Shown here: in pieces, positions 1 through 64,000 of the stretch | How the letters are laid out: every line of letters begins with the position of its first letter | Numbering within the stretch: position 1 is the first letter of the stretch | NCBI RefSeq assembly: GCF_028368935.1 | Contig: NZ_JAQNDK010000003.1 | Location: 186,001 to 250,000, forward strand | Source: Sorangium aterium | GTDB taxonomy: Bacteria; Myxococcota_A; Polyangia; Polyangiales; Polyangiaceae | DNA: 64,000 nucleotides | Reading direction: 5' to 3' | Translations under genes and position numbers: made by a program | Notes under the pieces: generated by a model | The model's database searches: none | Seen by the model: only the letters and a program-made list of their open reading frames with translations | What the model was told of the DNA's origin: nothing

Positions 1-1295
1 GCGTCGACGTAGCGGAGCAGCTCTCGGAACAGCCCCCAGGCGCGCGCGGCGTCGTCGGCGTTCGCCTCGACGCCCCCCTCGCCGAGCTGGCAGAGCCGGC
101 GGCGCAGCGCGATGTCCGCGGGCGCGAACAAGAGGAGGCCGCGGGCCGGGTCGCCGTCGCGCCCGGCGCGGCCGACCTCCTGGTAGTAGGCCTCGATCGA
201 CGACGGCGGCTGGGCGTGCACCACGAGCCGGACGTCGGGGCGATCGATCCCCATGCCGAAGGCGTTCGTGGCCACGACAACGGAGAGGCTGCGATCGGCG
301 AAGCCCGCCGAGAGGCGCGCGCGGGACTCGGGGGCGAGCCCGGCGTGGTACGCCTCCGCGTTCCAGCCTGCATCGCGGAGCGCCTCGGCGAGGCGCTCGG
401 CTCCCTTGCGGGTGGCGGCGTAGACGATGCCGGCCCCGCGGGGCCGCCCGGGATCGCCGAGGGCCTCCAGCAGCGCGCGCGCCGTGCGGCGCCCGGCCTC
501 GCGCGGGCCGTCGACCGCCGAGACCTGCAGGTGGAGGTTGGGCCGGGCGAAGCCGCGCAGGATCACCTTGGGCGGCGGCTCTTCGGCGCCGCGCCCGCGC
601 CCGCTCACCGCGTCGCCGTCGTCCGCGCCCTCGGGCGCGGGCAGCGGCCAGCCGAGCCGGCGGATGATCTCGTCGCGCGCGTCGGGGGTCGCCGTCGCGG
701 TGCAGGCGAGGACCCGGGGCGGCCGGAGCCGCGCGAGCGCGGCGCCGATGCGCAGGTAGTCGGGCCGGAAGTCGTGCCCCCACTGGACGATGCAGTGCGC
801 CTCGTCGACGGCGACGAGCGAGAGCCGGCTCGCGGCGAGCGCCTCGAGGAACCCGTCGAGGGCGAGGCGCTCGGGCGCGGCGTAGACGAGCTTGTACTCG
901 CCGCGGCGGAGGGCGGCGAGGCGGCGGCCGTTCTCGTCGCGCGCGAGGCTGGACGCGATGAACGTCGCCGGGATGCGGCGCGCCTCGAGGGCGCGGACCT
1001 GATCTTCCATCAGGGAGATGAGCGGGCTCAGGACGAGCGTCGTGCCGGGCAGGGCGACGGCCGGGAGCTGGTAGCAGAGCGATTTGCCGCCGCCGGTCGG
1101 GGCGACCACGAGGACGCGGCCCGCGCCCCCGAGCAGGGCCTCGATCGCCTCGCGCTGCCACGGCCGGAACGCGGCGATGCCGAACCGCTCCGCGAGCACG
1201 GCGTCGAGCGACGGGGGCGGGCTCTCCGGCGGGCGCAGCGAGGAGGGGGCGAGGCGCTCGGTCACGATCGGCGAGGGGCGTTCAGCGAGGACCAT
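1..1295 (-). CDS. recQ: ATP-dependent DNA helicase RecQ (3' end of gene off the window)
   Basis: RecQ-family 3'-5' DNA helicase acting in recombination and repair of stalled forks. About 431 residues are present, reading leftward from an ATG at 1295; the C-terminal end lies beyond the left edge. Visible motifs: motif I APTGGGKSLCYQLPA near residue 63, motif II with the RecQ aromatic loop DEAHCIVQWGHDFRPDY near residue 160, CTATATPDAR (motif III), and motifs V/VI NAFGMGIDRPDVR and YYQEVGRAGRDGD near residues 350-375. RecQ usually has DEAHCISQWGHDF; here Ser is Val. After motif VI the reading frame enters the linker to the zinc-binding region. The frame is open without a stop from 1295 to the edge. 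A short N-terminal extension of about 35 residues precedes the helicase core. Family assignment is firm; presence of RQC/HRDC domains cannot be judged. Confidence 0.93.
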   Translation of the reverse strand, partial: MVLAERPSPIVTERLAPSSLRPPESPPPSLDAVLAERFGIAAFRPWQREAIEALLGGAGRVLVVAPTGGGKSLCYQLPAVALPGTTLVLSPLISLMEDQVRALEARRIPATFIASSLARDENGRRLAALRRGEYKLVYAAPERLALDGFLEALAASRLSLVAVDEAHCIVQWGHDFRPDYLRIGAALARLRPPRVLACTATATPDARDEIIRRLGWPLPAPEGADDGDAVSGRGRGAEEPPPKVILRGFARPNLHLQVSAVDGPREAGRRTARALLEALGDPGRPRGAGIVYAATRKGAERLAEALRDAGWNAEAYHAGLAPESRARLSAGFADRSLSVVVATNAFGMGIDRPDVRLVVHAQPPSSIEAYYQEVGRAGRDGDPARGLLLFAPADIALRRRLCQLGEGGVEANADDAARAWGLFRELLRYVD

Positions 1296-1388
1296 GGCGG
1301 CGTCGTCGAGCGAGCGCCGTGCCTGCCGCGAGCCCTAGCATTTTCGCGCGCATGCGTCGCCCGGTGGGTGGCGGCGCCATGGCGGCGA

Positions 1389-2081
1389 TCAGGCCTGGAC
1401 GACGCCGATGCCCTTGGCGAGCGCTTCCATGTCGTCGAAGTGATAGACGTGGCGACCGTTGCGCCCGCCGAGCGCCGCGGCGACCATCGCGCCGGCGACG
1501 GTCCTCGCGTCGATGGGCCGGTACCTGCGCAGGCCGCCCTTCATCGTGAACCGGAGCGTCTGCGCCGCCGCGACGCCGATGGCCTCGCCCTTCCTGACCT
1601 CGCCCCGCTCGCCGAGGAGCAGGCTCGGCCTGAGGACGTGGACCGCCGCGAAGCTCGCCGCCGAGAGCTCCTGCTCGAGCTCGCCCTTCACGCGCAGGTA
1701 GAAGCTGGTCGAGCGCGGGTCGGCGCCCACGGAGGAGACCAGGACGAACTGCTTCACCCCCGCCTTCTCGGCGAGCCTGGCGATGGTGATGGGGTAGCGA
1801 TAATCGATCTCGTAGAAGGCCTCTTCGGAGCCGGCCTTGGCGATCGTCGTCCCGAGCGCACAGAACACGTCGCTCACGCCGGCGAAGTCCGCGCCTTCGA
1901 GCCGGTCGAAGTCGACGATGCGCTGGGAGAGCCGCGCGTCCTCGATCGGGGCCGGGCGGCGGAGCAGGGCGACGACCTTCGTGTACGCTGGCTGTTGCAC
2001 GAGGAGGCGCAGGCAGTGGCCGCCGACGAGGCCCGTTCCTCCCACGATGAGAGCTGTCTTGTCGACCGTCATGTCTTCCAT
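1389..2081 (-). CDS. NAD(P)H-binding oxidoreductase, atypical SDR (HTATIP2/TIP30-like)
   Basis: A 230-residue atypical short-chain dehydrogenase. The N-terminal Rossmann motif ALIVGGTGLVGGHCLRLL sits at residues 9-26, followed by VALLRRP after the second strand, and CALGTT, VSSVGAD and the FYLRVKGELEQEL helix (YxxxK-like Tyr and Lys) that are typical of the HTATIP2/TIP30 branch of NAD(P)-binding epimerase-like proteins. Substrate is unknown; members of this branch often lack a defined reaction. The C-terminal part (RYRPIDARTVAGAMVAAAL) fits the same family. It lies divergently behind a 420-base gap and is followed by recQ on the same strand with about 90 bases between, so the two may be cotranscribed. 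Start: ATG at 2081 is used; ATG at 2072 (MTVDK) is equally possible as neither has a strong ribosome-binding site. Confidence 0.85.
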   Translation of the reverse strand: MEDMTVDKTALIVGGTGLVGGHCLRLLVQQPAYTKVVALLRRPAPIEDARLSQRIVDFDRLEGADFAGVSDVFCALGTTIAKAGSEEAFYEIDYRYPITIARLAEKAGVKQFVLVSSVGADPRSTSFYLRVKGELEQELSAASFAAVHVLRPSLLLGERGEVRKGEAIGVAAAQTLRFTMKGGLRRYRPIDARTVAGAMVAAALGGRNGRHVYHFDDMEALAKGIGVVQA

Positions 2082-2503
2082 GTCCGTGCGGAATCACCCG
2101 CGGAGAGCGCCGCCGCGGGGATCCACAGCCGTACCACGCAGCGTAACGCAAGCGGCGCGCGAACCATAGCGGCCGGCCGTGCGCGGCGCGAGCGGACCGA
2201 CGGCGCGGCTCCCCCACGCTTCCTTTCCTGGTGTGTCCGGGCGCTACATGCTCTGTCCTTGGCCAGTCACGCGCCAGTCACGCGCCGCGCTGAGCCACGC
2301 GCCGCGCTCGCCCGGAGCAGCATAGACGGACGACCGCAGGGCTTCATCGAGCTGCTGGCTCTGGAGATGGCCGTACGCTGAAGGGGGGATGATCGCACAT
2401 CTCCTGTGATCCCGCGGGCGCCTCTCGGAGCGAGCGTGCGAGATGGGCCTTGAGCGGGCCGCCCGCCTCCTGCGTCTCAGCGGCGCGGGGCCCGCGCGGC
2501 GCC
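2082..2503. other. gene-free spacer with short direct repeats
   Basis: No convincing coding sequence on either strand. The only structure seen is a run of short direct repeats at about 2263-2315: two back-to-back copies of a 12-base unit containing CCAGTCACGCG, followed by two copies of CACGCGCCGCGCT. It probably contains the upstream control region of the leftward oxidoreductase gene and the 3' region of the Nudix-like gene, but no clear promoter or terminator was recognised. Confidence 0.4.
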
Positions 2504-3046
2504 TCACGTGAGCTGCGCGCTGGTGACCTTCTGCGAGCGCTTCGTGCGCTGGGCCTGCGAGCGCTTCGCGCGCTGGGCATGGAAGGCCTTGACCGCCATC
2601 GGGATGACCAGCTCCCGGTGCTTGGGTACCAGGTTGTTCGGCAGCTGCTCGACTGGCCACCAGGTGCCCGTGGCCGGGACCTCGGCGAGCTTCGCCTGAT
2701 GGACCCGGGAGAGCATCCAGCCGCGCGTGGCGGCCGAGAAGTAATCGCCGACGAACGTGAAGTCGGAGATCGTCATCCCGACCCGGTGGAGGACGTGCTC
2801 GGGCTGCTCGCCCGGCGAGAGGACGCTGCCGGGGCAGCACCACTCTCCAGGGCCTGCCGCCGACGCTCCGCGCCGTGTCAGGAGCACCTCGAGGGCGCCA
2901 GAGTCCGCGTTCCTCCGGAGGCACACGGCGTCCGCGGCGAGGTGGATGGGGAGTCGGGAAAGAGCGTTGATGAGCGAGCTGCCGAGCGGCTCCCGTGGAT
3001 CGACGTACCCGAGGAGCCAGCTGGCCATCGACTTGATGAGCCTCAT
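2504..3046 (-). CDS. Nudix-fold protein with degenerate Nudix box
   Basis: 180 residues. The segment IHLAADAVCLRR...LEVLLTRRG then GEWCCPGSVLSPGE has the layout of a Nudix hydrolase: substrate-side beta strands, then the glycine that opens the Nudix box. The box itself (consensus GX5EX7REUXEEXGU) reads G-SVLSPGEQPEHVLHRVGMTI, so the REXXEE metal-binding glutamates are missing. The fold is therefore likely but catalysis is doubtful. The later part (PATGTWWPVEQLP, KHRELVIPMAVKAFHAQ) is also Nudix-like. The C-terminus is a basic low-complexity tail (AQRAKRSQ followed by AQRTKRSQ), an 8-residue repeat reflecting a repeat in the DNA at about 2525-2580. Start ATG at 3046 is supported by GAGGG seven bases upstream. 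Confidence 0.6.
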   Translation of the reverse strand: MRLIKSMASWLLGYVDPREPLGSSLINALSRLPIHLAADAVCLRRNADSGALEVLLTRRGASAAGPGEWCCPGSVLSPGEQPEHVLHRVGMTISDFTFVGDYFSAATRGWMLSRVHQAKLAEVPATGTWWPVEQLPNNLVPKHRELVIPMAVKAFHAQRAKRSQAQRTKRSQKVTSAQLT

Positions 3047-3521
3047 CTGGGCACCCTCCGCGAGGGCGCGCGGCTGGGCCGCTGGAGCACCGCCCGCCGG
3101 GCGTTCAGGCGAGCGCGTCGGCGCTGCTCAGGGCTGGACGTCGTGCCGGGGTCGCTCTTCGCGCTGCCGCCGGGGCGGCGCGGTCGGGGCGATGGGATCG
3201 AGGTTCGAGTTGGATCTTTCATAGGAGGTTGCTGCGTTGGTGTGGTTGTGCGTTGTTGCGTCATGTTGCGCAGGTTCAGATCTTCATGTCGTTTCTCCTG
3301 GGATGTCGGGCTGCGCCGACGACGTTGAAGAGCCTACAATGCGCTCTGTTTCTTTGTCGTTTCAGTCGTGCAGCTCGGACGTGAATCATTGTCCTGCGTC
3401 GTTGCTCGCTGTCTCGCCGAGCTCCTGACGCCGGTGTTCGGGTGTCGTGCGTGAGAGTCGCTGGTGATCCGGGCAGCGCGAGCGCGCATGCGTTCGCCGG
3501 GGCATCGATGACATCGAGGTG
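3047..3521. other. gene-free spacer, lower GC than neighbours
   Basis: Region between the Nudix-like gene and fxsA, both leftward. Base composition at 3230-3420 is visibly less GC-rich than the coding flanks. An AGGAGG at 3225-3230 lies six bases before a TTG that opens a 63-codon frame, but that frame has no recognisable protein features and was not called. No clear terminator or promoter could be assigned. Confidence 0.4.
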
Positions 3522-4118
3522 TCAGCCGGGCAGTCGTCGCGTCGTCCGCGCTGGCCCGCCGGCCTCATCCTCCTCGGCCCCCTCGGTCACCTCCGCCTCG
3601 ACGTCGATGACCTGCCATGACGCCGGTCGACCGCGGGACGCGCCAGCGCGCCCGTCGGCGCGCTCGCCGAACGGCCCGCCGCTCAGGTCGATGACCCTCA
3701 TGCTGAAGAACGCGCCGTTGCCGGGGCCGTCCACGCCGATGCCGGCGGCGCTCGCCGCGGCCACCCGCCGCTCGAACCGCTCCCGCACCGCCGCTGCGAT
3801 CCGGCGGCGCACCGGCGGGATCAGGAGCATGAGCCCTGCCACGTCGGTCAGCACCCCCGGCGTGATGAGCAGCGCCGCCCCGAGGAGCGCGAGGAGCCCT
3901 CCCGTGAGCCCCTCGTCCGGGACGCGGCCCGCCGCCAGCGCGCCGCGCCACGAGGCGAGCACCTTGAGCCCCTCGCGCTTCGCGAGCGCTGCGCCGAGGA
4001 TCGCCGTCCCGAGCGCGATCGCCACGGTGGGCCAGAAGCCGATGACGTCGCCGATCGACAGGAGGAGCCAGAGCTCCAGGATCGGGAGCGCCGTGAAGAG
4101 CAGGATGAGCTTGCCCAT
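3522..4118 (-). CDS. fxsA: FxsA family membrane protein
   Basis: 198-residue inner-membrane protein of the FxsA family (named for suppression of F-plasmid exclusion of phage T7; biochemical role unknown). The start MGKLILLFTALPILELWLLL followed by SIGDVIGFWPTVAIALGTAILGAALAKREG is the characteristic FxsA N-terminus with Glu-Leu in the first membrane segment. Two or three further hydrophobic segments follow (GGLLALLGAALLITPGVLTD and VAGLMLLIPP), then RRRIAAAVRERF. The last 80 residues are a cytoplasmic Gly/Ala/Glu-rich tail not needed in the family core, longer than in short FxsA proteins. Start ATG at 4118 has GGGGG just upstream. It is transcribed away from kamD. Confidence 0.88.
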   Translation of the reverse strand: MGKLILLFTALPILELWLLLSIGDVIGFWPTVAIALGTAILGAALAKREGLKVLASWRGALAAGRVPDEGLTGGLLALLGAALLITPGVLTDVAGLMLLIPPVRRRIAAAVRERFERRVAAASAAGIGVDGPGNGAFFSMRVIDLSGGPFGERADGRAGASRGRPASWQVIDVEAEVTEGAEEDEAGGPARTTRRLPG

Positions 4119-4135
4119 GACCCCCGTCGTCTAGC

Positions 4136-4260
4136 GCCGCCCGCCGCGCCGCGCACGCGTGGGGCCGCCCGCCGCGCCGCGCACGCGTGGGGCCGCCCGC
4201 CGCGCCGCGCACGCGTGGGGCCGCCCGCCGCGCCGCGCACGCGTGGGGCCGCCCGCCGCC
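4136..4260. repeat. 28-base tandem repeat, four copies, each with an ACGCGT site
   Basis: Four perfect head-to-tail copies of a 28-base unit (4136-4163, 4164-4191, 4192-4219, 4220-4247) plus a partial fifth. Each contains the palindrome ACGCGT (at 4155, 4183, 4211, 4239) and the run GCCGCCCGCCGCGCCGCGC. It sits between the divergent fxsA and kamD genes, upstream of both starts. The period of 28 is not a multiple of three so it is not a coding repeat. The remaining gap, 4261-4449, contains GC-rich sequence with no recognisable promoter or riboswitch. Confidence 0.9.
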
Positions 4261-4449
4261 GGCCTCGCTGCCGAGCGCCGTCATCGCGCACCGCGGCACG
4301 CCGCCATCGCGCACCGCCCCGCGCCGTCATCCGCCGCCAGGAGTCCCACGAGGCCGGCTGCTCCACTGTTCCATGCTCCGCCATGGATCCTGCGCCGGAG
4401 TACCGGCCGCGGTGAGAGTGCGCTAAGAGCGCTTGCCCCGGAGAAATCC

Positions 4450-5994
4450 ATGACGACTGTCCCCGTGGAGCAGGAAAAGGTGGAGGCGTGCCGCGCGTTT
4501 GCCGCCGACATCGCCGACGAGGTGCAGCGCTTCATCGACCGCCACACCACGGTCGGCGTCGAGCGCACCGTCGCCCGCGCCTACGGCGTGGTCGGCGCCG
4601 ACGCCGAGGGGACGCCGCTCGTGAACGCGCTCGTCGATCGCATCCACAGGGCGGGGCAAGCCGGCCGCGGCGTCGCCTACCACCTGGGCCGGGCGCTCTG
4701 CGAGGGCGCCGGCTCGGTGCAGGAGGCCGCGGAGATGCTGGCGTTCAGCGAGGCGGCCGACCTCGGCGCGGGGCCGTCCGCGGCCGAGGCGCGCGGCGCG
4801 CTCGAGGCCGCGACGCGGGAGGCGATCGCCCGGATCGACAGGGCCCGCGACGAGCGCGAGGCCAACAAGGCGGCGCACCGGGTCGGCGTCGCGCCGCTCA
4901 AGTACGTCATCGTCGCGACGGGCAACATCTACGACGACGCCGTGCAGGCCAAGGCCGCCGGGTTCGCCGGCGCCGACATCGTCGCCGTGATCCGCGCGAC
5001 CGCCCAGTCGCTCCTCGACTACGTCCCGGAGGGGCCGACCACCGAGGGATACGGCGGCACCTACGCGACGCAGGAGAACTTCAGGATCATCCGCCGCGCC
5101 GCCGACGAGGCGACCCGCGACACCGGCACCTACCTCGCGCAGACGAACTACTCGTCCGGCCTCTGCATGAGCGAGATCGCCTGGATGGCGGCGGTGGAGC
5201 GGCTCGACATGCTGCTCAACGACGCGATGTACGGGATCCTGTTCCGCGACATCAACATGCAGCGGACGTTCATCGATCAGTATTTCTCCCGGAGGATCAT
5301 CGCGAGGAGCGGTATCGTCATCAACACGGGAGAGGACAACTACCTCACGACCGCCGATGCGGTCGAGAAGGCCCATACGGTGCTCGCGTCGCAGTTCATC
5401 AACGAGGCGTTCGCGCGGCGCGCGGGCCTCCGCGAGGAGCAGATGGGCCTCGGCCACGCCTTCGAGATCGACCCCTGGCTCGAGGACAGCCTCCTCTTCG
5501 AGCTCGCCCAGGCCCAGCTCGTCCGGCAGATCTTCGACCGGCACCCGATCAAGTGGATGCCGCCCACCAAGTTCAAGACAGGCGACATCTTCCACAGCCA
5601 CGTCCACGACGCGATGTTCAACCTGGTCGGGATCACGACCGGCCAGTCGATCGAGCTGCTCGGGATGTTCAGCGAGGCGGTCCACACACCGCTCCTCATG
5701 GACCGGTATCTCTCGCTGAAGAGCGCCCGCTACATCTTCACGGCGGCGCGGCACCTCGGCGACGAGATCCAATGGAAGCCGGGCGGCATCGTCGAGCGGC
5801 GCGCCCGCGAGGTCCTCGACAAGGCGCATGAGCTGCTGCGGGAGGTCGAGCAGGAGACTGTCTGGGACGCCATCGGGCGCGGCGCGTTCGGCGACGTCAA
5901 GCGCACGCGCACCGGGGGGAAGGGGTACTCGGGGGTCGTCGCGCGCCACCCGGAGTACCTGAACCCGATCCTCGAGGTCCTGGAGCGGCCGTAG
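4450..5994 (+). CDS. kamD: lysine 5,6-aminomutase alpha subunit
   Basis: 514 residues, the full usual length for KamD, the large subunit of adenosylcobalamin- and PLP-dependent D-lysine (beta-lysine) 5,6-aminomutase, which moves the terminal amino group to carbon 5 in lysine fermentation/degradation. The sequence carries long stretches diagnostic of the family: LKYVIVATGNIYDDAVQAKA, AQSLLDYVPEGPTTEGYGGT, NYSSGLCMSEIAWM, NDAMYGILFRDINMQRTFID, INTGEDNYLTTADA, EEQMGLGHAFEIDP, MPPTKFKTGDIF and the C-terminal GGKGYSGVV. The ATG at 4450 gives a start immediately before the conserved N-terminus; longer in-frame extension upstream through the 28-base repeats is not homologous. kamE follows on the same strand after 285 bases. 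The partner genes of the lysine fermentation pathway (kdd, kce, kal) are not in the window. Confidence 0.95.
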   Translation: MTTVPVEQEKVEACRAFAADIADEVQRFIDRHTTVGVERTVARAYGVVGADAEGTPLVNALVDRIHRAGQAGRGVAYHLGRALCEGAGSVQEAAEMLAFSEAADLGAGPSAAEARGALEAATREAIARIDRARDEREANKAAHRVGVAPLKYVIVATGNIYDDAVQAKAAGFAGADIVAVIRATAQSLLDYVPEGPTTEGYGGTYATQENFRIIRRAADEATRDTGTYLAQTNYSSGLCMSEIAWMAAVERLDMLLNDAMYGILFRDINMQRTFIDQYFSRRIIARSGIVINTGEDNYLTTADAVEKAHTVLASQFINEAFARRAGLREEQMGLGHAFEIDPWLEDSLLFELAQAQLVRQIFDRHPIKWMPPTKFKTGDIFHSHVHDAMFNLVGITTGQSIELLGMFSEAVHTPLLMDRYLSLKSARYIFTAARHLGDEIQWKPGGIVERRAREVLDKAHELLREVEQETVWDAIGRGAFGDVKRTRTGGKGYSGVVARHPEYLNPILEVLERP

Positions 5995-6279
5995 GCCCGT
6001 CCTGCTGCGCCGTTCCGGTCGGAGGGCCCTCGGGCTGGGGGCGCGCCGAGAAGGACGGGATTCCCGGGACAACTCTCCGACAGGGCCGGAGCGTCAGCGC
6101 GCCGGACGACATTCTTCCTGACTTGGCATCTTCCGTGCGCCGAAGCATGGCATGAAGCATGGAAGCATGGAAGAAGCGCGCTCTCTCCCCCTCGATCGCG
6201 CTGGCCGCGCGACGCCGCATGGCGCTACTGTCAACGATGGATGGGCTCTTCTGGCCCACCGCTGTAGACAGAGGTGAGC

Positions 6280-7014
6280 ATGACACTGCGAAACATCCTG
6301 CGTGCGTATGGCGACCGAGAGGGGGACGGGATGGTCCAGATGTCGTTCACGCTCCGCGTCCTGCCGGGCGACCGCGCGCGCGAGGCGGCGAAGCGCTTTG
6401 CCGAGTCGCACGGCCTGCGCGAGCCGCTGGTCACGGCGATGGAGCAAGCCAGCCGGGAGCACACGTATTTCGTCGTTTACGGGCACTCCCAGCACGGGGT
6501 CGACCTCTCGGACATCGAGGTCGAGGAGCTCGCCGCACAGCCGCTCACGCGGGACGACATCGAGGCGCAGGCGAAGAAGCTCGGCCGCAAGATCGTGGTC
6601 GTCGGGGCGTGCACCGGCAGCGACGCGCACACGGTCGGCATCGACGCGATCCTGAACTACAAGGGGTTCGCCGGCGAGAAGGGGCTCGAGAGCTTCAAGT
6701 GCTTCGACGCCCACAACCTGGGCGCCCAGGTCGAGAACGCCGAGCTCTGCGAGAAGGCCAAGGCGCTCGGCGCGGACGCGATCCTGGTCTCGCAGGTGAT
6801 CACCCAGCGCAACTGCCACAAGGAGAACGCGGCGGCGCTCGTCGAGCTGGCGACGCGCCAGGGCTTCCGGGACAAGGTGATCCTGCTGCTCGGCGGCCCG
6901 CGCATCGATCACAACCTGGCCGTCGAGCTCGGCTTCGACGCCGGGTTCGGCCCGGGCACGAAGCCGATCACCGTGGCGTCGTTCCTGATCGAGCGCCTCG
7001 TGGGCCGGGCGTAG
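6280..7014 (+). CDS. kamE: lysine 5,6-aminomutase beta subunit (B12- and PLP-binding)
   Basis: 244-residue KamE, the cobalamin-binding subunit that forms the aminomutase with KamD. Residues from about 105 on form the Rossmann-like B12 domain: VVVGACTGSDAHTVGIDAIL holds the DXHXXG cobalt-ligand motif, followed by NYKGFAGEKGLE whose lysine corresponds to the PLP Schiff-base lysine of characterised KamE proteins, then ILVSQVITQRNCHKEN, ILLLGGPRIDH and FGPGTKP. The N-terminal domain (LRVLPGDRAREAAKRFAESHGL; YFVVYGHSQHGVDL) is also typical. An AGAGG lies six to seven bases before the ATG at 6280; GTG at 6274 is an alternative. The 285-base gap from kamD is long for a tightly coupled operon; just before it are three copies of GAAGCATGG (6143-6172). 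Confidence 0.95.
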   Translation: MTLRNILRAYGDREGDGMVQMSFTLRVLPGDRAREAAKRFAESHGLREPLVTAMEQASREHTYFVVYGHSQHGVDLSDIEVEELAAQPLTRDDIEAQAKKLGRKIVVVGACTGSDAHTVGIDAILNYKGFAGEKGLESFKCFDAHNLGAQVENAELCEKAKALGADAILVSQVITQRNCHKENAAALVELATRQGFRDKVILLLGGPRIDHNLAVELGFDAGFGPGTKPITVASFLIERLVGRA

Positions 7015-7018
7015 GCGG

Positions 7019-7822
7019 TCAGGCGACGAGCAGGTGGTAGGCGGCCGAGAGCTCGGCGAACCGCGCGGTGCGCTGGGCGCCGTCGCCGGCCTGCGCCGCG
7101 GCGCGGTCGGGGTGCAGCGACGCGGCCAGGCGGCGGAAGGCGCGGCGGATATCGGCCTCGGTCGCGCCCTCGCGCAGGCCCAGCGCCTCGAGCGCCCGGC
7201 GGCGCGGCTCGTCCGCGCGAGCGGCGCGCGGCGGAGCGCTCCGCGGCGGCGCGCTCGCAGGCCCGCCGTGCGCGGCGCGCGCGGACGAGCCGCGCCGCTG
7301 CCGATCCCGCGCGCGCGGGCGGCCGTGGAGGAAATCGCTCGGAGAGAGCGGGCCGGTCTGCCGCAGCGACCCGGCGAGGGGCCTCGCCGTGTGGAAGCAG
7401 ATGGTCGCCTCCTCGATGCTGAACAGCGCCTCGAGGCGCTCTCGGAGCTGGATCCGGAGCGCGCGGTCGACCGCGCTCGCCGGGATGAGCCCCGCCGCCA
7501 CGAGCACCTCGCCGGTCCGGCGCCCCCGGTGCGCGGCGACGAGCGCGGCGAGCCGCTGGATCGACGGCTCGGGTGCGGAGCCCTCCTTCGCGAGGATCTC
7601 GCCGAGGCGGGGCACGCGGAGCGGCGTCTCGACGGCCGTCACGAGGCCGGAGAAGAGCTGGATCCGGTGCTGGCGGCCCGGCACCGTCGAGCCGCTCGGC
7701 GTCCGGAGCTCGCAGAGCTCCAGGAGCCCGGTGGTCTTCTCGCGGTGCAGCGCGCCGAGCAGGTCTCCCAGGGTCGACGTGGAAAGGCGGCTGGGCAGTT
7801 GCATCGAAGGCGGCGTTATCAC
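7019..7822 (-). CDS. DUF4388-like protein with C-terminal J domain
   Basis: 267 residues combining two parts. Residues about 10-150 (LSTSTLGDLLGALHREKTTGLLEL, ...RIQLFSGLVTAVETPLRVPRLGEILAKEG, ...TGEVLVAAGLIPASAVDRALRIQLRERLEALFSIEEATICF) resemble the DUF4388/PATAN-type domain common in myxobacterial signalling and motility proteins. An Arg/Ala/Pro-rich linker (about 155-205) leads to a C-terminal J domain: ALEALGLREGATEADIRRAFRRLAASLHPDRA, with the invariant HPD tripeptide that stimulates DnaK ATPase. This suggests an adaptor that recruits Hsp70 to a target, but the target is unknown. It ends only 5 bases from the kamE stop, convergently. Start GTG at 7822 is used; ATG at 7804 would shorten it by six residues. 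Confidence 0.75.
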   Translation of the reverse strand: MITPPSMQLPSRLSTSTLGDLLGALHREKTTGLLELCELRTPSGSTVPGRQHRIQLFSGLVTAVETPLRVPRLGEILAKEGSAPEPSIQRLAALVAAHRGRRTGEVLVAAGLIPASAVDRALRIQLRERLEALFSIEEATICFHTARPLAGSLRQTGPLSPSDFLHGRPRARDRQRRGSSARAAHGGPASAPPRSAPPRAARADEPRRRALEALGLREGATEADIRRAFRRLAASLHPDRAAAQAGDGAQRTARFAELSAAYHLLVA

Positions 7823-7913
7823 TGCCGCGCTCGATCGGCCAAAGAAGCGGCGCAGGCGCTCGGGCGCGCGGACGTCTCCCTCGCCGGACGGGCCCGCTCG
7901 CGCGCACCGTCAC

Positions 7914-7976
7914 CGTCGCTCGGCCATCGCTCGGCCATTGCGTGGCCTTCGCTCGGCCGTCGCGTGGCATTTGCTC
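7914..7976. repeat. imperfect short tandem repeat upstream of the SDR gene
   Basis: Five degenerate units of 11-13 bases built on (T)CGCTCGGCCAT / TTGCGTGGCCT stand side by side between the J-domain gene (leftward) and the short-chain dehydrogenase gene (rightward). The unit is not a multiple of three overall and no protein is encoded here. Could be a binding-site cluster for a regulator of either divergent gene, or simple slippage; nothing in the sequence decides. Confidence 0.5.
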
Positions 7977-8091
7977 GATTGCGTGCCCCTGCGCGCACGA
8001 ATGTGTGCCCGGGCCGAGGCCCGCCGTGCGAAGCTCCGCGCGAAAACGGCACGGCGCACCGCGCCGGCGCGCGGATCAGGAGGAATCTGCG

Positions 8092-8937
8092 ATGGGCTTG
8101 CTCGACGGAAAGGTCGCGATCATCACGGGAGCCGGCGGCGGGATCGGCCGCGAGGAAGCGCTGCTCTTCGCCCGCGAGGGCGCGAAGGTCGTCGTCAACG
8201 ATCTCGGCGGGACGCGCGACGGGGCGGGCTCGAGCGACGCGATGGCGGCGCAGGTCTCGGAGGAGATCAAGGCCGCGGGCGGGCAGGCCGTGCCGAGCTT
8301 CGACAGCGTGGCGACCCCCGAGGGCGCGGCGAAGATCGTGAAGACCGCCGTCGATGCGTTCGGCCGGGTCGACATCCTGGTGAACAACGCGGGAATCGTC
8401 CGCGACAAGACGCTCCTCAAGATGGATGAGGGCATGTGGGACGCCGTCATCGCCGTTCACCTGAAGGGGACGTTCCTTTGCACGCAGGCCGCCGCGAAGC
8501 AGATGGTCGCGCAGGGCGGGGGAGGGCGGATCGTCAACACCACGAGCGTCTCGGGGATGATCGGCAACTTCGGGCAGGCCAACTACGCGGCTGCCAAGGC
8601 CGGCATCTACGGGCTCACCCGCACCGCCGCGATCGAGCTGCAGAAGCAACGGATCACCGTCAACGCGATCGCGCCCATCGCCAAGACACGCATGACGGAG
8701 GATCTGCCCATGTTCCAATCGGCGGGCGACACGCTCACGCCGGCGCACGTGGCGCCTGCGGCGCTGTTCCTCGCGTCCGACCTGTGCGCCGACAAGACCG
8801 GCAACGTCCTCGCCGTCGCGGGTGCACAGATGTACATTTACAAAGTCGTCCAGAGCCCCGGGAAGTTCAAGGACGAGGGCGGCGTCTGGACGGCGCAGGA
8901 GATCGCGGATCACTGGGACGCGATCATCAAGCTCTGA
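8092..8937 (+). CDS. SDR family oxidoreductase, 3-hydroxyacyl-CoA dehydrogenase-like
   Basis: 281-residue classical short-chain dehydrogenase. N-terminal cofactor motif GAGGGIG (TGxxxGIG) at residues 12-18 with VVNDLGG after the second strand, a pattern that marks the MFE-2/(3R)-hydroxyacyl-CoA dehydrogenase branch; then NNAG, the catalytic Ser in TTSVSG, and YAAAK (YxxxK). The 30-residue C-terminal extension (MYIYKVVQSPGKFKDEGGVWTAQEIADHWDAI) also matches that branch and suggests a hydroxyacyl-CoA substrate in fatty-acid or polyketide metabolism. The ATG at 8092 is fixed by a perfect AGGAGG at 8079-8084 with 7-base spacing; longer in-frame extension upstream has no homology. Confidence 0.92.
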   Translation: MGLLDGKVAIITGAGGGIGREEALLFAREGAKVVVNDLGGTRDGAGSSDAMAAQVSEEIKAAGGQAVPSFDSVATPEGAAKIVKTAVDAFGRVDILVNNAGIVRDKTLLKMDEGMWDAVIAVHLKGTFLCTQAAAKQMVAQGGGGRIVNTTSVSGMIGNFGQANYAAAKAGIYGLTRTAAIELQKQRITVNAIAPIAKTRMTEDLPMFQSAGDTLTPAHVAPAALFLASDLCADKTGNVLAVAGAQMYIYKVVQSPGKFKDEGGVWTAQEIADHWDAIIKL

Positions 8938-9260
8938 TCGTGGCGCGGGCGCTGGCGCGACGGCGCAGGGCGCCTGGCCGACGGCGGGCGCGGCCGGAGC
9001 GCCGGCGCGCCCGCCCAGGGCTGCTTCCCGCGGATCGCGCCTCACCCGCGGCGCGGACGATGCGGCTTCGCGCGAGCCGACCGTTGCTGCGCTGATCCCT
9101 GGATGCTAGGTTCGAACCGCTTCCGGGGTACGATTGGCGCATCGGCGCACTGTTCGAGCAGGTCGTTCACGCGGAGTCTGGAGGTGCCACCGGTGACCGT
9201 CTTTCGCTGCTGTTACGGCTGCGCCATGTCGCGCGGTGCGGCCTCTGCAGCGCGGAGGCG
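8938..9260. other. gene-free spacer
   Basis: No coding sequence, hairpin terminator or clear promoter seen. A TTCGAAC at about 9111 resembles a tRNA T-loop but has no pairing stems around it. Confidence 0.4.
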
Positions 9261-11033
9261 TTGAGCGCCGTGTCACGTGACGCCCACATCCCGCTCGCCC
9301 TGTGGATCTGCGCGGCGATCGTGGCGCACATGGCGGGCGGCGGCGGCGCGGTCGAGGTGGCGCAGGTCATCGAGGATCGCGCCCAGCTCCGCCAGATGGT
9401 CCACGCGGTGAGGGATGGCCTCCGGCCGGGCGACACGACGTTCGAGATCCTGACCGACGGCGCGGCGCTCACGCCGCCTCCCGCCCCGCTCGCGCCGCCG
9501 GAGCGACCGGCGGACAGCGAGCCGGACAAGGACGCGGCGCCCGATCCGCAGCAGCCGAAGCCCGAGCCGACCAAGGCGGCGACGATCCCACCGCGGAAGC
9601 CGCCGAAGGCTGAGCCGCCGCGCCAGGCGAAGGCGCCTCCACCCGCGCCGCCAAAGGCCGAGCCGCCCAAGGAAGAGGCGGCCAAGATCGTACCGGTCCA
9701 GCCGGCGCCGCCGCCGCCGCTGCCGCCGGCGGATCAACGGATCGCCGTCCGCCAGCACGTCCAGAAGGACCAGGAGGACAACCCCGAGGCGAACCGGATC
9801 GCGGACGACGCCAACAAGGTCGCCGAGGAGACCATGGCGCAGATCCGCTCGAAGGATCAGGACGATCCGGAGCCGACGCCCGGGACGCCGTCGGGGCCGA
9901 AGGCGCCGACGGACACGGTCGGCGACAGCGACCACGATCACAGCGGCCACAGCGAGGAGCGCGCCGGCAACGAGAAGCACGCGCCCGGCGAGGGGAACCC
10001 CAGGAGCGAGAGCGCGGAGCACCACAGCCCAGCGTCGCCGGCGCAGGCCGCGCAGGCCTCCCGGGCAGCGTCCTCCCCGAGCGTGCCGGGCGCGAGCGGC
10101 GGCGCTCGCGTCGCGCAGGCATCTCCCGCGCTTCCGCCGCCGGAGAGGGGCGCCGCGGGCGGCTCCGGCCCGGCGTCGCCCGAGGTGATCGACGGCGCGC
10201 ACGGCGGCTACACCCTCAATCCGGCGAACCCGGGCGGCGACGGCAAGAGCCGCGTGGCCGGCAAGAAGGCGACGCCGCTGCCCTACCAGAGCCCGGTCCG
10301 CGTCGGCTCGATCGGCCTCGGCGCGCCGGGGCTCCCCGGCGGGCCCAACCTCAACCTGGACATGGCCGGCGTGCAGGCGGCCGTCGGCAACGAGAAGCTC
10401 AGGGCGGAGCGGGCCTCGGACGGCGCCTCCCGCAAGAGCGCGCACCGGGGCTCGTGGGAGACGACGGACAAGTGGAAGAAATGGCGCGCCGCGATCGAGA
10501 ACTACGATCCCTCGGTCAAGCCCGGCAACCAGACCTCGCTCAACGCCGCGCGGGTGCCGTTCGCGACGTACATCAACATGATCCACAACCGGCTCCACCC
10601 GATCTTCGCGGAGGAGTTCCTGGCGTCGCTCGAGAGCCTGCCGTCCGGGCACGCGTTCAACCAGAACCGGGTGACACACGTGGAGATCGTCCTGAACAAG
10701 GACAGCGGCAGCATCGTGCGCCTCGGGGTCACGAGGCCGAGCGGGATGACGGCCTTCGACATCGTCGCGCTGAACTCGGTGCAGCGCGCGTCGCCGTTCG
10801 GCAAGGCGCCGGACGCGATCGTCTCGCCGGACGGCAACGTGTACCTGCACTGGGAGTTCCACCGGGATCCGTACGACGCGTGCTCGACCCGCAACGCTCG
10901 CCCGTTCCTGCTGAAGGCGCCCTCGGGCGCCGCCCCGGTCGAGCCGGCGCCGGTGCGCAGGGGGCCGCGGGCCGTCCCGGGCGACGAGGGTGCGCCGGCG
11001 CCGCAAGGTCCGCTGCTTCCGCTCGGGCGTTAG
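9261..11033 (+). CDS. TonB family protein (envelope energy-transducer-like)
   Basis: 590 residues. A single N-terminal membrane segment (IPLALWICAAIVAHMAGGG, about residues 9-28) is followed by a long Pro/Ala/Lys-rich periplasmic stretch (about 70-160, with PPKAEPPRQAKAPPPAPP) like the TonB spacer, then a low-complexity Gly/Ser/Ala region. The C-terminal 170 residues are TonB-like: NRLHPIFAEEFLASLESLP, VTHVEIVLNKDSGSIVRLGV, SGMTAFDIVALNSVQRASPF and GNVYLHWEFHRD reproduce the beta-strand order of TonB C-terminal domains. No ExbB or ExbD gene is adjacent. Start: TTG at 9261 or GTG at 9270; GGAGG at 9254-9258 suits GTG better. The downstream YbjN-like gene begins 44 bases after the stop. Confidence 0.75.
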   Translation: MSAVSRDAHIPLALWICAAIVAHMAGGGGAVEVAQVIEDRAQLRQMVHAVRDGLRPGDTTFEILTDGAALTPPPAPLAPPERPADSEPDKDAAPDPQQPKPEPTKAATIPPRKPPKAEPPRQAKAPPPAPPKAEPPKEEAAKIVPVQPAPPPPLPPADQRIAVRQHVQKDQEDNPEANRIADDANKVAEETMAQIRSKDQDDPEPTPGTPSGPKAPTDTVGDSDHDHSGHSEERAGNEKHAPGEGNPRSESAEHHSPASPAQAAQASRAASSPSVPGASGGARVAQASPALPPPERGAAGGSGPASPEVIDGAHGGYTLNPANPGGDGKSRVAGKKATPLPYQSPVRVGSIGLGAPGLPGGPNLNLDMAGVQAAVGNEKLRAERASDGASRKSAHRGSWETTDKWKKWRAAIENYDPSVKPGNQTSLNAARVPFATYINMIHNRLHPIFAEEFLASLESLPSGHAFNQNRVTHVEIVLNKDSGSIVRLGVTRPSGMTAFDIVALNSVQRASPFGKAPDAIVSPDGNVYLHWEFHRDPYDACSTRNARPFLLKAPSGAAPVEPAPVRRGPRAVPGDEGAPAPQGPLLPLGR

Positions 11034-11077
11034 GTCCCGGCTCTGCACCGGGACCGCGGCGATGTATCCTGCGCGTC

Positions 11078-11581
11078 ATGCCGAAGGATTCCGACGAGGC
11101 CGTTCGAGTGACCAACGCGCGCATCGAGGCGGCGCTCGCGGATTCCCCGGCGTTCACCCGAGTCGAGCCGCAGTTCTACGTCGTCCGCCAGGGGACCGCG
11201 TACGTCTACCTTCATGTCCTCCCCTGGGCGCCCGATCGCGCGCTCGTGCGGCTCGTCGCGCAGCTCGCCCGCGGCGTCGAGATGACGCCGGACCTCGCGA
11301 TGAAGCTGCTCCGCTTGAACGCGCGCATCCGCTTCGGCGCCTTCGGTTACGTCGCGCAGGGCTCGTGTGTGGTCATCGTCCACACGCTTCTCGGCGGCGA
11401 GACGCTCGACGCCGACGAGATCCTCGTCGCGCTCCGGGATCTGTCCGTGCTCGCGGATGAGTACGACGACCGCATCGTCGAGGAGGCCGGCGGCCAGCGG
11501 ATGCAGGACCTGATCGACGCCTCGGCGACCGCCGCGGTCTTCACGGATCTCGACGCTCCCCGCGCCTGGGACAAGGGCTGA
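11078..11581 (+). CDS. YbjN / type III chaperone-fold protein
   Basis: 167 residues with the alternating helix-strand pattern of the YbjN (bacterial sensory-transduction-like, CesT-like) fold: VRVTNARIEAALADS, VEPQFYVVRQGTAYVYLHVLPW, VRLVAQLARGVEMTPDLAMKLLRLNARIRFGAFGYVAQGSCVVIVHTLLGGETLDADEILVALRDLSVLADEYDD. The LNAxIRFGxF and HTLLGExLD stretches are typical of the family. Function unknown; such proteins often act as small chaperones or adaptors. No signal peptide, so cytoplasmic. ATG at 11078 chosen because homologous sequence begins shortly after. Likely cotranscribed with the following membrane-protein gene (20-base gap). Confidence 0.65.
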   Translation: MPKDSDEAVRVTNARIEAALADSPAFTRVEPQFYVVRQGTAYVYLHVLPWAPDRALVRLVAQLARGVEMTPDLAMKLLRLNARIRFGAFGYVAQGSCVVIVHTLLGGETLDADEILVALRDLSVLADEYDDRIVEEAGGQRMQDLIDASATAAVFTDLDAPRAWDKG

Positions 11582-11601
11582 GCGACGGGCGCTCATCTTC
11601 A

Positions 11602-12819
11602 ATGCTCCTCAACATCGATCTCCCACCCGAAGGCCCTCCTCTCACCGCCGCGCCGGACGCCGCTGCCTCGCCCCATCGCGAGGAGGGCGGCGAGCCTCCG
11701 CCTCCCGAGCGCCGGTCCTCCGCCGCCGGGCGACCTCCGCTCGCCGGCCTGCCAGTGCTCGCGCTGATCCGGCCGCTCGCCGTCCTCGCCCTGCTCGCGA
11801 TGATCCTCGGCCGCATGCTCGCGCCCGCGATGGTCGGCCTGGCGGTGGGCATCGAGCGCGCTGTCCACACGATCGAGCTCGCCGGCGCCGGCGCCTCGCA
11901 GCTCTTCGCGATCGGCGCCATCGTCGTCGCGATGGCGCTGATCAGCGCGGTCGTGCGGAGCCGCGTCCCGTACGCGCTGCGGATCGGCACGATCGTCGCG
12001 GGCAGCTTCGTCATCCTTGTCGTGCTGCACGCGACCGTGCAGCGCGTGCCCGATCTCTCCGCCGCGCTCATCGGCGTGAGCGCCGCGATCCTCGCGCTCG
12101 GCAGCGCGTGGGAGGCGCTCCGCGTCCCGTTCGTGCGGCCGGTCGCGGCCGCGCTCGGGCTCGTCGGCGCCTCTGCGCTCGTGCGGCTCGCCGGCGTCCT
12201 CCTGGCCGTCTGGGCGAACGACCGCGGCTCGAAGGCGCTCGCCGGCGCGACGAGCTCCGTCGCGACCGCCGCGTTCGCGCTCGATGCGCTGGCCGTCCTC
12301 ACAGCGACCGTCGCGCTCGGCGCGGGCCGCGAGGCGCGGCCCCGTGAGGCCGAGCCGCCGCGGCCGCGCCTCGTGAGCCCGCTCTCGCTGGTGGCGCTCG
12401 CGTCGGCCCTGCTCGCCACGCGGGCGGCGCTCGCGGGCGCCGCCGACGACGCATCCATGGTCGAGGCGCTCTTCCGCCGCGCGCTCGACCGGCTGCTCAC
12501 CCGCCCCGCTCCGGTGGTGCCGCTCTCGATACAGCTCTTCGTCGCCGCGCTCTCGGTGGTGATCGTCGCGCTCGCGCTCGTCGCCCCGCCGCGGCTGCCG
12601 GCGCTGGGCGGCGCGCTCGCGCTGCTGCTCGTCGCGGGCAGCGCCCCGGAGGTGCCGCTCGGCGCGCTGTCGCTGGTGATCGCCGCCCTCTGCGTCGCGC
12701 TCGCGGCCCGCGACGAGCGCGGCTTCTGGGCGGCCATGCTCGCGAACGAGCGCGAGCGCACCTCTGGCTCGCTCCCGGGCGCCGGGAAACCGGACATCAC
12801 CGGCGGCGCGTCAGGTTGA
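11602..12819 (+). CDS. polytopic membrane protein of unknown function
   Basis: 405 residues, not recognised. A Pro-rich cytoplasmic N-terminus (about 45 residues) precedes roughly eight to ten hydrophobic segments of Ala/Leu/Val (for example VLALIRPLAVLALLAMILG, SQLFAIGAIVVAMALISAVV, GTIVAGSFVILVVLHATV, LSIQLFVAALSVVIVALALV, LGGALALLLVAGSAPEVPLGALSLVIAALCVALAARDE read as separate segments). No catalytic motif or transporter signature stands out. It follows the YbjN-like gene by 20 bases, which suggests a shared transcript. Confidence 0.7.
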   Translation: MLLNIDLPPEGPPLTAAPDAAASPHREEGGEPPPPERRSSAAGRPPLAGLPVLALIRPLAVLALLAMILGRMLAPAMVGLAVGIERAVHTIELAGAGASQLFAIGAIVVAMALISAVVRSRVPYALRIGTIVAGSFVILVVLHATVQRVPDLSAALIGVSAAILALGSAWEALRVPFVRPVAAALGLVGASALVRLAGVLLAVWANDRGSKALAGATSSVATAAFALDALAVLTATVALGAGREARPREAEPPRPRLVSPLSLVALASALLATRAALAGAADDASMVEALFRRALDRLLTRPAPVVPLSIQLFVAALSVVIVALALVAPPRLPALGGALALLLVAGSAPEVPLGALSLVIAALCVALAARDERGFWAAMLANERERTSGSLPGAGKPDITGGASG

Positions 12820-13018
12820 CGCGAGCGACGACACTCGTTAAGCACGCCCTCGCTGTGCGGAAGGACGGCGCGCGGCATTCCACCCGCTGCTCGCCATGAG
12901 AAAGACGCGGTGGGAGTCGCCGCCCGGTCCAGACGACCCCTCCCTGAAAACGCCAGATCAGGCTCGGAGGGGCGCGAATCAGGCTCGCGTGGCGCGCCGC
13001 GGGCGCGGGAGAGTCCTC

Positions 13019-13900
13019 ATGCATCGTCGCGATCTCGCCTCGCTCTCTGCTCTCGCGCTCGCGCTCGCAGGGTGCCCCGAGGAGCCCTCGAGGCCGAGCG
13101 GCGGCACGGCCGCGACGGCCATCACGGCGGCACCCCCGGTGGCCTCGGTCGAGAAGCCCGCCGCGGCCCCTCAGGGGTCCGAAGCGCCGAAGGCCACGGC
13201 GCAGGCGGCCGCCCCGGCGGCCCCCGAGGGCAAGGGGATCATCAAGGGGGTCGTCAAGTTCACCGGCAAGCCGGTCGAGATGAAGGTCCCCACCGCGCGC
13301 AAGGACGCTCCGTTCTGCCAGGACAAAGACGTCCTTTACAACGCTGTTGTCGTCAACGATGGCAAGCTCAAGGACACCTTCGTCCGCATCGCGGTCGGGG
13401 GCGTGCCGGGCAGCTGGAAGGCGCCCGACGCGCATGCGGCGGTCGACCAGCAGGACTGCATGTATGTGCCGCGCATCCAGGGCGTGGTCTCCGAGCAGCA
13501 GGTCGACATCAAGAACAGCGACCGGACGCTGCACAACGTGCACACCTACAAGGGCTCTGAGACGCTGTTCAACCAGGCGCAGCCGGGGGGCGCCGCGCCG
13601 CTCACGAAGGCGTGGAAGGACGGCATCATCAAGCTCACCTGCGACGTCCACCCGTGGATGCGCGGCTTTGTCGTGGTGACGGATCACCCGTTCTTCGCCG
13701 TGAGCGGGGATGACGGCTCGTTCACCATCGAGAAGGTCCCTGCCGGCAAGTACAAGCTCGAGGCGTGGCACCCCCGCTATGGCCTGAAGACCGCCGACGT
13801 CGCGGTCGCGGACGACAAGCCCGCCCAGGTCACGTTCACGTACGCCGGAACCGAGCCTGAGCCGGCGGAAAACAAGGACGAGCTCAAGGGCCTTTGGTGA
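13019..13900 (+). CDS. cupredoxin-like lipoprotein with carboxypeptidase-regulatory-like tail
   Basis: 293 residues. Signal peptide MHRRDLASLSALALALAGC ends in a lipobox (LAGC), so it is probably anchored in the envelope by a lipid. After an Ala/Pro linker, residues about 75-215 form a plastocyanin/cupredoxin-like domain: the copper-ligand set can be read as His in TLHNVHTY and Cys-His-Met in LTCDVHPWMRGF. The end (DGSFTIEKVPAGKYKLEAWHPRYG) is a carboxypeptidase regulatory-like beta sandwich. It is followed by ctaB and SCO1, so a role in copper delivery to, or electron transfer with, a haem-copper oxidase is an inference from context. ATG at 13019 chosen because it starts the signal peptide; longer in-frame sequence back to 12896 would bury it. 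Confidence 0.8.
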   Translation: MHRRDLASLSALALALAGCPEEPSRPSGGTAATAITAAPPVASVEKPAAAPQGSEAPKATAQAAAPAAPEGKGIIKGVVKFTGKPVEMKVPTARKDAPFCQDKDVLYNAVVVNDGKLKDTFVRIAVGGVPGSWKAPDAHAAVDQQDCMYVPRIQGVVSEQQVDIKNSDRTLHNVHTYKGSETLFNQAQPGGAAPLTKAWKDGIIKLTCDVHPWMRGFVVVTDHPFFAVSGDDGSFTIEKVPAGKYKLEAWHPRYGLKTADVAVADDKPAQVTFTYAGTEPEPAENKDELKGLW

Positions 13901-14255
13901 GATCCGTGGCAGCGGCTGCGGCAGGCGTCGCTTCGCCCCGGGCCGCCCGGCTGGCGGCGAGCGGCGCGGGGGAGCGACCTTTCCAGGCTCGCTCGACGCG
14001 CAAAGAACGGCTGAGCACGCCACGACGGTTGCCGCAAGGCGACTCGTGCCCTAAAGGGAGGCGGGCGACAACTGACGAACTCGACTCCCCGAGACGTGTT
14101 GTGCGCGCTAGTCTCCCGGCCCCGATGCTGTTTTCTCCCGCCTCCCGCGCTCCGGTGATGACGTTTTTCAGTGTAACTGTCCCGAGCCCAGGGATCTTCG
14201 GAGATGCCGCGCGAGCGCGCGGCGTGGGCGCCGAGCACAGCAGCGAGGGGCGCGC
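13901..14255. other. gene-free spacer before ctaB
   Basis: 355 bases with an open 121-codon frame that overlaps both neighbours but has no recognisable protein features; not called. Presumably holds the ctaB promoter; no boxes are convincing. Confidence 0.35.
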
Positions 14256-15263
14256 GTGACCATGAGCGTCGAGCAGGCCGCCGAGCGCGCCCCGGTCGTC
14301 CCTTACGTCCGCCAGGCTGAGCCGTCCGAGGGCGGCGGCTGTGCGGTCCCCTCGAGCGCGCGCCCGCTGCTCAAGGGAGCGGCCGATCTCGTGAGCCTCA
14401 CCAAGCCGCGCATCACGAGGATGGTGGCCGCGACGATGCTCGGCGGCATGTGGGTCGCGAGCCGTTATCTCCGCGCCGGACTGGGTGGAGAGGCCGCGAT
14501 CGAGCGCGCGGCGGTGCCGCCGGCGCAGCTTGCGCTGGCGCTCCTGGGGACGGTGCTCGTCGTGTCCGGCGCCAACGCGCTCAACATGTACATCGAGCGC
14601 GACACCGATCTGCTGATGGAGCGGACGCGGAGCCGCCCCTTGCCGGCGCGGCGGCTTTCGCCGGAGCTGGCGCTCTGGTTCGGGATCGCGCTCTCTGCCG
14701 CCTCGATTCCGGTGCTGTTCATCGGGGTGAACGCGACCACGGGCGTGCTCGCCGCGGTGGCGCTGCTCAGCTACGTCCTCGTCTATACCCCGCTCAAGCG
14801 CCGGACGACGCTCTCGCTGCCGATCGGCGCGATCCCCGGCGCCATCCCGCCGCTGCTCGGGTGGACGAGCGTCACAGGGCAGATCGACGCGCCCGGCTTC
14901 CTGCTCTTCGCCGTCATGTTCCTCTGGCAGATCCCGCATTTCCTCGCGATATCGCTCTTCCGTCAGGACGAGTACCAGCGCGCGGGGCTCAAGGTGCTGC
15001 CGCTCGAAAAGGGCGATCTCACGACACGACGCCACATCGTCGGCTACCTCGCGCTGCTCGTGGTGTCCTCGGTCCTGTTCGTCCCGCTCGGCGTGGCGGG
15101 CCCTGTCTACCTCGGCGCCGCGGTCCTCCTCGGCGGTGCGTTCTTCGGGCTCGGCGTCTACGGTCTCCGCGCTGGCACCGGCGCTCGCTGGGCGCGTCAG
15201 GTCTTCTTCGCCTCCATGGTTTACCTGGTGCTCCTCTTCGCTGCGCTGATGATCGGCGCCTGA
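14256..15263 (+). CDS. ctaB: protoheme IX farnesyltransferase (heme O synthase)
   Basis: 335-residue UbiA-superfamily prenyltransferase that adds a farnesyl group to protoheme IX to give heme O, the precursor of heme A in cytochrome oxidase. The first polyprenyl-diphosphate site NALNMYIERDTDLLMERTRSRPLP (NxxxDxxxD) is at about residues 107-130, LTKPRITRMV opens the first membrane helix, and YTPLKRRTTLSLPIGAIPGAIPPLLGW plus QIPHFLAISLFRQDEYQRAG are family-specific. About eight membrane helices. GTG at 14256 has GAGGGG five bases upstream; ATG at 14262 is the alternative. SCO1 follows on the same strand, a standard pairing in oxidase assembly. Confidence 0.95.
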   Translation: MTMSVEQAAERAPVVPYVRQAEPSEGGGCAVPSSARPLLKGAADLVSLTKPRITRMVAATMLGGMWVASRYLRAGLGGEAAIERAAVPPAQLALALLGTVLVVSGANALNMYIERDTDLLMERTRSRPLPARRLSPELALWFGIALSAASIPVLFIGVNATTGVLAAVALLSYVLVYTPLKRRTTLSLPIGAIPGAIPPLLGWTSVTGQIDAPGFLLFAVMFLWQIPHFLAISLFRQDEYQRAGLKVLPLEKGDLTTRRHIVGYLALLVVSSVLFVPLGVAGPVYLGAAVLLGGAFFGLGVYGLRAGTGARWARQVFFASMVYLVLLFAALMIGA

Positions 15264-15315
15264 GCGGCGCCTCGTCGCCTTGACTCACAGGGGACAGGCC
15301 CTTAAGCGTCACCGG

Positions 15316-16050
15316 ATGGTCTCAAGCGAGCCCACGCGCCACGCGAACGGCGCTCTGTCGCCTGCGGAGCCGACCGGCCACTCACTTCCGTCCGACCGCG
15401 GCGACGCGGGGAGGCCCCCGCGCCGTGGGCTCGTGGGCACGCCCGTGTTCTGGGCCGGGCTCCTCGCGCTGGTCGGGCTCGCGGCGCTCATCACCATCGG
15501 GGTCGCCGGGCGCGCGCTCCACGGCCAGGCCGCGGAGACGCCCGCGATACGCATCCCTCTGCCCGCCTTCGAGCTCACGGATCAGCGGGGCGCGCGGTTC
15601 GGGCTGGAGCAGCTCCGGGGCCGCGTGTGGATCGCGGACTTCATCTTCACGACCTGCCCGACCGTGTGTCCCAAGCTCACGCAGCGCATGAAGGAGATCG
15701 AGCACCGGGGCCGCGATCTCGGTGACGCGCTGCACCTCCTGACATTCACCGTCGACCCGGAGAACGACACCCCGGCGGTGCTCGCGGCCTACGCGGCGTC
15801 GCAGCAGCTCCCGCTCGAGCGCTGGACGCTCCTGACAGGCCCCCTCGATCAGATAGAGTCGACGGTCCTCGACGGCTTCAAGATCGCCATGGGCAAGAAG
15901 GAGTCGAGCCCTGGGCTCTTCAGCATCTTCCATGGCGAGCGCCTCGTGCTGGTCGACCAGCAGGGCGTGATCCGCGGCTACTACGAGGCGAACGACGACG
16001 GGCTCGACACGATCCTGCGCGACGCGGGCGCGCTCGTGAAGTCGAGGTGA
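15316..16050 (+). CDS. SCO1/SenC family copper chaperone
   Basis: 244 residues. A cytoplasmic N-terminus and one membrane anchor (VFWAGLLALVGLAALITIGVAG, about residues 42-63) hold a periplasmic thioredoxin-fold domain. The copper site is complete: CPTVCP (CxxxC) in DFIFTTCPTVCPKLTQRM and the distal histidine in FSIFHGERLVLVDQ. SCO proteins load the CuA centre of cytochrome c oxidase, in line with the ctaB neighbour and the cupredoxin-like lipoprotein upstream. ATG at 15316 preferred; a TTG at 15280 would add 12 residues. It converges on the kinase/sigma-54 activator gene with 16 bases between stops. Confidence 0.92.
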   Translation: MVSSEPTRHANGALSPAEPTGHSLPSDRGDAGRPPRRGLVGTPVFWAGLLALVGLAALITIGVAGRALHGQAAETPAIRIPLPAFELTDQRGARFGLEQLRGRVWIADFIFTTCPTVCPKLTQRMKEIEHRGRDLGDALHLLTFTVDPENDTPAVLAAYAASQQLPLERWTLLTGPLDQIESTVLDGFKIAMGKKESSPGLFSIFHGERLVLVDQQGVIRGYYEANDDGLDTILRDAGALVKSR

Positions 16051-16066
16051 CCCGCTCGGGCCTGCC

Positions 16067-20596
<4,530 letters not shown>

Positions 20597-20637
20597 GCCC
20601 AGAATGCTCCCGGGCCGCGAGCCACCTGTCAACCCGG

Positions 20638-21396
20638 TTACGGCTCTGGTGGAGCGCCCTCCGCCATGCCTCCCGCGCCTCCGCCGCCGCCGCCGCCGCC
20701 GCAGTTCGGCGCGCCGCCGTCTGGCAGATCGATATCGACGGCCCCCGCGTCGCCGCACGTGTCTTCCGGGCCCTTGCCGTAGTGGTCCGCCACGAAGCGC
20801 GCGAGCGACGCCTTGTCGAGGCACGTCGCGGTGTACGTGGCGCCCCAGGCCGCGGCTGCGACGGGGGTGTCCAGCGCGCTGTCGGGCGTCATCACGAGGC
20901 GCGCCTCCGGCCCCCCCGGCACCAGGAGGCACTTCGGATCGGAGGCGGCCTCGGCCCGCACCTCGTCGAGCGCCGCCTTCACCTCCGCACAGCCGGACGA
21001 GGCGCACCGGTACGCGAGGACGATCGCGCCGTGCTCGAGGTTGTGGACGTACATCTCGCGCGGGACCTCGGACTCGAAGCGCTTGTACTCGGCCCAGATG
21101 CCCCAGTGATCTCCGCCGCTCGGCGGGTTGGTCGTGTACTGGACAGGCGCGCACGTGGCCACGTGTTGCGCCGACGTGACGGGGATCCCCGTCCTGACGA
21201 CGACCTTGCACTCGGTCTCGCCCGGGAGCGGCGGAGCCTCCGGAAAGCTCGTGACGGTCTCGGGTTGTTGCGGCGCGGGCGCGGCGTCGCCCTCGTCGAT
21301 CGGGGGCGCGCTCGTGCCACACCCGCTGAGAGGAGCGGCGAGCCCGGCGGCCATCGTGGCAGCGACACACATCTGCGCGAAACCGCAGTGTTTCAT
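20638..21396 (-). CDS. DUF3105 domain lipoprotein
   Basis: 252 residues. Signal peptide with lipobox LSGC near residue 26. The core YTTNPPSGGDHWGIWAEYKRF ... VPREMYVHNLEHGAIVLAYRC is the DUF3105 signature (Gly-Gly-Asp-His and His-Asn-Leu-Glu-His, probably a metal site; function unknown). Several cysteines suggest disulfides in the periplasm. The C-terminus is acidic and then Gly-rich (nine consecutive Gly). It is divergent from the FHA-GGDEF gene and directly upstream of the large sigma-54 activator, so it could supply the envelope input for that regulator (inference only). Confidence 0.85.
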   Translation of the reverse strand: MKHCGFAQMCVAATMAAGLAAPLSGCGTSAPPIDEGDAAPAPQQPETVTSFPEAPPLPGETECKVVVRTGIPVTSAQHVATCAPVQYTTNPPSGGDHWGIWAEYKRFESEVPREMYVHNLEHGAIVLAYRCASSGCAEVKAALDEVRAEAASDPKCLLVPGGPEARLVMTPDSALDTPVAAAAWGATYTATCLDKASLARFVADHYGKGPEDTCGDAGAVDIDLPDGGAPNCGGGGGGGGAGGMAEGAPPEP

Positions 21397-21473
21397 GGCC
21401 GAAGCCTACCATGTCCGACGCGCGACGCGCGTTGCCCTGGCACGTCGGCTCTGGTGTACTTGGCTCCCCTAGC

Positions 21474-22370
21474 GTGGCGAAGCAAGAGAACGATCATCGG
21501 CAGACGCTCGTCACCTGCACCTCGATCGCCCCGCCGGTGCTGCCGGTGGCGCCTGGCACCGCGTGTCTGGTGGTGATCTACGGCACCGAGCTCGGGCGCC
21601 GCATCGCGCTAGGGACCGGGGCAATCGAGTGTGGGCGCGCGATACAGACCGATATCCCGCTCGACGACGACGCGGTGAGCCGGCGTCATGCGCGCATCTC
21701 CTGGACGGGGATGAGCTACGTTGTCCGCGATCTCGGCTCGACCAATGGCACCTACGTGAACGACGTCTCCGTCGATGAGCGCGCCCTCAGGGACGGCGAC
21801 CAGGTGAAGATCGGCCGGACGATCTTCAAGTTCATCCAGGGTGGGAACGTCGAGCTCTCGTATCACGAGGAGATCTACCGGCTGATGACCTTCGACGGTC
21901 TGACGCAGGTCCACAACAAGCGCTCCTTCGAGGTCGCGCTGGAGCGCGAGGTATCGCGGGCTTGCCGCTACCATCGCCACCTCGCGCTCATCATGTTCGA
22001 CATCGATCACTTCAAGAACATCAACGACACCCGCGGGCACCTCACGGGCGACGCCGTGCTCCGCCAGATGGCCGCGCTCGCCGCCGCGAACGTCCGCCGC
22101 GACGACGTCCTCGCGCGCGTCGGCGGGGAGGAGTTCGCGCTGCTCGTGCCGGAGATCGCCCTCGACGGCGCCCGCCTGGTCGCCGAGAAGCTGCGCGCGC
22201 TCGTGGAGCGCACGCCGTTCCGCTTCGAGGATGGCGAGGTCGCCGTCACCGCGAGCTTCGGGGTCGCCGCCGTCACGCCGGACGCGCCTGTCTCGCCGAT
22301 GGAGCTCTACCGCCGCGCCGACGAGCGGCTCTACCATGCGAAGAAGGCCGGGCGGAACCGCGTGATGTGA
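21474..22370 (+). CDS. FHA domain diguanylate cyclase (GGDEF)
   Basis: 298 residues. An N-terminal FHA phosphothreonine-binding domain (CGRAIQTDIPLDDDAVSRRHARISW ... DLGSTNGTYVN) is joined to a GGDEF domain with an intact active site RVGGEEFALLVPE and substrate motifs FDIDHFKNINDTRGHLTGD. RRDD stands five residues before GGEEF, a complete RxxD inhibitory site, so c-di-GMP product inhibition is expected. The protein is cytoplasmic, and the FHA domain suggests recruitment by a phosphorylated Ser/Thr kinase target. GTG at 21474 is preferred because ATG at 21411 would leave only 14 bases to the divergent DUF3105 start and adds non-homologous residues; it remains possible. Confidence 0.9.
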   Translation: MAKQENDHRQTLVTCTSIAPPVLPVAPGTACLVVIYGTELGRRIALGTGAIECGRAIQTDIPLDDDAVSRRHARISWTGMSYVVRDLGSTNGTYVNDVSVDERALRDGDQVKIGRTIFKFIQGGNVELSYHEEIYRLMTFDGLTQVHNKRSFEVALEREVSRACRYHRHLALIMFDIDHFKNINDTRGHLTGDAVLRQMAALAAANVRRDDVLARVGGEEFALLVPEIALDGARLVAEKLRALVERTPFRFEDGEVAVTASFGVAAVTPDAPVSPMELYRRADERLYHAKKAGRNRVM

Positions 22371-22386
22371 CGCTGCGCAAGCGCCG

Positions 22387-23607
22387 TCAGGGCGAGGCAG
22401 CCGGGGCGGAGCAGTCTCGCGGCGCGGCGCCGTTGAGGATCCACGCGGACAGGATGTCCATGCCGTCCACGTAGGGCGTTGTGTACTGATCGTCCGGTGT
22501 CTGGGGGTCCTGGGGGTGGAACCAGAATATGGGGTTTGAAGGCGGGGGCGGCATCGGCATTCCCACGACGAACGCCGCCTGCAGCCGCTCGTTCTCCTGG
22601 CGGAGCTTCTCCGCCGCATCGGCGGGCAAGGAGGGGTCGACCGCGATCTGCCCGATGAGGATCTTGTAGAGCAGGTAGCTGTTCCCCGGGTTTCCCGGGT
22701 CGATGAGCGGCATGGCCCTGCCGAAGCGCGCAGGGGATGCCTCCCCCACGTGCGCCTTCTCGCCCATCTGGGTCTGGTGCGCGGTGCGCCCGATCGCGGT
22801 CTCGAGCAGCGGATCGAGCTGGTTGAACGCCGTGCCCAGGTTCAGGTCCAGCCCGGCGGCGGCGCTCGCGCCGTTGTGGCACCCGAAGCAGCCATAGAAG
22901 AGGTGGTACGCGGCGCCCCTCACGCAGGCGATGCACGTCGGATCCGCGGGAGCGTCGCCCTGGCAAGCGTCCGTGCGCATGACGCACTCGAGGTCTCGCT
23001 GGCAGAAGAAGTCGCCGCTCGGCGGGCGCTCCGGCATCGCCTGGGGCGGGTTCGTCGCCGCGACGGAGAACTCGATGCGCGTGTTGCCGTCGAGGGGCGC
23101 GCCGTCGAACGCGCGGATGCCGGACGGCGCAGCCTCGTCCGCCGGCTTGAAGACGGTCAGCGCATACCGGGTCCCGGGAACCAGGCCCGGCATGCCCTCG
23201 ATCTGGCGGAAGATGACCTCCCGCTGGACAGGGTTGTACGTGGGCGCGAGGGCGATCGGATTGACGCAGTCCGCGTAGGTCTGGACCGTGGCCAGATCGC
23301 CCGAGACGCACACGGACTCGGCGCCGACCGTGGCGCTCACCGAGCTCGGCAGCAGGAAGCGATCGAACTTCAGCACGAAGCTCGCTGTCGACAGGACCTC
23401 GGTCGTGCCGGCGGGATCGAGCGCGGTGCGGACGGGCTGGTAATTCTGGTCGAGGCTGGTCGTGGCGCGTGCCTCGATCAGCTGGACAGGAGGGGCGTCG
23501 ATCGGCTGGAGCGTGGCCTCCCCCACGTCGCAGCCGGCCATCGCGAGGGCCGCCTGCAGACAGAGGGGGAGGGGGGCGAGGCGCGTCGCGCGAGCCAGCG
23601 TGCTCAG
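22387..23607 (-). CDS. c-type cytochrome domain lipoprotein, one heme site
   Basis: 406 residues if started at CTG 23607. The N-terminus STLARATRLAPLPLCLQAAL then AMAGC forms a signal peptide with a lipobox-like end; the first in-frame ATG (23541) falls inside it at MAGC and would remove the export signal, and no ATG, GTG or TTG exists further upstream before the overlapping gene. The CTG shares its TG with the TGA of the upstream 84-residue gene (CTGA overlap), implying translational coupling. Residues about 40-165 resemble a bacterial Ig-like domain (VLKFDRFLLPSSV); the second half holds a single heme-binding site CFGCH and ends in ILSAWILNGAAPRDC, usual for cytochrome c-like domains of myxobacterial surface lipoproteins. 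Part of the porin-cytochrome group. Confidence 0.75.
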   Translation of the reverse strand: MSTLARATRLAPLPLCLQAALAMAGCDVGEATLQPIDAPPVQLIEARATTSLDQNYQPVRTALDPAGTTEVLSTASFVLKFDRFLLPSSVSATVGAESVCVSGDLATVQTYADCVNPIALAPTYNPVQREVIFRQIEGMPGLVPGTRYALTVFKPADEAAPSGIRAFDGAPLDGNTRIEFSVAATNPPQAMPERPPSGDFFCQRDLECVMRTDACQGDAPADPTCIACVRGAAYHLFYGCFGCHNGASAAAGLDLNLGTAFNQLDPLLETAIGRTAHQTQMGEKAHVGEASPARFGRAMPLIDPGNPGNSYLLYKILIGQIAVDPSLPADAAEKLRQENERLQAAFVVGMPMPPPPSNPIFWFHPQDPQTPDDQYTTPYVDGMDILSAWILNGAAPRDCSAPAASP

Positions 23608-23858
23608 CTCTCGGAGTAGAGCGAGAGCTGCTCGCGGACGACCTTTTCGTTCACCCCGGACTGGATGTGCTCCTTGAGACAGTCGGCCAGCGTGATCAGC
23701 ATGTCGTCTACCCCTTTCTCCTCGATGAGCTTCGACAAAAGTTGGCGTGCCTCCCGTCCGTCGTCCTCGCGGAGGAAGCCCCGCACTGTCTCCAGCGTGA
23801 TTTCCCCCTGGAAATCGAGATAGAGGTTGTCGATCAGGTACTTGATCAGCTCCTTCAC
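23604..23858 (-). CDS. small conserved-looking helical protein
   Basis: 84 residues, not recognised. Mostly helical and charged (MKELIKYLIDNLYLDFQGEI, LREDDGREARQLLSKLIEEK, VDDMLITLADCLKEHI). No signal peptide or heme motif. GTG at 23858 has AAGGAGA six bases upstream, a good ribosome-binding site, and the stop overlaps the CTG start of the cytochrome lipoprotein. It is out of step with its secreted neighbours and may be a cytoplasmic assembly or regulatory factor. Confidence 0.75.
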   Translation of the reverse strand: MKELIKYLIDNLYLDFQGEITLETVRGFLREDDGREARQLLSKLIEEKGVDDMLITLADCLKEHIQSGVNEKVVREQLSLYSES

Positions 23859-23910
23859 GCCCGTTCTCCTTGGCGTTCGCGGCGATCGTTAGGGAAGCCG
23901 CGCGCACTTC

Positions 23911-23940
23911 GCTATACCCGTCGCTGGAAGGCCAGGGCAA
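23911..23940 (-). promoter_or_regulatory. possible sigma-70-like promoter for the 84-residue gene
   Basis: Reading leftward: -35 TTGCCC (23940-23935), 18-base spacer, -10 TATAGC (23916-23911), about 50 bases before the GTG. It lies in the only AT-richer gap of the cytochrome cluster and would allow the last two genes to be expressed apart from the porin and multiheme genes. Match is moderate. Confidence 0.35.
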
Positions 23941-23966
23941 GGAATATACTGACGGATTTTGACTTT

Positions 23967-25415
23967 TCATTGGCACCGCTGCACGAACCTGTCGCTCGAC
24001 TGATGGCACACCAGGCACGGACGCGGGTTCCGGGAGAACGCCGTCTTGCACTTGCTCTCGAACCCGAGCGGGTGCGGGTTCAGCCCTTGCCCGCCTGACG
24101 CCCCGCGCGTCGCGTGGCAGGTCGCGCAGTCCCGCTCGGTGTGGCAGGAAACGCACGCATTCAGGTTTCGCTCTGCTTCCCAGGCGTGGTGCTTCGCGCC
24201 GCGTGGCGCTGTGGTCCACTCCGCCGGCGGGGGATGGAAGCGGCGCCCCGTGGGCCGCGCTGCGCTCGGCGCGTCGCGCGCCACGCCCGTCCGCCGGTGA
24301 CAGTCCGCACAGAACGTCTGCTCCTGATGGCAGCTCACGCAGCGAGGATTGTCCTGCCGGGCCGCTTGCGGGTGCATCGAGAGGAAGTCGTTCGGGTGGA
24401 CGTTGCGCGGACGGATCTTCCCGTCGTGGCAGTCGGTGCAGTAGTTCGCGCTGTGGCATGACCCGCAGAAGGCGCTGTCGTTCGCGGCGATCTGCCTGTG
24501 CCGCTCGAGCCAGTCGGGCGTGTGCCCCGCGTTGTGCAGCCACGCGGGCGGCAGCAGATCGCCCGTGGCGAACGCCGTCACGAGCCGCCCGTCGGGGCGC
24601 GTCACGTGGCAGACGTCGCAGTCGCTCTTCGCCTCACCCTGGGCCGCGCCGCTCATGTTATGGCACGTGAAGCAGCCGGCCATGCGCGGCAGTTGGTCCC
24701 GGGTAGCGAGCTCGATCCGATCGACGCGGCCGTGGCACTGGCTGCACTTGATGTTCCGGCTCACGTGCTTCGCGTGAGGGAAGCGGAGGTTCGCGTGCGG
24801 CAGCACGAGCGGCGCCACCTTTCCGTCGCTGCCAGCGTTCTCCCCGATATGGCAGTACGCACACTGTCCGTTCTCGTTCGTCCCCGCCTTCACCTGGGTG
24901 AGGTCGGAGTGATCGACATCATGACAGTTGTCGCAAGTCTCGCTCGGCTTCGGCAGCAGCCGGTCCGTCACCGCGCCGCTCGTGTAGGCCGCGCCGTGGC
25001 ACGACTTGCACGTCTGCTTGAGCCCCTTGACGTGCTTCTTGTGGTTGAAGCGGATCGTCAGCGTTTGCGGGGGATAGATCTCGTCGCTCGGGACCGGGGT
25101 CGCGCTCGTCCCGGGAGGCATCCACGCCAGGGGCACCTCCGCGTCGGCGGGCATCGGGTGGAGGCCCGACGTGTACCCGCCGTGCGGCGCCTTCGCAGGC
25201 GCTTCTCCCTCGGCGTCGCCTTCGTCCGCGTCGCCATCGGCCGCCTCGGCGCTGTCGTCGCCTGCTGCCGCCGGCGGCTTCGGCTGGGCAGCCGCCTCGG
25301 GGCCCACGATCGCGAGCGCCAGCGCGCCCAGGCACGCGACGATCGCGACCCATCCAGGGACGACCCTCGCCTCGTTTCGCCGAGCGCGGCGCCGGCCGTC
25401 CTGTCTTGCGTCCAT
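23967..25415 (-). CDS. 13-heme c-type cytochrome
   Basis: 482 residues, exported. A basic N-terminus and hydrophobic segment (WVAIVACLGALALAIVG, about residues 21-37, then AAAQ) form a signal sequence. The mature part has 13 CxxCH heme sites (CKSCH, CDNCH, CAYCH, CSQCH, CFTCH, CDVCH, CGSCH, CTDCH, CVSCH, CADCH, CVSCH, CATCH, CLVCH) and many extra His for axial ligation, including NHKKHVKG and FPHAKHVSRN, as in cytochrome c3/c7-like multiheme electron carriers. ATG at 25415 has GAGGA 8 bases upstream; GTG at 25430, which overlaps the porin stop (GTGA), is an alternative. The close link with a porin-like barrel suggests an electron wire plugged into it, like MtrA in MtrB. Confidence 0.9.
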   Translation of the reverse strand: MDARQDGRRRARRNEARVVPGWVAIVACLGALALAIVGPEAAAQPKPPAAAGDDSAEAADGDADEGDAEGEAPAKAPHGGYTSGLHPMPADAEVPLAWMPPGTSATPVPSDEIYPPQTLTIRFNHKKHVKGLKQTCKSCHGAAYTSGAVTDRLLPKPSETCDNCHDVDHSDLTQVKAGTNENGQCAYCHIGENAGSDGKVAPLVLPHANLRFPHAKHVSRNIKCSQCHGRVDRIELATRDQLPRMAGCFTCHNMSGAAQGEAKSDCDVCHVTRPDGRLVTAFATGDLLPPAWLHNAGHTPDWLERHRQIAANDSAFCGSCHSANYCTDCHDGKIRPRNVHPNDFLSMHPQAARQDNPRCVSCHQEQTFCADCHRRTGVARDAPSAARPTGRRFHPPPAEWTTAPRGAKHHAWEAERNLNACVSCHTERDCATCHATRGASGGQGLNPHPLGFESKCKTAFSRNPRPCLVCHQSSDRFVQRCQ

Positions 25416-25426
25416 GCGATCCTCGC

Positions 25427-27187
25427 TCACGGCGCCACCCGCAGGTTCATGAGGCCGACGACCCGGAAGCGCTGGCCCACCAGCCGGTTCATGTCGTGCT
25501 CCCACTCGATCTTGAAATCCGCGACCTCGCCCGGCCGATACCCGGCCCCGAGGACATATCCGAACGACGTCGCGCCCCGGTCCGGCCTGAGCGGATCCTC
25601 CCAGTTGTACAGCGACATCCGCGCTCCGAGCGCGTAGCGCTGCCCGCTCAGCCGCTTCTCTCCCGAGAGATCGGCCCCCGTCCGGCGCCCGCGCTCCCCC
25701 GTCTGCAGCATCCCGCGGAGCTCGACCGACGTCGTGCGCGTGCGGTAGCGTCCCGCGAGGTTCGCGAGCACGTCGGTCGAGATCGTCGCGGCGCGGTTCT
25801 TCTCGTCGCGCGCGTAGTCGCGGAGCGCGCCGTCATTCGGATCGAGCGACGTCGCGCCGACGCAGCCTGGTTGATTTACGGCCTCACACTGGCCGGCGCC
25901 GAACTCCTCCGGGTTGCCTTCGGCGATCCACATCCGCGTGCCGCCCCAGGCCGCGACATCGATCTCGCGGGTGACGTCCACCGCCGCCCGTCCGGTGATC
26001 GTGGTGATGGGATCGTGGGTGAACCAGTTCCAGATCGAGTCCGCGTCGAACGTCGGAACGAAGTAGTCGACGTCCGCCCCCAGCGTGACGCGGCTCCCGG
26101 CGTACACCTCCAGGCCGCCGTAAAATGAGCCGACGAGCTGGTTGTAGAAGTCGTAGGTCACTCCGCCCTTGAGGCCGCCGAGATCCGGCTTGTTGATGTT
26201 GGCGGCGTACCCGAGCCGATCCTGCGAGATGCGCGACGCATCGGACGTCCGGACGCCTCCGCCCGGATCCGGGAACTGCTGGGTGACAGAGGTCCCCAGG
26301 TTGTAAACGCGGCGGTAGGTCAGGCGACCGTGGACGAAGCTCGGACCCGCGCTCTCGAGCGCGACGCCGAACGCTGGCGCCAGATCGGACGCCTGGTACG
26401 ACGGGAAATCGGCTGCACTCCCGGGCTGAGTCCGGTCATCGCCGAATCCCCGGTGGCTGCCGCGCCAGATCCCCTGCTGCTCGAAGCGCGATGTGGAGAG
26501 CGGCAGGCCGCCGCGCTGCTCGAGCCCGCCGTACGCCTCGAGTTGAACGTAGTACGGTGTCGTCACCCGGAGGAGCGCGCCGTCGAACGACCACCACCCG
26601 AGCACGTCGCTCACATACTGACGGCCGACCCGGAAGCCGAGCCACCCGCCGGCGACGTTCCGCCCTTCGACGTACGCGTACATCAGATCGATGGGCGCCT
26701 CGCGCAGCCCCGGGATGTAGCGCGAGCCGCCATCGATGCTGTAGTCGGTCTCGCCGCCCCGCTGCGCGCCGTCGAGGTGGCCATTGATCCCGAAGTCCGC
26801 GTCGAGCCGGAGCCGCACGGTCGCCGAGTAGTCGGCCTCGCCTGGGGCAGAGTCGCCCTGGAGGTTGTAGACGGCGAGCCCCAGCGTCTGAAGGAGCCGC
26901 CGCCGTTCGATGTTCGTGTCGCCCCAAGGGCTGGCGACCTCGTAGGCCTGGACGCCGGTCGTCGACTCGACCTCGAAGTCGGCTGCGGCTGCGCTGCGCG
27001 GGACGAGCGCGCAAGGCAGCAAGCACGCCACGGCCAGCGCGCGTGACAGGGGGAGGCGGCGGAGGGGGAGGCGACAGAGGGGGACGCGACGGGCGCTCCC
27101 CACGAGCGTGCCAGGGCGTGCGTCGCTGGCGTGCCGCGGACGACGTCGCGACGGAAGCTCCGCCATCCATGAGAGATGCTCAATCAC
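25427..27187 (-). CDS. outer-membrane porin-like beta-barrel of the cytochrome cluster
   Basis: 586 residues with a long N-terminal region and a signal peptide ending ALVPRSAAAA (about residue 68). The mature protein shows alternating amphipathic strands throughout with aromatic girdles: DYSATVRLRLDADFGINGH, MYAYVEGRNVAGGWLGFRVGRQYV, YYVQLEAYGGLEQRG, GRLTYRRVYNLG, LYNWEDPLRPDRGATSFGYV, ADFKIEWEHDMNRLVGQRFRVVGLMNLRV. Length and strand density suggest more than 20 strands. A C-terminal aromatic residue is absent (ends RVAP). The 13-heme gene follows with 11 bases or an overlap, so the pair are almost certainly one operon. By analogy to MtrB/PioB-type porins it could sheath the cytochrome; an ordinary substrate porin is the alternative. 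Start is uncertain; ATG at 27163 (MAELPS) is also possible. Confidence 0.8.
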   Translation of the reverse strand: MIEHLSWMAELPSRRRPRHASDARPGTLVGSARRVPLCRLPLRRLPLSRALAVACLLPCALVPRSAAAADFEVESTTGVQAYEVASPWGDTNIERRRLLQTLGLAVYNLQGDSAPGEADYSATVRLRLDADFGINGHLDGAQRGGETDYSIDGGSRYIPGLREAPIDLMYAYVEGRNVAGGWLGFRVGRQYVSDVLGWWSFDGALLRVTTPYYVQLEAYGGLEQRGGLPLSTSRFEQQGIWRGSHRGFGDDRTQPGSAADFPSYQASDLAPAFGVALESAGPSFVHGRLTYRRVYNLGTSVTQQFPDPGGGVRTSDASRISQDRLGYAANINKPDLGGLKGGVTYDFYNQLVGSFYGGLEVYAGSRVTLGADVDYFVPTFDADSIWNWFTHDPITTITGRAAVDVTREIDVAAWGGTRMWIAEGNPEEFGAGQCEAVNQPGCVGATSLDPNDGALRDYARDEKNRAATISTDVLANLAGRYRTRTTSVELRGMLQTGERGRRTGADLSGEKRLSGQRYALGARMSLYNWEDPLRPDRGATSFGYVLGAGYRPGEVADFKIEWEHDMNRLVGQRFRVVGLMNLRVAP

Positions 27188-27345
27188 GGATGGCGCTCAC
27201 TTTCGTCTTGTGCGGGCCGGTCTGCGCGGCTTCGCTCTCAGCTGCCGCCGAGGGCTGAACAAGCATGGCGTGGAGTTTCGTCCACACGCGGTGATGCTGT
27301 CAACCCGATCGCAGGACGAACGGGCTTGTCACGATGCGCGCCGGG

Positions 27346-28107
27346 TCAGCTGTATCCAGCGCCCTTCCGGAGCTTGCCGTCCGAGCCCACGCTGAAGCCG
27401 TTCGAGTCCTGGAGCGCCTGGCTCGCGCTGCTCCGCAGCTCGGCCGGCACCGTCCAGCCCCGGGTCATCAGCCCCTCGGCGACCTTGTTCTTCACCCGGA
27501 CCGACTCCTCGGTCGCGAGCATCTTCACCAGCGCTGGCACGCTCGCCTCATCGCCCTGGGAGAAGATGGTCTGCACGGCGTGAAACCGGACCGTCTCGTT
27601 GACGTCGTCGAGGAACCGCTCGACCGCCACCCGCACGTCGTCGCCCTTGATGTCGCCCAGCGCCATGATGAGCTGCTGCTTCGGCTCGACGTTGCGCGCA
27701 TACTCCGTGTCGAAGCGGTCGAGCAGCTGGACGAGCTCGGTCCGGTACTCGGCGTCGTCGAGCAGCGCCCGCAGGATCTTGAGCGGCCAGGTGAGCGCCT
27801 CGGCCTTGATGCAGAACTCGACAACGGCCGGCACCGCGTCCTTGCCCGCATCGACGATCCCCCGGAAAGCCAGATCCTTCTCCTCTTGATCCGTGATAGA
27901 GGGGTCGATCGAGAACGTGAAGCGCCTGAGGAGAGCCGCCGCCGCATCCGCGCTCTTCATCGCGGCGAGCGACTGGATGGCGTCGAGGCGGTCGTACGTC
28001 TGAGCGCGCTTGTCCGCGACGACCTTCGCAGGCCCGGCCACCTTCTTGTCGGAGGGGACGCCCCCGGCAGGGGGATTGCTTTTGCGGAGAAAATCGAAAA
28101 TACCCAA
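27346..28107 (-). CDS. HEAT-repeat protein
   Basis: 253 residues, cytoplasmic. The start MGIFDFLRKS is followed by a basic linker and then helical pairs of HEAT type: RLDAIQSLAAMKSADAAAALLRRF, IVDAGKDAVPAVVEFCIKAEALTWPLKILRALLDD, QLIMALGDIKGDDVRVAVERFLDDVNETVRFHAVQTIFSQGDEASVPALVKML. Likely a scaffold or adaptor; no partner is evident. It starts at TTG 28107, with AGAGG six bases upstream; no ATG is available at the homologous N-terminus. Confidence 0.8.
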   Translation of the reverse strand: MGIFDFLRKSNPPAGGVPSDKKVAGPAKVVADKRAQTYDRLDAIQSLAAMKSADAAAALLRRFTFSIDPSITDQEEKDLAFRGIVDAGKDAVPAVVEFCIKAEALTWPLKILRALLDDAEYRTELVQLLDRFDTEYARNVEPKQQLIMALGDIKGDDVRVAVERFLDDVNETVRFHAVQTIFSQGDEASVPALVKMLATEESVRVKNKVAEGLMTRGWTVPAELRSSASQALQDSNGFSVGSDGKLRKGAGYS

Positions 28108-28379
28108 CGCTGACCTCTGGTGGCTGTCCCCGCCGCCCGGTCCGAGCTACCCGGCGATCGTCACCGGATCTATAGCGGGGCGCATCTTCGTGCGCTACGG
28201 ACTCATCCGCGTCGTTCGGCTCGCTGCAGCGTGCTCTCGCCCGCCTCACGCGCCTGCCTAGCGGCTGAGCCCGTATCACATGAATCCGCGCCCCGCTAGA
28301 GTGGCTCGCGGCAGAGGGTGCTTCCCGCCTGAGCTACCCCGGGCGAACCGGCTCGGTCACCGCGAGCCGGCGCAGCCGT

Positions 28380-29258
28380 CTACTCCGTCGTCTTGATGCC
28401 GGTGGGGAACTGAATACTCAGGCTCACGGTGACCATGCTCGTGAAGTGGAATTCGCGGTCCTTGTCGTCCACCTTGCGGTCGGGGAACGCCTCGTCCGTT
28501 CCGAGCCCGTGGTTGTCGAAGCCCGAAGTATTCCATGCGAACGGCAGGGCGCGCCACTCCGCGCCGAAGCCGATGAAGTCCGACGGGTAGAAGTTCCAGC
28601 CGAGGCCGAACGTCGGTGCGAAGGCCATGCGGCTCTCGAGTCCGAAGGTCTCCGCGCAGGCGTTCTGGTTGGTCGTGCCGCACTCCTTGCGCTCCTTCAC
28701 GCCGATCGCCGCGGCTCCAGCGAAGAAGCTCACGTCGGTGTCAACGAAGAGCTCGGCGAACAGCGCCAGCTTTCCACGGAAGGGAACGACCGTGACCTGG
28801 GGCGCTGCGACCCACTGGATCTGCCCGAGCTGATCCTTCGTCAGATCGCCCTTGGTCAGGTTGACCCTGGTCAGCTGGCACGCCTTCGTGAACGGCTGGG
28901 CATCGCAGTTACGCCCGTCGATCGCGACGCGCTGGAGCTCGTCCGTCAGCCCGGCGTTGTACTGAAACCCGTACCCGCCCCAGGCGCCGAAGCCGAGCCA
29001 GTCCGTGAAGTGGTAGGTGAGCCGCAGGCCCGGCATGATCGTCCGCCGGTACTCGTCCAGCAGCGTGAACGATGCGCCTGGAGCCACCTCGAACCGCCCG
29101 GCACGGTGGAGCCGGAGCTGCCGCACGGCCGGCGCGCCGGCTAGAGGGCCCGTGAGCTGAATCTCCTGCGCCTCCGCGGGCGCAGCCGTCATCAGAAGTG
29201 CACAGCCGGTAAGCCCTGCCACCACAGTGCAGAGGCTTTGGACGAATCGACGCATCAT
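28380..29258 (-). CDS. outer-membrane beta-barrel protein (second of tandem pair; GltA/GltB-type candidate)
   Basis: 292 residues from ATG 29258 (MMRRFVQSL), with signal peptide ending TAAPAEAQ. The mature part looks like the myxobacterial outer-membrane beta-barrel family: FEVAPGASFTLLDEYRRTIMPGLRLTYHFTDWLGFGAWGGYGFQYN, VAAPQVTVVPFRGKLALFAELFVDTDVSFFAGAAAIG, FAPTFGLGWNFYPSDFIGFGAEWRALPF, and a last strand VTVSLSIQFPTGI. It resembles its neighbour at 29332-30255 in layout (RxHRxxRxEVxPxxxxxxxDxY, GxGxxFFxN), so the two arose by duplication. In Myxococcus such a pair are the gliding-motility OM proteins GltA and GltB; that identity is an inference. Alternative start ATG at 29285. The gap to the upstream barrel gene is 73 bases, so one operon. 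Confidence 0.8.
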   Translation of the reverse strand: MMRRFVQSLCTVVAGLTGCALLMTAAPAEAQEIQLTGPLAGAPAVRQLRLHRAGRFEVAPGASFTLLDEYRRTIMPGLRLTYHFTDWLGFGAWGGYGFQYNAGLTDELQRVAIDGRNCDAQPFTKACQLTRVNLTKGDLTKDQLGQIQWVAAPQVTVVPFRGKLALFAELFVDTDVSFFAGAAAIGVKERKECGTTNQNACAETFGLESRMAFAPTFGLGWNFYPSDFIGFGAEWRALPFAWNTSGFDNHGLGTDEAFPDRKVDDKDREFHFTSMVTVSLSIQFPTGIKTTE

Positions 29259-29331
29259 GCCTGTCCCCGTCTTTGGCTGAATCATCCTATGTCTCGCGCT
29301 CGGCGTCTGCGCGTCCCCACGTCCAAAGTCT

Positions 29332-30255
29332 TCACTTCGGCAGCCGGTATTCCCAGGAGAACGGCAGGAAGACCGACAGCCCGACCTGCGCCTGTACGTT
29401 GTTGGTGAAGCTCTTCCCCTCGGCGAGCCAGGTGCTCTTGTCCTGAGGGTTCGCCGCGACGCTGGGGTTCTCGAGCTCGTCGAAGAAGATGTAGTCGCTG
29501 ACCTCGAACATCGCCGCAAACCAGCGGTTGAAGAAGATGCGGAGGCCACCGCCGACGTGGAAGGAGAGCTTCGGCTTCCAGTCGAAGGTGCGGTTGTCGG
29601 GATCGACGACGGCCATGGGCCTCGTCGAGATCGCGCCGACACCGCCCAGTACGAAGAAGTCGTAGTGGAAGATGAAGTCGCTGAACCCGGCGAACTTGCC
29701 GTACGCGGGGACGTACGTGAAGTTCGCATTCGCGTTCCACTGATACTCGGTGATCGGCTCGCCGATACGCGCCGCCCTGCTCGTCTGGAAGTTGAAGTCC
29801 GACGGCGTGTTGAGCGCACCGTACCAGTTGCCGTTGACCCCGATCGCGAGGACGTTGGTGAGGTACCAGTTGACCGCGAGCCCCGGCCCGTTGTGGCCGA
29901 CGAACTGGTCGTTCATCGTCAGCCCGAAGTACGGGTTCACCTCGAAGCGGTGGTAGCGCAGCGCGTAGATCTGCTGCACCGCGTAGGTCTCGTTCTTGAG
30001 ATCCTTCGCGGCCTCCTTCTCCAAATTGATCGTGGGACACGCCGTCGGGTCGATCTTACAGATGTCCCCAAGCCCCGTTTCCTCGCCGCCATCGGTCGGG
30101 GCCGCGGGCGCCTCCACCGGCTCCGTGCCCTCGGCAGGAGTCTCTGGCTCGTCGAGGTTGATTTCCTTGGGTTGCCCTTTTGGCTGAGCCGACGCCGTAA
30201 GCGGCACCGCGACGAGCGCAGCCGCAACGAGAAGCCCCACGCGAGCCTGGTTCAT
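29332..30255 (-). CDS. outer-membrane beta-barrel protein (first of tandem pair; GltA/GltB-type candidate)
   Basis: 307 residues. Signal peptide MNQARVGLLVAAALVAVPL ends TASAQ; an acidic Pro/Glu linker and the Cys pair ICKIDPTACPTI precede the barrel: YALRYHRFEVNPYFGLTMND, GPGLAVNWYLTNVLAIGVNG, IFHYDFFVLGGVGAIST, LSFHVGGGLRIFFNRWFAAMFEVSDYIFFDEL, VQAQVGLSVFLPFSWEYRLPK. The pattern is the same family as the downstream barrel. ATG at 30255 has GGAAGG eight bases upstream; ATG 30261 and TTG 30270 are too close to that site. A promoter is seen at 30372-30401. Role in gliding is proposed because GltA/GltB in Myxococcus are an adjacent pair of this type and a glt locus lies 8 kb away. Confidence 0.8.
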   Translation of the reverse strand: MNQARVGLLVAAALVAVPLTASAQPKGQPKEINLDEPETPAEGTEPVEAPAAPTDGGEETGLGDICKIDPTACPTINLEKEAAKDLKNETYAVQQIYALRYHRFEVNPYFGLTMNDQFVGHNGPGLAVNWYLTNVLAIGVNGNWYGALNTPSDFNFQTSRAARIGEPITEYQWNANANFTYVPAYGKFAGFSDFIFHYDFFVLGGVGAISTRPMAVVDPDNRTFDWKPKLSFHVGGGLRIFFNRWFAAMFEVSDYIFFDELENPSVAANPQDKSTWLAEGKSFTNNVQAQVGLSVFLPFSWEYRLPK

Positions 30256-30371
30256 CGCCATCCCTTCCAAAGTCCGTGCGATGCGAGCGATCGCGATCGA
30301 TCGCCCAGGTAGTACAGCTTCCTAACTACTCGAATTCATTAAATAATTCGGTCAACCGCCAAGCCCGACGG

Positions 30372-30401
30372 ACTATATCACGCCGAAAATAAAAGGATCA
30401 A
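30372..30401 (-). promoter_or_regulatory. sigma-70-like promoter for the beta-barrel pair
   Basis: Reading leftward: -35 TTGATC (30401-30396), 18-base spacer, -10 TATAGT (30377-30372), predicted start about 30365, giving a leader of about 110 bases to the ATG at 30255. It sits in the most AT-rich stretch of the window (about 30305-30420), which fits a promoter island in this genome. The leader also contains GGTTGACCG and a near-palindromic AATTATTTAATGAATT. Confidence 0.5.
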
Positions 30402-30416
30402 CAACCAAATCCTTTT
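30387..30416 (-). terminator. possible intrinsic terminator of the ftsY transcript
   Basis: Perfect 8-base inverted repeat (30391-30398 with 30409-30416, AAAAGGAT/ATCCTTTT) with a 10-base loop, followed leftward by ATTTT. It lies about 270 bases past the ftsY stop and overlaps the -35 region of the barrel-pair promoter. The stem is AT-rich, so it is weaker than the two GC-rich hairpin terminators in this window. The rest of the gap (30417-30683) shows nothing. Confidence 0.4.
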
Positions 30417-30683
30417 GCCACGGACGACCGGCGGCGTCGCAGAGGGGGCGCGCCGGGTGGATTCGCGGCGAGCGGCAGACTCGCTGCACAATCACCGCGG
30501 GCTCGGATCGCCGGTGTGCTTGCGCCGAGGGCGCGACGATCGTGACGCCTGACGGGTTCAGCGGCAGAGGCGCGGCGTGCTGAGACATCGGAGCCATCGC
30601 CCGTTGGTTGGACCGGTGTCGAGCCGCGCGATTGGGTGGTGAGGAGAGATCGAGCGCCGCCGGCGCTCACGCCGCGGGGCGCG

Positions 30684-32036
30684 TCAGGCGGCCGCGTCTT
30701 CGGAGCCGCTGGCGCGGCCGAGCATCGCCTCGACGAACTCGTCGGGCTCGAACTCGCGGAGGTCTTCCGCGCGCTCGCCGATGCCGACGTACCGGACGGG
30801 CAGCCCGTGCTCGGCGCAGATGCCGAGGATGACGCCGCCCTTGGCGGTGCCGTCGAGCTTCGTCAGCACGATGCCGGTGATGGGCAGCGCCTCCTTGAAG
30901 AGCGCGGCCTGCTGCATGGCGTTCTGGCCGTTCGTGGCGTCGAGCACGAGCAGCGTCTCGTGAGGCGCGCCCTCGAGCGCCTTGTTCATGGTGCGCGCGA
31001 CCCGGGACAGCTCCTCCATGAGGTTCGTCTTCGTGTGCAGCCTGCCGGCGGTGTCGGCGAGCACCACGTCGGCGCCGGTGTCCTTCGCCTTCTGGATCGC
31101 GTCGAAGATCACCGCGCCGGGGTTCGCGCCGTCCTTGCCGCGCACGACCTCGCAGCCGACGCGCTTGCCCCAGACGTTGAGCTGCTGCACCGCCGCCGCC
31201 CGGAACGTGTCGCCCGCGGCGAGCACCACCGTCCGGCCTTCGGCCTTGAGCTGCGTCGCGAGCTTGCCGATCGTGGTCGTCTTTCCCACGCCGTTCACGC
31301 CGACCACCATCACCACGGTGGGCTGCGCCTTCAGCGGCAGCCCGCCGCCGGCGCCGACGCGCAGGATCCGCTTCGCGTGCTCCCGCAGCGCGTCCCAGAC
31401 CTTGTCGGTGTCGGCGAGCTCGTTCCTGCTGAGCGCCGATCGGATCTCGTCGAGGAGGAGCTCTGTCGTCTTCACGCCGACGTCCGAGGTGAGCAGCACC
31501 TCTTCGATCTGCTCGACGACGTTGGGATCGATCTCCTTCTTGCCGGCGAACAGCGCCTTGAGCCGGCCGAAGAAGCCCTCGCTCTCCCGCACCTTCGTGA
31601 GGCCTTTGCGGAGCCCCTCGATGTCTCGCTTGCGCGCGGCCGGAGGCGCGGTCTCCCGCGCCGGCCTGGCGGCGGGCTTGGCGGCCGGCGCCTCGATCGC
31701 GGGCGCGACGGGCGCCTCCGCGACCGCGGGCTCCGGCGCCGCCGGCTCGATGGCGGCCGGCGGCGCGACGGGCGCGGGCACCGCCGCGGGCGGCTCCTCC
31801 TGCGGCGCGGGCTCCTTCGCCTTCGCGGGAGGAGCTTCCTCCGCCGGAGGCTTCTTCGGGGCACGCGGCTTCTCGGTCGGCTTGTCCGCCGGCTTCTCGG
31901 AGGGCTGCTTCGCCTTCTCCTGGAGCTTCTTCGGTTCGGGGGGCGCTGCGATCTCCGGTGGCGGCGCCTTCTTCGTGACGAAGTAGACGATCGCCGCCAC
32001 CACGACGAGGCCGACGATAATTAGGGCGATTTCCAC
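30684..32036 (-). CDS. ftsY: signal recognition particle receptor FtsY
   Basis: 450 residues. An N-terminal membrane anchor ([19 protein letters not shown], residues 3-21) and an Ala/Pro/Lys-rich acidic-basic linker (about 25-145) lead to the NG GTPase domain: helical N domain ([31 protein letters not shown]), P-loop [10 protein letters not shown] near residue 250, [30 protein letters not shown] and the closing [23 protein letters not shown]. FtsY docks SRP-ribosome complexes at the membrane for cotranslational insertion. It starts at GTG 32036 with GGAG about nine bases upstream. A separate membrane anchor is unlike E. coli FtsY but usual in some deltaproteobacterial-type FtsY. Strong promoter upstream at 32063-32090. 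Confidence 0.96.
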
Positions 32037-32062
32037 GTTGGCGTTCTCCGGCGAGGGAGCCG

Positions 32063-32090
32063 ACTATATGGGACGCACCCCATACGTCAA
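32063..32090 (-). promoter_or_regulatory. strong sigma-70-like promoter of ftsY with a palindrome in its spacer
   Basis: Reading leftward: -35 TTGACG (32090-32085), 16-base spacer, -10 TATAGT (32068-32063); predicted start near 32056 with a leader of about 20 bases. The spacer and -10 edge form a perfect inverted repeat TATGGG-N6-CCCATA (32067-32084), placed where a repressor would block the polymerase. Confidence 0.6.
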
Positions 32091-32181
32091 CGTGCGGTCG
32101 CGCGGGGGCGCGATCCGGCCAGCGAAACGGCAGATCGACGCGGCGGCGGGGCCGGCGCTGCGCGGGCCCCGTGTACCTGGC

Positions 32182-33960
32182 TCACGGGGCGAGCGGCGAG
32201 GCGCCCGGCTTGGGCTCCGACGCCCCGAGGTCCTGCTCGATCCGCTCGTCGACGGGATCGGGGCCGAAGGCGGCGTGCTCGATCCGGCTCGCCCAGAGCT
32301 CGACCTCGCGCTGCTGAACCCTGCTCGCCGCGCGGCGCACGTGCCCGGGCGTCGGCTCGGGCGGCCCCTCGAAGGGAGCTCCCTGGCGCCGCGCCCAGCG
32401 GACGAGGCGGTCGAGGACGGCGCGGCGCCGCGTGACCAGCGCGATGCCCAGCTTGCTCGGCGACGGGAGCGCCTGCTCATGGCTGCTGTGCATCGGCGCG
32501 CGGACCACGAGCCTCGCGTCGCTCCGGTACGGCGCCTCGATCGAGAACTCGCCGACGTCGTCGGTCAGCGCGCGGGCGATGACGCCGCTGCCGTCGAAGG
32601 CGGGCACGACGATCACGAGCTCGGCGCGCGCGATGGGCGTGCCGTCGTGCGCGTCGGCGACGGCGCCACGCCAGCCGGTCGCGCCCTCGAGCGGTCCCAT
32701 GACACGCACGCCGGCGCGGCCGGGCGGCGCGACGGGCCGCTCGTCGCCCGCGCGCGCCGTCGCGGCGCGCTTCGGCGCCCGCCGCCAGCCGCCGAGCACC
32801 CAGCCCGCGATGACGAGGACGGCGGCGCCGAGCGCGATCTGTCGCCACGCGCCGGGGCCCGCGACGGGCACGTCGATCGCGAGCTCCGCGCCGGGGATCC
32901 ACCACGGAGAGGCGGGCACGTAGCGGAGCGAGATCGGGACCGTACCCGCTCGCTCGGCGGTGAACGCGGCGATCACCCGCGCCTTGCCGCCGGACACGGT
33001 CGCCGCTCCGACGGGCTCACCCGCGCGCAGCGCCTCGACGACGCCGCCCTCGACCGGGCCACGGGACGAGCGCACCTCGACGTCGATCGACACGCCGTCC
33101 TCCGCGCGCGCCGGCTCGACGGGATGCGACAGATCGAGCGTGACCTGCGCGTACCGGACGACGCCCTGGCTGACGCTCGCCTTCGCGAGCGTGGCGGTTC
33201 CATCGAAGCGCGCGCGCAGCACGCCCTGGCCGGCGCCGTCGAGGCGCTCGGTCGGGAGCTCGAAGCGCGCGCGGCCGTCGCCGCCGGTCGGCGCCTCAGC
33301 GAGCCGCGCGCCGCGCTCGTCCTCGAGCACGACCGGGAGCCGGTCGCGCTCGAACGGCGCGCCGCTCGCGAAGCCGCGCGCGCCGCTGCGATCGAGCCGG
33401 AGCGCCACGGCGACGTTGACCGTCGGACGATCGAGATCGATCGCGTCCACCGGCGGATCGAACCGGAGGATCACCGGCGCGAGCGGGGCCGCGTGTGCCT
33501 CGATCGGGATCTTCGCCTCGGCCGCGTCGTAGAGCTTTCCCCCGGCGAACCGGATGCGCAGCGTCGCGTCCGCGAGCGGCGCGCGCCCGCGGAGGCAGAA
33601 CCCGCCGCGCTCGTCTGTCGCGATCACGTAGCCGCCTTGTGAGGGGCGGGGCTCGCGGGCGCGCGCCGCGCCGTCGGCTGCGCACCCATCGACCGCCGGC
33701 AGGACCGCAGGCGCGCCGGCGCTCGTGAGCGCATCGATGGAGAGCGGCGCCTCTGCGATCGCGCTCCGCGCGTCGTCGACGACGCTTCCGCGCACGACGA
33801 ACCCGTCGGGCTCGGTCCATGCGACCGCCTCGATCTGCGCGCTTCCTCTCACATGGATGCGGAGCGGCGCACCTTGCGTCTGCGCGTGCGCCGCGGGCGC
33901 CGCCGCGAGCGACGTGGCCGCGAGGAGCGCCAGCGGCAGGCATTGTCTCAGTCCGCGCAT
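32182..33960 (-). CDS. exported carboxypeptidase-regulatory-like domain protein with one membrane anchor
   Basis: 592 residues. Signal peptide MRGLRQCLPLALLAATSLAA ending AHAQ. The periplasmic part (about 30-380) is a chain of Ig-like or carboxypeptidase-regulatory-like beta sandwiches (FVVRGSVVDDARSAIAEAPL, GGYVIATDERGGFCLRGRAPLADATLRIRF, GGDGRARFELPTERLDGAGQGVLRARFDG, AFTAERAGTVPISLRYV). A single membrane helix (WRQIALGAAVLVIAGWVLGG, about 398-417) then leads to a second such domain (GWRGAVADAHDGTPIARAELVIV ... DDVGEFSIEAPYRS) and a basic region. Function unknown; the fold suggests a structural envelope protein. ATG at 33960 chosen as the start of the signal peptide; ATG at 34002 is 14 residues upstream. 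About 145 bases separate it from the ftsY start. Confidence 0.75.
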   Translation of the reverse strand: MRGLRQCLPLALLAATSLAAAPAAHAQTQGAPLRIHVRGSAQIEAVAWTEPDGFVVRGSVVDDARSAIAEAPLSIDALTSAGAPAVLPAVDGCAADGAARAREPRPSQGGYVIATDERGGFCLRGRAPLADATLRIRFAGGKLYDAAEAKIPIEAHAAPLAPVILRFDPPVDAIDLDRPTVNVAVALRLDRSGARGFASGAPFERDRLPVVLEDERGARLAEAPTGGDGRARFELPTERLDGAGQGVLRARFDGTATLAKASVSQGVVRYAQVTLDLSHPVEPARAEDGVSIDVEVRSSRGPVEGGVVEALRAGEPVGAATVSGGKARVIAAFTAERAGTVPISLRYVPASPWWIPGAELAIDVPVAGPGAWRQIALGAAVLVIAGWVLGGWRRAPKRAATARAGDERPVAPPGRAGVRVMGPLEGATGWRGAVADAHDGTPIARAELVIVVPAFDGSGVIARALTDDVGEFSIEAPYRSDARLVVRAPMHSSHEQALPSPSKLGIALVTRRRAVLDRLVRWARRQGAPFEGPPEPTPGHVRRAASRVQQREVELWASRIEHAAFGPDPVDERIEQDLGASEPKPGASPLAP

Positions 33961-34404
33961 CTCCCGAAGGCCTCCGGCGAGCTCCTCGTCATGGTCGCTC
34001 ATTATCCGTCACGCGGACACGGCATGGGCAAGGGGAAGCCGATCCGAAGCCATGCCGAGCTCGCGCTCGCCCGCCGCCTGCGGCGCGAGCGAGCGAGCAA
34101 GCGGCGAGCGCGGACGTAAGCGGACGTGAGCGGACGTGCACGCGAGCTCGCGGCAGCGCGCCGGGTTGATGGCGGCAGCGGGTGGGTAGATAAGCGGATG
34201 GTGAAGCCGTGTTCGCCGTGAGCCCAACATGTTTCACGCGTTGAAGCGCCGCGGGCAGGCCGCGTCAAACCGTCCAGTCTGGTCGCAGCGAGGAGCGAGC
34301 GAATGCAAGGCAAAAGTGCGAGCGTGTGCGCACCAATTTTCGGGTGTAGACCGGCTGATCCGATCGCCACGGCGGCGATGCGCTCGTGTATCGTCGGACG
34401 TGGA
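33961..34404. other. divergent gene-free spacer with a 10-base phased repeat
   Basis: Spacer between leftward 32182-33960 and rightward 34405-35232. At 34110-34139 three copies of GCGGACGT stand exactly 10 bases apart (GCGGACGTAA, GCGGACGTGA, GCGGACGTGC), so all face the same side of the helix, as expected for a cooperative operator. TTCA-N5-TGAA at about 34232-34244 is a second small inverted repeat. No gene was found in the gap. Confidence 0.45.
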
Positions 34405-35232
34405 ATGCGTCGGCCCTTTTCAGTGCTCGTGTTGCTGGTTGTGACGCTTGTACTCTCGCTGATACCCACGAGGCTCTACGCGGATCAGCGCACGAGCTAC
34501 CTCGCCGACCAGCTCAGGACCAACGAGGACTATCGCGTCCGCACGCAGGCGGCGCTCGCGCTCGGCGCGTCGGGAGACGACGCCGCCACGAGGCCGCTCT
34601 GCGATGCCCTCACGGACAGCAACGCGTCCGTCAAGGTCGCGGCGGCCGCGGCGCTCGGCAAGCTCGGCAAGCCCGCGGGGCTCGCGTGCCTGGAGCGCGC
34701 CGAGGGGCGGGAGCAGACGCCGGCCGTCAAGTCGCAGATGCAGAAGTCGATCGCGGCGCTGTCCGCCGGCGGCGGTGGCAGTGGCGGCTCGGCTGCGCCG
34801 CCGCCTCCGGGCGCGGACACGAAGTACTACGTGGCCATCGAGATCACGAACAAGAGCGGTCGCCCCGAGTCCGAGATCGAGCCGCTCGTGCGCGCCGCGA
34901 TCCAGTCGAAGATCCTCGCGAAGGCCGGCTACGCGGTCGCCCCCAAGGGCGAGACGGTGGCGCAAGGCAAGAAGATTCTGAACGGCAAGAAGCTGAAGGG
35001 CTTCTATCTCCTCGCCACGGTCGAGCCCGCCGTGTACCAGGGCGGCAACCTCACCCAGGTGGTCCGCGTCAGCATGTGGACCTATCCGTCCAAGTCGCTC
35101 CAGGGTGAGTTCGCGCCGAAGCTCACGCAGAGCGGCACCCCGAAGAAAGACGTCCAGAGCGAGAACATCCTGATGAAGATGTGCGTCGAGAATGCGGTCG
35201 AGACCTTCCACAAGGTCGTCGCCTCGCTGTGA
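34405..35232 (+). CDS. exported HEAT-repeat protein
   Basis: 275 residues. Signal peptide MRRPFSVLVLLVVTLVLSLI ending TRLYA, then two HEAT/PBS-lyase-type repeats (RTNEDYRVRTQAALALGASGDDAATRPLCDALTDSNASVKVAAAAALGKLGKPAGLACLER is two helical pairs). A Gly/Ser linker (about 125-145) leads to a beta-rich C-terminal domain (YYVAIEITNKSGRPESEIEPLVRAAIQSKIL, GFYLLATVEPAVYQGGNLTQVVRVSMWTYPSKSLQGE) with an ending KMCVENAVETFHKVVASL. Resembles periplasmic proteins that are poorly characterised in myxobacteria. ATG at 34405 matches the signal peptide start; ATG at 34378 also possible. Confidence 0.8.
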   Translation: MRRPFSVLVLLVVTLVLSLIPTRLYADQRTSYLADQLRTNEDYRVRTQAALALGASGDDAATRPLCDALTDSNASVKVAAAAALGKLGKPAGLACLERAEGREQTPAVKSQMQKSIAALSAGGGGSGGSAAPPPPGADTKYYVAIEITNKSGRPESEIEPLVRAAIQSKILAKAGYAVAPKGETVAQGKKILNGKKLKGFYLLATVEPAVYQGGNLTQVVRVSMWTYPSKSLQGEFAPKLTQSGTPKKDVQSENILMKMCVENAVETFHKVVASL

Positions 35233-35308
35233 CGCACCTTCGCTGCTCGAACTTGGCTTTTCCAGTGCCTCACGACCCTTGTCATCTCCAGCCAGCTCCG
35301 AGGATCCC

Positions 35309-36178
35309 ATGAGCGACGCTTCCAGCACGGCCCCGCAGACCTCCGCGCCGGAGGTCAGAGCGCGCTACCAGCGGAGCGCGCGGAACTACCTGATCGACCA
35401 GAACTTCCAGCTGAAATACACGGGGTTCCTCGTGGGGATCAGCCTTGCGCTCTCCGTGGCGCTCGGGATCCTCCTCTGGAACGCGAGCTCGAAGATCATC
35501 GAGCAGAGCCGCAGCGCCGTGCAGCAGGGACAAGAGACCGTCCGTCAGGGTCAGGAGACGGTCAAGCGCGGCCAGGAGGTGCTCGTCCAGAGCCGTCGGG
35601 TCAGCGAGGTCGTCGCGATGAACATCGCGAAGGAGTACAAGGACGATCCCGAGCTCACGAAGACGTTCGGCGAGGCGGCGCAGCGCGACGAGAACAAGCT
35701 CAAGGACGAGCAGTCGCGGCTCGAGCGCGACGCGGCCACGCTGCAGCAGCGGGCGGAGGCGCTCGAGCGGCAGGCCGCCGACGTCGCGAACAACCAGCAG
35801 ATGTTGCTACGCCTGATCGTCGCGCTCCTGTCGCTGCTCGTCCTGGGCGTCGGCATCGCGGGCATCGTCTTCACGCACAAGATCGCCGGGCCGATCTTCA
35901 AGATGAAGCGGCTGCTCCGTCAGGTCGGCGAGGGCAAGTTGGTCGTGCGCGAGAAGCTCCGGAAGGGCGACGAGCTCCAGCACTTCTTCGAGGCGTTCGA
36001 GAAGATGGTCGAGGACCTGAGGGCGCGCCAGCAGGGCAAGATCGCCAAGATGGATGCGGTCCTCGAGAAGCTCGAGGCAGGGGCGCGCGCCGAGAAGGGG
36101 ACGCTCGAGATCGACCCCGAGGGCCTCTCCCAGCTGAAGCGCCTCCGCAGCGAGATGCAGGAGCAGCTCGACGCGTGA
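35309..36178 (+). CDS. HAMP-domain membrane protein without an output domain
   Basis: 289 residues. Membrane helix 1 (YTGFLVGISLALSVALGILLW, about 34-54), a 110-residue periplasmic coiled coil, membrane helix 2 (LLRLIVALLSLLVLGVGIAGIVF, about 170-192) and a HAMP domain (THKIAGPIFKMKRLLRQVGEGKL ... LQHFFEAFEKMVEDLRAR). The periplasmic part contains the heptad repeat QGQETVR QGQETVK RGQEVLV, typical of a parallel coiled coil. After HAMP there is only a short helical tail; there is no kinase, cyclase or methyl-accepting domain. It may be a partner that transmits signals to another protein or a scaffold. ATG 35309 has GAGGA seven bases upstream; 76 bases after the HEAT gene, so probably one operon. 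Confidence 0.8.
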   Translation: MSDASSTAPQTSAPEVRARYQRSARNYLIDQNFQLKYTGFLVGISLALSVALGILLWNASSKIIEQSRSAVQQGQETVRQGQETVKRGQEVLVQSRRVSEVVAMNIAKEYKDDPELTKTFGEAAQRDENKLKDEQSRLERDAATLQQRAEALERQAADVANNQQMLLRLIVALLSLLVLGVGIAGIVFTHKIAGPIFKMKRLLRQVGEGKLVVREKLRKGDELQHFFEAFEKMVEDLRARQQGKIAKMDAVLEKLEAGARAEKGTLEIDPEGLSQLKRLRSEMQEQLDA

Positions 36179-36263
36179 TCGAGCCCGCGCGCGGTCGATC
36201 GACGTACGCGCTGTCCGAATCCCTCCCGAGATCAAGCCAAAAATAAGAAGAGTTCAGGCCGCG

Positions 36264-36782
36264 CTAAAAGGCGGCCTTGATGATCTCGACGGTCGCTTCT
36301 CCGCTCGGGAGGAACGTCACCGACGCGGCGTCGAAGCGCATCCGCTCCACGCCGCGCACGCGCGAGAACGTGGCGCGCCAGAGCCGCTCGCCCGCTCGCC
36401 GCACGCGGGCGCGCTTGCTCGCGTCGATGCTGTCGAGGGCGCGGACGTACGAGCCGGCGCCGCGTGTCCGCACCTCGATGATCACGATGACAGGGCCGTC
36501 GCGCGCGACCACGTCGATCTCCAGCCGCCCCACCCGCGCGTTGCGCGCGATGATCTCCACGCCCTGCGCGGCGAGGTGAGCGACCACCGCGTCCTCCGCG
36601 CGCGCGCCGAGCGCTCGCCGCGCGTCGGCCGCGGGAGCGCCAGCGGGCCCGATCGCCGGCCGGCTCTTCGCCGGAGCCGCCCGTGCGCTGCGCGTCGCGG
36701 CGCGCCCGGGCGGCCGGCCGTCATGTGAGCCCGAATCGTCGCTGGGAGGGAGGGAGAGGGAGGTTCCGGCCAGATCGGCCAT
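36264..36782 (-). CDS. YraN family (UPF0102) predicted endonuclease
   Basis: 172 residues. The C-terminal 120 residues are a YraN/UPF0102 domain of the restriction-endonuclease-like fold: LGARAEDAVVAHLAAQGVEIIARNARVGRLEIDVVARDGPVIVIIEVRTR holds the Glu, Asp and Glu-x-Lys-type catalytic set (here E-I-D ... E-V-R, with Arg in place of the usual Lys), followed by VRALDSIDASKRARVRRAGERLW. The 50-residue N-terminal Arg/Ala/Pro tail is not conserved in the family. The ATG at 36782 is preferred since upstream in-frame sequence overlaps the Cys-rich lipoprotein gene. Substituted Lys makes activity uncertain. Confidence 0.85.
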   Translation of the reverse strand: MADLAGTSLSLPPSDDSGSHDGRPPGRAATRSARAAPAKSRPAIGPAGAPAADARRALGARAEDAVVAHLAAQGVEIIARNARVGRLEIDVVARDGPVIVIIEVRTRGAGSYVRALDSIDASKRARVRRAGERLWRATFSRVRGVERMRFDAASVTFLPSGEATVEIIKAAF

Positions 36783-36828
36783 CGTCGGCGGAGGGCTGCG
36801 CGAGCCGCGACGGCCGGTCACCCGACGC

Positions 36829-37686
36829 CTAGAAGCCTTCGCACTGGTCCGAGTTGGCGCGGCCCTGCACGTCGCCGCAGGCCCCCTCGTTCTCGAACCC
36901 CGTGTTCTGCTTGATGCAGTACTTGCCGGTGATGTTCGGGTCCCCGAGGCCGACGTTCGGCCGGATCTCCGAGCAGGTGAAGCCCTGCGGGCACTCGCAG
37001 AAGTTGAAGTTCGGGTCGTCCGGCTCGCCATCGGCCACGCCGCACCGGCACGAGCAGTACACCGCCTGCTGCGCGTTCCGGTTCGAGTTGGCGGCGCACT
37101 GGCCGCAGACGGGCGACGCGACCTGGTCATCGGTCCCCGGCACGCAGCAGGCTTTGCCCTCGTTCTCGGCCGCCGACTTGGTCGGGTCCTGGCAGCCGGT
37201 GAAGCCGTCGCGGCAGAGGTACAGCTTGCAGACGCCGGCATCGGCGTCGCACTTCCAGCCGTCGCCGGGGCAGTCGGTGTCGCCGCCGCAGCGACAGAAG
37301 GCGCCGGCGGCGTCGCAGTTGCCGCTGAGGCACTGGCTCTTGCCGCCGTCCGGCCTCGTCGGGTCGCAGTCGGGCGCGTGCGTCCCCGACTCCTCGCAGG
37401 TGGTGCACCCGCCTTGCCCGGGTACACACGTCGCAGGCGCCTCCTGGCCGAGCGGGCAGCTCACGCGCCCCTGGAAGTGGTTCACCAGGCAGATCCGCGT
37501 CTGGCACTGGAAGGATCGCGATTCGATGTTCTCTTCCGTCACCTTGAAGCCAGCAAACTGCGAATCGTACTCGTCTTCAGGCAGACACGGGTCGCCGACG
37601 CCGCCGCTCTCGCACGCGGAGGGCAGGCTCGCCATAGCGACGACGCTGAGCAGGCCGAGCAGGCCGGACAGAATGGAACGGGTCAT
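36829..37686 (-). CDS. cysteine-rich secreted protein, probable lipoprotein
   Basis: 285 residues. Signal peptide MTRSILSGLLGLLSVVAMAS ends LPSAC, a lipobox-like site. About 30 cysteines are spread over the mature part in EGF/dickkopf-like pairs (GGCTTCEESG, CRCGGDTDCPGDGWKC, CCVPG, CSCRCG, FCECPQGFTCSEI), which suggests many disulfides and an extracellular position. No enzymatic motif. Such Cys-rich lipoproteins are frequent in Polyangiales. ATG at 37686 has AAGGAG about 10 bases upstream; in-frame codons back to 37764 would precede the signal peptide. Its promoter is proposed at 37800-37829. Confidence 0.8.
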   Translation of the reverse strand: MTRSILSGLLGLLSVVAMASLPSACESGGVGDPCLPEDEYDSQFAGFKVTEENIESRSFQCQTRICLVNHFQGRVSCPLGQEAPATCVPGQGGCTTCEESGTHAPDCDPTRPDGGKSQCLSGNCDAAGAFCRCGGDTDCPGDGWKCDADAGVCKLYLCRDGFTGCQDPTKSAAENEGKACCVPGTDDQVASPVCGQCAANSNRNAQQAVYCSCRCGVADGEPDDPNFNFCECPQGFTCSEIRPNVGLGDPNITGKYCIKQNTGFENEGACGDVQGRANSDQCEGF

Positions 37687-37799
37687 CAGAACGTGCTCCT
37701 TCGGCGGCGGTGCGCGCCACCGCTTCGGCAGCGGCGCGCGGACGGGAGGCAAGAAAACGCTCAAGTCGAGGTGCTCAAAGGCACAACGTCAGCGGTTGG

Positions 37800-37829
37800 A
37801 CCCTAGACGAAGCGCGCCTTGAGCGTCAA
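37800..37829 (-). promoter_or_regulatory. sigma-70-like promoter of the Cys-rich lipoprotein gene
   Basis: Leftward: -35 TTGACG (37829-37824), 18-base spacer, -10 TAGGGT (37805-37800); leader about 105 bases. The -35 is 5/6, the -10 is 4/6. Confidence 0.4.
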
Positions 37830-38110
37830 CAGCCGGATGGGGCGCGCCCGTCCACGTCGCCGAGGTGGCGGGCGCCGCCGGTGCGAGGCGTTCGACCCTG
37901 CGCGCGCGCATCCCTTGGCGGCGGACGGCCTGGCTGCCGCCTGGGCGGCGGCGGTGAGGCGGCGGCGCGACGATCGCGTTTAAGGAAGCGATCGCGCCTC
38001 CGTTCGATAATTCCACCGTCGACTCCTACGCAGTGCGCAACCCCAAGGTCGACGCGGCGCCGGGTGTCTCAGGACGGGAATGCAAGAGGGGGCCCCTCGC
38101 CCGGCATCGC

Positions 38111-38140
38111 TTGACAAGCTGCGCGCCACAATCCTACCAT
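38111..38140 (+). promoter_or_regulatory. sigma-70-like promoter of the GltC-like TPR gene
   Basis: Perfect -35 TTGACA (38111-38116), 18-base spacer, -10 TACCAT (38135-38140, 4/6). The predicted start near 38148 leaves a leader of about 150 bases, which may carry post-transcriptional control. It would be the main promoter of the gltC-like-gltD-gltE transcript. Confidence 0.5.
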
Positions 38141-38295
38141 CCCCCGCCACACGCAAGTATCCGTTGATTCTCATTGAACTTTTTGGTTCCTGACCGAGCT
38201 GCCTCGGGGGTCTACGGCGCGCGTTCTCCGTGTGTGGAGCCGCGAACGGGGCGAAGGGGCCACGATCTTTACGTCGCCGAAAGCGAGGAACGACG

Positions 38296-40002
38296 ATGCG
38301 GAACCGGGTGGCGAGTATCTGCCTTGTAGCTTCTGCCCTGTTGCTATCCCCCGCCGTGGGGCATGCGCAGCCCGGCAAAGGTAAGCCCGTCGCGGCTGAA
38401 AAGGCGGACGCCAAGGGCGACAAGAAGCCCAGCAAAGAGGTCAGCGCCGACGAGGATGCGGGCCCCGTGACCGCGGGCCAGATGACGGAGGAGGCGGCGC
38501 AGGGCAAGCGGCTCTTCGACAGCGAGCGGTGGAGCGACGCTGCGCGGCAGCTGAAGCGCGTCGTCGACGGCGACACCGGCGATGACGAGGGCAACAAGCA
38601 GATCGCCCAGTACCACCTCGCGATCGCGCTCTACCGCCTGCAGTTCTACCAGGCGAGCTATGCGCTCTTCTCGCAGATCGCCGACAAGCCGAACCACCTC
38701 AAGTTCAACGAGACGCTGCTCTGGCTGTCCAAGCTCGCGACGCAGCTCCCGGAGCCGGCGGACATCATCGAGCGCGTCGGCAAGTACAAGACCGAGCAGA
38801 TCGCGCGCTTCAACAACCCCCAGCAGCGCGACCTCTACTGGCAGCTCAACTACCTGCTCGGCCGCTACAAGTACCGGAACCGGAACTACGAGGAGGCCAT
38901 CAGCCTCTTCGCCAAGGTCGACCCGAACAGCAAGTACTACGTCCAGGCGCAGTTCTTCAGCGGCATCTCGTACGTGCAGCTGCGCAAGTCGGTGCCGGCG
39001 GTCAAGTCGTTCCAGCGCATCGTCCAGGCGATCGACGAGGGCGTCGAGGGCCTCGAGGACGAGGCGCGCATGCGCGACCTCGCGTTCCTCTCGATGGCGC
39101 GCACCTACTACTCGGCGTCCGTCCGCCTCGACGACAACAACGTTCCGACGATCGACGCCGCGAAGCTCTCGGCGGCCGTCAAGTACTGGAACCGCGTCGA
39201 CGTCGCGAGCGAGTACTGGCTGGACAGCCTCTTCGAGCAGTCCTGGGCGTACTTCATGGCCGGGCTGTACCCGCAGGCGCTCGGCAACATCCACACGATC
39301 GAGTCGCCCTACTTCCCGAACTCGTTCTATCCCGAGGCCGACATCCTGAAGGCCGTCGTCTCGTTCACGATCTGCCAGTACGGCGACGCGACCACGATCG
39401 TCGCGAAGATGAAGAAGAAGTACGAGCCGATCAAGAAGGACCTCGAGTCGATCCTGTCCCGGTACCAGGGGGAGGGGAACGAGGAGCGCTTCTTCCAGTT
39501 CCTGAAGGACGTGGGCGCCGGCAAGGGCGACATCCCGCCGAGGGTCCGGCCGATCGTCGAGAACGCGCTCTCCGACCGCCAGCTCCGCCGCAACATGGAG
39601 TACGTGCGCATCCTCGATGAGGAGGCGGATCGGTTCAAGAAGGCGCCCGCCAACTTCCGCAACTCCCCGGTCGGCAGCGACGTGACCGACGCGCTCGAGT
39701 TCGCGAGGAGCCTCGCGATCCGGAACGCCGGCACGCTCGGCCGGGAGCGCTACCAGCGCAACCTCGACGAGCTCAACGAGCACCTCCGCGACTCGTCGAA
39801 GATCCTCATCGACATCACCGCGGCCGAAAGGAACAAGCTGGATCAGCAGGTCGTCAGCGGTCAGCTGTCGAAGGAGGACGCGCTCACCTACGGCGTCGTC
39901 AAGCCCGACGACGAGCACGTGCTCTGGCCGTTCGACGGCGAGTACTGGCGCGACGAGCTCGGCTTCTACCGGCAGGTCGTGACGTCGAAGTGCAGCAAGT
40001 GA
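38296..40002 (+). CDS. exported TPR protein, GltC-like
   Basis: 568 residues. Signal peptide MRNRVASICLVASALLLSPA ending VGHAQ, then a charged Lys/Asp linker and TPR units: AAQGKRLFDSERWSDAARQLKRVV, QYHLAIALYRLQFYQASYALFSQI, LNYLLGRYKYRNRNYEEAISLFAKVDPNSKYYVQAQFFSGISYVQ. The second half (about 250-560) is helical, ending WPFDGEYWRDELGFYRQVVTSKCSK, a motif seen in myxobacterial TPR proteins. It precedes gltD by 85 bases in the same direction. In Myxococcus GltC is an exported TPR protein of the gliding machine encoded in a second cluster; the identity here is inferred from architecture and position, not from alignment. Another TPR protein of the cell envelope is possible. Confidence 0.7.
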   Translation: MRNRVASICLVASALLLSPAVGHAQPGKGKPVAAEKADAKGDKKPSKEVSADEDAGPVTAGQMTEEAAQGKRLFDSERWSDAARQLKRVVDGDTGDDEGNKQIAQYHLAIALYRLQFYQASYALFSQIADKPNHLKFNETLLWLSKLATQLPEPADIIERVGKYKTEQIARFNNPQQRDLYWQLNYLLGRYKYRNRNYEEAISLFAKVDPNSKYYVQAQFFSGISYVQLRKSVPAVKSFQRIVQAIDEGVEGLEDEARMRDLAFLSMARTYYSASVRLDDNNVPTIDAAKLSAAVKYWNRVDVASEYWLDSLFEQSWAYFMAGLYPQALGNIHTIESPYFPNSFYPEADILKAVVSFTICQYGDATTIVAKMKKKYEPIKKDLESILSRYQGEGNEERFFQFLKDVGAGKGDIPPRVRPIVENALSDRQLRRNMEYVRILDEEADRFKKAPANFRNSPVGSDVTDALEFARSLAIRNAGTLGRERYQRNLDELNEHLRDSSKILIDITAAERNKLDQQVVSGQLSKEDALTYGVVKPDDEHVLWPFDGEYWRDELGFYRQVVTSKCSK

Positions 40003-40020
40003 GCGATTTCATCATGGTTG

Positions 40021-40045
40021 GCCCCGCGGCCCTAGGTCGCGGGGC
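40021..40045 (+). promoter_or_regulatory. intergenic hairpin between the GltC-like gene and gltD
   Basis: Perfect 8-base stem GCCCCGCG/CGCGGGGC (40021-40028 with 40038-40045), loop of 9 bases. No T-run follows, so it is more likely an RNA-stability or attenuation element inside an operon than a terminator. Confidence 0.4.
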
Positions 40046-40087
40046 AGGCAGCGCTTCCTCACGGGGGTCCGTGGCGGAGGGACGGAG

Positions 40088-43000
40088 ATGGAGATGAAGC
40101 AGTCGAAGTTCGGTGTACTGCATGCGCTCCGCGCGGCGGCGGGTACGTTGGCCGTGGCGGCGTGCGCGGTCACAACGAGCCCCGCGTCGGCGGCCGACGC
40201 GTGCATCACGCAGCCGGCGAAGGATGCGATCGCCGCCTGTCCGGGCGGCAAGCTCCAGGTGTCGGCGGGCAAGAAGCCGCAGGTCAGCTTCAAGTCTGCC
40301 CCGCAGGGGATCCAGCTGAAGAAGCGCGAGGACCTGACGAAGCCGACCAATCCGACGGCTTCACAGGCCTCGGCGCAGCGCGACGAGCGGCGCAATCGCC
40401 TCGCCCCGAAGGTGAGGAGCCTGCTGGTCACGGAGATCCAGGGGCTCGAGGGCCTGTACTCCTCGACGCCGAAGAACGCGCCGGACCGGCCGAAGCTGAT
40501 GCGGCGCCTCGCCGAGGGCTACGTCGAGCTCGAGTCGGCGGCGTTCCGCGACAAGACCGAGGGGCAGATCAAGGCGGACGAGGCCAAGCGGAAGAACCCG
40601 AAGGCGGTCGCCGGGATCAAGGCCGAGATCGGCAAGGCCGACAAGATCCTCAGCCTCGCGCGCAAGCAGGCGATCAAGTACTACACGGACCTGAAGACGC
40701 AGTATCCGAAGTACTGCCAGAGCACCAACGCGGCCGACCCCGCGAAGAGCACGGGCTGCACGGACGAGGTCCTCTACTACCTCGCCTATGAGTACGAGCA
40801 GGCCCAGCAGCTCGAGGACGCTCGCAAGGTCTACTTCGAGCTGATCAAGAACTGGCCGAACTCGAAGTACATCCCGAACGCGTACCTCGCCTTCGGCGAG
40901 CTCTTCTTCAACGAGGCGCAGGGCGACCCGTCCAAGTGGGACCTGGCTGAGCAGTCGTACGTCAAGGTCACCCAGTACCCGCCGCCCGAGAACAAGGTCT
41001 GGGGCTACGCCCACTACAAGCTCGGGTACGTCTACTGGAACAAGGGCGATTTCGCCCGCGCGATCAGCGAGTTCAAGAAGACGATCGAGTACGGGCAGCA
41101 GTTCCAGCAGATGCCGAACGCGGCGCAGCTCGCGGTCTCGGCGCGGCGCGACATCATCCCCGTCTACGCGCTCGCGGGCGATCCGCGCAAGTCGCACGAC
41201 TTCCTCCGGCCGCTCAGCGGCGACACGAGCGGCAGCTCCGAGAAGACGTTCAAGATGATGGACGACCTCGGGCAGAACTACCTCGACACAGGTCATTACA
41301 AGGAGGGCATCGAGCTCTACACCGACCTGATGACCCGCGATCGGGGCCCGAGGTACTGCGTGTACCAAGGGCACATCGCGGAGGCGACGCTCGCCATGAA
41401 GTCTGGCAACAAGGACCAGATCATGGGCGAGCTCGGGCGCCAGCTCGACGTCCACAACAAGTTCCTGGGCGAGGGGCACCCGGCGGACGCCAAGCTGAAG
41501 TGCTCGAACATCACCGCCGGTCTGCTGACCGAGACGGCGATGGCCTGGCACCTCGAGGCGGTGGGCTCGGGCGGCGTGCGCGGCACCGGCGACAAGAAGA
41601 CGATGCAGCTCGCCGCGCAGCTCTACGACAAGGTCGTCAACAACTTCAAGCAGGAGCAGTTCGCCAAGTTCGAGTTCCCCCGCATCCTGAAGGAGGACTG
41701 GCCGAACATCTTCAAGATCAAGTACGCGATGGCCGACCTTCTGTACTTCCAGAAGGACTGGGCCAAGTGCGGTCCCGCGTTCGACTCGGTCGTGGCCGAG
41801 GACCCGAACGGCCCGCAGGCGGCTGAGGCCGCGTACGCCTCGGTGCTCTGCTACCAGAACATCTACACCGAGACCCACAAGGACGGCTCCGACAAGAAGG
41901 GGTCCGGCAACCTCCCCGACGGGGGGACGGGCAAGAAGGGCGACAAGAAGGCGGAGAAAGCGAAGTTCCTGCCCAAGGACTTCAGCGACAGCCAGAAGGG
42001 CATGATCACCGCCTTCAACCGGTACGTCTGCTACATCAAGCCCGCGGCGAACGACAAGGAAGCGCAGGAGCAGTACGTCGAGGTGAAGTACGCGCGCGGC
42101 CGCACGTACTTCGAGGCGCAGCACTGGGAGGAGGCCGCGCTCGCGTTCCGCGACGTGGCGCTGAACCACGCCGACAAGGAAGTCGGCATCTACGCGTCTC
42201 AGCTCTACCTCGAGTCGCTCAACGTCCTCGGCGCGAACATGGATCCGCCGCGTCCGTCTTGTTACGACGACATGGCCGCGGACGTGCCCAAGTTCGTCGA
42301 CCTCTACTGCAAGGGCGGCAAGGAGAAGGAGAACGCCGAGCAGTGCGGCATCCTGATCCGCATCCAGCGCGACATCGAGCGCCTGCGCGCCCAGAAGCTC
42401 GTCGAGGCGGCTGATGCGGCCGGCGGCGTCGAGGCCCTCAAGAACTACGAGAAGGCCGCCGTCGCCTACATGGACATGTGGAAGAAGTACGGCGAGGCCG
42501 CCTGCGAGGCGAAGCAGCCCGCGTGCGAGAAGAGCGAGGAGATCCTCTACAACGCGGCCAAGGCGTTCCAGGCCGCCCGCCTCATCGCCAAGTCCATCTC
42601 GGCCCGCAAGATCCTGCTCGATCCGCGGTACAACCTCCACAACACCGAGCTGGCGAAGACGTCGATCTACGAGATCGGCGGCAACTACCAGGCGATCGCG
42701 GTCTATGACGAGGCGGCGAACTGGTACGAGCGCTACGCCCGCGAGAACCCGAAGGGGGACAAGGCCGCCGAGGCGCTCCAGGACGCGGTCGTGCTGCGGC
42801 TCGGCCTCGGTCAAGAGGACCAGGCGATCAAGGACGCCGACCTCTTCAACAAGAACTACGGCAAGGCGAAGCCGGCGCAGACCGCGCAGATCGCGTTCGC
42901 GATCGGCGCGCACTACATCGATCGCGAGGACTGGGATCAGGCGCGCCGGCGGCTGTCGACGGCGATGCCGCAGATCGATCGCAACGCGACGTTCGACGTC

Positions 43001-43975
43001 CAGGTGCAAGCGCACGCGATGTACGCGCGCGTCCTCCTGCAGACGAAGAGCGTGACCCCGGCGAACGGCGAGTACAACAAGGTCCGTGGCTACTGGAAGG
43101 ACCCGGCGGCCGCGCTCAAGAAGCTCGACGCGATCGGCGGCGAGGAGCCGGAGAAGCTGCGTCGGCTCGGCAAGGTGCTGACCGCGGTCGGCGAGGCCTA
43201 CTTCCACTTCGCCGAGCAGAAGCGGAAGGACGTCGATAAGATCAAGTTCCCCGAGTACAAGGGCTCCGGGAACCGCGAGGACGTCCTCAAGCACATCAAC
43301 ACCAAGGTCGCCGACTGGGTGAAGAAGAAGCGCCCGGCGATCGAGGCGGCCGACGCCGAGTACCAGAAGATCCTCAAGCTGGAGCCGACGCCTCCGCCGA
43401 AGTGGGTCATCGCAGCCGGCGCGCGCGTCGGTCAGATGTGGGGCAAGTTCGTCGCCGAGTTCCGGGCCGCGCCCATCCCGAAGGAATGGAAGGGGCACGG
43501 CATGGTCCCGGGCACCGACGTCTCGTACGACGAGATCCGGGGCGAGTACTACTCGCGCCTCGACGAGGCGAGCGAGCCGCAAAAGCAGATGGCGAAGGGC
43601 GCGTTCAAGACCTGCCTCGACCTGTCCGTGAAGTACCAGTACTTCGACGACTACTCGCGTACCTGCGAGGTGTGGCTGTCGAAGAACTACGGCGCCGAGT
43701 ACCACCTCATCGACGAATTCCGCGGCTCGCCGTCGCGGGTCAACTCCGGCATGAGCGAGCGCCCTGCGCCGCTGAACCTCGACGGCACCCCCTTCCGAGA
43801 GGCGCTGACAGCCGCTGACAAGCCGGCTGCGAGCAAGGAGAAGGAAGAGGGCGAGGACAAGAAGGCGGGCGACGACAAGAAGGCGAGCGAGGACAAGAAG
43901 GCCGCGCCGGCTGCGTCCGGTGCGTCCAAGGAAGGCTCGGCGCTCGATCGGGCCACGACCCGACCCAGGAAGTGA
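40088..43975 (+). CDS. gltD: large TPR protein GltD (AgmU) of the gliding machinery
   Basis: 1295 residues. Signal peptide MEMKQSKFGVLHALRAAAGT then AVAACAVTTSPASAAD; a VAAC lipobox or ASA cleavage site are both possible. TPR-like helices run from about residue 110 to 1210 (YYLAYEYEQAQQLEDARKVYFELIKNWP, YAHYKLGYVYWNKGDFARAISEFKKTIEYG, YEIGGNYQAIAVYDEAANWYERYARENP). The last 60 residues are Lys/Glu/Asp-rich. Size, signal peptide and position before a GltE-, GltF- and GltG-like series match GltD/AgmU, the periplasmic TPR protein at the centre of Myxococcus gliding complexes. ATG at 40088 has GGAGGG five bases upstream. The stop overlaps the first possible start of gltE (GTGATG). Confidence 0.75.
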   Translation: MEMKQSKFGVLHALRAAAGTLAVAACAVTTSPASAADACITQPAKDAIAACPGGKLQVSAGKKPQVSFKSAPQGIQLKKREDLTKPTNPTASQASAQRDERRNRLAPKVRSLLVTEIQGLEGLYSSTPKNAPDRPKLMRRLAEGYVELESAAFRDKTEGQIKADEAKRKNPKAVAGIKAEIGKADKILSLARKQAIKYYTDLKTQYPKYCQSTNAADPAKSTGCTDEVLYYLAYEYEQAQQLEDARKVYFELIKNWPNSKYIPNAYLAFGELFFNEAQGDPSKWDLAEQSYVKVTQYPPPENKVWGYAHYKLGYVYWNKGDFARAISEFKKTIEYGQQFQQMPNAAQLAVSARRDIIPVYALAGDPRKSHDFLRPLSGDTSGSSEKTFKMMDDLGQNYLDTGHYKEGIELYTDLMTRDRGPRYCVYQGHIAEATLAMKSGNKDQIMGELGRQLDVHNKFLGEGHPADAKLKCSNITAGLLTETAMAWHLEAVGSGGVRGTGDKKTMQLAAQLYDKVVNNFKQEQFAKFEFPRILKEDWPNIFKIKYAMADLLYFQKDWAKCGPAFDSVVAEDPNGPQAAEAAYASVLCYQNIYTETHKDGSDKKGSGNLPDGGTGKKGDKKAEKAKFLPKDFSDSQKGMITAFNRYVCYIKPAANDKEAQEQYVEVKYARGRTYFEAQHWEEAALAFRDVALNHADKEVGIYASQLYLESLNVLGANMDPPRPSCYDDMAADVPKFVDLYCKGGKEKENAEQCGILIRIQRDIERLRAQKLVEAADAAGGVEALKNYEKAAVAYMDMWKKYGEAACEAKQPACEKSEEILYNAAKAFQAARLIAKSISARKILLDPRYNLHNTELAKTSIYEIGGNYQAIAVYDEAANWYERYARENPKGDKAAEALQDAVVLRLGLGQEDQAIKDADLFNKNYGKAKPAQTAQIAFAIGAHYIDREDWDQARRRLSTAMPQIDRNATFDVQVQAHAMYARVLLQTKSVTPANGEYNKVRGYWKDPAAALKKLDAIGGEEPEKLRRLGKVLTAVGEAYFHFAEQKRKDVDKIKFPEYKGSGNREDVLKHINTKVADWVKKKRPAIEAADAEYQKILKLEPTPPPKWVIAAGARVGQMWGKFVAEFRAAPIPKEWKGHGMVPGTDVSYDEIRGEYYSRLDEASEPQKQMAKGAFKTCLDLSVKYQYFDDYSRTCEVWLSKNYGAEYHLIDEFRGSPSRVNSGMSERPAPLNLDGTPFREALTAADKPAASKEKEEGEDKKAGDDKKASEDKKAAPAASGASKEGSALDRATTRPRK

Positions 43976-43986
43976 TGGAGCGAAAC

Positions 43987-45477
43987 ATGAGAAGCATCAC
44001 CTCATTGGCAGCGGTTGCGGTGCTCCTTCTGGCCGCGACGGGTTGTGGCGGCGGGAGCACCGGCGGTACGGCTCACGGGGCGAAGGACCCGACGACGGGC
44101 AAGACGATCACGGACAGCAAGGGTCAGGCCGTGTCGGTCGAGGCGGCCAACAAGTTCAAGACCGCCATGGACACCATGGTCCAGCACGACAAGGCTGGGG
44201 ACTGGTCCGAGGCGACTTGCAGCTCGACGGCCCAGCTGTTCCTGGACGCCGCGGACGAGCAAGGGAGCACCACGTTCGCCGAGGCCATCTACAACGCGGG
44301 GCTCGCGTACCAGCGTTGCAAGAAGGACTCGGAGGCGAAGAAGCACTTCACGCAAGCGCTTCAGAAGAACCCGAAGTTCCACCCCGCTCGGGTCCAGGTG
44401 GCGCTCTACAACCTGGCGGAGTCGGGCGACAGGAACATCGACGCGGCGATCAGCGAGATGCGCCAGGCCGCCGTCGTCGATGCTCAGTACAAGAACGTCG
44501 AGGCGCTCGTGCACCTCGCGCTCCTGTACATGAAGCGCGGCAACCAGGTCGCCGACAACGATGGCCCCAACGACTTCCAGCGCGCGAAGCGGTACATCCA
44601 GAGCGCGCTGGCCGTCGACGACGCCTTCATGCCCGCGTTCAACCAGCTCGCTATCTACTACCTGGAGACGGCGAAGCAGAAGGCGGGCAGGAAGTCGGGC
44701 AAGGCGGTCGCGACCAACGTCAGCAAGCAGAAGAAGGTCGACACGCAGGCGCTGGAGCTCGCGGCGCTGGTCTGCTCCCAGGCCATCCGCAAGAACCCCA
44801 ACTACGCGCCGATCCACAACACCGCGGGGATGATCCAGGTGGAGCTCGCGAACCTGAACGGCGCCGTGCAGGAGTTCAACATCGCGAGGAAGCTCGACCC
44901 GACCTTCTACGAGGCGCAGATGAACTACGCGGCGGTGAACCTCCAGTTCCGCGGGTTCCAGCAGGCGGACGAGGCGTACCGCGCGGCCCTGAAGATGCGT
45001 CCGAACGACTACGACGCTCATCTGGGCCTCGCGCTCGCCCTGCGCGGTCAGATCGATGACTCGAACTTCGACAGCATGGTGGCGTCCGCCAGCGCGGAGC
45101 TCGATGCCGCCAAGAAGGTCGCCCCCGAGCGCGCCGAGACCTACTACAACGAGGCGATCCTGACCCAGGAGTACAAGGCGAAGTCGGGCGGCAAGGGGGC
45201 CGAGGGCGCCCTCATGTCGGCGAAGGGGCTGTTCGGTCAGTTCATCCAGAAGGCGGGCGCCAGCACCGAGTTCGCCGACGCGGTGAAGCGGTCGAAGGAG
45301 CGCATGAGCGAGATCGACCAGATCATCGCCTTCAACAAGCAGACCGAGGCCGAGCGAAAGGCGGCCGAGGCTGACATGAAGACGAAGGAAGCCGAGCAGG
45401 AGGCAGCTGCCGGGAGCGAGGGCGAAGGGGGCGAAGGGGGCGAAGCGACGACCCCGGCCCCGGCTCCTGCCCAGTAG
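43987..45477 (+). CDS. gltE: TPR lipoprotein GltE (AglT)
   Basis: 496 residues. Signal peptide MRSITSLAAVAVLLLAATGC with the lipobox before a Gly-rich mature start. TPR repeats between about 50 and 440 include AEAIYNAGLAYQRCKKDSEAKKHFTQALQKNPKF, IHNTAGMIQVELANLNGAVQEFNIARKLDPTF and EAQMNYAAVNLQFRGFQQADEAYRAALKMRPND. The tail is Glu/Ala-rich (EAEQEAAAGSEGEGGEGGEA). Architecture and position after gltD match AglT/GltE, the outer-membrane lipoprotein of gliding. Starts at 43972 (GTG) and 43975 (ATG, overlapping the gltD stop) are in frame, but GGAG at 43977-43980 fits ATG 43987, where the signal peptide begins. A terminator follows. Confidence 0.75.
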   Translation: MRSITSLAAVAVLLLAATGCGGGSTGGTAHGAKDPTTGKTITDSKGQAVSVEAANKFKTAMDTMVQHDKAGDWSEATCSSTAQLFLDAADEQGSTTFAEAIYNAGLAYQRCKKDSEAKKHFTQALQKNPKFHPARVQVALYNLAESGDRNIDAAISEMRQAAVVDAQYKNVEALVHLALLYMKRGNQVADNDGPNDFQRAKRYIQSALAVDDAFMPAFNQLAIYYLETAKQKAGRKSGKAVATNVSKQKKVDTQALELAALVCSQAIRKNPNYAPIHNTAGMIQVELANLNGAVQEFNIARKLDPTFYEAQMNYAAVNLQFRGFQQADEAYRAALKMRPNDYDAHLGLALALRGQIDDSNFDSMVASASAELDAAKKVAPERAETYYNEAILTQEYKAKSGGKGAEGALMSAKGLFGQFIQKAGASTEFADAVKRSKERMSEIDQIIAFNKQTEAERKAAEADMKTKEAEQEAAAGSEGEGGEGGEATTPAPAPAQ

Positions 45478-45600
45478 CGGAGCCTCGTCCTGGGCGCTGT
45501 CCGGGTCGCAAGGAGGGTGAGCGAGGGATACGGTAGTATTCCGGGCGAGCTCGACGGGCGGGTCGGACCGCGTGGCGGTGCGACAGACAACGGCACCTGA

Positions 45601-45656
45601 AGCCCCCTTCTCTCGCTGCACGAAGCTGCATCAAGGAGAAGGGGGCTCGTTCTTTT
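45601..45656 (+). terminator. large-loop hairpin terminator after gltE
   Basis: Perfect 12-base stem AGCCCCCTTCTC/GAGAAGGGGGCT (45601-45612 with 45636-45647), 23-base loop containing GCTGCA twice, followed by CGTTCTTTTCG. It stands 124 bases past the gltE stop and 107 bases before the gltF promoter. The rest of the 345-base gap shows only the gltF promoter. Confidence 0.7.
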
Positions 45657-45753
45657 CGTCTTCGTCGCAGCGCTCTGGGAACCTTGGGTGGAATCGGTTG
45701 TCGAGGCGTGTGTGGGTCGTGCTCTCCGACGCCTCGATAGCATGCGAAGCTGG

Positions 45754-45783
45754 TTGACCGGCCGCCGCGGAAGGCGGTACAAT
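45754..45783 (+). promoter_or_regulatory. strong sigma-70-like promoter of gltF-gltG
   Basis: -35 TTGACC (45754-45759, 5/6), 18-base spacer, -10 TACAAT (45778-45783, 5/6); predicted start near 45790, about 33 bases before the gltF ATG. The spacer contains the small inverted repeat CCGCC-N6-GGCGG. Confidence 0.6.
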
Positions 45784-45822
45784 GGCACTGTAACAGCGTC
45801 GAAACATTGTGAGGAGGCTGGA

Positions 45823-46095
45823 ATGAGAGGGTTGACCCGATTGGGTGCGGGAGTCGTGGCTGCCGTTCTTATGAGCGTGGTCGCCTCATCGGCGTTCGCG
45901 CAGGGAGCGGCTCCTGGCGCTGGGAAGAAGGATGAGGGGTACGGGTACGAGTTCTCGGACGATCCGCTGAACGCCGGCGGGTTCGGCCCCAACGACGCCA
46001 CCATCCGCGTGCGGCCCGGCCCTGTCCGGACGACGCTGATCAGGCCCCGCACCTCGTTCGTTCCGGAGATGCTCAAGTCGGTCGAGAACCTCTGA
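45823..46095 (+). CDS. gltF: small exported protein GltF-like
   Basis: 90 residues. Signal peptide MRGLTRLGAGVVAAVLMSVV ending SSAFAQ, a Gly-rich stretch, then GYGYEFSDDPLNAGGFGPND and RPRTSFVPEMLKSVENL. The latter C-terminal motif looks conserved and aromatic/basic. GltF of Myxococcus is a small periplasmic protein encoded between gltE and gltG, exactly where this gene is; the call rests on that synteny and the features named. ATG 45823 has GAGGAGG six bases upstream, the strongest ribosome-binding site of the locus. Confidence 0.6.
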   Translation: MRGLTRLGAGVVAAVLMSVVASSAFAQGAAPGAGKKDEGYGYEFSDDPLNAGGFGPNDATIRVRPGPVRTTLIRPRTSFVPEMLKSVENL

Positions 46096-46101
46096 TGTGA
46101 T

Positions 46102-46149
46102 GGGCAGGTTTGGCACCTGCCCTATCGATTTACCCCCCGGTGCTGGGGG
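46102..46149 (+). promoter_or_regulatory. two tandem hairpins between gltF and gltG
   Basis: Hairpin 1: perfect 8-base stem GGGCAGGT/ACCTGCCC (46102-46109 with 46115-46122, loop 5). Hairpin 2: CCCCC/GGGGG (46134-46138 with 46145-46149, loop 6). No T-run follows either; they likely adjust relative expression or mRNA stability of gltF against gltG. Confidence 0.4.
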
Positions 46150-46185
46150 CGTGCGCCGCGCGGCGCACAGGGAAGGCTGGCGGAG

Positions 46186-47337
46186 ATGGAAGGCAAGCAA
46201 AGGGTCGCTCTCACATTTGCGCTCTACCAAAACGAGGCGCTCGTCCGCCGGGAGACGATCACCCAGGATATCGTCAAGGTAGGCAAGGACGCGAAGAGCC
46301 ATCTGCGTGTCGATGACGAGCTTGCCTCGCGCATGCACGCGGTCATCGAGGTCGCCTCCCCGCAGGACATCACGCTCATCGATCTCGGCAACGAGCCGGG
46401 CACGATGGTGAACGGGGCGCGCGTCAACAAGTGCAAGATCAGCCCAGGCGATCAGCTGCAGATCGGCGGCACGAAGATCATGCTGGAGCGCGCGGAGCCG
46501 GTGGCGGTCGCCGCGGCGGCGGGCCCCGCCAAGCCGGTCCCCGCAAACCCGTTTGCGGCGGCGCCTGGTGGGAACCCGTTCGGCGCTGCGGCGCCCGGGA
46601 ATCCGTTCGCGGCCGCGCCCCCTGGGAACCCGTTCGCAGCCGCCTCCGCGGGCGGGGCGGACCCGTTCTCCTACAACAACCCGTTCGCGCAGTCGGCGCC
46701 GGCCGTCGACGAGGTGCCCCCGGACGCGCCGGAGGGCTCCTACACGTACACGCTCGTGAAGAACGGGCCGGACGTGCCGAGCGAGGAAGTCGAGGTCCCG
46801 GCGGCCTCCGTCGAGGTCATGATCCTGTGGGATGCCGCGGTGCTCCACGTCGAGCACCTCACGCCGCCGCGCTCCTTCTACGTGGGTGAGGAGGCGGGGA
46901 AGAACTTCAAGTGCGACTACTTCATCCCCTCGGAGAAGCTCGGCACGACGCGGGCGCCCATCCTCCTCGCGGATCGCTCCGGCTCGGTCTCCGTGGTGCT
47001 CCTGCCCCGCGCGACCGGCACCATCGAGATCCCGGGTAGGCCGAAGATGACGGTGCAGCAGGCGATCGATCAGGGCCTCACGCAGCCGTGTTCCGAGCTC
47101 TCTGGCGCCTATCAGATGGCGCTTCCGTCGGGCGGTAAGGCGAAGGTCGAGCGACGGCATCGTCTTCCAGGTGTCCGCCGTGAACGCGGGCAAGGTCGTG
47201 GCTGGCCACCTCCAGCTGGACACCCAGAGCCTGCTGTACACGGGCCTCTCGATGGCGGTTCACCTCGGGCTGCTCGCTGCGATGGCCTTCTTCATGCCGC
47301 CCCTCGGCGATACGGGCGAGGACGGGATCTCCGCTGA
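46186..47337 (+). CDS. gltG: GltG (PglI) N-terminal part with FHA domain; frame broken near 47150
   Basis: 383-codon frame, of which codons 1-321 are homologous. The start has GGAAGG nine bases upstream. FHA domain at residues about 10-100: VGKDAKSHLRVDDELASRMHAVI and GTMVNGARVNKCKI. A Pro/Ala/Gly linker with six NPF/DPF motifs (NPFAAAP, NPFGAAA, NPFAAAS, DPFSYNNPF) follows, then a beta-rich domain (FYVGEEAGKNFKCDYF, ILLADRSGSVSVVLLPRATG, SGAYQMALPSGGKAKVE). After KVE at 47151 the frame gives Arg-rich nonsense up to 47337, while the expected continuation SDGIVFQVSAVNAGKV is read one frame over. FHA plus AgmX/PglI tail is the GltG/PglI architecture of the gliding motor-linked inner-membrane protein. 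Confidence 0.75.
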   Translation: MEGKQRVALTFALYQNEALVRRETITQDIVKVGKDAKSHLRVDDELASRMHAVIEVASPQDITLIDLGNEPGTMVNGARVNKCKISPGDQLQIGGTKIMLERAEPVAVAAAAGPAKPVPANPFAAAPGGNPFGAAAPGNPFAAAPPGNPFAAASAGGADPFSYNNPFAQSAPAVDEVPPDAPEGSYTYTLVKNGPDVPSEEVEVPAASVEVMILWDAAVLHVEHLTPPRSFYVGEEAGKNFKCDYFIPSEKLGTTRAPILLADRSGSVSVVLLPRATGTIEIPGRPKMTVQQAIDQGLTQPCSELSGAYQMALPSGGKAKVERRHRLPGVRRERGQGRGWPPPAGHPEPAVHGPLDGGSPRAARCDGLLHAAPRRYGRGRDLR

Positions 47338-48229
47338 CCAGCAGTTCCTGATCCAGCAGTACCTCGCGGCGGCCGCCGAGAAGGAGATGGAGGAGAAGGA
47401 GACCGAGCAGGTCGCCGAGAACGCGGCGGACAACAAGGAGGGTGGCACCGGTACACGCGCCAAGGGTGAAGAGGGTTCGATGGGTAACCCGAACACCAAG
47501 GCCACCGGCAACCGCTACGGCGTCCAGGGGCCCGCCGACAACCCGGATCCGCACATCGCCCGCCAGGCCGCGCTCCGCGACGCCGCGGAGTTCGGCATGA
47601 TCGGGCTGCTGAACGCCGGCGCCGGCGGCGATCCGAACGCGCCGACCGCGCCGTGGGGACGCGACGATTCGCTCGGGAACGATGCGCTGAGCGCCCGCGG
47701 CAACATGTGGGGCGATCAGATCGGCGACTCGTTCGGCGCTGGCGGCCTTGGCCTCTCCGGCATCGGCGAGGGTGGTGGCGGGCGCGGCGAGGGCATCGGC
47801 CTCGGCTCGATCGGCACCATCGGGCACGGCGCCGGCACCGGCACCGGCCAGGGCTTCGGCTCCGGCCATGGCCGCCTCGGTGGGTCTCATCGCACCAAGC
47901 CGCCGCAGGTGCGTATGGGTGCGACCAGCGTGAGCGGCCGCCTGCCCCCCGAGGTCATCCAGCGTATCGTCCGTCAGAACTTCGGTCGATTCCGGCTTTG
48001 CTACGAGAACGGGCTCAGGAACAACCCGAATCTGCAGGGCCGTGTCGCGGTGCGCTTCGTCATCGGGCGCGACGGCGCGGTCTCCAACGTGGGTAACGGC
48101 GGTTCGGATCTGCCCGATAACGGCGTGGTTTCCTGCGTCGTTCGGGCGTTCTACGGCCTGTCGTTCCCGCAGCCCGAGGGCGGTATCGTCACCGTCGTCT
48201 ACCCGATCATGCTCAGCCCCGGCGGCTGA
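47171..48229 (+). CDS. gltG: GltG (PglI) C-terminal part: membrane segment and AgmX/PglI C-terminal domain
   Basis: 352-codon frame starting formally at GTG 47171, but its true coding part begins at about 47150 by a +1 shift from the FHA-encoding frame. VVAGHLQLDTQSLLYTGLSM leads to a membrane helix (AVHLGLLAAMAFFMPPL). A Glu-rich helix (QYLAAAAEKEMEEKETEQVAEN), a Gly-rich linker (47740-47900) and the AgmX/PglI C-terminal domain follow: SGRLPPEVIQRIVRQNFGRFRLCYENGLRN, LQGRVAVRFVIGRDGAVSNV, CVVRAFYGLSFPQPEGGIVTVVYPIML. This TonB-like tail is thought to contact periplasmic partners. If not a sequencing error, it could be made only as a separate piece. A strong terminator follows 30 bases later. 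Confidence 0.75.
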   Translation: MSAVNAGKVVAGHLQLDTQSLLYTGLSMAVHLGLLAAMAFFMPPLGDTGEDGISADQQFLIQQYLAAAAEKEMEEKETEQVAENAADNKEGGTGTRAKGEEGSMGNPNTKATGNRYGVQGPADNPDPHIARQAALRDAAEFGMIGLLNAGAGGDPNAPTAPWGRDDSLGNDALSARGNMWGDQIGDSFGAGGLGLSGIGEGGGGRGEGIGLGSIGTIGHGAGTGTGQGFGSGHGRLGGSHRTKPPQVRMGATSVSGRLPPEVIQRIVRQNFGRFRLCYENGLRNNPNLQGRVAVRFVIGRDGAVSNVGNGGSDLPDNGVVSCVVRAFYGLSFPQPEGGIVTVVYPIMLSPGG

Positions 48230-48255
48230 GTTCGCCTCGCCGCTCGGTTCGAGCG

Positions 48256-48288
48256 AACGCCCCGCACCTCGCGTGCGGGGCGTTTTCC
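48256..48288 (+). terminator. intrinsic terminator after gltG
   Basis: Perfect 10-base stem CGCCCCGCAC/GTGCGGGGCG (48258-48267 with 48273-48282), 5-base loop CTCGC, followed by TTTTCCGTTT; extendable by two A-T pairs. This is the clearest factor-independent terminator in the window, 30 bases past the gltG stop. Confidence 0.9.
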
Positions 48289-48529
48289 GTTTCAGCGCTG
48301 GACGCGGCTGGCGCTGGGCGTGGCCGGGGGTCTGCGGCGAGCGCCCGTGGGGTGGCCAGCTCGGCGTTCGCCGCGCGGGGGAGGGTGGGGGCCCGGCGTG
48401 GAGGCGCTGCAGCGAGGCGCATGCGCGGGGTCTGAAGCCCTGGACTTCCGCGGTTGCCTCCGCCTATTCTCGCGTCGCCGCGCGAGGTTCGACGCGCGCC
48501 ACCTCGGGACGCTTGTGACGGTGCCACAC

Positions 48530-48616
48530 GGAGCGGCGCAGCCGTCTCCGGGATTGGGGACGGAGCGGCGCAGCCGACTCCGGGACACTGAAGGAGCGGC
48601 GCAGCCGGCTCCGGGA
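48530..48616. repeat. three tandem bulged-hairpin repeats
   Basis: Three copies of a 24-base core (48530-48553, 48562-48585, 48593-48616) separated by 7-8 bases. Each can fold: GGAGCGGC-GCA-GCCG then CTCC, with a single bulged base before CTCC that differs in each copy (T, A, G) while stems are unchanged. The array lies in the 462-base gap between the gltG terminator and the TPR lipoprotein gene (start 48692). The rest of the gap (48290-48529) is GC-rich and shows no gene. Resembles a REP-type or regulatory RNA repeat. Confidence 0.75.
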
Positions 48617-48691
48617 CGTTGAAGAGGGGCGACGCGACGCCCAGGTCACTCAGAGGCCGGCGATGCCGGGGCCATTCGAAAGGTGAGCGAG

Positions 48692-49600
48692 ATGAAGCTT
48701 GGGGCATTCTTGATGGTTGGCCTGGTCGCGGCGAGCGCGGCGGGCCTGGGCTGCAGCCGGCACCGCCAGGAGGCCGTCATCCTGGCGAATCAGGCCGACA
48801 AGGAGGTCGCCGTCAACCCCGACGGTGCGGCCAACAAGTACGAGCAAGCGACCAAGCTCGACCCGACCAACCACCGCATCTTCTTCAAGCTGGCGATGGC
48901 TCACAAGAAGCAGGAGGAGTGGGACAAAGTCGCATCGACGCTGTCTCGCGCCACGCAGATCGCCCCGAAGTTCGCCAACTACTGGTTCGAACGGGGGTGG
49001 GCGCTCGAGCAGCAGGCGAAGAAGAAGACGATCTCCTACGAAGAGTCCAAAGAGCCGTACCAGAAGTGCATCGAGAACGACCCCAACTTCGCGGACTGCT
49101 ACTCCCAGCTCGGGAACGTCTATCTCTGGACGGACGACGAGCAGAAGGCGCTCGAGAACCTCACCAAGGCGATCGAGCACAACCCGAACGAAATCCGCTA
49201 CTACGCGGCGCTCGCCGACCTGTACTCCCGTCTCGGGTACACGAAGGAGGCCGAGCAGGTGCTCAAGGAGGCGATGTCGTTCGCGAAGCCGGGGGACAAG
49301 TACCTCTTCGGCATCCACAGCCTGCTCGCGTCGGTCTACCAGGACCGGGGGTCCACGGCGGAGATGGTGTCCGAGCTCGAGGCCGCCAAGGCGGTGGCGC
49401 CGACGGATGGTCCCGAGTCTGTACAGATCCTCTGGAGTCTCGGGAGCACCTACGCGACCCTGGATCCGCCGCGCAAGCAGGAGGCGATCCAGATGCTCAA
49501 GGGGTTCACCACCCGCGCCTGTAAGGGCTCGAAGGCGGCGAGCTTCAAGACCGAGTGCGAGACGGCGAACACGCTCGTCGCGCGGCTCGGCGGTCAGTAG
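48692..49600 (+). CDS. TPR lipoprotein between gltG and gltI
   Basis: 302 residues. Signal peptide MKLGAFLMVGLVAASAAGLG with Cys at residue 21 as lipobox (GLGC). TPR units: GAANKYEQATKLDPTNHRIFFKLAMAHKKQEEWDKV, YQKCIENDPNFADCYSQLGNVYLWTDDEQKALENLTKAIEHNPN, EIRYYAALADLYSRLGYTKEAEQVLKEAM. Likely anchored in the outer membrane, facing the periplasm. Its placement in the glt region suggests a role in the same complex; no exact Myxococcus counterpart is claimed. GTG at 48683 is an alternative start. It reads into gltI after a 76-base gap. Confidence 0.85.
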   Translation: MKLGAFLMVGLVAASAAGLGCSRHRQEAVILANQADKEVAVNPDGAANKYEQATKLDPTNHRIFFKLAMAHKKQEEWDKVASTLSRATQIAPKFANYWFERGWALEQQAKKKTISYEESKEPYQKCIENDPNFADCYSQLGNVYLWTDDEQKALENLTKAIEHNPNEIRYYAALADLYSRLGYTKEAEQVLKEAMSFAKPGDKYLFGIHSLLASVYQDRGSTAEMVSELEAAKAVAPTDGPESVQILWSLGSTYATLDPPRKQEAIQMLKGFTTRACKGSKAASFKTECETANTLVARLGGQ

Positions 49601-49676
49601 CCGTGATGCCGCGCGCGGCACGGGGCACGTAAGCGTTTCAATTCGTTCGAAGGTCGGGGCCGAGGGTCGATAATCA

Positions 49677-52600
49677 ATGGATCTTGCGCAGCGTCTCAAT
49701 CATCTCGAGTCGGTTCATGACTGGCAAGGGCTCGTCGAGGAGCTCGAGAAGGGGATTGCGGCCGAAGGGGACGCCACCCGGAAGGCGGCATATCACCTGA
49801 AGCTCGGGCGGCTGCTCGAGGAGAAGTTCCTTCAGGCCGTCAAGGCGCTGAAGCACTTCCAGGACGCCTACAAGCTGAATCCAGCGCTGCTCGAGGCGCT
49901 GGAGTCGGCTCGTTCCATCTACTGGGACCTCGGCAAGACCAACATGGTCCAGAAGCTCCTGGAGCTCGAGCTGAGGAACGCCCCCGAGGGGACCGCGGCC
50001 GCCGAGCTCCGCGTGGAGCTCGGCGACGTGCTCTGCGACGCGGGCGATTTCGAGCGCGCGACGGAGATGTACGCGAAGGGGCTCGCTGCGTCCGGCGGGA
50101 CGAGCGAGGAGGCGAGGGCCTGCCTCTTCGACATGCAGGTCGATCAGTCGTCGTGGTCGGCGCGCATGGCGGAGCTGGTGGACGCGGCCGACGCGGCCGC
50201 GAGCAACGACGAGCGCAAGCGGCTGCTGCTCCGCGCGGCGCGCCTCGCGAAGCGCTTCGATCGCGGTCAACTCGAAGACCTGCTCCGGAGGGCGTACGAG
50301 ACCGCGCCCTCCGACAAGCAGGCAGCGACGATGTTCGAGGGGCTCCTCGTCGAGGCGGAGCGGCCGCAGGCGATCGTGGAGACGCAGCGCCGCATCCTCG
50401 ACGCGCGCGCCGGCGTGGCGCGCGGAGAGGCGGCCTTCAAGTTCGGCGTGCGCTGGGCCACGCGGCACCAGAACGTCGAGATCGGATCGAAGCTCCTCGA
50501 GGAGTCGCTCCGGTTCGATCCCTCGAACGAGGCTGCGTTCGCCTACCTGCGCGAGCTCTGGGGGACGAAGGAGGGCAACTGGGAGCGCGTCGCGTCGCTG
50601 GCGGAGAGCGCTGCCAACCAGAACGGCAGCTCCCCGTACATGATCGCGCAGGCGGGCGGCATCGCCTGGCGTCAGCTCGGCAACCTCATCCGGGCCAGGA
50701 GCTGGTTCGAGAGGCTCTCGGCGGTCGCCCCGACGCACCCGAGCGTGAGCGCGTTCGAAGCGCAGATCGGCGAGCGCCTGACGGCCGCGCCTGTCGCGCC
50801 GTCCGCGCCTCCGCCGGCTGCTGCCGCGCCTGCGCCCGTCGCGCCCGCGCCCGTCGTCGTCGCGCCCGCGCCCGTCGTCGTCGCGCCGCCTGCGCCCGTC
50901 GCCGTCGCGCCTGCGGACGCCACGCCGCTTCCCACGAGCGCGCCTGCGCCCGTCAGCGCGCCTGCGCCCGTCAGCGCGCCTGCGCCCGTGAGCACGCCAG
51001 CGCCGCTCAGCACGCCAGCCCCGGTGAGCGGCAGGGTGAGCGCGCCCGTGAGCGCTCCTGTGGATGCCTCGTCGGTGGACGAGCGCGACGCGAGGTCCTC
51101 GGTGGCCGACATCGAGCCGCCGCCGCCTGCGCGGGCTCCCGCCGAGAGCAGGCCTGCCGATTCGGAGGTCGGCCGGCGGCCGACGGCGCCGCCGCCTCCG
51201 GCCGCGGAGGCCGCGGGCCGCGTCGAGGAGCTCAAGGCCAAGGCCCAGAAGCAGGAGCAGGCCAAGCGGTACAACGAGTACGTCAAGACGCTGATCGAGA
51301 TCGCCGAGGCGGTCTCGGATCCCGCCGAGAAGATCGACAACTACGCGAAGGCGGCGGATCTCTACTCGGGCAAGTTCTCGAACGCGGCCGAGGCGGTGAA
51401 GTGCTACGAGGCGATCCTCGCGATCGACGGCGAGCACGCGCAGGCGATCGACTTCCTCCGCCAGAGCTACGAGAAGCGGCGCGACTGGGAGAAGCTCATC
51501 GGGCTGCTCCGCCGCGAGGCCGCGGCGCTCCCGGAGGGCGGCGATCGCGCAGCGAAGTACCTCGAGATCGCGAAGCTCGCGTCGGAGCGGGTGAAGAAGG
51601 TCGACTTCTGCATCGAGCTCTGGGACGAGGTCCTCGCGAACGACCCGGAGAACCCCGAGGCGCTGAACGCGCTGGCCGGGCTCTACGAGAAGAACAAGGA
51701 CTACCAGGCGTTCGCGAGGGTGCTGCAGAAGCAGGTCGACACGACCTTCGACAGCACCCAGAAGCTCGCGCTCCTCAGCAAGCTCGCGCAGCTCTACGGC
51801 GAGCGCCTCAAGGACGACGAGGCGGCCGTCAAGGCCTGGCAAGAGGTGATCGCGCTGAACCCCCAGGACCGCAAGGCCCAGGAGGCGCTCAAGAAGGCGT
51901 ACCTCCAGCTGCAGCGCTGGGACGATCTCGAGGTGTTCTACGCCGAGAGCGGCAAGTGGGACGAGTTCATCCGCGTCCTCGAGTCGCAGGAGGCCAAGGA
52001 GACCGACGACGCGGCCAAGATCAGCCTGCTGGTCAAGATCGCCGATCTCTGGATGGTCCAGAAGCAGAAGGCGGATCGCGCGGCGCGCGCCTACGAGAAG
52101 GTGCTCTCGATCGACGGCTCGCACCTCGCCGCGGCCGAGGCGCTCATCCCGATCTACACGCAGGCGAACAACCCGAAGGGGCTCGCCGGCGCCATCGAGG
52201 TGAAGCTCTCGCACGACCAGGACGACGTCTCCCGGCTCGACCTCTACCGGCAGGTCGCGGCGCTTTACGAGACGCGCCTCAAGGAGCCGCAGCGGGCGTT
52301 CGAGCGTTACCTCTCGGCCTTCCAGATCGCGCCGCAGGACGAGCAGTGCATCGATGACGTCGAGCGGGCCGCGCGCTCGACCGAGGGGTGGGACGCCCTG
52401 ATCCAGGCCTACTCGTCGGCGATCTCGCGCGCCGAGGGCGAGGGGGACATCGCGCTCGGGGTCGATCTCCGGCTCCGGCTCGGGCGGGTGCTGCTCGATG
52501 AGGTGAAGCGCATCGACGAGGCGCTCTCGCAGTTCCGCGCCGTGTACGAGGCGGACGGCGAGAACCAGGCCGCGATCGGCGCGCTGGAGCGGCTCTACCG

Positions 52601-55600
52601 CGAGACGGGGCGGTTCGGCGAGCTGCTCGGCATCTACGAGAAGAAGCTCGGCATCGTCACCGAGCCGGAGGAGCGCAAGCAGATCCTCTACGCGATCGCG
52701 GAGCTCTACGAAGGGGAGCTGCGCGACGCGGCGCAGGCGATCGGGACGTACCGCCAGGTGCTCGACGACGAGCCGACGGACCCGCAGGCGCTCGCGGCGC
52801 TCGACAAGCTCTACCGCGAGCAGCAGGACTGGGCGTCTTACGTCGACGTGCTCCGCAAGCGGATCGACTCTCCGCTCGACGAGCAGGCGCTCATCGACCT
52901 CAAGTTCCGGCTCGGGAGCACCCTCGAGAAGCACCTGAACGATGCGGCCGGAGCGCTCGAGAACTACAAGGAAATCCTGATCCTCGATCCGGGCAACGAC
53001 GCGGCGCGCCTCGCGCTCGAGGCGCTGCTCTCGAACGAGTCCCTGCGGGCCGAGGCGGCGGCCATCCTGCAGGAGATCTACGAGGGGCGCGGCGACTGGG
53101 AGAAGCTGATCCAGGCGCTCGAGATCCTCGCCGCGGCCGAGGGCGACACGGCGACGCGCGTCGCGCTGCTCCGGAAGGTGGCGCGGACGGCGGCCGAGAG
53201 CCTGAGCGACCTGGGCCGCGCGTTCGACGCGCAGTCGCGGGCGCTCAAGGACGACCCGTCGCACGCCGAGACGCGGGCGGAGCTCGAGTCGCTCGCCGCG
53301 CAGGCGGGCGCCTGGGACAGGCTCGACGTCATCTTCAGCGAGATCGCCGATTCGCTGAGCGACGCCCGGCTGAGCCGCGAGTACTGGATGCGCCTCGCGA
53401 GCATCCACGAGCGGCTCGGCAAGGTCGAGGAGGCGGCGAACGGCTACCTCCGCGTGCTCTCGATCGATCCCGCCGACTCGGAGGCGCTGGAGGCGATGGA
53501 CGAGCTCTACCGGCGCACCGAGCGCTGGGGCGATCTCATCGGCGTCTACCGGCGCCGCATCGAGCTCGTCCACGAGCCGGCCGAGCGCGAGGGCCTCTAT
53601 GCGCAGATGGCCGAGGTCTACGAGCAGCGGCTCGGGCAGCCGGAGGAGGCGATCGCCGCTTACCGCGAGGTCCTCTCCATCGACAACACGAGCATGGTGG
53701 CGCTGGCGGCGCTCGACGGGCTCTTCAGCCGCCAGGGCATGTGGGAGGAGCTGGCGGACAACCTCGAGGCGCAGCTCGGCATCGCCGTCGACGAGGAGTC
53801 CCAGATCAGGCTGATGCTCCGGCTCGCCGCGCTGCGGGAGTCGCGGATGCGGCTCGTCGACTCGGCGATCGACATCTACAGGCAGGTGCTCGAGCGCGAG
53901 CCGACGAACGTCGAGGCGCTCGGGGCGCTCGAGCGCCTCGGGAAGGTCGCCGAGCACGAGCTCGCGATCGCGGAGATCCTCGAGCCGCTGTACCGCCAGT
54001 CGGGCGACTTCCAGAAGCTCATCGGGGTGCACGAGGTGCAGGTGCGGCGCAGCGACGACGTGACCCGTCGCGTCGAGCTGCTCCACCAGATCGCCGTGCT
54101 CTACGAGGACGCGGGCGGCGACCTCAGCTCGGCCTTCGACACCTACGCGCGGGCGCTGAGCCAGGATCCGGCCTCGGAGTCGACGCAGGAGGGGCTCGAC
54201 CGGCTCGCGCGCGCGACCGGCCGCTTCGCCGACCTGGCGCGCGTGTTCGAGACGCTGGCGGCGCAGCAGACCGACGCGGAGCTCGCGAGCTCGCTCTACA
54301 CGATGAGCGCGCGGATCTACGAGGGAGACCTCGGCGACATGGACAGCGCCGTCGGGCACTACCGGCGCGTGCTCGAGATCGATCCGCGCAACCTGCACGC
54401 GGCCGAGTCGCTCGAGCGGCTGTTCAGGACCGCGGAGCGCTACAACGAGCTGTCGCAGATCCTCCAGCAGAAGGCGGACATCCTCGACGACCTGAACGAG
54501 AAGAAGCTCGCCCTCTTCCAGGCCGCGAGCATCGAGGAGGAGGTGCTCGAGCGGCACGATCCGGCCATCGCCGTCTACGGCAAGGTGCTCGAGCTCGACG
54601 CCGAGGATCTGCGGGCGATCGACGCGTTGACGAAGCTCTACCTCAGCCTCTCGCGCTGGCAGGAGCTCCTCTCCGTCTACGCGAAGAAGGCCGATCTCGT
54701 CCTCGATTCGAACGAGAAGAAGCGCATCTACTACCAGATCGGCGCGGTGTACGAGCGCGAGCTCGGTAACGTCGCGAGCGCGATCGACACGTACCAGCGC
54801 GTCCTCGAGATCGATCCGGACGATCTCCAGGCGCTCGGGCGGCTCGACGTCCTCTACCAGACGTCGCAGAACTGGCTCGAGCTGCTCAGCGTGCTCCAGC
54901 ACGAGGCGGAGATCACCGCGGACCCGGCGGAGGGGATCAGCTACCAGTACCGGATCGCGGAGCTCTACGAGAAGCACCTCGACGACGTGTCCCGGGCGAT
55001 CGAGCTCTACCGCGATCTCCTGCAGCAGATGCCCGATCACGAGCCGACGCTGCGGGCACTCGAGCAGATCAAGGACGGCAGCCGTGAGCCGCTCGGCGCC
55101 GCGCTGGTGCTCGAGCCCATCTACGACGCGTCCGGCGAGTGGCAGAAGCTGATCAGCGTGCTCGAGGTCCGGGTCAAGGTGGCCGAGGACCCGTACGAGA
55201 GGGTCGATCTGCTCCACCGCGTCGCGCGCCTCTCGGAGGAGATGCTGAGCGACCACGTCACCGCGTTCGAGACGTACGCGCGGGCGGTGACGTTCGACAT
55301 CGGCAACGAGGAGTCGCTCTCGAACCTGGAGCGGCTCGCGATGATGGTGAACCGCTGGCCGCAGGTCGCCGCGCTGTACGACACCGAGCTCGGACGGCTC
55401 GGCGAGGAGCCGGCGCGCTTCGTGGAGCTCGGGCTGCGGCTCGCGCAGATCTTCGAGACGCAGCTCGACGACATCGACAGCGCCGTCGCGCGCTACAGGC
55501 GCGTGCTCGAGGTCGAGCCGGAGAACCAGACCGCGATCGCGTCGCTCGATCGCCTGTTCACCGCGACCGAGCGGTGGAGCGACCTCGTCACCATCCTCTC

Positions 55601-58600
55601 GCGCGAGTCGGAGATCGCGCAGTCGCCGGACGAGATCCTCGAGTTCAAGTACCGGCTCGGCGTGGTCTATCAAACGCGGCTCAACGACCTGCCCGCGGCC
55701 ATCGGGGCGTACCGCGAGGTGCTCACGGCGGCCCCCGAGCACTCGCCGACGCTGGAGGCCCTCGAGGGGCTCTTCGCGGCCGGGATCAAGCAGATCGAGA
55801 TCGGCGCCATCCTGGAGCCGCTCTACCAGGCGGCGGCGGAGTGGGAGAAGCTCGGCGGGGTGCTCGAGGCGGAGCTCACCCACCTCACCGAGCCGCAGGA
55901 GCGGCAGGCGATGTACTACCGGCTGGGGGAGCTCCAGGAGGAGCGCCTCATCTCGCCGGACGGCGCCCTCGCGGTCTTCATGCGGGCGCTGAAGGAGTAC
56001 CCCGGCGACGAGAAGACGCTCGAGGAGGTCGAGCGGCTCGCCGGCTCGGTCGACGGCGGCTGGGAGATGCTCGCCAACGCGTACGCCGACGTGCTGGGCA
56101 TCCACAGCGACAAGGACGTCCAGACAGGCATCGGCAAGCGGCTCGCGCGGGTCTTCGAGACCGACCTCAGCGACGTCGCCAAGGCCGAGGAGACGTACCG
56201 GTACGTGCTCGGCATCGAGCCGCTCGAGGCCGAGGCGCTCTCGAACCTCGATCGGATCTACACGCAGCTCGAGCAGTACCCGGAGCTCGCGAGCGTGCTC
56301 GAGCAGCGGGTGCGAGCGACCGAGGATCGCCCGGAGCTCGTCGACCTCTACCTCCGGCTCGGGCAGACGTACGAGGAGCGGCTCGGGCAGCTCGACGACG
56401 CCATCCGCGCGTTCAGGCGCATCTTCGACGAGCTCGAGACGACGAACGAGCAGGCGATCAGCGCCCTCGAGCGCATCTACACGGCCAAGGGGGCCTGGAC
56501 CCAGCTCAAGGTCGTGCTGGAGCGGGAGCTCGAGAACGCGATGGGCGACAGCCAGGAGGCGGACATCCGCGCCAAGATGGCGCACCTGCTCGCCGATCGG
56601 CTGAACGACGTCCAGGGCGCGGTCGAGACCTGGAAGCGCGTCCTCGACCTCCGCGGCGAGGATCCGGAGGCGCTCGGGGCGCTGTCCAACCTCTATGAGC
56701 GGGTGGGGCAGTGGTCCGAGCTCTGCGACGTCCTCGAGCGGCACTACGACATCGCGATCGACGATGAGTCGCGCGTCGCCGTGCTGCTCCGCCGCGCCAA
56801 GCTGTTCCACGAGCAGCTCGGCCGCGACGACTCGTCGCTCGACGACTACCAGCGCGTCCTCGACATCGACTACGCGAACCTCGAGGCGCTCTACGCCATC
56901 GCGGCGATCTGGCGGCTGCGCAACGAGCCCGAGCAGATCGTGAGCTCGCTCCACCAGACGGTGGATCGGGCGCGGGACGTGCTGCCGGCCGAGAACGTGA
57001 TCGCGCTGTACCGCGAGCTCGGGACGACCTACCAGCACGTCCTCGGGCAGGCGTACGACGCCATCGACGCCTGGAGGAAGCTGCTCGAGGTCGACCCGAA
57101 GGACTTCGAGGCGATGGCCGCCCTGGAGAACCTGCTCCGGGCGGAGGGGCGCTGGGTCGAGGTCATCGACGTGAAGATGGGCCGGGCGGCGGCCTACGAG
57201 TCGCCGGCGGACAAGGTGCGCGAGTACCTCGAGGTGGCGCAGATCTGGGAGCACCAGGTCGAGGAGAGGGACCGGGGCACGCTCGCGTACGAGAAGGTCC
57301 TGGAGCTCGAGCCGACGCACGATCAGGCCTTCGCGGCGCTCGAGCAGCTCCACGACGCGGCCCGGCGGAGCGAGCCGCTCATCGAGCTCTACCTCGCGCG
57401 GCTCGACTCGCGCGAGGAGGTCTCCGAGAAGACCGACATCCTCCGCAAGGTGGCCCGGGTCTTCGAGGAGCAGCTCGAGGACAAGCCGCAGGCCTTCGAC
57501 GCGCTGCTCACGGCGTTCGAGATGGACTTCTCCGACATGGACACGGTCCGCTACCTCGAGCGCATGGCGCAGGCGACGAACCGCTGGCCCGAGCTCGTGC
57601 AGACGGTGAACGGGTGGCTGCAGCAGCAGACGGCCCCGCTCCAGAAGATCACGCTCTGCCTGCGCCTCGCCAAGTGGTACGCGGAGGACCTCGGCCACCC
57701 CGAGTACGCCCAGCCGTACTACCAGCAGATCCTCGCGCACGACCCGAACAACGTCGCGGTGCTGCGCCAGATGGCGAACTTCTTCAAGAAGACCGGCCAG
57801 TGGCAGCAGCAGGGGCAGATGCTGACGAGCGCCCTCAACGTCGCGGTGACGGACGTCGATCGGAAAGAGGTCCTGACCGAGCTCGGCGAGGTCCTCGAGA
57901 AGCACATGGGCGAGGTCGAGCAGGGGCTCAGCTTCTACCGGCGCGCCCTCGACGTGGATCCGCTGCACCTGCCGGCCCTCGAGGCGCTGGAGCGGATCTA
58001 CACGGATCGCGATCAGTCGAACGATCTCGTCGACGTCCTGCTCCGCAAGGCGCGGGCCGTGAGCGAGTCCGACGTCGTCGCGGCCGTGAAGCTGCGCACC
58101 GCCGGCCTCTACGAGTCCAAGCTCGGCCTGATCGAGAAGGCCGGCGCGGTCTACCGCGAGGTGCTGGACATCGACGCCTCGAACCTCCTCGCGATGCGGG
58201 GGCTCGAGCGCGTCTACACGGCCACGCACCAGTGGCCGGATCTCGTGCGCGTCCTCGAGATGCAGCTCGACGTGGTCACCACGGAGCGCGAGCGCATCGA
58301 CGTGCTGATGAAGATCGCGAACCTCCAGGAGGAGCAGTTCCTGAAGCCCGATCTGTCGGCCGCGCGCCTCGAGCAGGTGGTCGAGATCGACCCGAGCCAC
58401 GAGCCCGCGCTCGAGGCCCTGGAGCGCTGCTATCGCCGGCTCCGCCAGTGGCACGATCTCATCAACACCTACGATCGCCACATCAACGCGGCGGAGGATC
58501 GGCAGAAGAAGATCGAGCTCTGGGCCCAGACGGCCAAGGTCTACGCGGAGGAGATCGAGGACCTCGACCGCGCGATCGACGCGTACCTGAACATCGTCGA

Positions 58601-61232
58601 CATCCAGGACACGCACATCCCGGCCCTGGAGGCGCTGGCGAAGCTCTACGAGAAGCAGGACAACTCGGCGAAGGCCATCGAGTACATGACGCGCGTCGCC
58701 GACCTGACGGCCGACGGCAAGCAGCGCGTCGAGATGTACTTCCGGATCGGCCGGCAGCTCGACGAGAAGCTCGGCGAGCGGGTCCAGGCCCAGGAGCGCT
58801 TCGAGATGGCGCTCGATCTCGATCCGTCCCACGTGCCAACGCTGGCGGCGCTGCGGGTGATCGCGATCGACGCGGCCGACTGGGACCGGGCGGCGCGTTA
58901 CCTCGACCAGGAGCAGATGAACACCGACGCGCCCCGCGCCAAGGCGCGGCTGCTCGTCGAGCTCGGCAAGCTCCGGGACGACATGCTCGGCGAGCACGCG
59001 CTCGCGGTGCAGGCGTACGAGATGGCGCTCCAGAGCGATCCCGACAACGAGGACGCCGCGATGCCGCTCCTCAACGAGTACGTCTCCACGGAGCGGTGGG
59101 CCCAGGCCGAGCCGCTCGCGGAGATGCTCGTCAGGAAGAGCGGCAAGCGCGACAGGTCAGAGCAGCACCGGCTGCAGCGGACCTTCGGGCGGGTCCTCGA
59201 GCGCCTCGGCAAGGACGACGCCGCGCTCAAGGCGTACACGGCTGCGCACAACCTCGATCTGACCGACCAGGAGACGATCCGGGGCCTGGCGGACGTCAGC
59301 TTCAAGCTCGGCGACTGGGCGAGCGCGCTGACGAACTACCAGAAGGTGCTCACCAGCCTCGACGAGGCTGAGACCGAGGAGCGCGCGACCGTCTACTACA
59401 AGCTCGGCTGCATCAAGCAGGCGCAGGGGCAGTCGAAGCAGGCGGTCAACAACTTCGAGAAGGCGCTCGGCGCCGAGCCCGCGCACCGGCCGACGCTCGA
59501 GGCGATGGTCGCCGTCTACGACGCGCTCAAGGACTGGAAGCAGGTCTGCCACTACAAGCGGCTGATCCTCGACAACATCATGGACGGCGTCGAGCGGTTC
59601 AGGATGTTGAACGACATCGGCGACATCTGGGTCGACAAGGAGAACAACATCTCGAAGGGCGTGGAGGCCCTGGAGGAGGCGCTCGACCTGGAGCCGCAGA
59701 ACCACGTGCTGCTCCACAAGCTGCTCCAGCTCTACCAGCGCACGGGGCAGTGGGAGCGGATGGTGGACTGCCTCCAGCGCATCGCGGAGCTCGAGCCGCA
59801 GCCGGATCGGAAGAGCCGTTACCTCTACACGATGGCGCAGATCTACCGCGACAAGCTGGACGACCCGGCGCGCGCGGTGGAGCTGTTCAACGACACGCTG
59901 GACCTGAACCCGCACTCCCTCGAGGCCTTCGAGCGCATCAACAAGATCCTCACGGCGCAGAAGGAGTGGAAGCAGCTCGAGCGGGCGTACCGCAAGATGC
60001 TGCACCGGGTGGCCGGCAAGGGGAACACGGACCTCGAGTACAGCCTCTGGCACGCGCTCGGGCTCATCTACCGCGATCGGCTCGGCGACAGGACGGCCGC
60101 CGTCGAGACGTTCCGCATGGCGTCGCGGCTCAAGCCCGAGGACGCGACGGAGCACCTGATCCTCGCGGAGCTCTACGAGCAGTCGGAGCAGTTCGATCTG
60201 GCGACCGGCGAGTTCCAGGCGATGGTCAAGATCGATCCGATGAAGATCGACCCGTACAAGCGGCTCTACCGCCTGTACGTGGACAGCAAGCGCTACGACC
60301 AGGCCTGGTGCGTCGCGGCGGCGCTGTCGTTCCTCCGCAAGGCCGATCCCGACGAGCAGCAGTACTTCGAGGACTACCGCCCGCAGGGGCTCATCCAGGC
60401 GAAGAGCCGGCTCGACAACGAGCAGTGGATCAGGAACCTGTTCCACGAGGAGGAGAACCTCTACGTCGGCAAGATCTTCGAGATGATCGCGGGCGCCGCG
60501 CTCAGGGCGAAGATCGAGACGCTCAAGCAGCGCCGTGAGCTGCCGGTCCTCGATCAGCGCTTCCTGCAGGATCCGGCGACCTCGACGGTGACGTTCGCCC
60601 GGACCTTCGGGTGGGCGGCCAACGTCCTGGGCCTGCCGGCGCCGCGGCTCTACGTGCGGAGCGACGTGCCCGGCGCGCTCGTCGCGGTGGCGAACGAGCA
60701 GCCGGCGTCCGTCGCGGGTCAGACCGTGCTGACCGGGTTCTCGCCGCAGGAGCTCACGTTCATCGTCGGCAAGCACCTCGCGATGTACCGCGGCGAGCAC
60801 TACATCAAGACGCTGTTCCCGACGGTCACCGAGCTGACGGTGCTGCTGTTCGCCGGGATCAAGCTCGTCGCGCCCGACACGTCGGTCCCGCCGGACATCG
60901 AGAAGCAGATCACGGCGACCGCGCAGACGCTCCGCGGGTTCATGCAGCCGATGCAGCTCGAGGGGCTCCGCATGGTGGTCAAGAAGTTCCTTGCGGAGGG
61001 CGCCAAGGCCAACATCAAGCGGTGGGTCCAGTGCGTCGACATCACCGCGGCGCGCACCGGCCTGCTCCTCTCGGGCGATCTCGAGATCGCGAAGAAGATC
61101 ATCGCCGCCGAGCCGCAGCAGCCCGGGGATCTCCCGCCCCAGGACAGGCTCAAGGAGCTGATCGTCTTCTCGACGAGCGATCAGTATTTCGCGCTGCGTC
61201 AGGCGCTCGGGATCGCCATCGGCGAGGGGTGA
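49677..61232 (+). CDS. gltI: giant TPR protein GltI (AgnA), 3851 residues
   Basis: No signal peptide, so cytoplasmic. Residues about 1-365: TPR/helical (MDLAQRLNHLESVHDWQGLV). About 370-500: Ala/Pro/Val linker with repeated APAPVSAPAPVS units. About 520-3600: roughly forty consecutive double-helix repeats of about 72 residues with the core YERxLGxxxxAIxxYRxVLxxxP, ALxALxxLYxxxxxWxEL, interrupted nowhere. About 3610-3851: a different domain (VLGLPAPRLYVRSDVPGALV; LTGFSPQELTFIVGKHLAMYRGEHYIK) that resembles M48 metallopeptidases with the HExxH replaced by GKHLA. Size, location after gltG and this architecture match the huge cytoplasmic TPR protein GltI/AgnA. ATG 49677 has GAGGG about ten bases upstream. 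Confidence 0.75.
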   Translation: MDLAQRLNHLESVHDWQGLVEELEKGIAAEGDATRKAAYHLKLGRLLEEKFLQAVKALKHFQDAYKLNPALLEALESARSIYWDLGKTNMVQKLLELELRNAPEGTAAAELRVELGDVLCDAGDFERATEMYAKGLAASGGTSEEARACLFDMQVDQSSWSARMAELVDAADAAASNDERKRLLLRAARLAKRFDRGQLEDLLRRAYETAPSDKQAATMFEGLLVEAERPQAIVETQRRILDARAGVARGEAAFKFGVRWATRHQNVEIGSKLLEESLRFDPSNEAAFAYLRELWGTKEGNWERVASLAESAANQNGSSPYMIAQAGGIAWRQLGNLIRARSWFERLSAVAPTHPSVSAFEAQIGERLTAAPVAPSAPPPAAAAPAPVAPAPVVVAPAPVVVAPPAPVAVAPADATPLPTSAPAPVSAPAPVSAPAPVSTPAPLSTPAPVSGRVSAPVSAPVDASSVDERDARSSVADIEPPPPARAPAESRPADSEVGRRPTAPPPPAAEAAGRVEELKAKAQKQEQAKRYNEYVKTLIEIAEAVSDPAEKIDNYAKAADLYSGKFSNAAEAVKCYEAILAIDGEHAQAIDFLRQSYEKRRDWEKLIGLLRREAAALPEGGDRAAKYLEIAKLASERVKKVDFCIELWDEVLANDPENPEALNALAGLYEKNKDYQAFARVLQKQVDTTFDSTQKLALLSKLAQLYGERLKDDEAAVKAWQEVIALNPQDRKAQEALKKAYLQLQRWDDLEVFYAESGKWDEFIRVLESQEAKETDDAAKISLLVKIADLWMVQKQKADRAARAYEKVLSIDGSHLAAAEALIPIYTQANNPKGLAGAIEVKLSHDQDDVSRLDLYRQVAALYETRLKEPQRAFERYLSAFQIAPQDEQCIDDVERAARSTEGWDALIQAYSSAISRAEGEGDIALGVDLRLRLGRVLLDEVKRIDEALSQFRAVYEADGENQAAIGALERLYRETGRFGELLGIYEKKLGIVTEPEERKQILYAIAELYEGELRDAAQAIGTYRQVLDDEPTDPQALAALDKLYREQQDWASYVDVLRKRIDSPLDEQALIDLKFRLGSTLEKHLNDAAGALENYKEILILDPGNDAARLALEALLSNESLRAEAAAILQEIYEGRGDWEKLIQALEILAAAEGDTATRVALLRKVARTAAESLSDLGRAFDAQSRALKDDPSHAETRAELESLAAQAGAWDRLDVIFSEIADSLSDARLSREYWMRLASIHERLGKVEEAANGYLRVLSIDPADSEALEAMDELYRRTERWGDLIGVYRRRIELVHEPAEREGLYAQMAEVYEQRLGQPEEAIAAYREVLSIDNTSMVALAALDGLFSRQGMWEELADNLEAQLGIAVDEESQIRLMLRLAALRESRMRLVDSAIDIYRQVLEREPTNVEALGALERLGKVAEHELAIAEILEPLYRQSGDFQKLIGVHEVQVRRSDDVTRRVELLHQIAVLYEDAGGDLSSAFDTYARALSQDPASESTQEGLDRLARATGRFADLARVFETLAAQQTDAELASSLYTMSARIYEGDLGDMDSAVGHYRRVLEIDPRNLHAAESLERLFRTAERYNELSQILQQKADILDDLNEKKLALFQAASIEEEVLERHDPAIAVYGKVLELDAEDLRAIDALTKLYLSLSRWQELLSVYAKKADLVLDSNEKKRIYYQIGAVYERELGNVASAIDTYQRVLEIDPDDLQALGRLDVLYQTSQNWLELLSVLQHEAEITADPAEGISYQYRIAELYEKHLDDVSRAIELYRDLLQQMPDHEPTLRALEQIKDGSREPLGAALVLEPIYDASGEWQKLISVLEVRVKVAEDPYERVDLLHRVARLSEEMLSDHVTAFETYARAVTFDIGNEESLSNLERLAMMVNRWPQVAALYDTELGRLGEEPARFVELGLRLAQIFETQLDDIDSAVARYRRVLEVEPENQTAIASLDRLFTATERWSDLVTILSRESEIAQSPDEILEFKYRLGVVYQTRLNDLPAAIGAYREVLTAAPEHSPTLEALEGLFAAGIKQIEIGAILEPLYQAAAEWEKLGGVLEAELTHLTEPQERQAMYYRLGELQEERLISPDGALAVFMRALKEYPGDEKTLEEVERLAGSVDGGWEMLANAYADVLGIHSDKDVQTGIGKRLARVFETDLSDVAKAEETYRYVLGIEPLEAEALSNLDRIYTQLEQYPELASVLEQRVRATEDRPELVDLYLRLGQTYEERLGQLDDAIRAFRRIFDELETTNEQAISALERIYTAKGAWTQLKVVLERELENAMGDSQEADIRAKMAHLLADRLNDVQGAVETWKRVLDLRGEDPEALGALSNLYERVGQWSELCDVLERHYDIAIDDESRVAVLLRRAKLFHEQLGRDDSSLDDYQRVLDIDYANLEALYAIAAIWRLRNEPEQIVSSLHQTVDRARDVLPAENVIALYRELGTTYQHVLGQAYDAIDAWRKLLEVDPKDFEAMAALENLLRAEGRWVEVIDVKMGRAAAYESPADKVREYLEVAQIWEHQVEERDRGTLAYEKVLELEPTHDQAFAALEQLHDAARRSEPLIELYLARLDSREEVSEKTDILRKVARVFEEQLEDKPQAFDALLTAFEMDFSDMDTVRYLERMAQATNRWPELVQTVNGWLQQQTAPLQKITLCLRLAKWYAEDLGHPEYAQPYYQQILAHDPNNVAVLRQMANFFKKTGQWQQQGQMLTSALNVAVTDVDRKEVLTELGEVLEKHMGEVEQGLSFYRRALDVDPLHLPALEALERIYTDRDQSNDLVDVLLRKARAVSESDVVAAVKLRTAGLYESKLGLIEKAGAVYREVLDIDASNLLAMRGLERVYTATHQWPDLVRVLEMQLDVVTTERERIDVLMKIANLQEEQFLKPDLSAARLEQVVEIDPSHEPALEALERCYRRLRQWHDLINTYDRHINAAEDRQKKIELWAQTAKVYAEEIEDLDRAIDAYLNIVDIQDTHIPALEALAKLYEKQDNSAKAIEYMTRVADLTADGKQRVEMYFRIGRQLDEKLGERVQAQERFEMALDLDPSHVPTLAALRVIAIDAADWDRAARYLDQEQMNTDAPRAKARLLVELGKLRDDMLGEHALAVQAYEMALQSDPDNEDAAMPLLNEYVSTERWAQAEPLAEMLVRKSGKRDRSEQHRLQRTFGRVLERLGKDDAALKAYTAAHNLDLTDQETIRGLADVSFKLGDWASALTNYQKVLTSLDEAETEERATVYYKLGCIKQAQGQSKQAVNNFEKALGAEPAHRPTLEAMVAVYDALKDWKQVCHYKRLILDNIMDGVERFRMLNDIGDIWVDKENNISKGVEALEEALDLEPQNHVLLHKLLQLYQRTGQWERMVDCLQRIAELEPQPDRKSRYLYTMAQIYRDKLDDPARAVELFNDTLDLNPHSLEAFERINKILTAQKEWKQLERAYRKMLHRVAGKGNTDLEYSLWHALGLIYRDRLGDRTAAVETFRMASRLKPEDATEHLILAELYEQSEQFDLATGEFQAMVKIDPMKIDPYKRLYRLYVDSKRYDQAWCVAAALSFLRKADPDEQQYFEDYRPQGLIQAKSRLDNEQWIRNLFHEEENLYVGKIFEMIAGAALRAKIETLKQRRELPVLDQRFLQDPATSTVTFARTFGWAANVLGLPAPRLYVRSDVPGALVAVANEQPASVAGQTVLTGFSPQELTFIVGKHLAMYRGEHYIKTLFPTVTELTVLLFAGIKLVAPDTSVPPDIEKQITATAQTLRGFMQPMQLEGLRMVVKKFLAEGAKANIKRWVQCVDITAARTGLLLSGDLEIAKKIIAAEPQQPGDLPPQDRLKELIVFSTSDQYFALRQALGIAIGEG

Positions 61233-61279
61233 TCCCGCGCGGCAGTCGGGCCTAAGTAGCGGAATTCACCTCATTAACC

Positions 61280-61334
61280 GGAGCACCCGGGGCATTCAGG
61301 GGGAGCGCGCGCGCGCTCCTCGCCCCGGGGCTCC
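61280..61334. promoter_or_regulatory. nested hairpin after gltI
   Basis: Outer stem GGAGCACCCGGGGC with GCCCCGGGGCTCC (61280-61293 with 61322-61334, one bulged A) encloses an 18-base perfect palindrome GGAGCGCGCGCGCGCTCC (61302-61319). No T-run follows. It stands 48 bases past the gltI stop and before the kinase gene; it may be a rho-assisted terminator or a mRNA 3'-end protector. Confidence 0.5.
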
Positions 61335-61407
61335 GCTGTGCCGGAGGGATGCACATCTCCATGAGTCTGCTTGACGAGTCAGCAATCCTTACGAACGATC
61401 AGGTGCT

Positions 61408-63057
61408 GTGACCTCGTCATCGATGATCGTCCGGCTCCCCGTGCAGTCCGCGAGAGGCTTCGGGAGATACAGGCTGATCGCAAAGCTTGGGCAGGGAGGG
61501 ATGGCCGAGGTCTTCCTCGCTGCGCATCGCGGCCCGCTCGGGTTCGAGAAGCTGGTCGTGATCAAGCGGCTCAAGCCGGGGATCGCGACCGAGCCCGAGG
61601 TCAACGCGATGTTCCTCGACGAGGCGAGGCTCGCCGCGCGGCTGAACCACCCGAACGTCGTGCAGACGTACGAGTGCGGCCAGATCGACGACCAGTACTA
61701 CATCGTGATGGAGTACCTGGAAGGGCACTCGCTCGATCGGATCTGCAGGAAGATCGACCCGTCGCGTCACCGCGCGGTCTACCTGGCGATCCTCGCCGAC
61801 GCGCTCGCCGGGCTCCACTACGCGCACGACCTCATGGACTTCAACGGGCAGCCGCTCCAGGTGGTCCACCGCGACATCAGCCCGCACAACATCTTCGTCA
61901 CCTACGACGGGCAGGCGAAGGTCGTCGACTTCGGCATCGCGAAGTGGGCGACGCGCGACGCGGACACCAGCACGGGCGTCGTGAAGGGGAAGATCCGGTA
62001 CATGGCGCCGGAGCAGGCCCTCGCGACGATGGTCGACCGCCGCGCAGACATCTTCTCGATGGGCCTCATCTTCTGGGAGCTCGTCGTGGGCGAGCGCTTC
62101 TGGGGCGATCTCTCCGACGTGCAGATCCTCCAGCGGCTCACGTTCGGCGAGATCCCGAAGCTGCGCGAGCGGTGGCCCGCGGCGCCTGACGCCCTCGAGC
62201 GGATCTGCTCGCGCGCGCTCGCGATGGCGCCCGAGGAGCGGTACGCGACCGCGGCCCAGATGCGCGACGACGTCGAGGCGTACCTGGCGACGATGGGCCG
62301 CCGCCCCTCCTCGGCCGAGATCGGTCGCCTCATCGGTGAGACGTTCGCGCACCGCCGCGCCGAGGTGAGGTCCGCGATCAGCGACCAGCTGGGGCGGCTC
62401 CACGCCGGCGCGGCCGAGGGCGGGGAGGAGTTCGAGATCCTGCCGGTGCTCGAGGAGCGCGGCGCCGTGCCGTGGTCTCAGCGCATGCCGCTCTCGCAGA
62501 TGTCGCAGCAGTTCTCCGCGCCGGTGGGGGACCAGATGCTGGGCGACGACCCGTCGCGCGAGGACAGCATCTCGAACCGCCAGACGATCCCCACGATCAT
62601 GGTCGCCAACACCAAGTCGACCCGGCGAAAGGCGCTCTGGAGCGCGGGGATCGCCGTGCTCTCGGTGCTGCTGATCGGCGGCGCGTGGGCGGTCCTCACG
62701 CTCCGGACCCCGAGGACCCCGCCGGAGGGCGATCTCCCGGCGGAGACGAGGGACGAGCCCACGACCCCTCCTCCTACGACCTACGCGCCCCCGGTCGCCA
62801 ACCTCGTCGAGCTCCGGATCATCGCCACGCCGCTGGACGCGAAGATCTACCTCGACGACGTGGAGCTCCCCAGCAACCCGTTCTTCGCGAGGTTCAGCCG
62901 GGATGGCACCGGGCACCGCATCCGGGTCACAGCCGACGGATACACCCCGGAGGCGCGCTTCGTGGTGTTCACGCGCGACGAGGTGCTGACCATCAACCTC
63001 CGCCAGGTGCCGTCGACGTCCCCCAAGGCGGGCGGCGGCGCCGCGCCGCGGAAATGA
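61408..63057 (+). CDS. membrane-anchored Ser/Thr protein kinase with PEGA domain
   Basis: 549 residues. Kinase domain about 18-280: GQGGMAEVFLAAHRG, ATP-site Lys in VVIKRLKP, HRDISPHNIFV, DFGIAKWA, MAPEQALA and ADIFSMGLIFWEL, all catalytic residues present (HRDxSxxN type common in myxobacteria). A linker of about 110 residues leads to one membrane helix (ALWSAGIAVLSVLLIGGAWAVLTL, about 412-435), then a periplasmic Pro-rich segment and a PEGA domain (LVELRIIATPLDAKIYLDDVELPSNPF, GTGHRIRVTADGYTPEARFV), perhaps a peptidoglycan or surface sensor. GTG at 61408 used; ATG at 61423 possible. It follows gltI by 175 bases; it may regulate the gliding machinery (inference). Confidence 0.92.
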   Translation: MTSSSMIVRLPVQSARGFGRYRLIAKLGQGGMAEVFLAAHRGPLGFEKLVVIKRLKPGIATEPEVNAMFLDEARLAARLNHPNVVQTYECGQIDDQYYIVMEYLEGHSLDRICRKIDPSRHRAVYLAILADALAGLHYAHDLMDFNGQPLQVVHRDISPHNIFVTYDGQAKVVDFGIAKWATRDADTSTGVVKGKIRYMAPEQALATMVDRRADIFSMGLIFWELVVGERFWGDLSDVQILQRLTFGEIPKLRERWPAAPDALERICSRALAMAPEERYATAAQMRDDVEAYLATMGRRPSSAEIGRLIGETFAHRRAEVRSAISDQLGRLHAGAAEGGEEFEILPVLEERGAVPWSQRMPLSQMSQQFSAPVGDQMLGDDPSREDSISNRQTIPTIMVANTKSTRRKALWSAGIAVLSVLLIGGAWAVLTLRTPRTPPEGDLPAETRDEPTTPPPTTYAPPVANLVELRIIATPLDAKIYLDDVELPSNPFFARFSRDGTGHRIRVTADGYTPEARFVVFTRDEVLTINLRQVPSTSPKAGGGAAPRK

Positions 63058-63097
63058 CGGGCAGGGCCGCGGGCTCGGCCTAGCCGCCGGAGGCGCT

Positions 63098-63144
63098 GCG
63101 CGGGGCGTCGGAGCGCCGCGCGGGGCGTCGGAGCGCCGCGCGGG
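63098..63144. repeat. 20-base tandem duplication in a convergent gap
   Basis: Two perfect copies of GCGCGGGGCGTCGGAGCGCC (63098-63117, 63118-63137) plus seven more matching bases, between the converging kinase and TPR genes. Each unit is internally near-palindromic at its ends (GCGC...GCGCC). Confidence 0.7.
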
Positions 63145-63146
63145 CT

Positions 63147-64000
63147 CTACGGCCGGCCGCTCAGCATCGCCTCGAGCTCCGGCGGCACGCAGCCGTAGGC
63201 CTCCGCGGCCACGAGCAGCGCCGAGTTCTGCGGCAGGTTGAGCAGGAACGAGCTGGCGTAGGGCGTCCCCTCGAGGCCCTTCAGCCGGCGCAGGAGCGGG
63301 GGCATCGCGCGCTCCATCGCGGCACGCGCGCCCTCCAGATCGCCCATGTCCACGCAGGCGTCGTGGAGCGCGAGGTAGATCGGCGCCTCGTTGAGCAGGC
63401 TCGGCGCGCCCGCCTCGACGAGGGCCGCCGCCTCCCGCGCGATCTCGCGGGCCTGCTCGGCGTTGCCGAAGCGGCGCTCCGCCTCGGCGCAGAACCCGAG
63501 CGCCACGGGCAGGACGTCGCGGTTGTCGGTGACCCGGTACGCGTCGGTGGCCTTCTTCAGCAGCGAGCGCGCCCGCGCGAGGCCCGACGACTCGAGGCGC
63601 AAGAGCTCGCAGCCCCGGTAGAACAGGATGCCCAGCGTCACCCGGTCGCGCACGACCCACATGCTCCCCGCGGCCTCGTCCGCGCTCGCGCGCGGCTCCG
63701 CGAGCACGGCGTCGAGCCGAGGCTCGGGGCCGAACGTCGCCGCCCAGCAGAGCAGGATCATCTGCCCGTGCCGCGCCGCCCCGGAGCTGCCGATCGCCTG
63801 CGCCCTGGCGATGCCCCCCTCGATCTCCTGGAGCGCCTCCTCCCGGGCGCCGATGGTCGTCAGCGCGAAGCCGACGTTCATCGTCAGCATCGCCTCGCGC
63901 TCCTGCAGCCCGGCCCGGCGCGCGGCCCGCGCCGCGTTCCGGCGCGCCCCCAGCGCAGCGGCCGGCTCGCCGCGCGTCTGGTGGGCGACCGCGCGCGTCT
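63147..64000 (-). CDS. TPR-type C-terminal region of a larger protein (5' end off the window)
   Basis: The frame is open to the right edge (at least 284 codons), so the start lies outside and ATG 63890 is internal. Helical TPR-like units are visible: RRNAARAARRAGLQEREAMLTMNVGFALTTIGAREEALQEIEGGIARAQ, ILFYRGCELLRLESSGLARARSLLKKATDAY, ALGFCAEAERRFGNAEQAREIAREAAALV, PIYLALHDACVDMGDLEGARAAMERAM. The pattern is usual for the tail of large myxobacterial Ser/Thr kinases or AAA-ATPase regulators with TPR sensor regions, but the catalytic part is not visible. Converges on the PEGA kinase. Confidence 0.75.
   Translation of the reverse strand, partial: TRAVAHQTRGEPAAALGARRNAARAARRAGLQEREAMLTMNVGFALTTIGAREEALQEIEGGIARAQAIGSSGAARHGQMILLCWAATFGPEPRLDAVLAEPRASADEAAGSMWVVRDRVTLGILFYRGCELLRLESSGLARARSLLKKATDAYRVTDNRDVLPVALGFCAEAERRFGNAEQAREIAREAAALVEAGAPSLLNEAPIYLALHDACVDMGDLEGARAAMERAMPPLLRRLKGLEGTPYASSFLLNLPQNSALLVAAEAYGCVPPELEAMLSGRP

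Follow-up and report, generated by a model that had tools for sequence, protein, structure and literature searches.

Within a 64,000-nucleotide window of the Sorangium aterium genome, four leftward genes encode a porin-like beta-barrel, a 13-heme c-type cytochrome, a protein of 84 residues (p84) and a mono-heme lipoprotein, and inspection of the open reading frames and motifs confirmed this gene set as initially annotated. Our preferred reading, to which we assign a probability of about 0.7, is that the porin forms the barrel and the cytochrome the wire of a diverged porin-cytochrome conduit, in which the Ig-like lipoprotein with its single heme replaces the outer multiheme cytochrome. Such a conduit had been proposed in the initial annotation, and it is well supported by the comparisons computed here, namely the barrel prediction, the counts of hemes and of their 13 candidate partner histidines, the linkage of the genes, the homology to a pair found beside multiheme cytochromes, and the co-occurrence of the lipoprotein with the conduit. 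Two elements of that proposal fared less well: p84 is probably no part of the conduit, and the assignment to the Mtr/Pio type found no support at the level of sequence.

The barrel and the thirteen-heme cytochrome

The porin gene (25427..27187, minus strand) encodes a mature part of 517 residues (about 25430-26980), close to the 520 or so claimed earlier. The AlphaFold2 model (mean pLDDT 88, pTM 0.82) contains 22 long strands and no plug, and the protein is thus predicted to be the integral outer-membrane beta-barrel of a porin-cytochrome conduit. With shear numbers assumed, the formula for an ideal barrel gives a backbone radius of 20.0 Å for 22 strands and 23.5 Å for 26. The PDB structures matched by the model were generic large barrels (FimD, siderophore receptors and porins), those with the most residues aligned (324-401) being ushers and TonB-type receptors; MtrB was absent among the matches listed, which excludes nothing. 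At the level of sequence, the porin matched no solved structure. No MtrB/PioB match was obtained for the window porin against Pfam and NCBIfam at E up to 1, nor for 22 members of its family against Pfam at 0.01; both databases presumably include MtrB/PioB models, and an MtrB/PioB-type identity was rejected on these profile searches. Unlike MtrB, which has an N-terminal CxxC, the mature barrel contains no CxxC, its two cysteines lying at 365 and 373.

The cytochrome gene (23967..25430, minus strand) overlaps the porin gene by four bases if its GTG start is used, or is separated from it by 11 bases if translation begins at the alternative ATG at 25415, as had been described. The protein matches PF14522 (4e-19) and contains exactly 13 CxxCH motifs, the number originally counted; with these motifs and a hydrophobic N-terminus that reads, on visual inspection, as an export signal, it qualifies as a multiheme c-type cytochrome of predicted periplasmic location. 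No match to TIGR03508 (MtrA/DmsE decaheme) was found at E up to 1, and the family profile scored MtrA (6r2q_A) at 17.8 bits (E 0.013). The Mtr/Pio type that had been read from the sequence thus found no counterpart in either the MtrB/PioB or the MtrA/DmsE models.

Among 60 aligned cytochromes, 13 histidines outside the CxxCH motifs are conserved in at least 92% of the sequences, and every other histidine in at most 57%. Since the 13 CxxCH motifs are accompanied by exactly 13 further conserved histidines, the hemes are probably all bis-His hemes of the wire type. Moreover, as each of the 13 has a conserved candidate partner, no open catalytic heme is evident, and a catalytic multiheme reductase is disfavoured by the same correspondence.

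The well-predicted half of the cytochrome model, which comprises the region of hemes 1-6 (24606..25010, minus strand), resembles ActA of alternative complex III (6f0k_A) in both fold and sequence (Z 6.9, rmsd 4.5, 144 residues aligned, 24% identity). The cytochrome differs from ActA in its 13 hemes and its adjacency to a porin, and no subunit of alternative complex III is found among the four genes. The C-terminal half was poorly predicted in the single-chain fold, with blocks at pLDDT 40-65. Hemes 7-13 (24003..24467, minus strand) are retained in short 7-heme relatives that adjoin a porin, and this stretch is the candidate for the in-barrel portion. In the conduit that we favour, the cytochrome would enter the 22-strand barrel from the periplasmic side, with hemes 7-13 probably lodged within the lumen or close to it; the ActA-like part would project into the periplasm and there contact an electron carrier.

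The generic structural matches of the barrel, together with the likeness of the N-terminal half of the cytochrome to a membrane-complex subunit, would also suit a solute or substrate porin that is co-transcribed by chance with a periplasmic multiheme redox protein, its lumen not being filled by the cytochrome. We consider this improbable, as the conserved candidate partners for all 13 hemes and the lack of an evident open catalytic heme argue against it.

Conservation of the pair and its homologues

A porin match was found in 45 of the 59 genomes searched, the source genome included, and 40 of these 45 were retrieved for inspection of the locus. The porin and cytochrome genes are adjacent in all 40 retrieved loci of the order, p84 and the lipoprotein each being found in 33; the cytochromes contain 13 CxxCH motifs in 36 cases, 12 in three, and 7 in one short frame. 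Likewise, the pair is adjacent in 21/21 wider loci picked by porin match, with 13 hemes in 18 and 7 hemes in three. This constant association runs counter to a solute porin accompanied by the cytochrome through chance. Among the 80 loci that come from named genomes or MAGs, 72 contain all four genes; of the eight incomplete loci seven reach a contig end and one (L195) is without p84. Of 37 genomes in the family of S. aterium, 32 carry the conserved conduit genes, and culturable Sorangium, Polyangium and Minicystis are among the carriers. The wider porin search scored only a few candidates per genome and missed at least one (G132, whose porin was recovered later in the comparison of paralogous loci), so that absences may include misses.

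The cluster had been expected to be conserved as a unit, with separation of its genes in relatives counting against the proposal. Conservation as a unit holds for the porin-cytochrome pair; half of the cluster is separated in relatives, because the pair formed by p84 and the lipoprotein lies away from the conduit in at least seven genomes.

Homologues of the porin-cytochrome pair were found at 11 paralogous loci, in 6 of which the barrel was recognised by the porin profile. In profile-profile comparisons, the main and paralogous porins matched with a probability of 99.2 (E 2e-19) and the cytochromes with a probability of 100 (E 1e-52), with their hemes in register, and unrelated barrels from the window region, used as a control, reached a probability of 0.2. 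At all 11 loci a further gene with at least 8 CxxCH adjoins; the multiheme cytochromes beside the homologous pair in related genomes have 8 to 34 CxxCH, several of them with a lipobox. TIGR01904 was present in 3/3 that were scanned, and also in those of loci L128 and L130, which have 28 and 34 CxxCH and a lipobox. A pair beside multiheme cytochromes is the arrangement of canonical porin-cytochrome conduits, and this setting of the homologues again speaks against a solute porin.

The mono-heme lipoprotein and p84

The lipoprotein gene (22387 to about 23607, minus strand) encodes an Ig-like part and, in agreement with the earlier description, a single c-type heme motif (CFGCH, 22876..22890) and a lipobox (LAMAGC), the cysteine of which (C31, codon 23530..23532) is invariant in 30 aligned rows. 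This alignment (A4), made without the out-of-frame p84 sequence, was the basis of the profile. Most relatives have CX4CH or a similar heme motif, which a plain CxxCH count misses; the heme loss in relatives hinted at by such a count was ruled out, CX2-5CH being present in 47/47 family rows examined. Met357 is conserved in at least 90% of the 30 rows, and the heme is possibly His/Met-ligated. Pfam searches of the family at E 0.05 returned Big_5 in 17/30 and PSCyt1 in 5/30, and the window lipoprotein itself gave only PSCyt1 at E 0.1, below the cut-off. With its one heme motif, it matched no OmcA/MtrC model in Pfam or NCBIfam.

Full-length members of the lipoprotein family were found in 37 of the 45 genomes of the class that carry this conduit type and in none of the 13 that lack it (Fisher P 6e-8, uncorrected for kinship; the class genomes are related, and the effective sample is therefore smaller than 58). 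The cut-offs, E 1e-20 for the lipoprotein and 1e-60 for the cytochrome, were chosen after inspection of the match lists. Five of the 13 (G040, G049, G054, G179 and G223) carry a paralogous cytochrome (E 1e-28 to 1e-35), so that the 13 are genomes without this conduit type, not without every conduit. Partial matches to either half of the lipoprotein profile at E 1e-3 are widespread (218/282 genomes) because such domains are common. The lipoprotein thus presents the features of the outer-lipoprotein element of a conduit, namely an invariant lipobox cysteine, a CX2-5CH motif and co-occurrence with the conduit, its surface place and heme loading being predicted.

Alternatively, the lipoprotein might face the periplasm and act as a donor or help in assembly, the porin-cytochrome pair alone exchanging electrons outside, as has been proposed for two-gene Pcc clusters; those of Anaeromyxobacter and Kuenenia, with cytochromes of 12-14 hemes according to the accessible text of PMC4245776, are precedents. 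The absence of full-length lipoprotein members from 8 of the 45 genomes with this conduit type would be consistent with such an arrangement, which nevertheless appears doubtful to us: the co-occurrence persists even where the genes are unlinked (at least seven genomes), and it ties the lipoprotein to the conduit, albeit to neither side of the membrane. A lipobox combined with an Ig-like domain often denotes a surface protein, which also weighs against a periplasmic place.

The p84 gene (23604..23858, minus strand) encodes a protein in which no signal peptide was seen and for which no match in Pfam or NCBIfam and no significant match in the PDB was found. As it is present in 50 of 58 class genomes, with or without the conduit, p84 is probably no conduit part, and its candidacy as a conduit subunit was rejected on this pattern. 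It would instead be a core gene of the class in its own right, with the lipoprotein gene coupled to it. It does not always lie beside the lipoprotein, since in one genome (L070/L195) the lipoprotein is present and no p84 match was found.

No in-frame ATG, GTG or TTG was found near the signal peptide of the lipoprotein. A CTG start is probable, which would overlap the p84 stop within the sequence CTGA (23604..23607, both genes on the minus strand). A programmed frameshift between the two genes was also considered, and about a dozen loci in which only 10-12 residues separate the junction from the lipobox would favour it, the lipoboxes having been assigned by a simple pattern that is wrong in several cases (for example L207). 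However, relative to p84, 88 of 97 rows place the lipoprotein in frame -1 and nine in +1 or 0, and such mixed frames fit reinitiation better than one programmed frameshift. TCG is the last p84 codon in 1 of 74 Ser-ending genes, and TCG and TCA make up 34% of the Ser codons in neighbouring cytochrome genes. This bias may be unrelated to the lipoprotein start, given that 1 of 8 Ser-ending p84 genes without a lipoprotein ends in TCG.

Known conduits and the direction of electron flow

A porin-cytochrome conduit is described by three elements in the available part of PMC6148476. The accessible sections of PMC4245776 give 18-22 predicted strands for Pcc porins and 5-14 hemes for the corresponding periplasmic cytochromes, and report 28 motifs for MtrB/MtoB/PioB. 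The Sorangium system therefore resembles the Geobacter-type Pcc (OmbB-OmaB-OmcB; PMC4245776 and PMC6148476, available text) in its strand number, its adjacent multiheme periplasmic cytochrome and its lipoprotein with a redox cofactor, a likeness at the level of description, but it differs in its 13-heme wire and in an outer lipoprotein with one heme instead of many. Geobacter ExtHIJKL likewise combines a surface lipoprotein other than a multiheme cytochrome with a small extra protein; in the same part of PMC6148476, however, ExtH is a rhodanese-family lipoprotein and the periplasmic cytochrome has five hemes, and p84 is probably no conduit part. With MtrCAB, PioAB and MtoAB the Sorangium pair shares the presumed working principle, yet it lacks MtrB/PioB and DmsE/MtrA matches and has 22 predicted strands as opposed to 28 motifs. 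The two-gene Anaeromyxobacter Pcc (Group IV of PMC4245776) is myxobacterial as well, with a porin and a multiheme cytochrome of similar size, and the Sorangium pair is likely homologous to it, although no lipoprotein is described there in the text available.

On the outside, in the preferred reading, the position of the multiheme surface cytochrome would be taken by an Ig-like protein that is anchored by lipid and carries a single heme, possibly His/Met-ligated, and this protein would exchange single electrons with a partner. Conceivably, although we give it less than even odds, the flow is inward, much as in PioAB/MtoAB: electrons that the lipoprotein takes from a partner cell, from reduced humics or from Fe(II) or Mn(II) would feed aerobic respiration. 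This departs from the preferred reading in direction only. Myxobacteria are called aerobes in the accessible text of PMC4765838, which would suit an inward flow. The conservation of Met357 would suit it as well, as the potential of a His/Met heme would be expected, by analogy with class I cytochromes c, to lie above that of bis-His surface hemes; both the direction and the Met ligation are putative. Sorangium is aerobic, and we know of no reduction phenotype. A search of its own genome for electron sources, covering three families, returned one NrfH-type match and a few matches of the c7 or paired-CXXCH type, with no link to the conduit.

Unlike the multiheme conduits described so far, the proposed Sorangium conduit would have a single-heme outer end, and no description of it was found in the open literature, most subscription papers lying outside the search. 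Most work on extracellular electron transfer concerns metal reducers and Fe(II) oxidisers. As a tentative proposal, with the balance of probability somewhat against it, a widespread Polyangia conduit may have exchanged its multiheme outer cytochrome for a single heme, perhaps of high potential, carried by an Ig-like lipoprotein, whose gene has no canonical start codon and is coupled to p84. In soil myxobacteria that breathe oxygen, a wire for mineral respiration would thereby have become a port for single electrons, serving a partner that is soluble, humic or cellular. If true, electron exchange across the outer membrane would extend to aerobic soil myxobacteria, which would offer both a three-gene system that can be tested in culture and a natural experiment in how a conduit functions when its outer end has a single heme.

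Gene layout and linkage of porin and cytochrome

The initial annotation described four genes on the reverse strand of the window, at 22387-27187: a porin-like barrel, a cytochrome with 13 CxxCH motifs, an 84-residue protein (here termed p84) and an Ig-like lipoprotein with one c-type heme motif. All four were found there: the porin at 25427-27187, the cytochrome at 23967-25430, p84 at 23604-23858 and the lipoprotein at 22387 to about 23607. Exactly 13 CxxCH motifs were counted in the cytochrome. The described porin/cytochrome junction was likewise recovered: a GTG overlaps the porin stop by four bases, or an alternative ATG leaves 11 bases between the genes. Upstream, at 27346-30270, lie a HEAT-repeat protein and two outer-membrane-barrel-like proteins, all three syntenic with the conduit in 9 of 40 compared loci. 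A forward-strand gene at 21411-22370, judged by eye to be FHA-GGDEF diguanylate cyclase-like, converges on the cluster and still adjoins it in several relatives among those 40 loci.

The porin adjoins the cytochrome in all 40 loci fetched from the order, and in all 21 loci of a wider set chosen by porin match, in which 18 cytochromes have 13 heme motifs and three have 7. Among 80 loci from named genomes or MAGs, the porin was present in 77, the cytochrome in 80, p84 and the lipoprotein in 76 each, and all four in 72; seven of the eight incomplete loci sit at contig ends. In a phylum-wide sample of 282 genomes, a porin-profile match at E 1e-3 was obtained in 99 and a cytochrome-profile match at E 1e-20 in 126, the latter count including a paralogous family.

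A candidate porin-cytochrome conduit

Neither Pfam nor NCBIfam gave an above-cut-off match for the porin, and no PDB sequence matched it either, also when 22 relatives were combined into a profile. Its AlphaFold2 model (72 sequences; mean pLDDT 88, pTM 0.82) has 22 long strands and no plug. Among the structural matches listed, ushers and TonB-type receptors, which are 24- and 22-strand barrels, respectively, align the most residues (324-401 of 517); values were Z 16.0, rmsd 5.1 and 354 aligned residues for FimD, 14.7, 4.9 and 375 for PirA, and 13.9, 4.7 and 372 for BtuB. Also among the matches listed, alignments to 18-strand porins cover model residues 1 to about 440, while those to VDAC span the whole model yet align only about 240 residues. 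Judged on the predicted structure, these are generic barrel matches. By the formula for ideal barrels, and assuming a shear number, the backbone of a 22-strand barrel would have a radius of about 20 A, as against 23.5 A for 26 strands. Shi et al. (PMC4245776) report 18-22 predicted strands for the porins of porin-cytochrome conduits (Pcc).

When 60 cytochromes were aligned, conservation of at least 92% was seen in 13 CxxCH columns and in exactly 13 further histidine columns, the number expected for 13 bis-His hemes; the remaining histidine columns reach at most 57%. The region of hemes 1-6 resembles ActA of alternative complex III in both sequence and fold (6f0k_A; Z 6.9, rmsd 4.5, 144 aligned). 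Short relatives with 7 CxxCH at three loci (L111, L112 and L113) correspond only to the half containing hemes 7-13, and further genomes have cytochrome-profile matches limited to that half. Because the seven-heme relatives match this half and adjoin a porin, we infer that hemes 7-13 may be the part inside the barrel. The short cytochrome of L112 itself looks like a lipoprotein.

Related genomes also contain a second, paralogous porin-cytochrome pair. Twelve places were fetched for this type, one of which (L254) proved to be of the main type found in the window. In all 11 others, a gene with at least 8 CxxCH adjoins the cytochrome or porin, and in six the barrel is recognised by the main-type porin profile. 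TIGR01904 (CxxxxCH/CxxCH domain) was detected in all three adjoining cytochromes scanned; of eight inspected by eye, three have a strict lipobox (L245, L250, L252) and five a cysteine after a hydrophobic stretch with the strict pattern broken. In two other families (L128, L130), the pair comes after lipoprotein-like cytochromes that have 28 and 34 CxxCH. Profile-profile comparison matched the two types for barrels (prob 99.2, E 2e-19) and for cytochromes, with hemes in register (prob 100, E 1e-52), against prob 0.2 for a set of unrelated barrels from the region of the window. Six loci (L246, L248, L249, L250, L251, L252) resemble a canonical second conduit, comprising a porin, a cytochrome with 12-14 CxxCH and a further one with 8-16. 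At E 1e-20, the window's genome gave only one cytochrome match and none of the second type, and by that test holds the mono-heme type alone. We put the probability of the porin-cytochrome pair being a conduit at roughly 0.7.

p84 and the start of the lipoprotein gene

p84 occurs in 50 of 58 class genomes, showing no association with the conduit (Fisher P 1.0), and in 53 of the 282 overall. It has no match in family-profile comparisons and no significant one in the PDB, a constant length of 84 residues in the class and a mean column identity of 74% (21 rows).

In 56 of 68 parsed loci, the window included, there is no in-frame ATG, GTG or TTG in the stretch that begins 24 bases ahead of the p84 stop and ends at a usable distance from the lipobox. 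The p84 stop shares bases with a CTG, giving CTGA (23604-23607 in the window), in 63 of 75 loci; three have TTG at that place, one has GTG two bases on, and eight have none of these. Among distant relatives, GTG occupies the same place in L138, and ATG lies two bases on in L141 and L142. The simplest reading of these sequences is that the lipoprotein would start at the conserved CTG by termination-reinitiation. Frameshifting between p84 and the lipoprotein is a possible alternative, as in about a dozen loci only 10-12 residues separate the junction from the lipobox, a spacing poorly explained by a CTG start alone. On the simplest view, p84 belongs to the core genes of the class, and the start of the lipoprotein gene lies in its 3' end.

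The mono-heme lipoprotein and its association with the candidate conduit

In 30 aligned lipoproteins the lipobox cysteine, both heme cysteines and the heme histidine are invariant, and Met357 is kept in at least 90%. The heme motif, CFGCH in the window, follows CX2-5CH in 47 of 47 rows (L052 judged from the printed alignment only). Big_5 (Ig-like) was found in 17 of the 30 and PSCyt1 in five, neither being above cut-off in the window member.

Among the 58 class genomes, a full-length lipoprotein (E 1e-20 or better, cut-offs chosen after the lists were seen) accompanies the main-type conduit in 37 of 45, compared with 0 of 13 genomes without it (Fisher P 6e-8, uncorrected for kinship). Five of those 13 carry a paralogous cytochrome, and the lipoprotein therefore goes with the main type and not with conduits in general. 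Within one family (f5), it is present in 3/3 genomes with the main type and 0/8 others. Partial lipoprotein-profile matches at E 1e-3 occur in 218 of the 282 genomes, as expected because such domains are common.

p84 lies within 500 bases of the lipoprotein in all 37 class genomes having the latter; one genome outside this sample (L070/L195) has the lipoprotein and no p84 match. By contig positions, the p84-lipoprotein pair is at least about 18 kb from the porin-cytochrome pair in seven genomes (G041, G055, G123, G202, G228, G274, G300), the separation in G274 being 421 kb on one contig. Since co-occurrence thus holds without linkage, the genomic distribution speaks for a joint function of lipoprotein and conduit. 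That the lipoprotein is the outer end of the conduit has about an even chance.

Open-literature searches returned no description of this porin-cytochrome-lipoprotein system in Polyangiales. Two-gene Pcc clusters are described for Anaeromyxobacter by Shi et al. (PMC4245776), and extracellular multiheme proteins are reported for some Myxococcota MAGs in PMC11495043. Our verdict is that the window system, which 32 of the 37 genomes searched in its family contain, is probably a diverged conduit of the porin-cytochrome kind, with a mono-heme lipoprotein as its candidate outer end.
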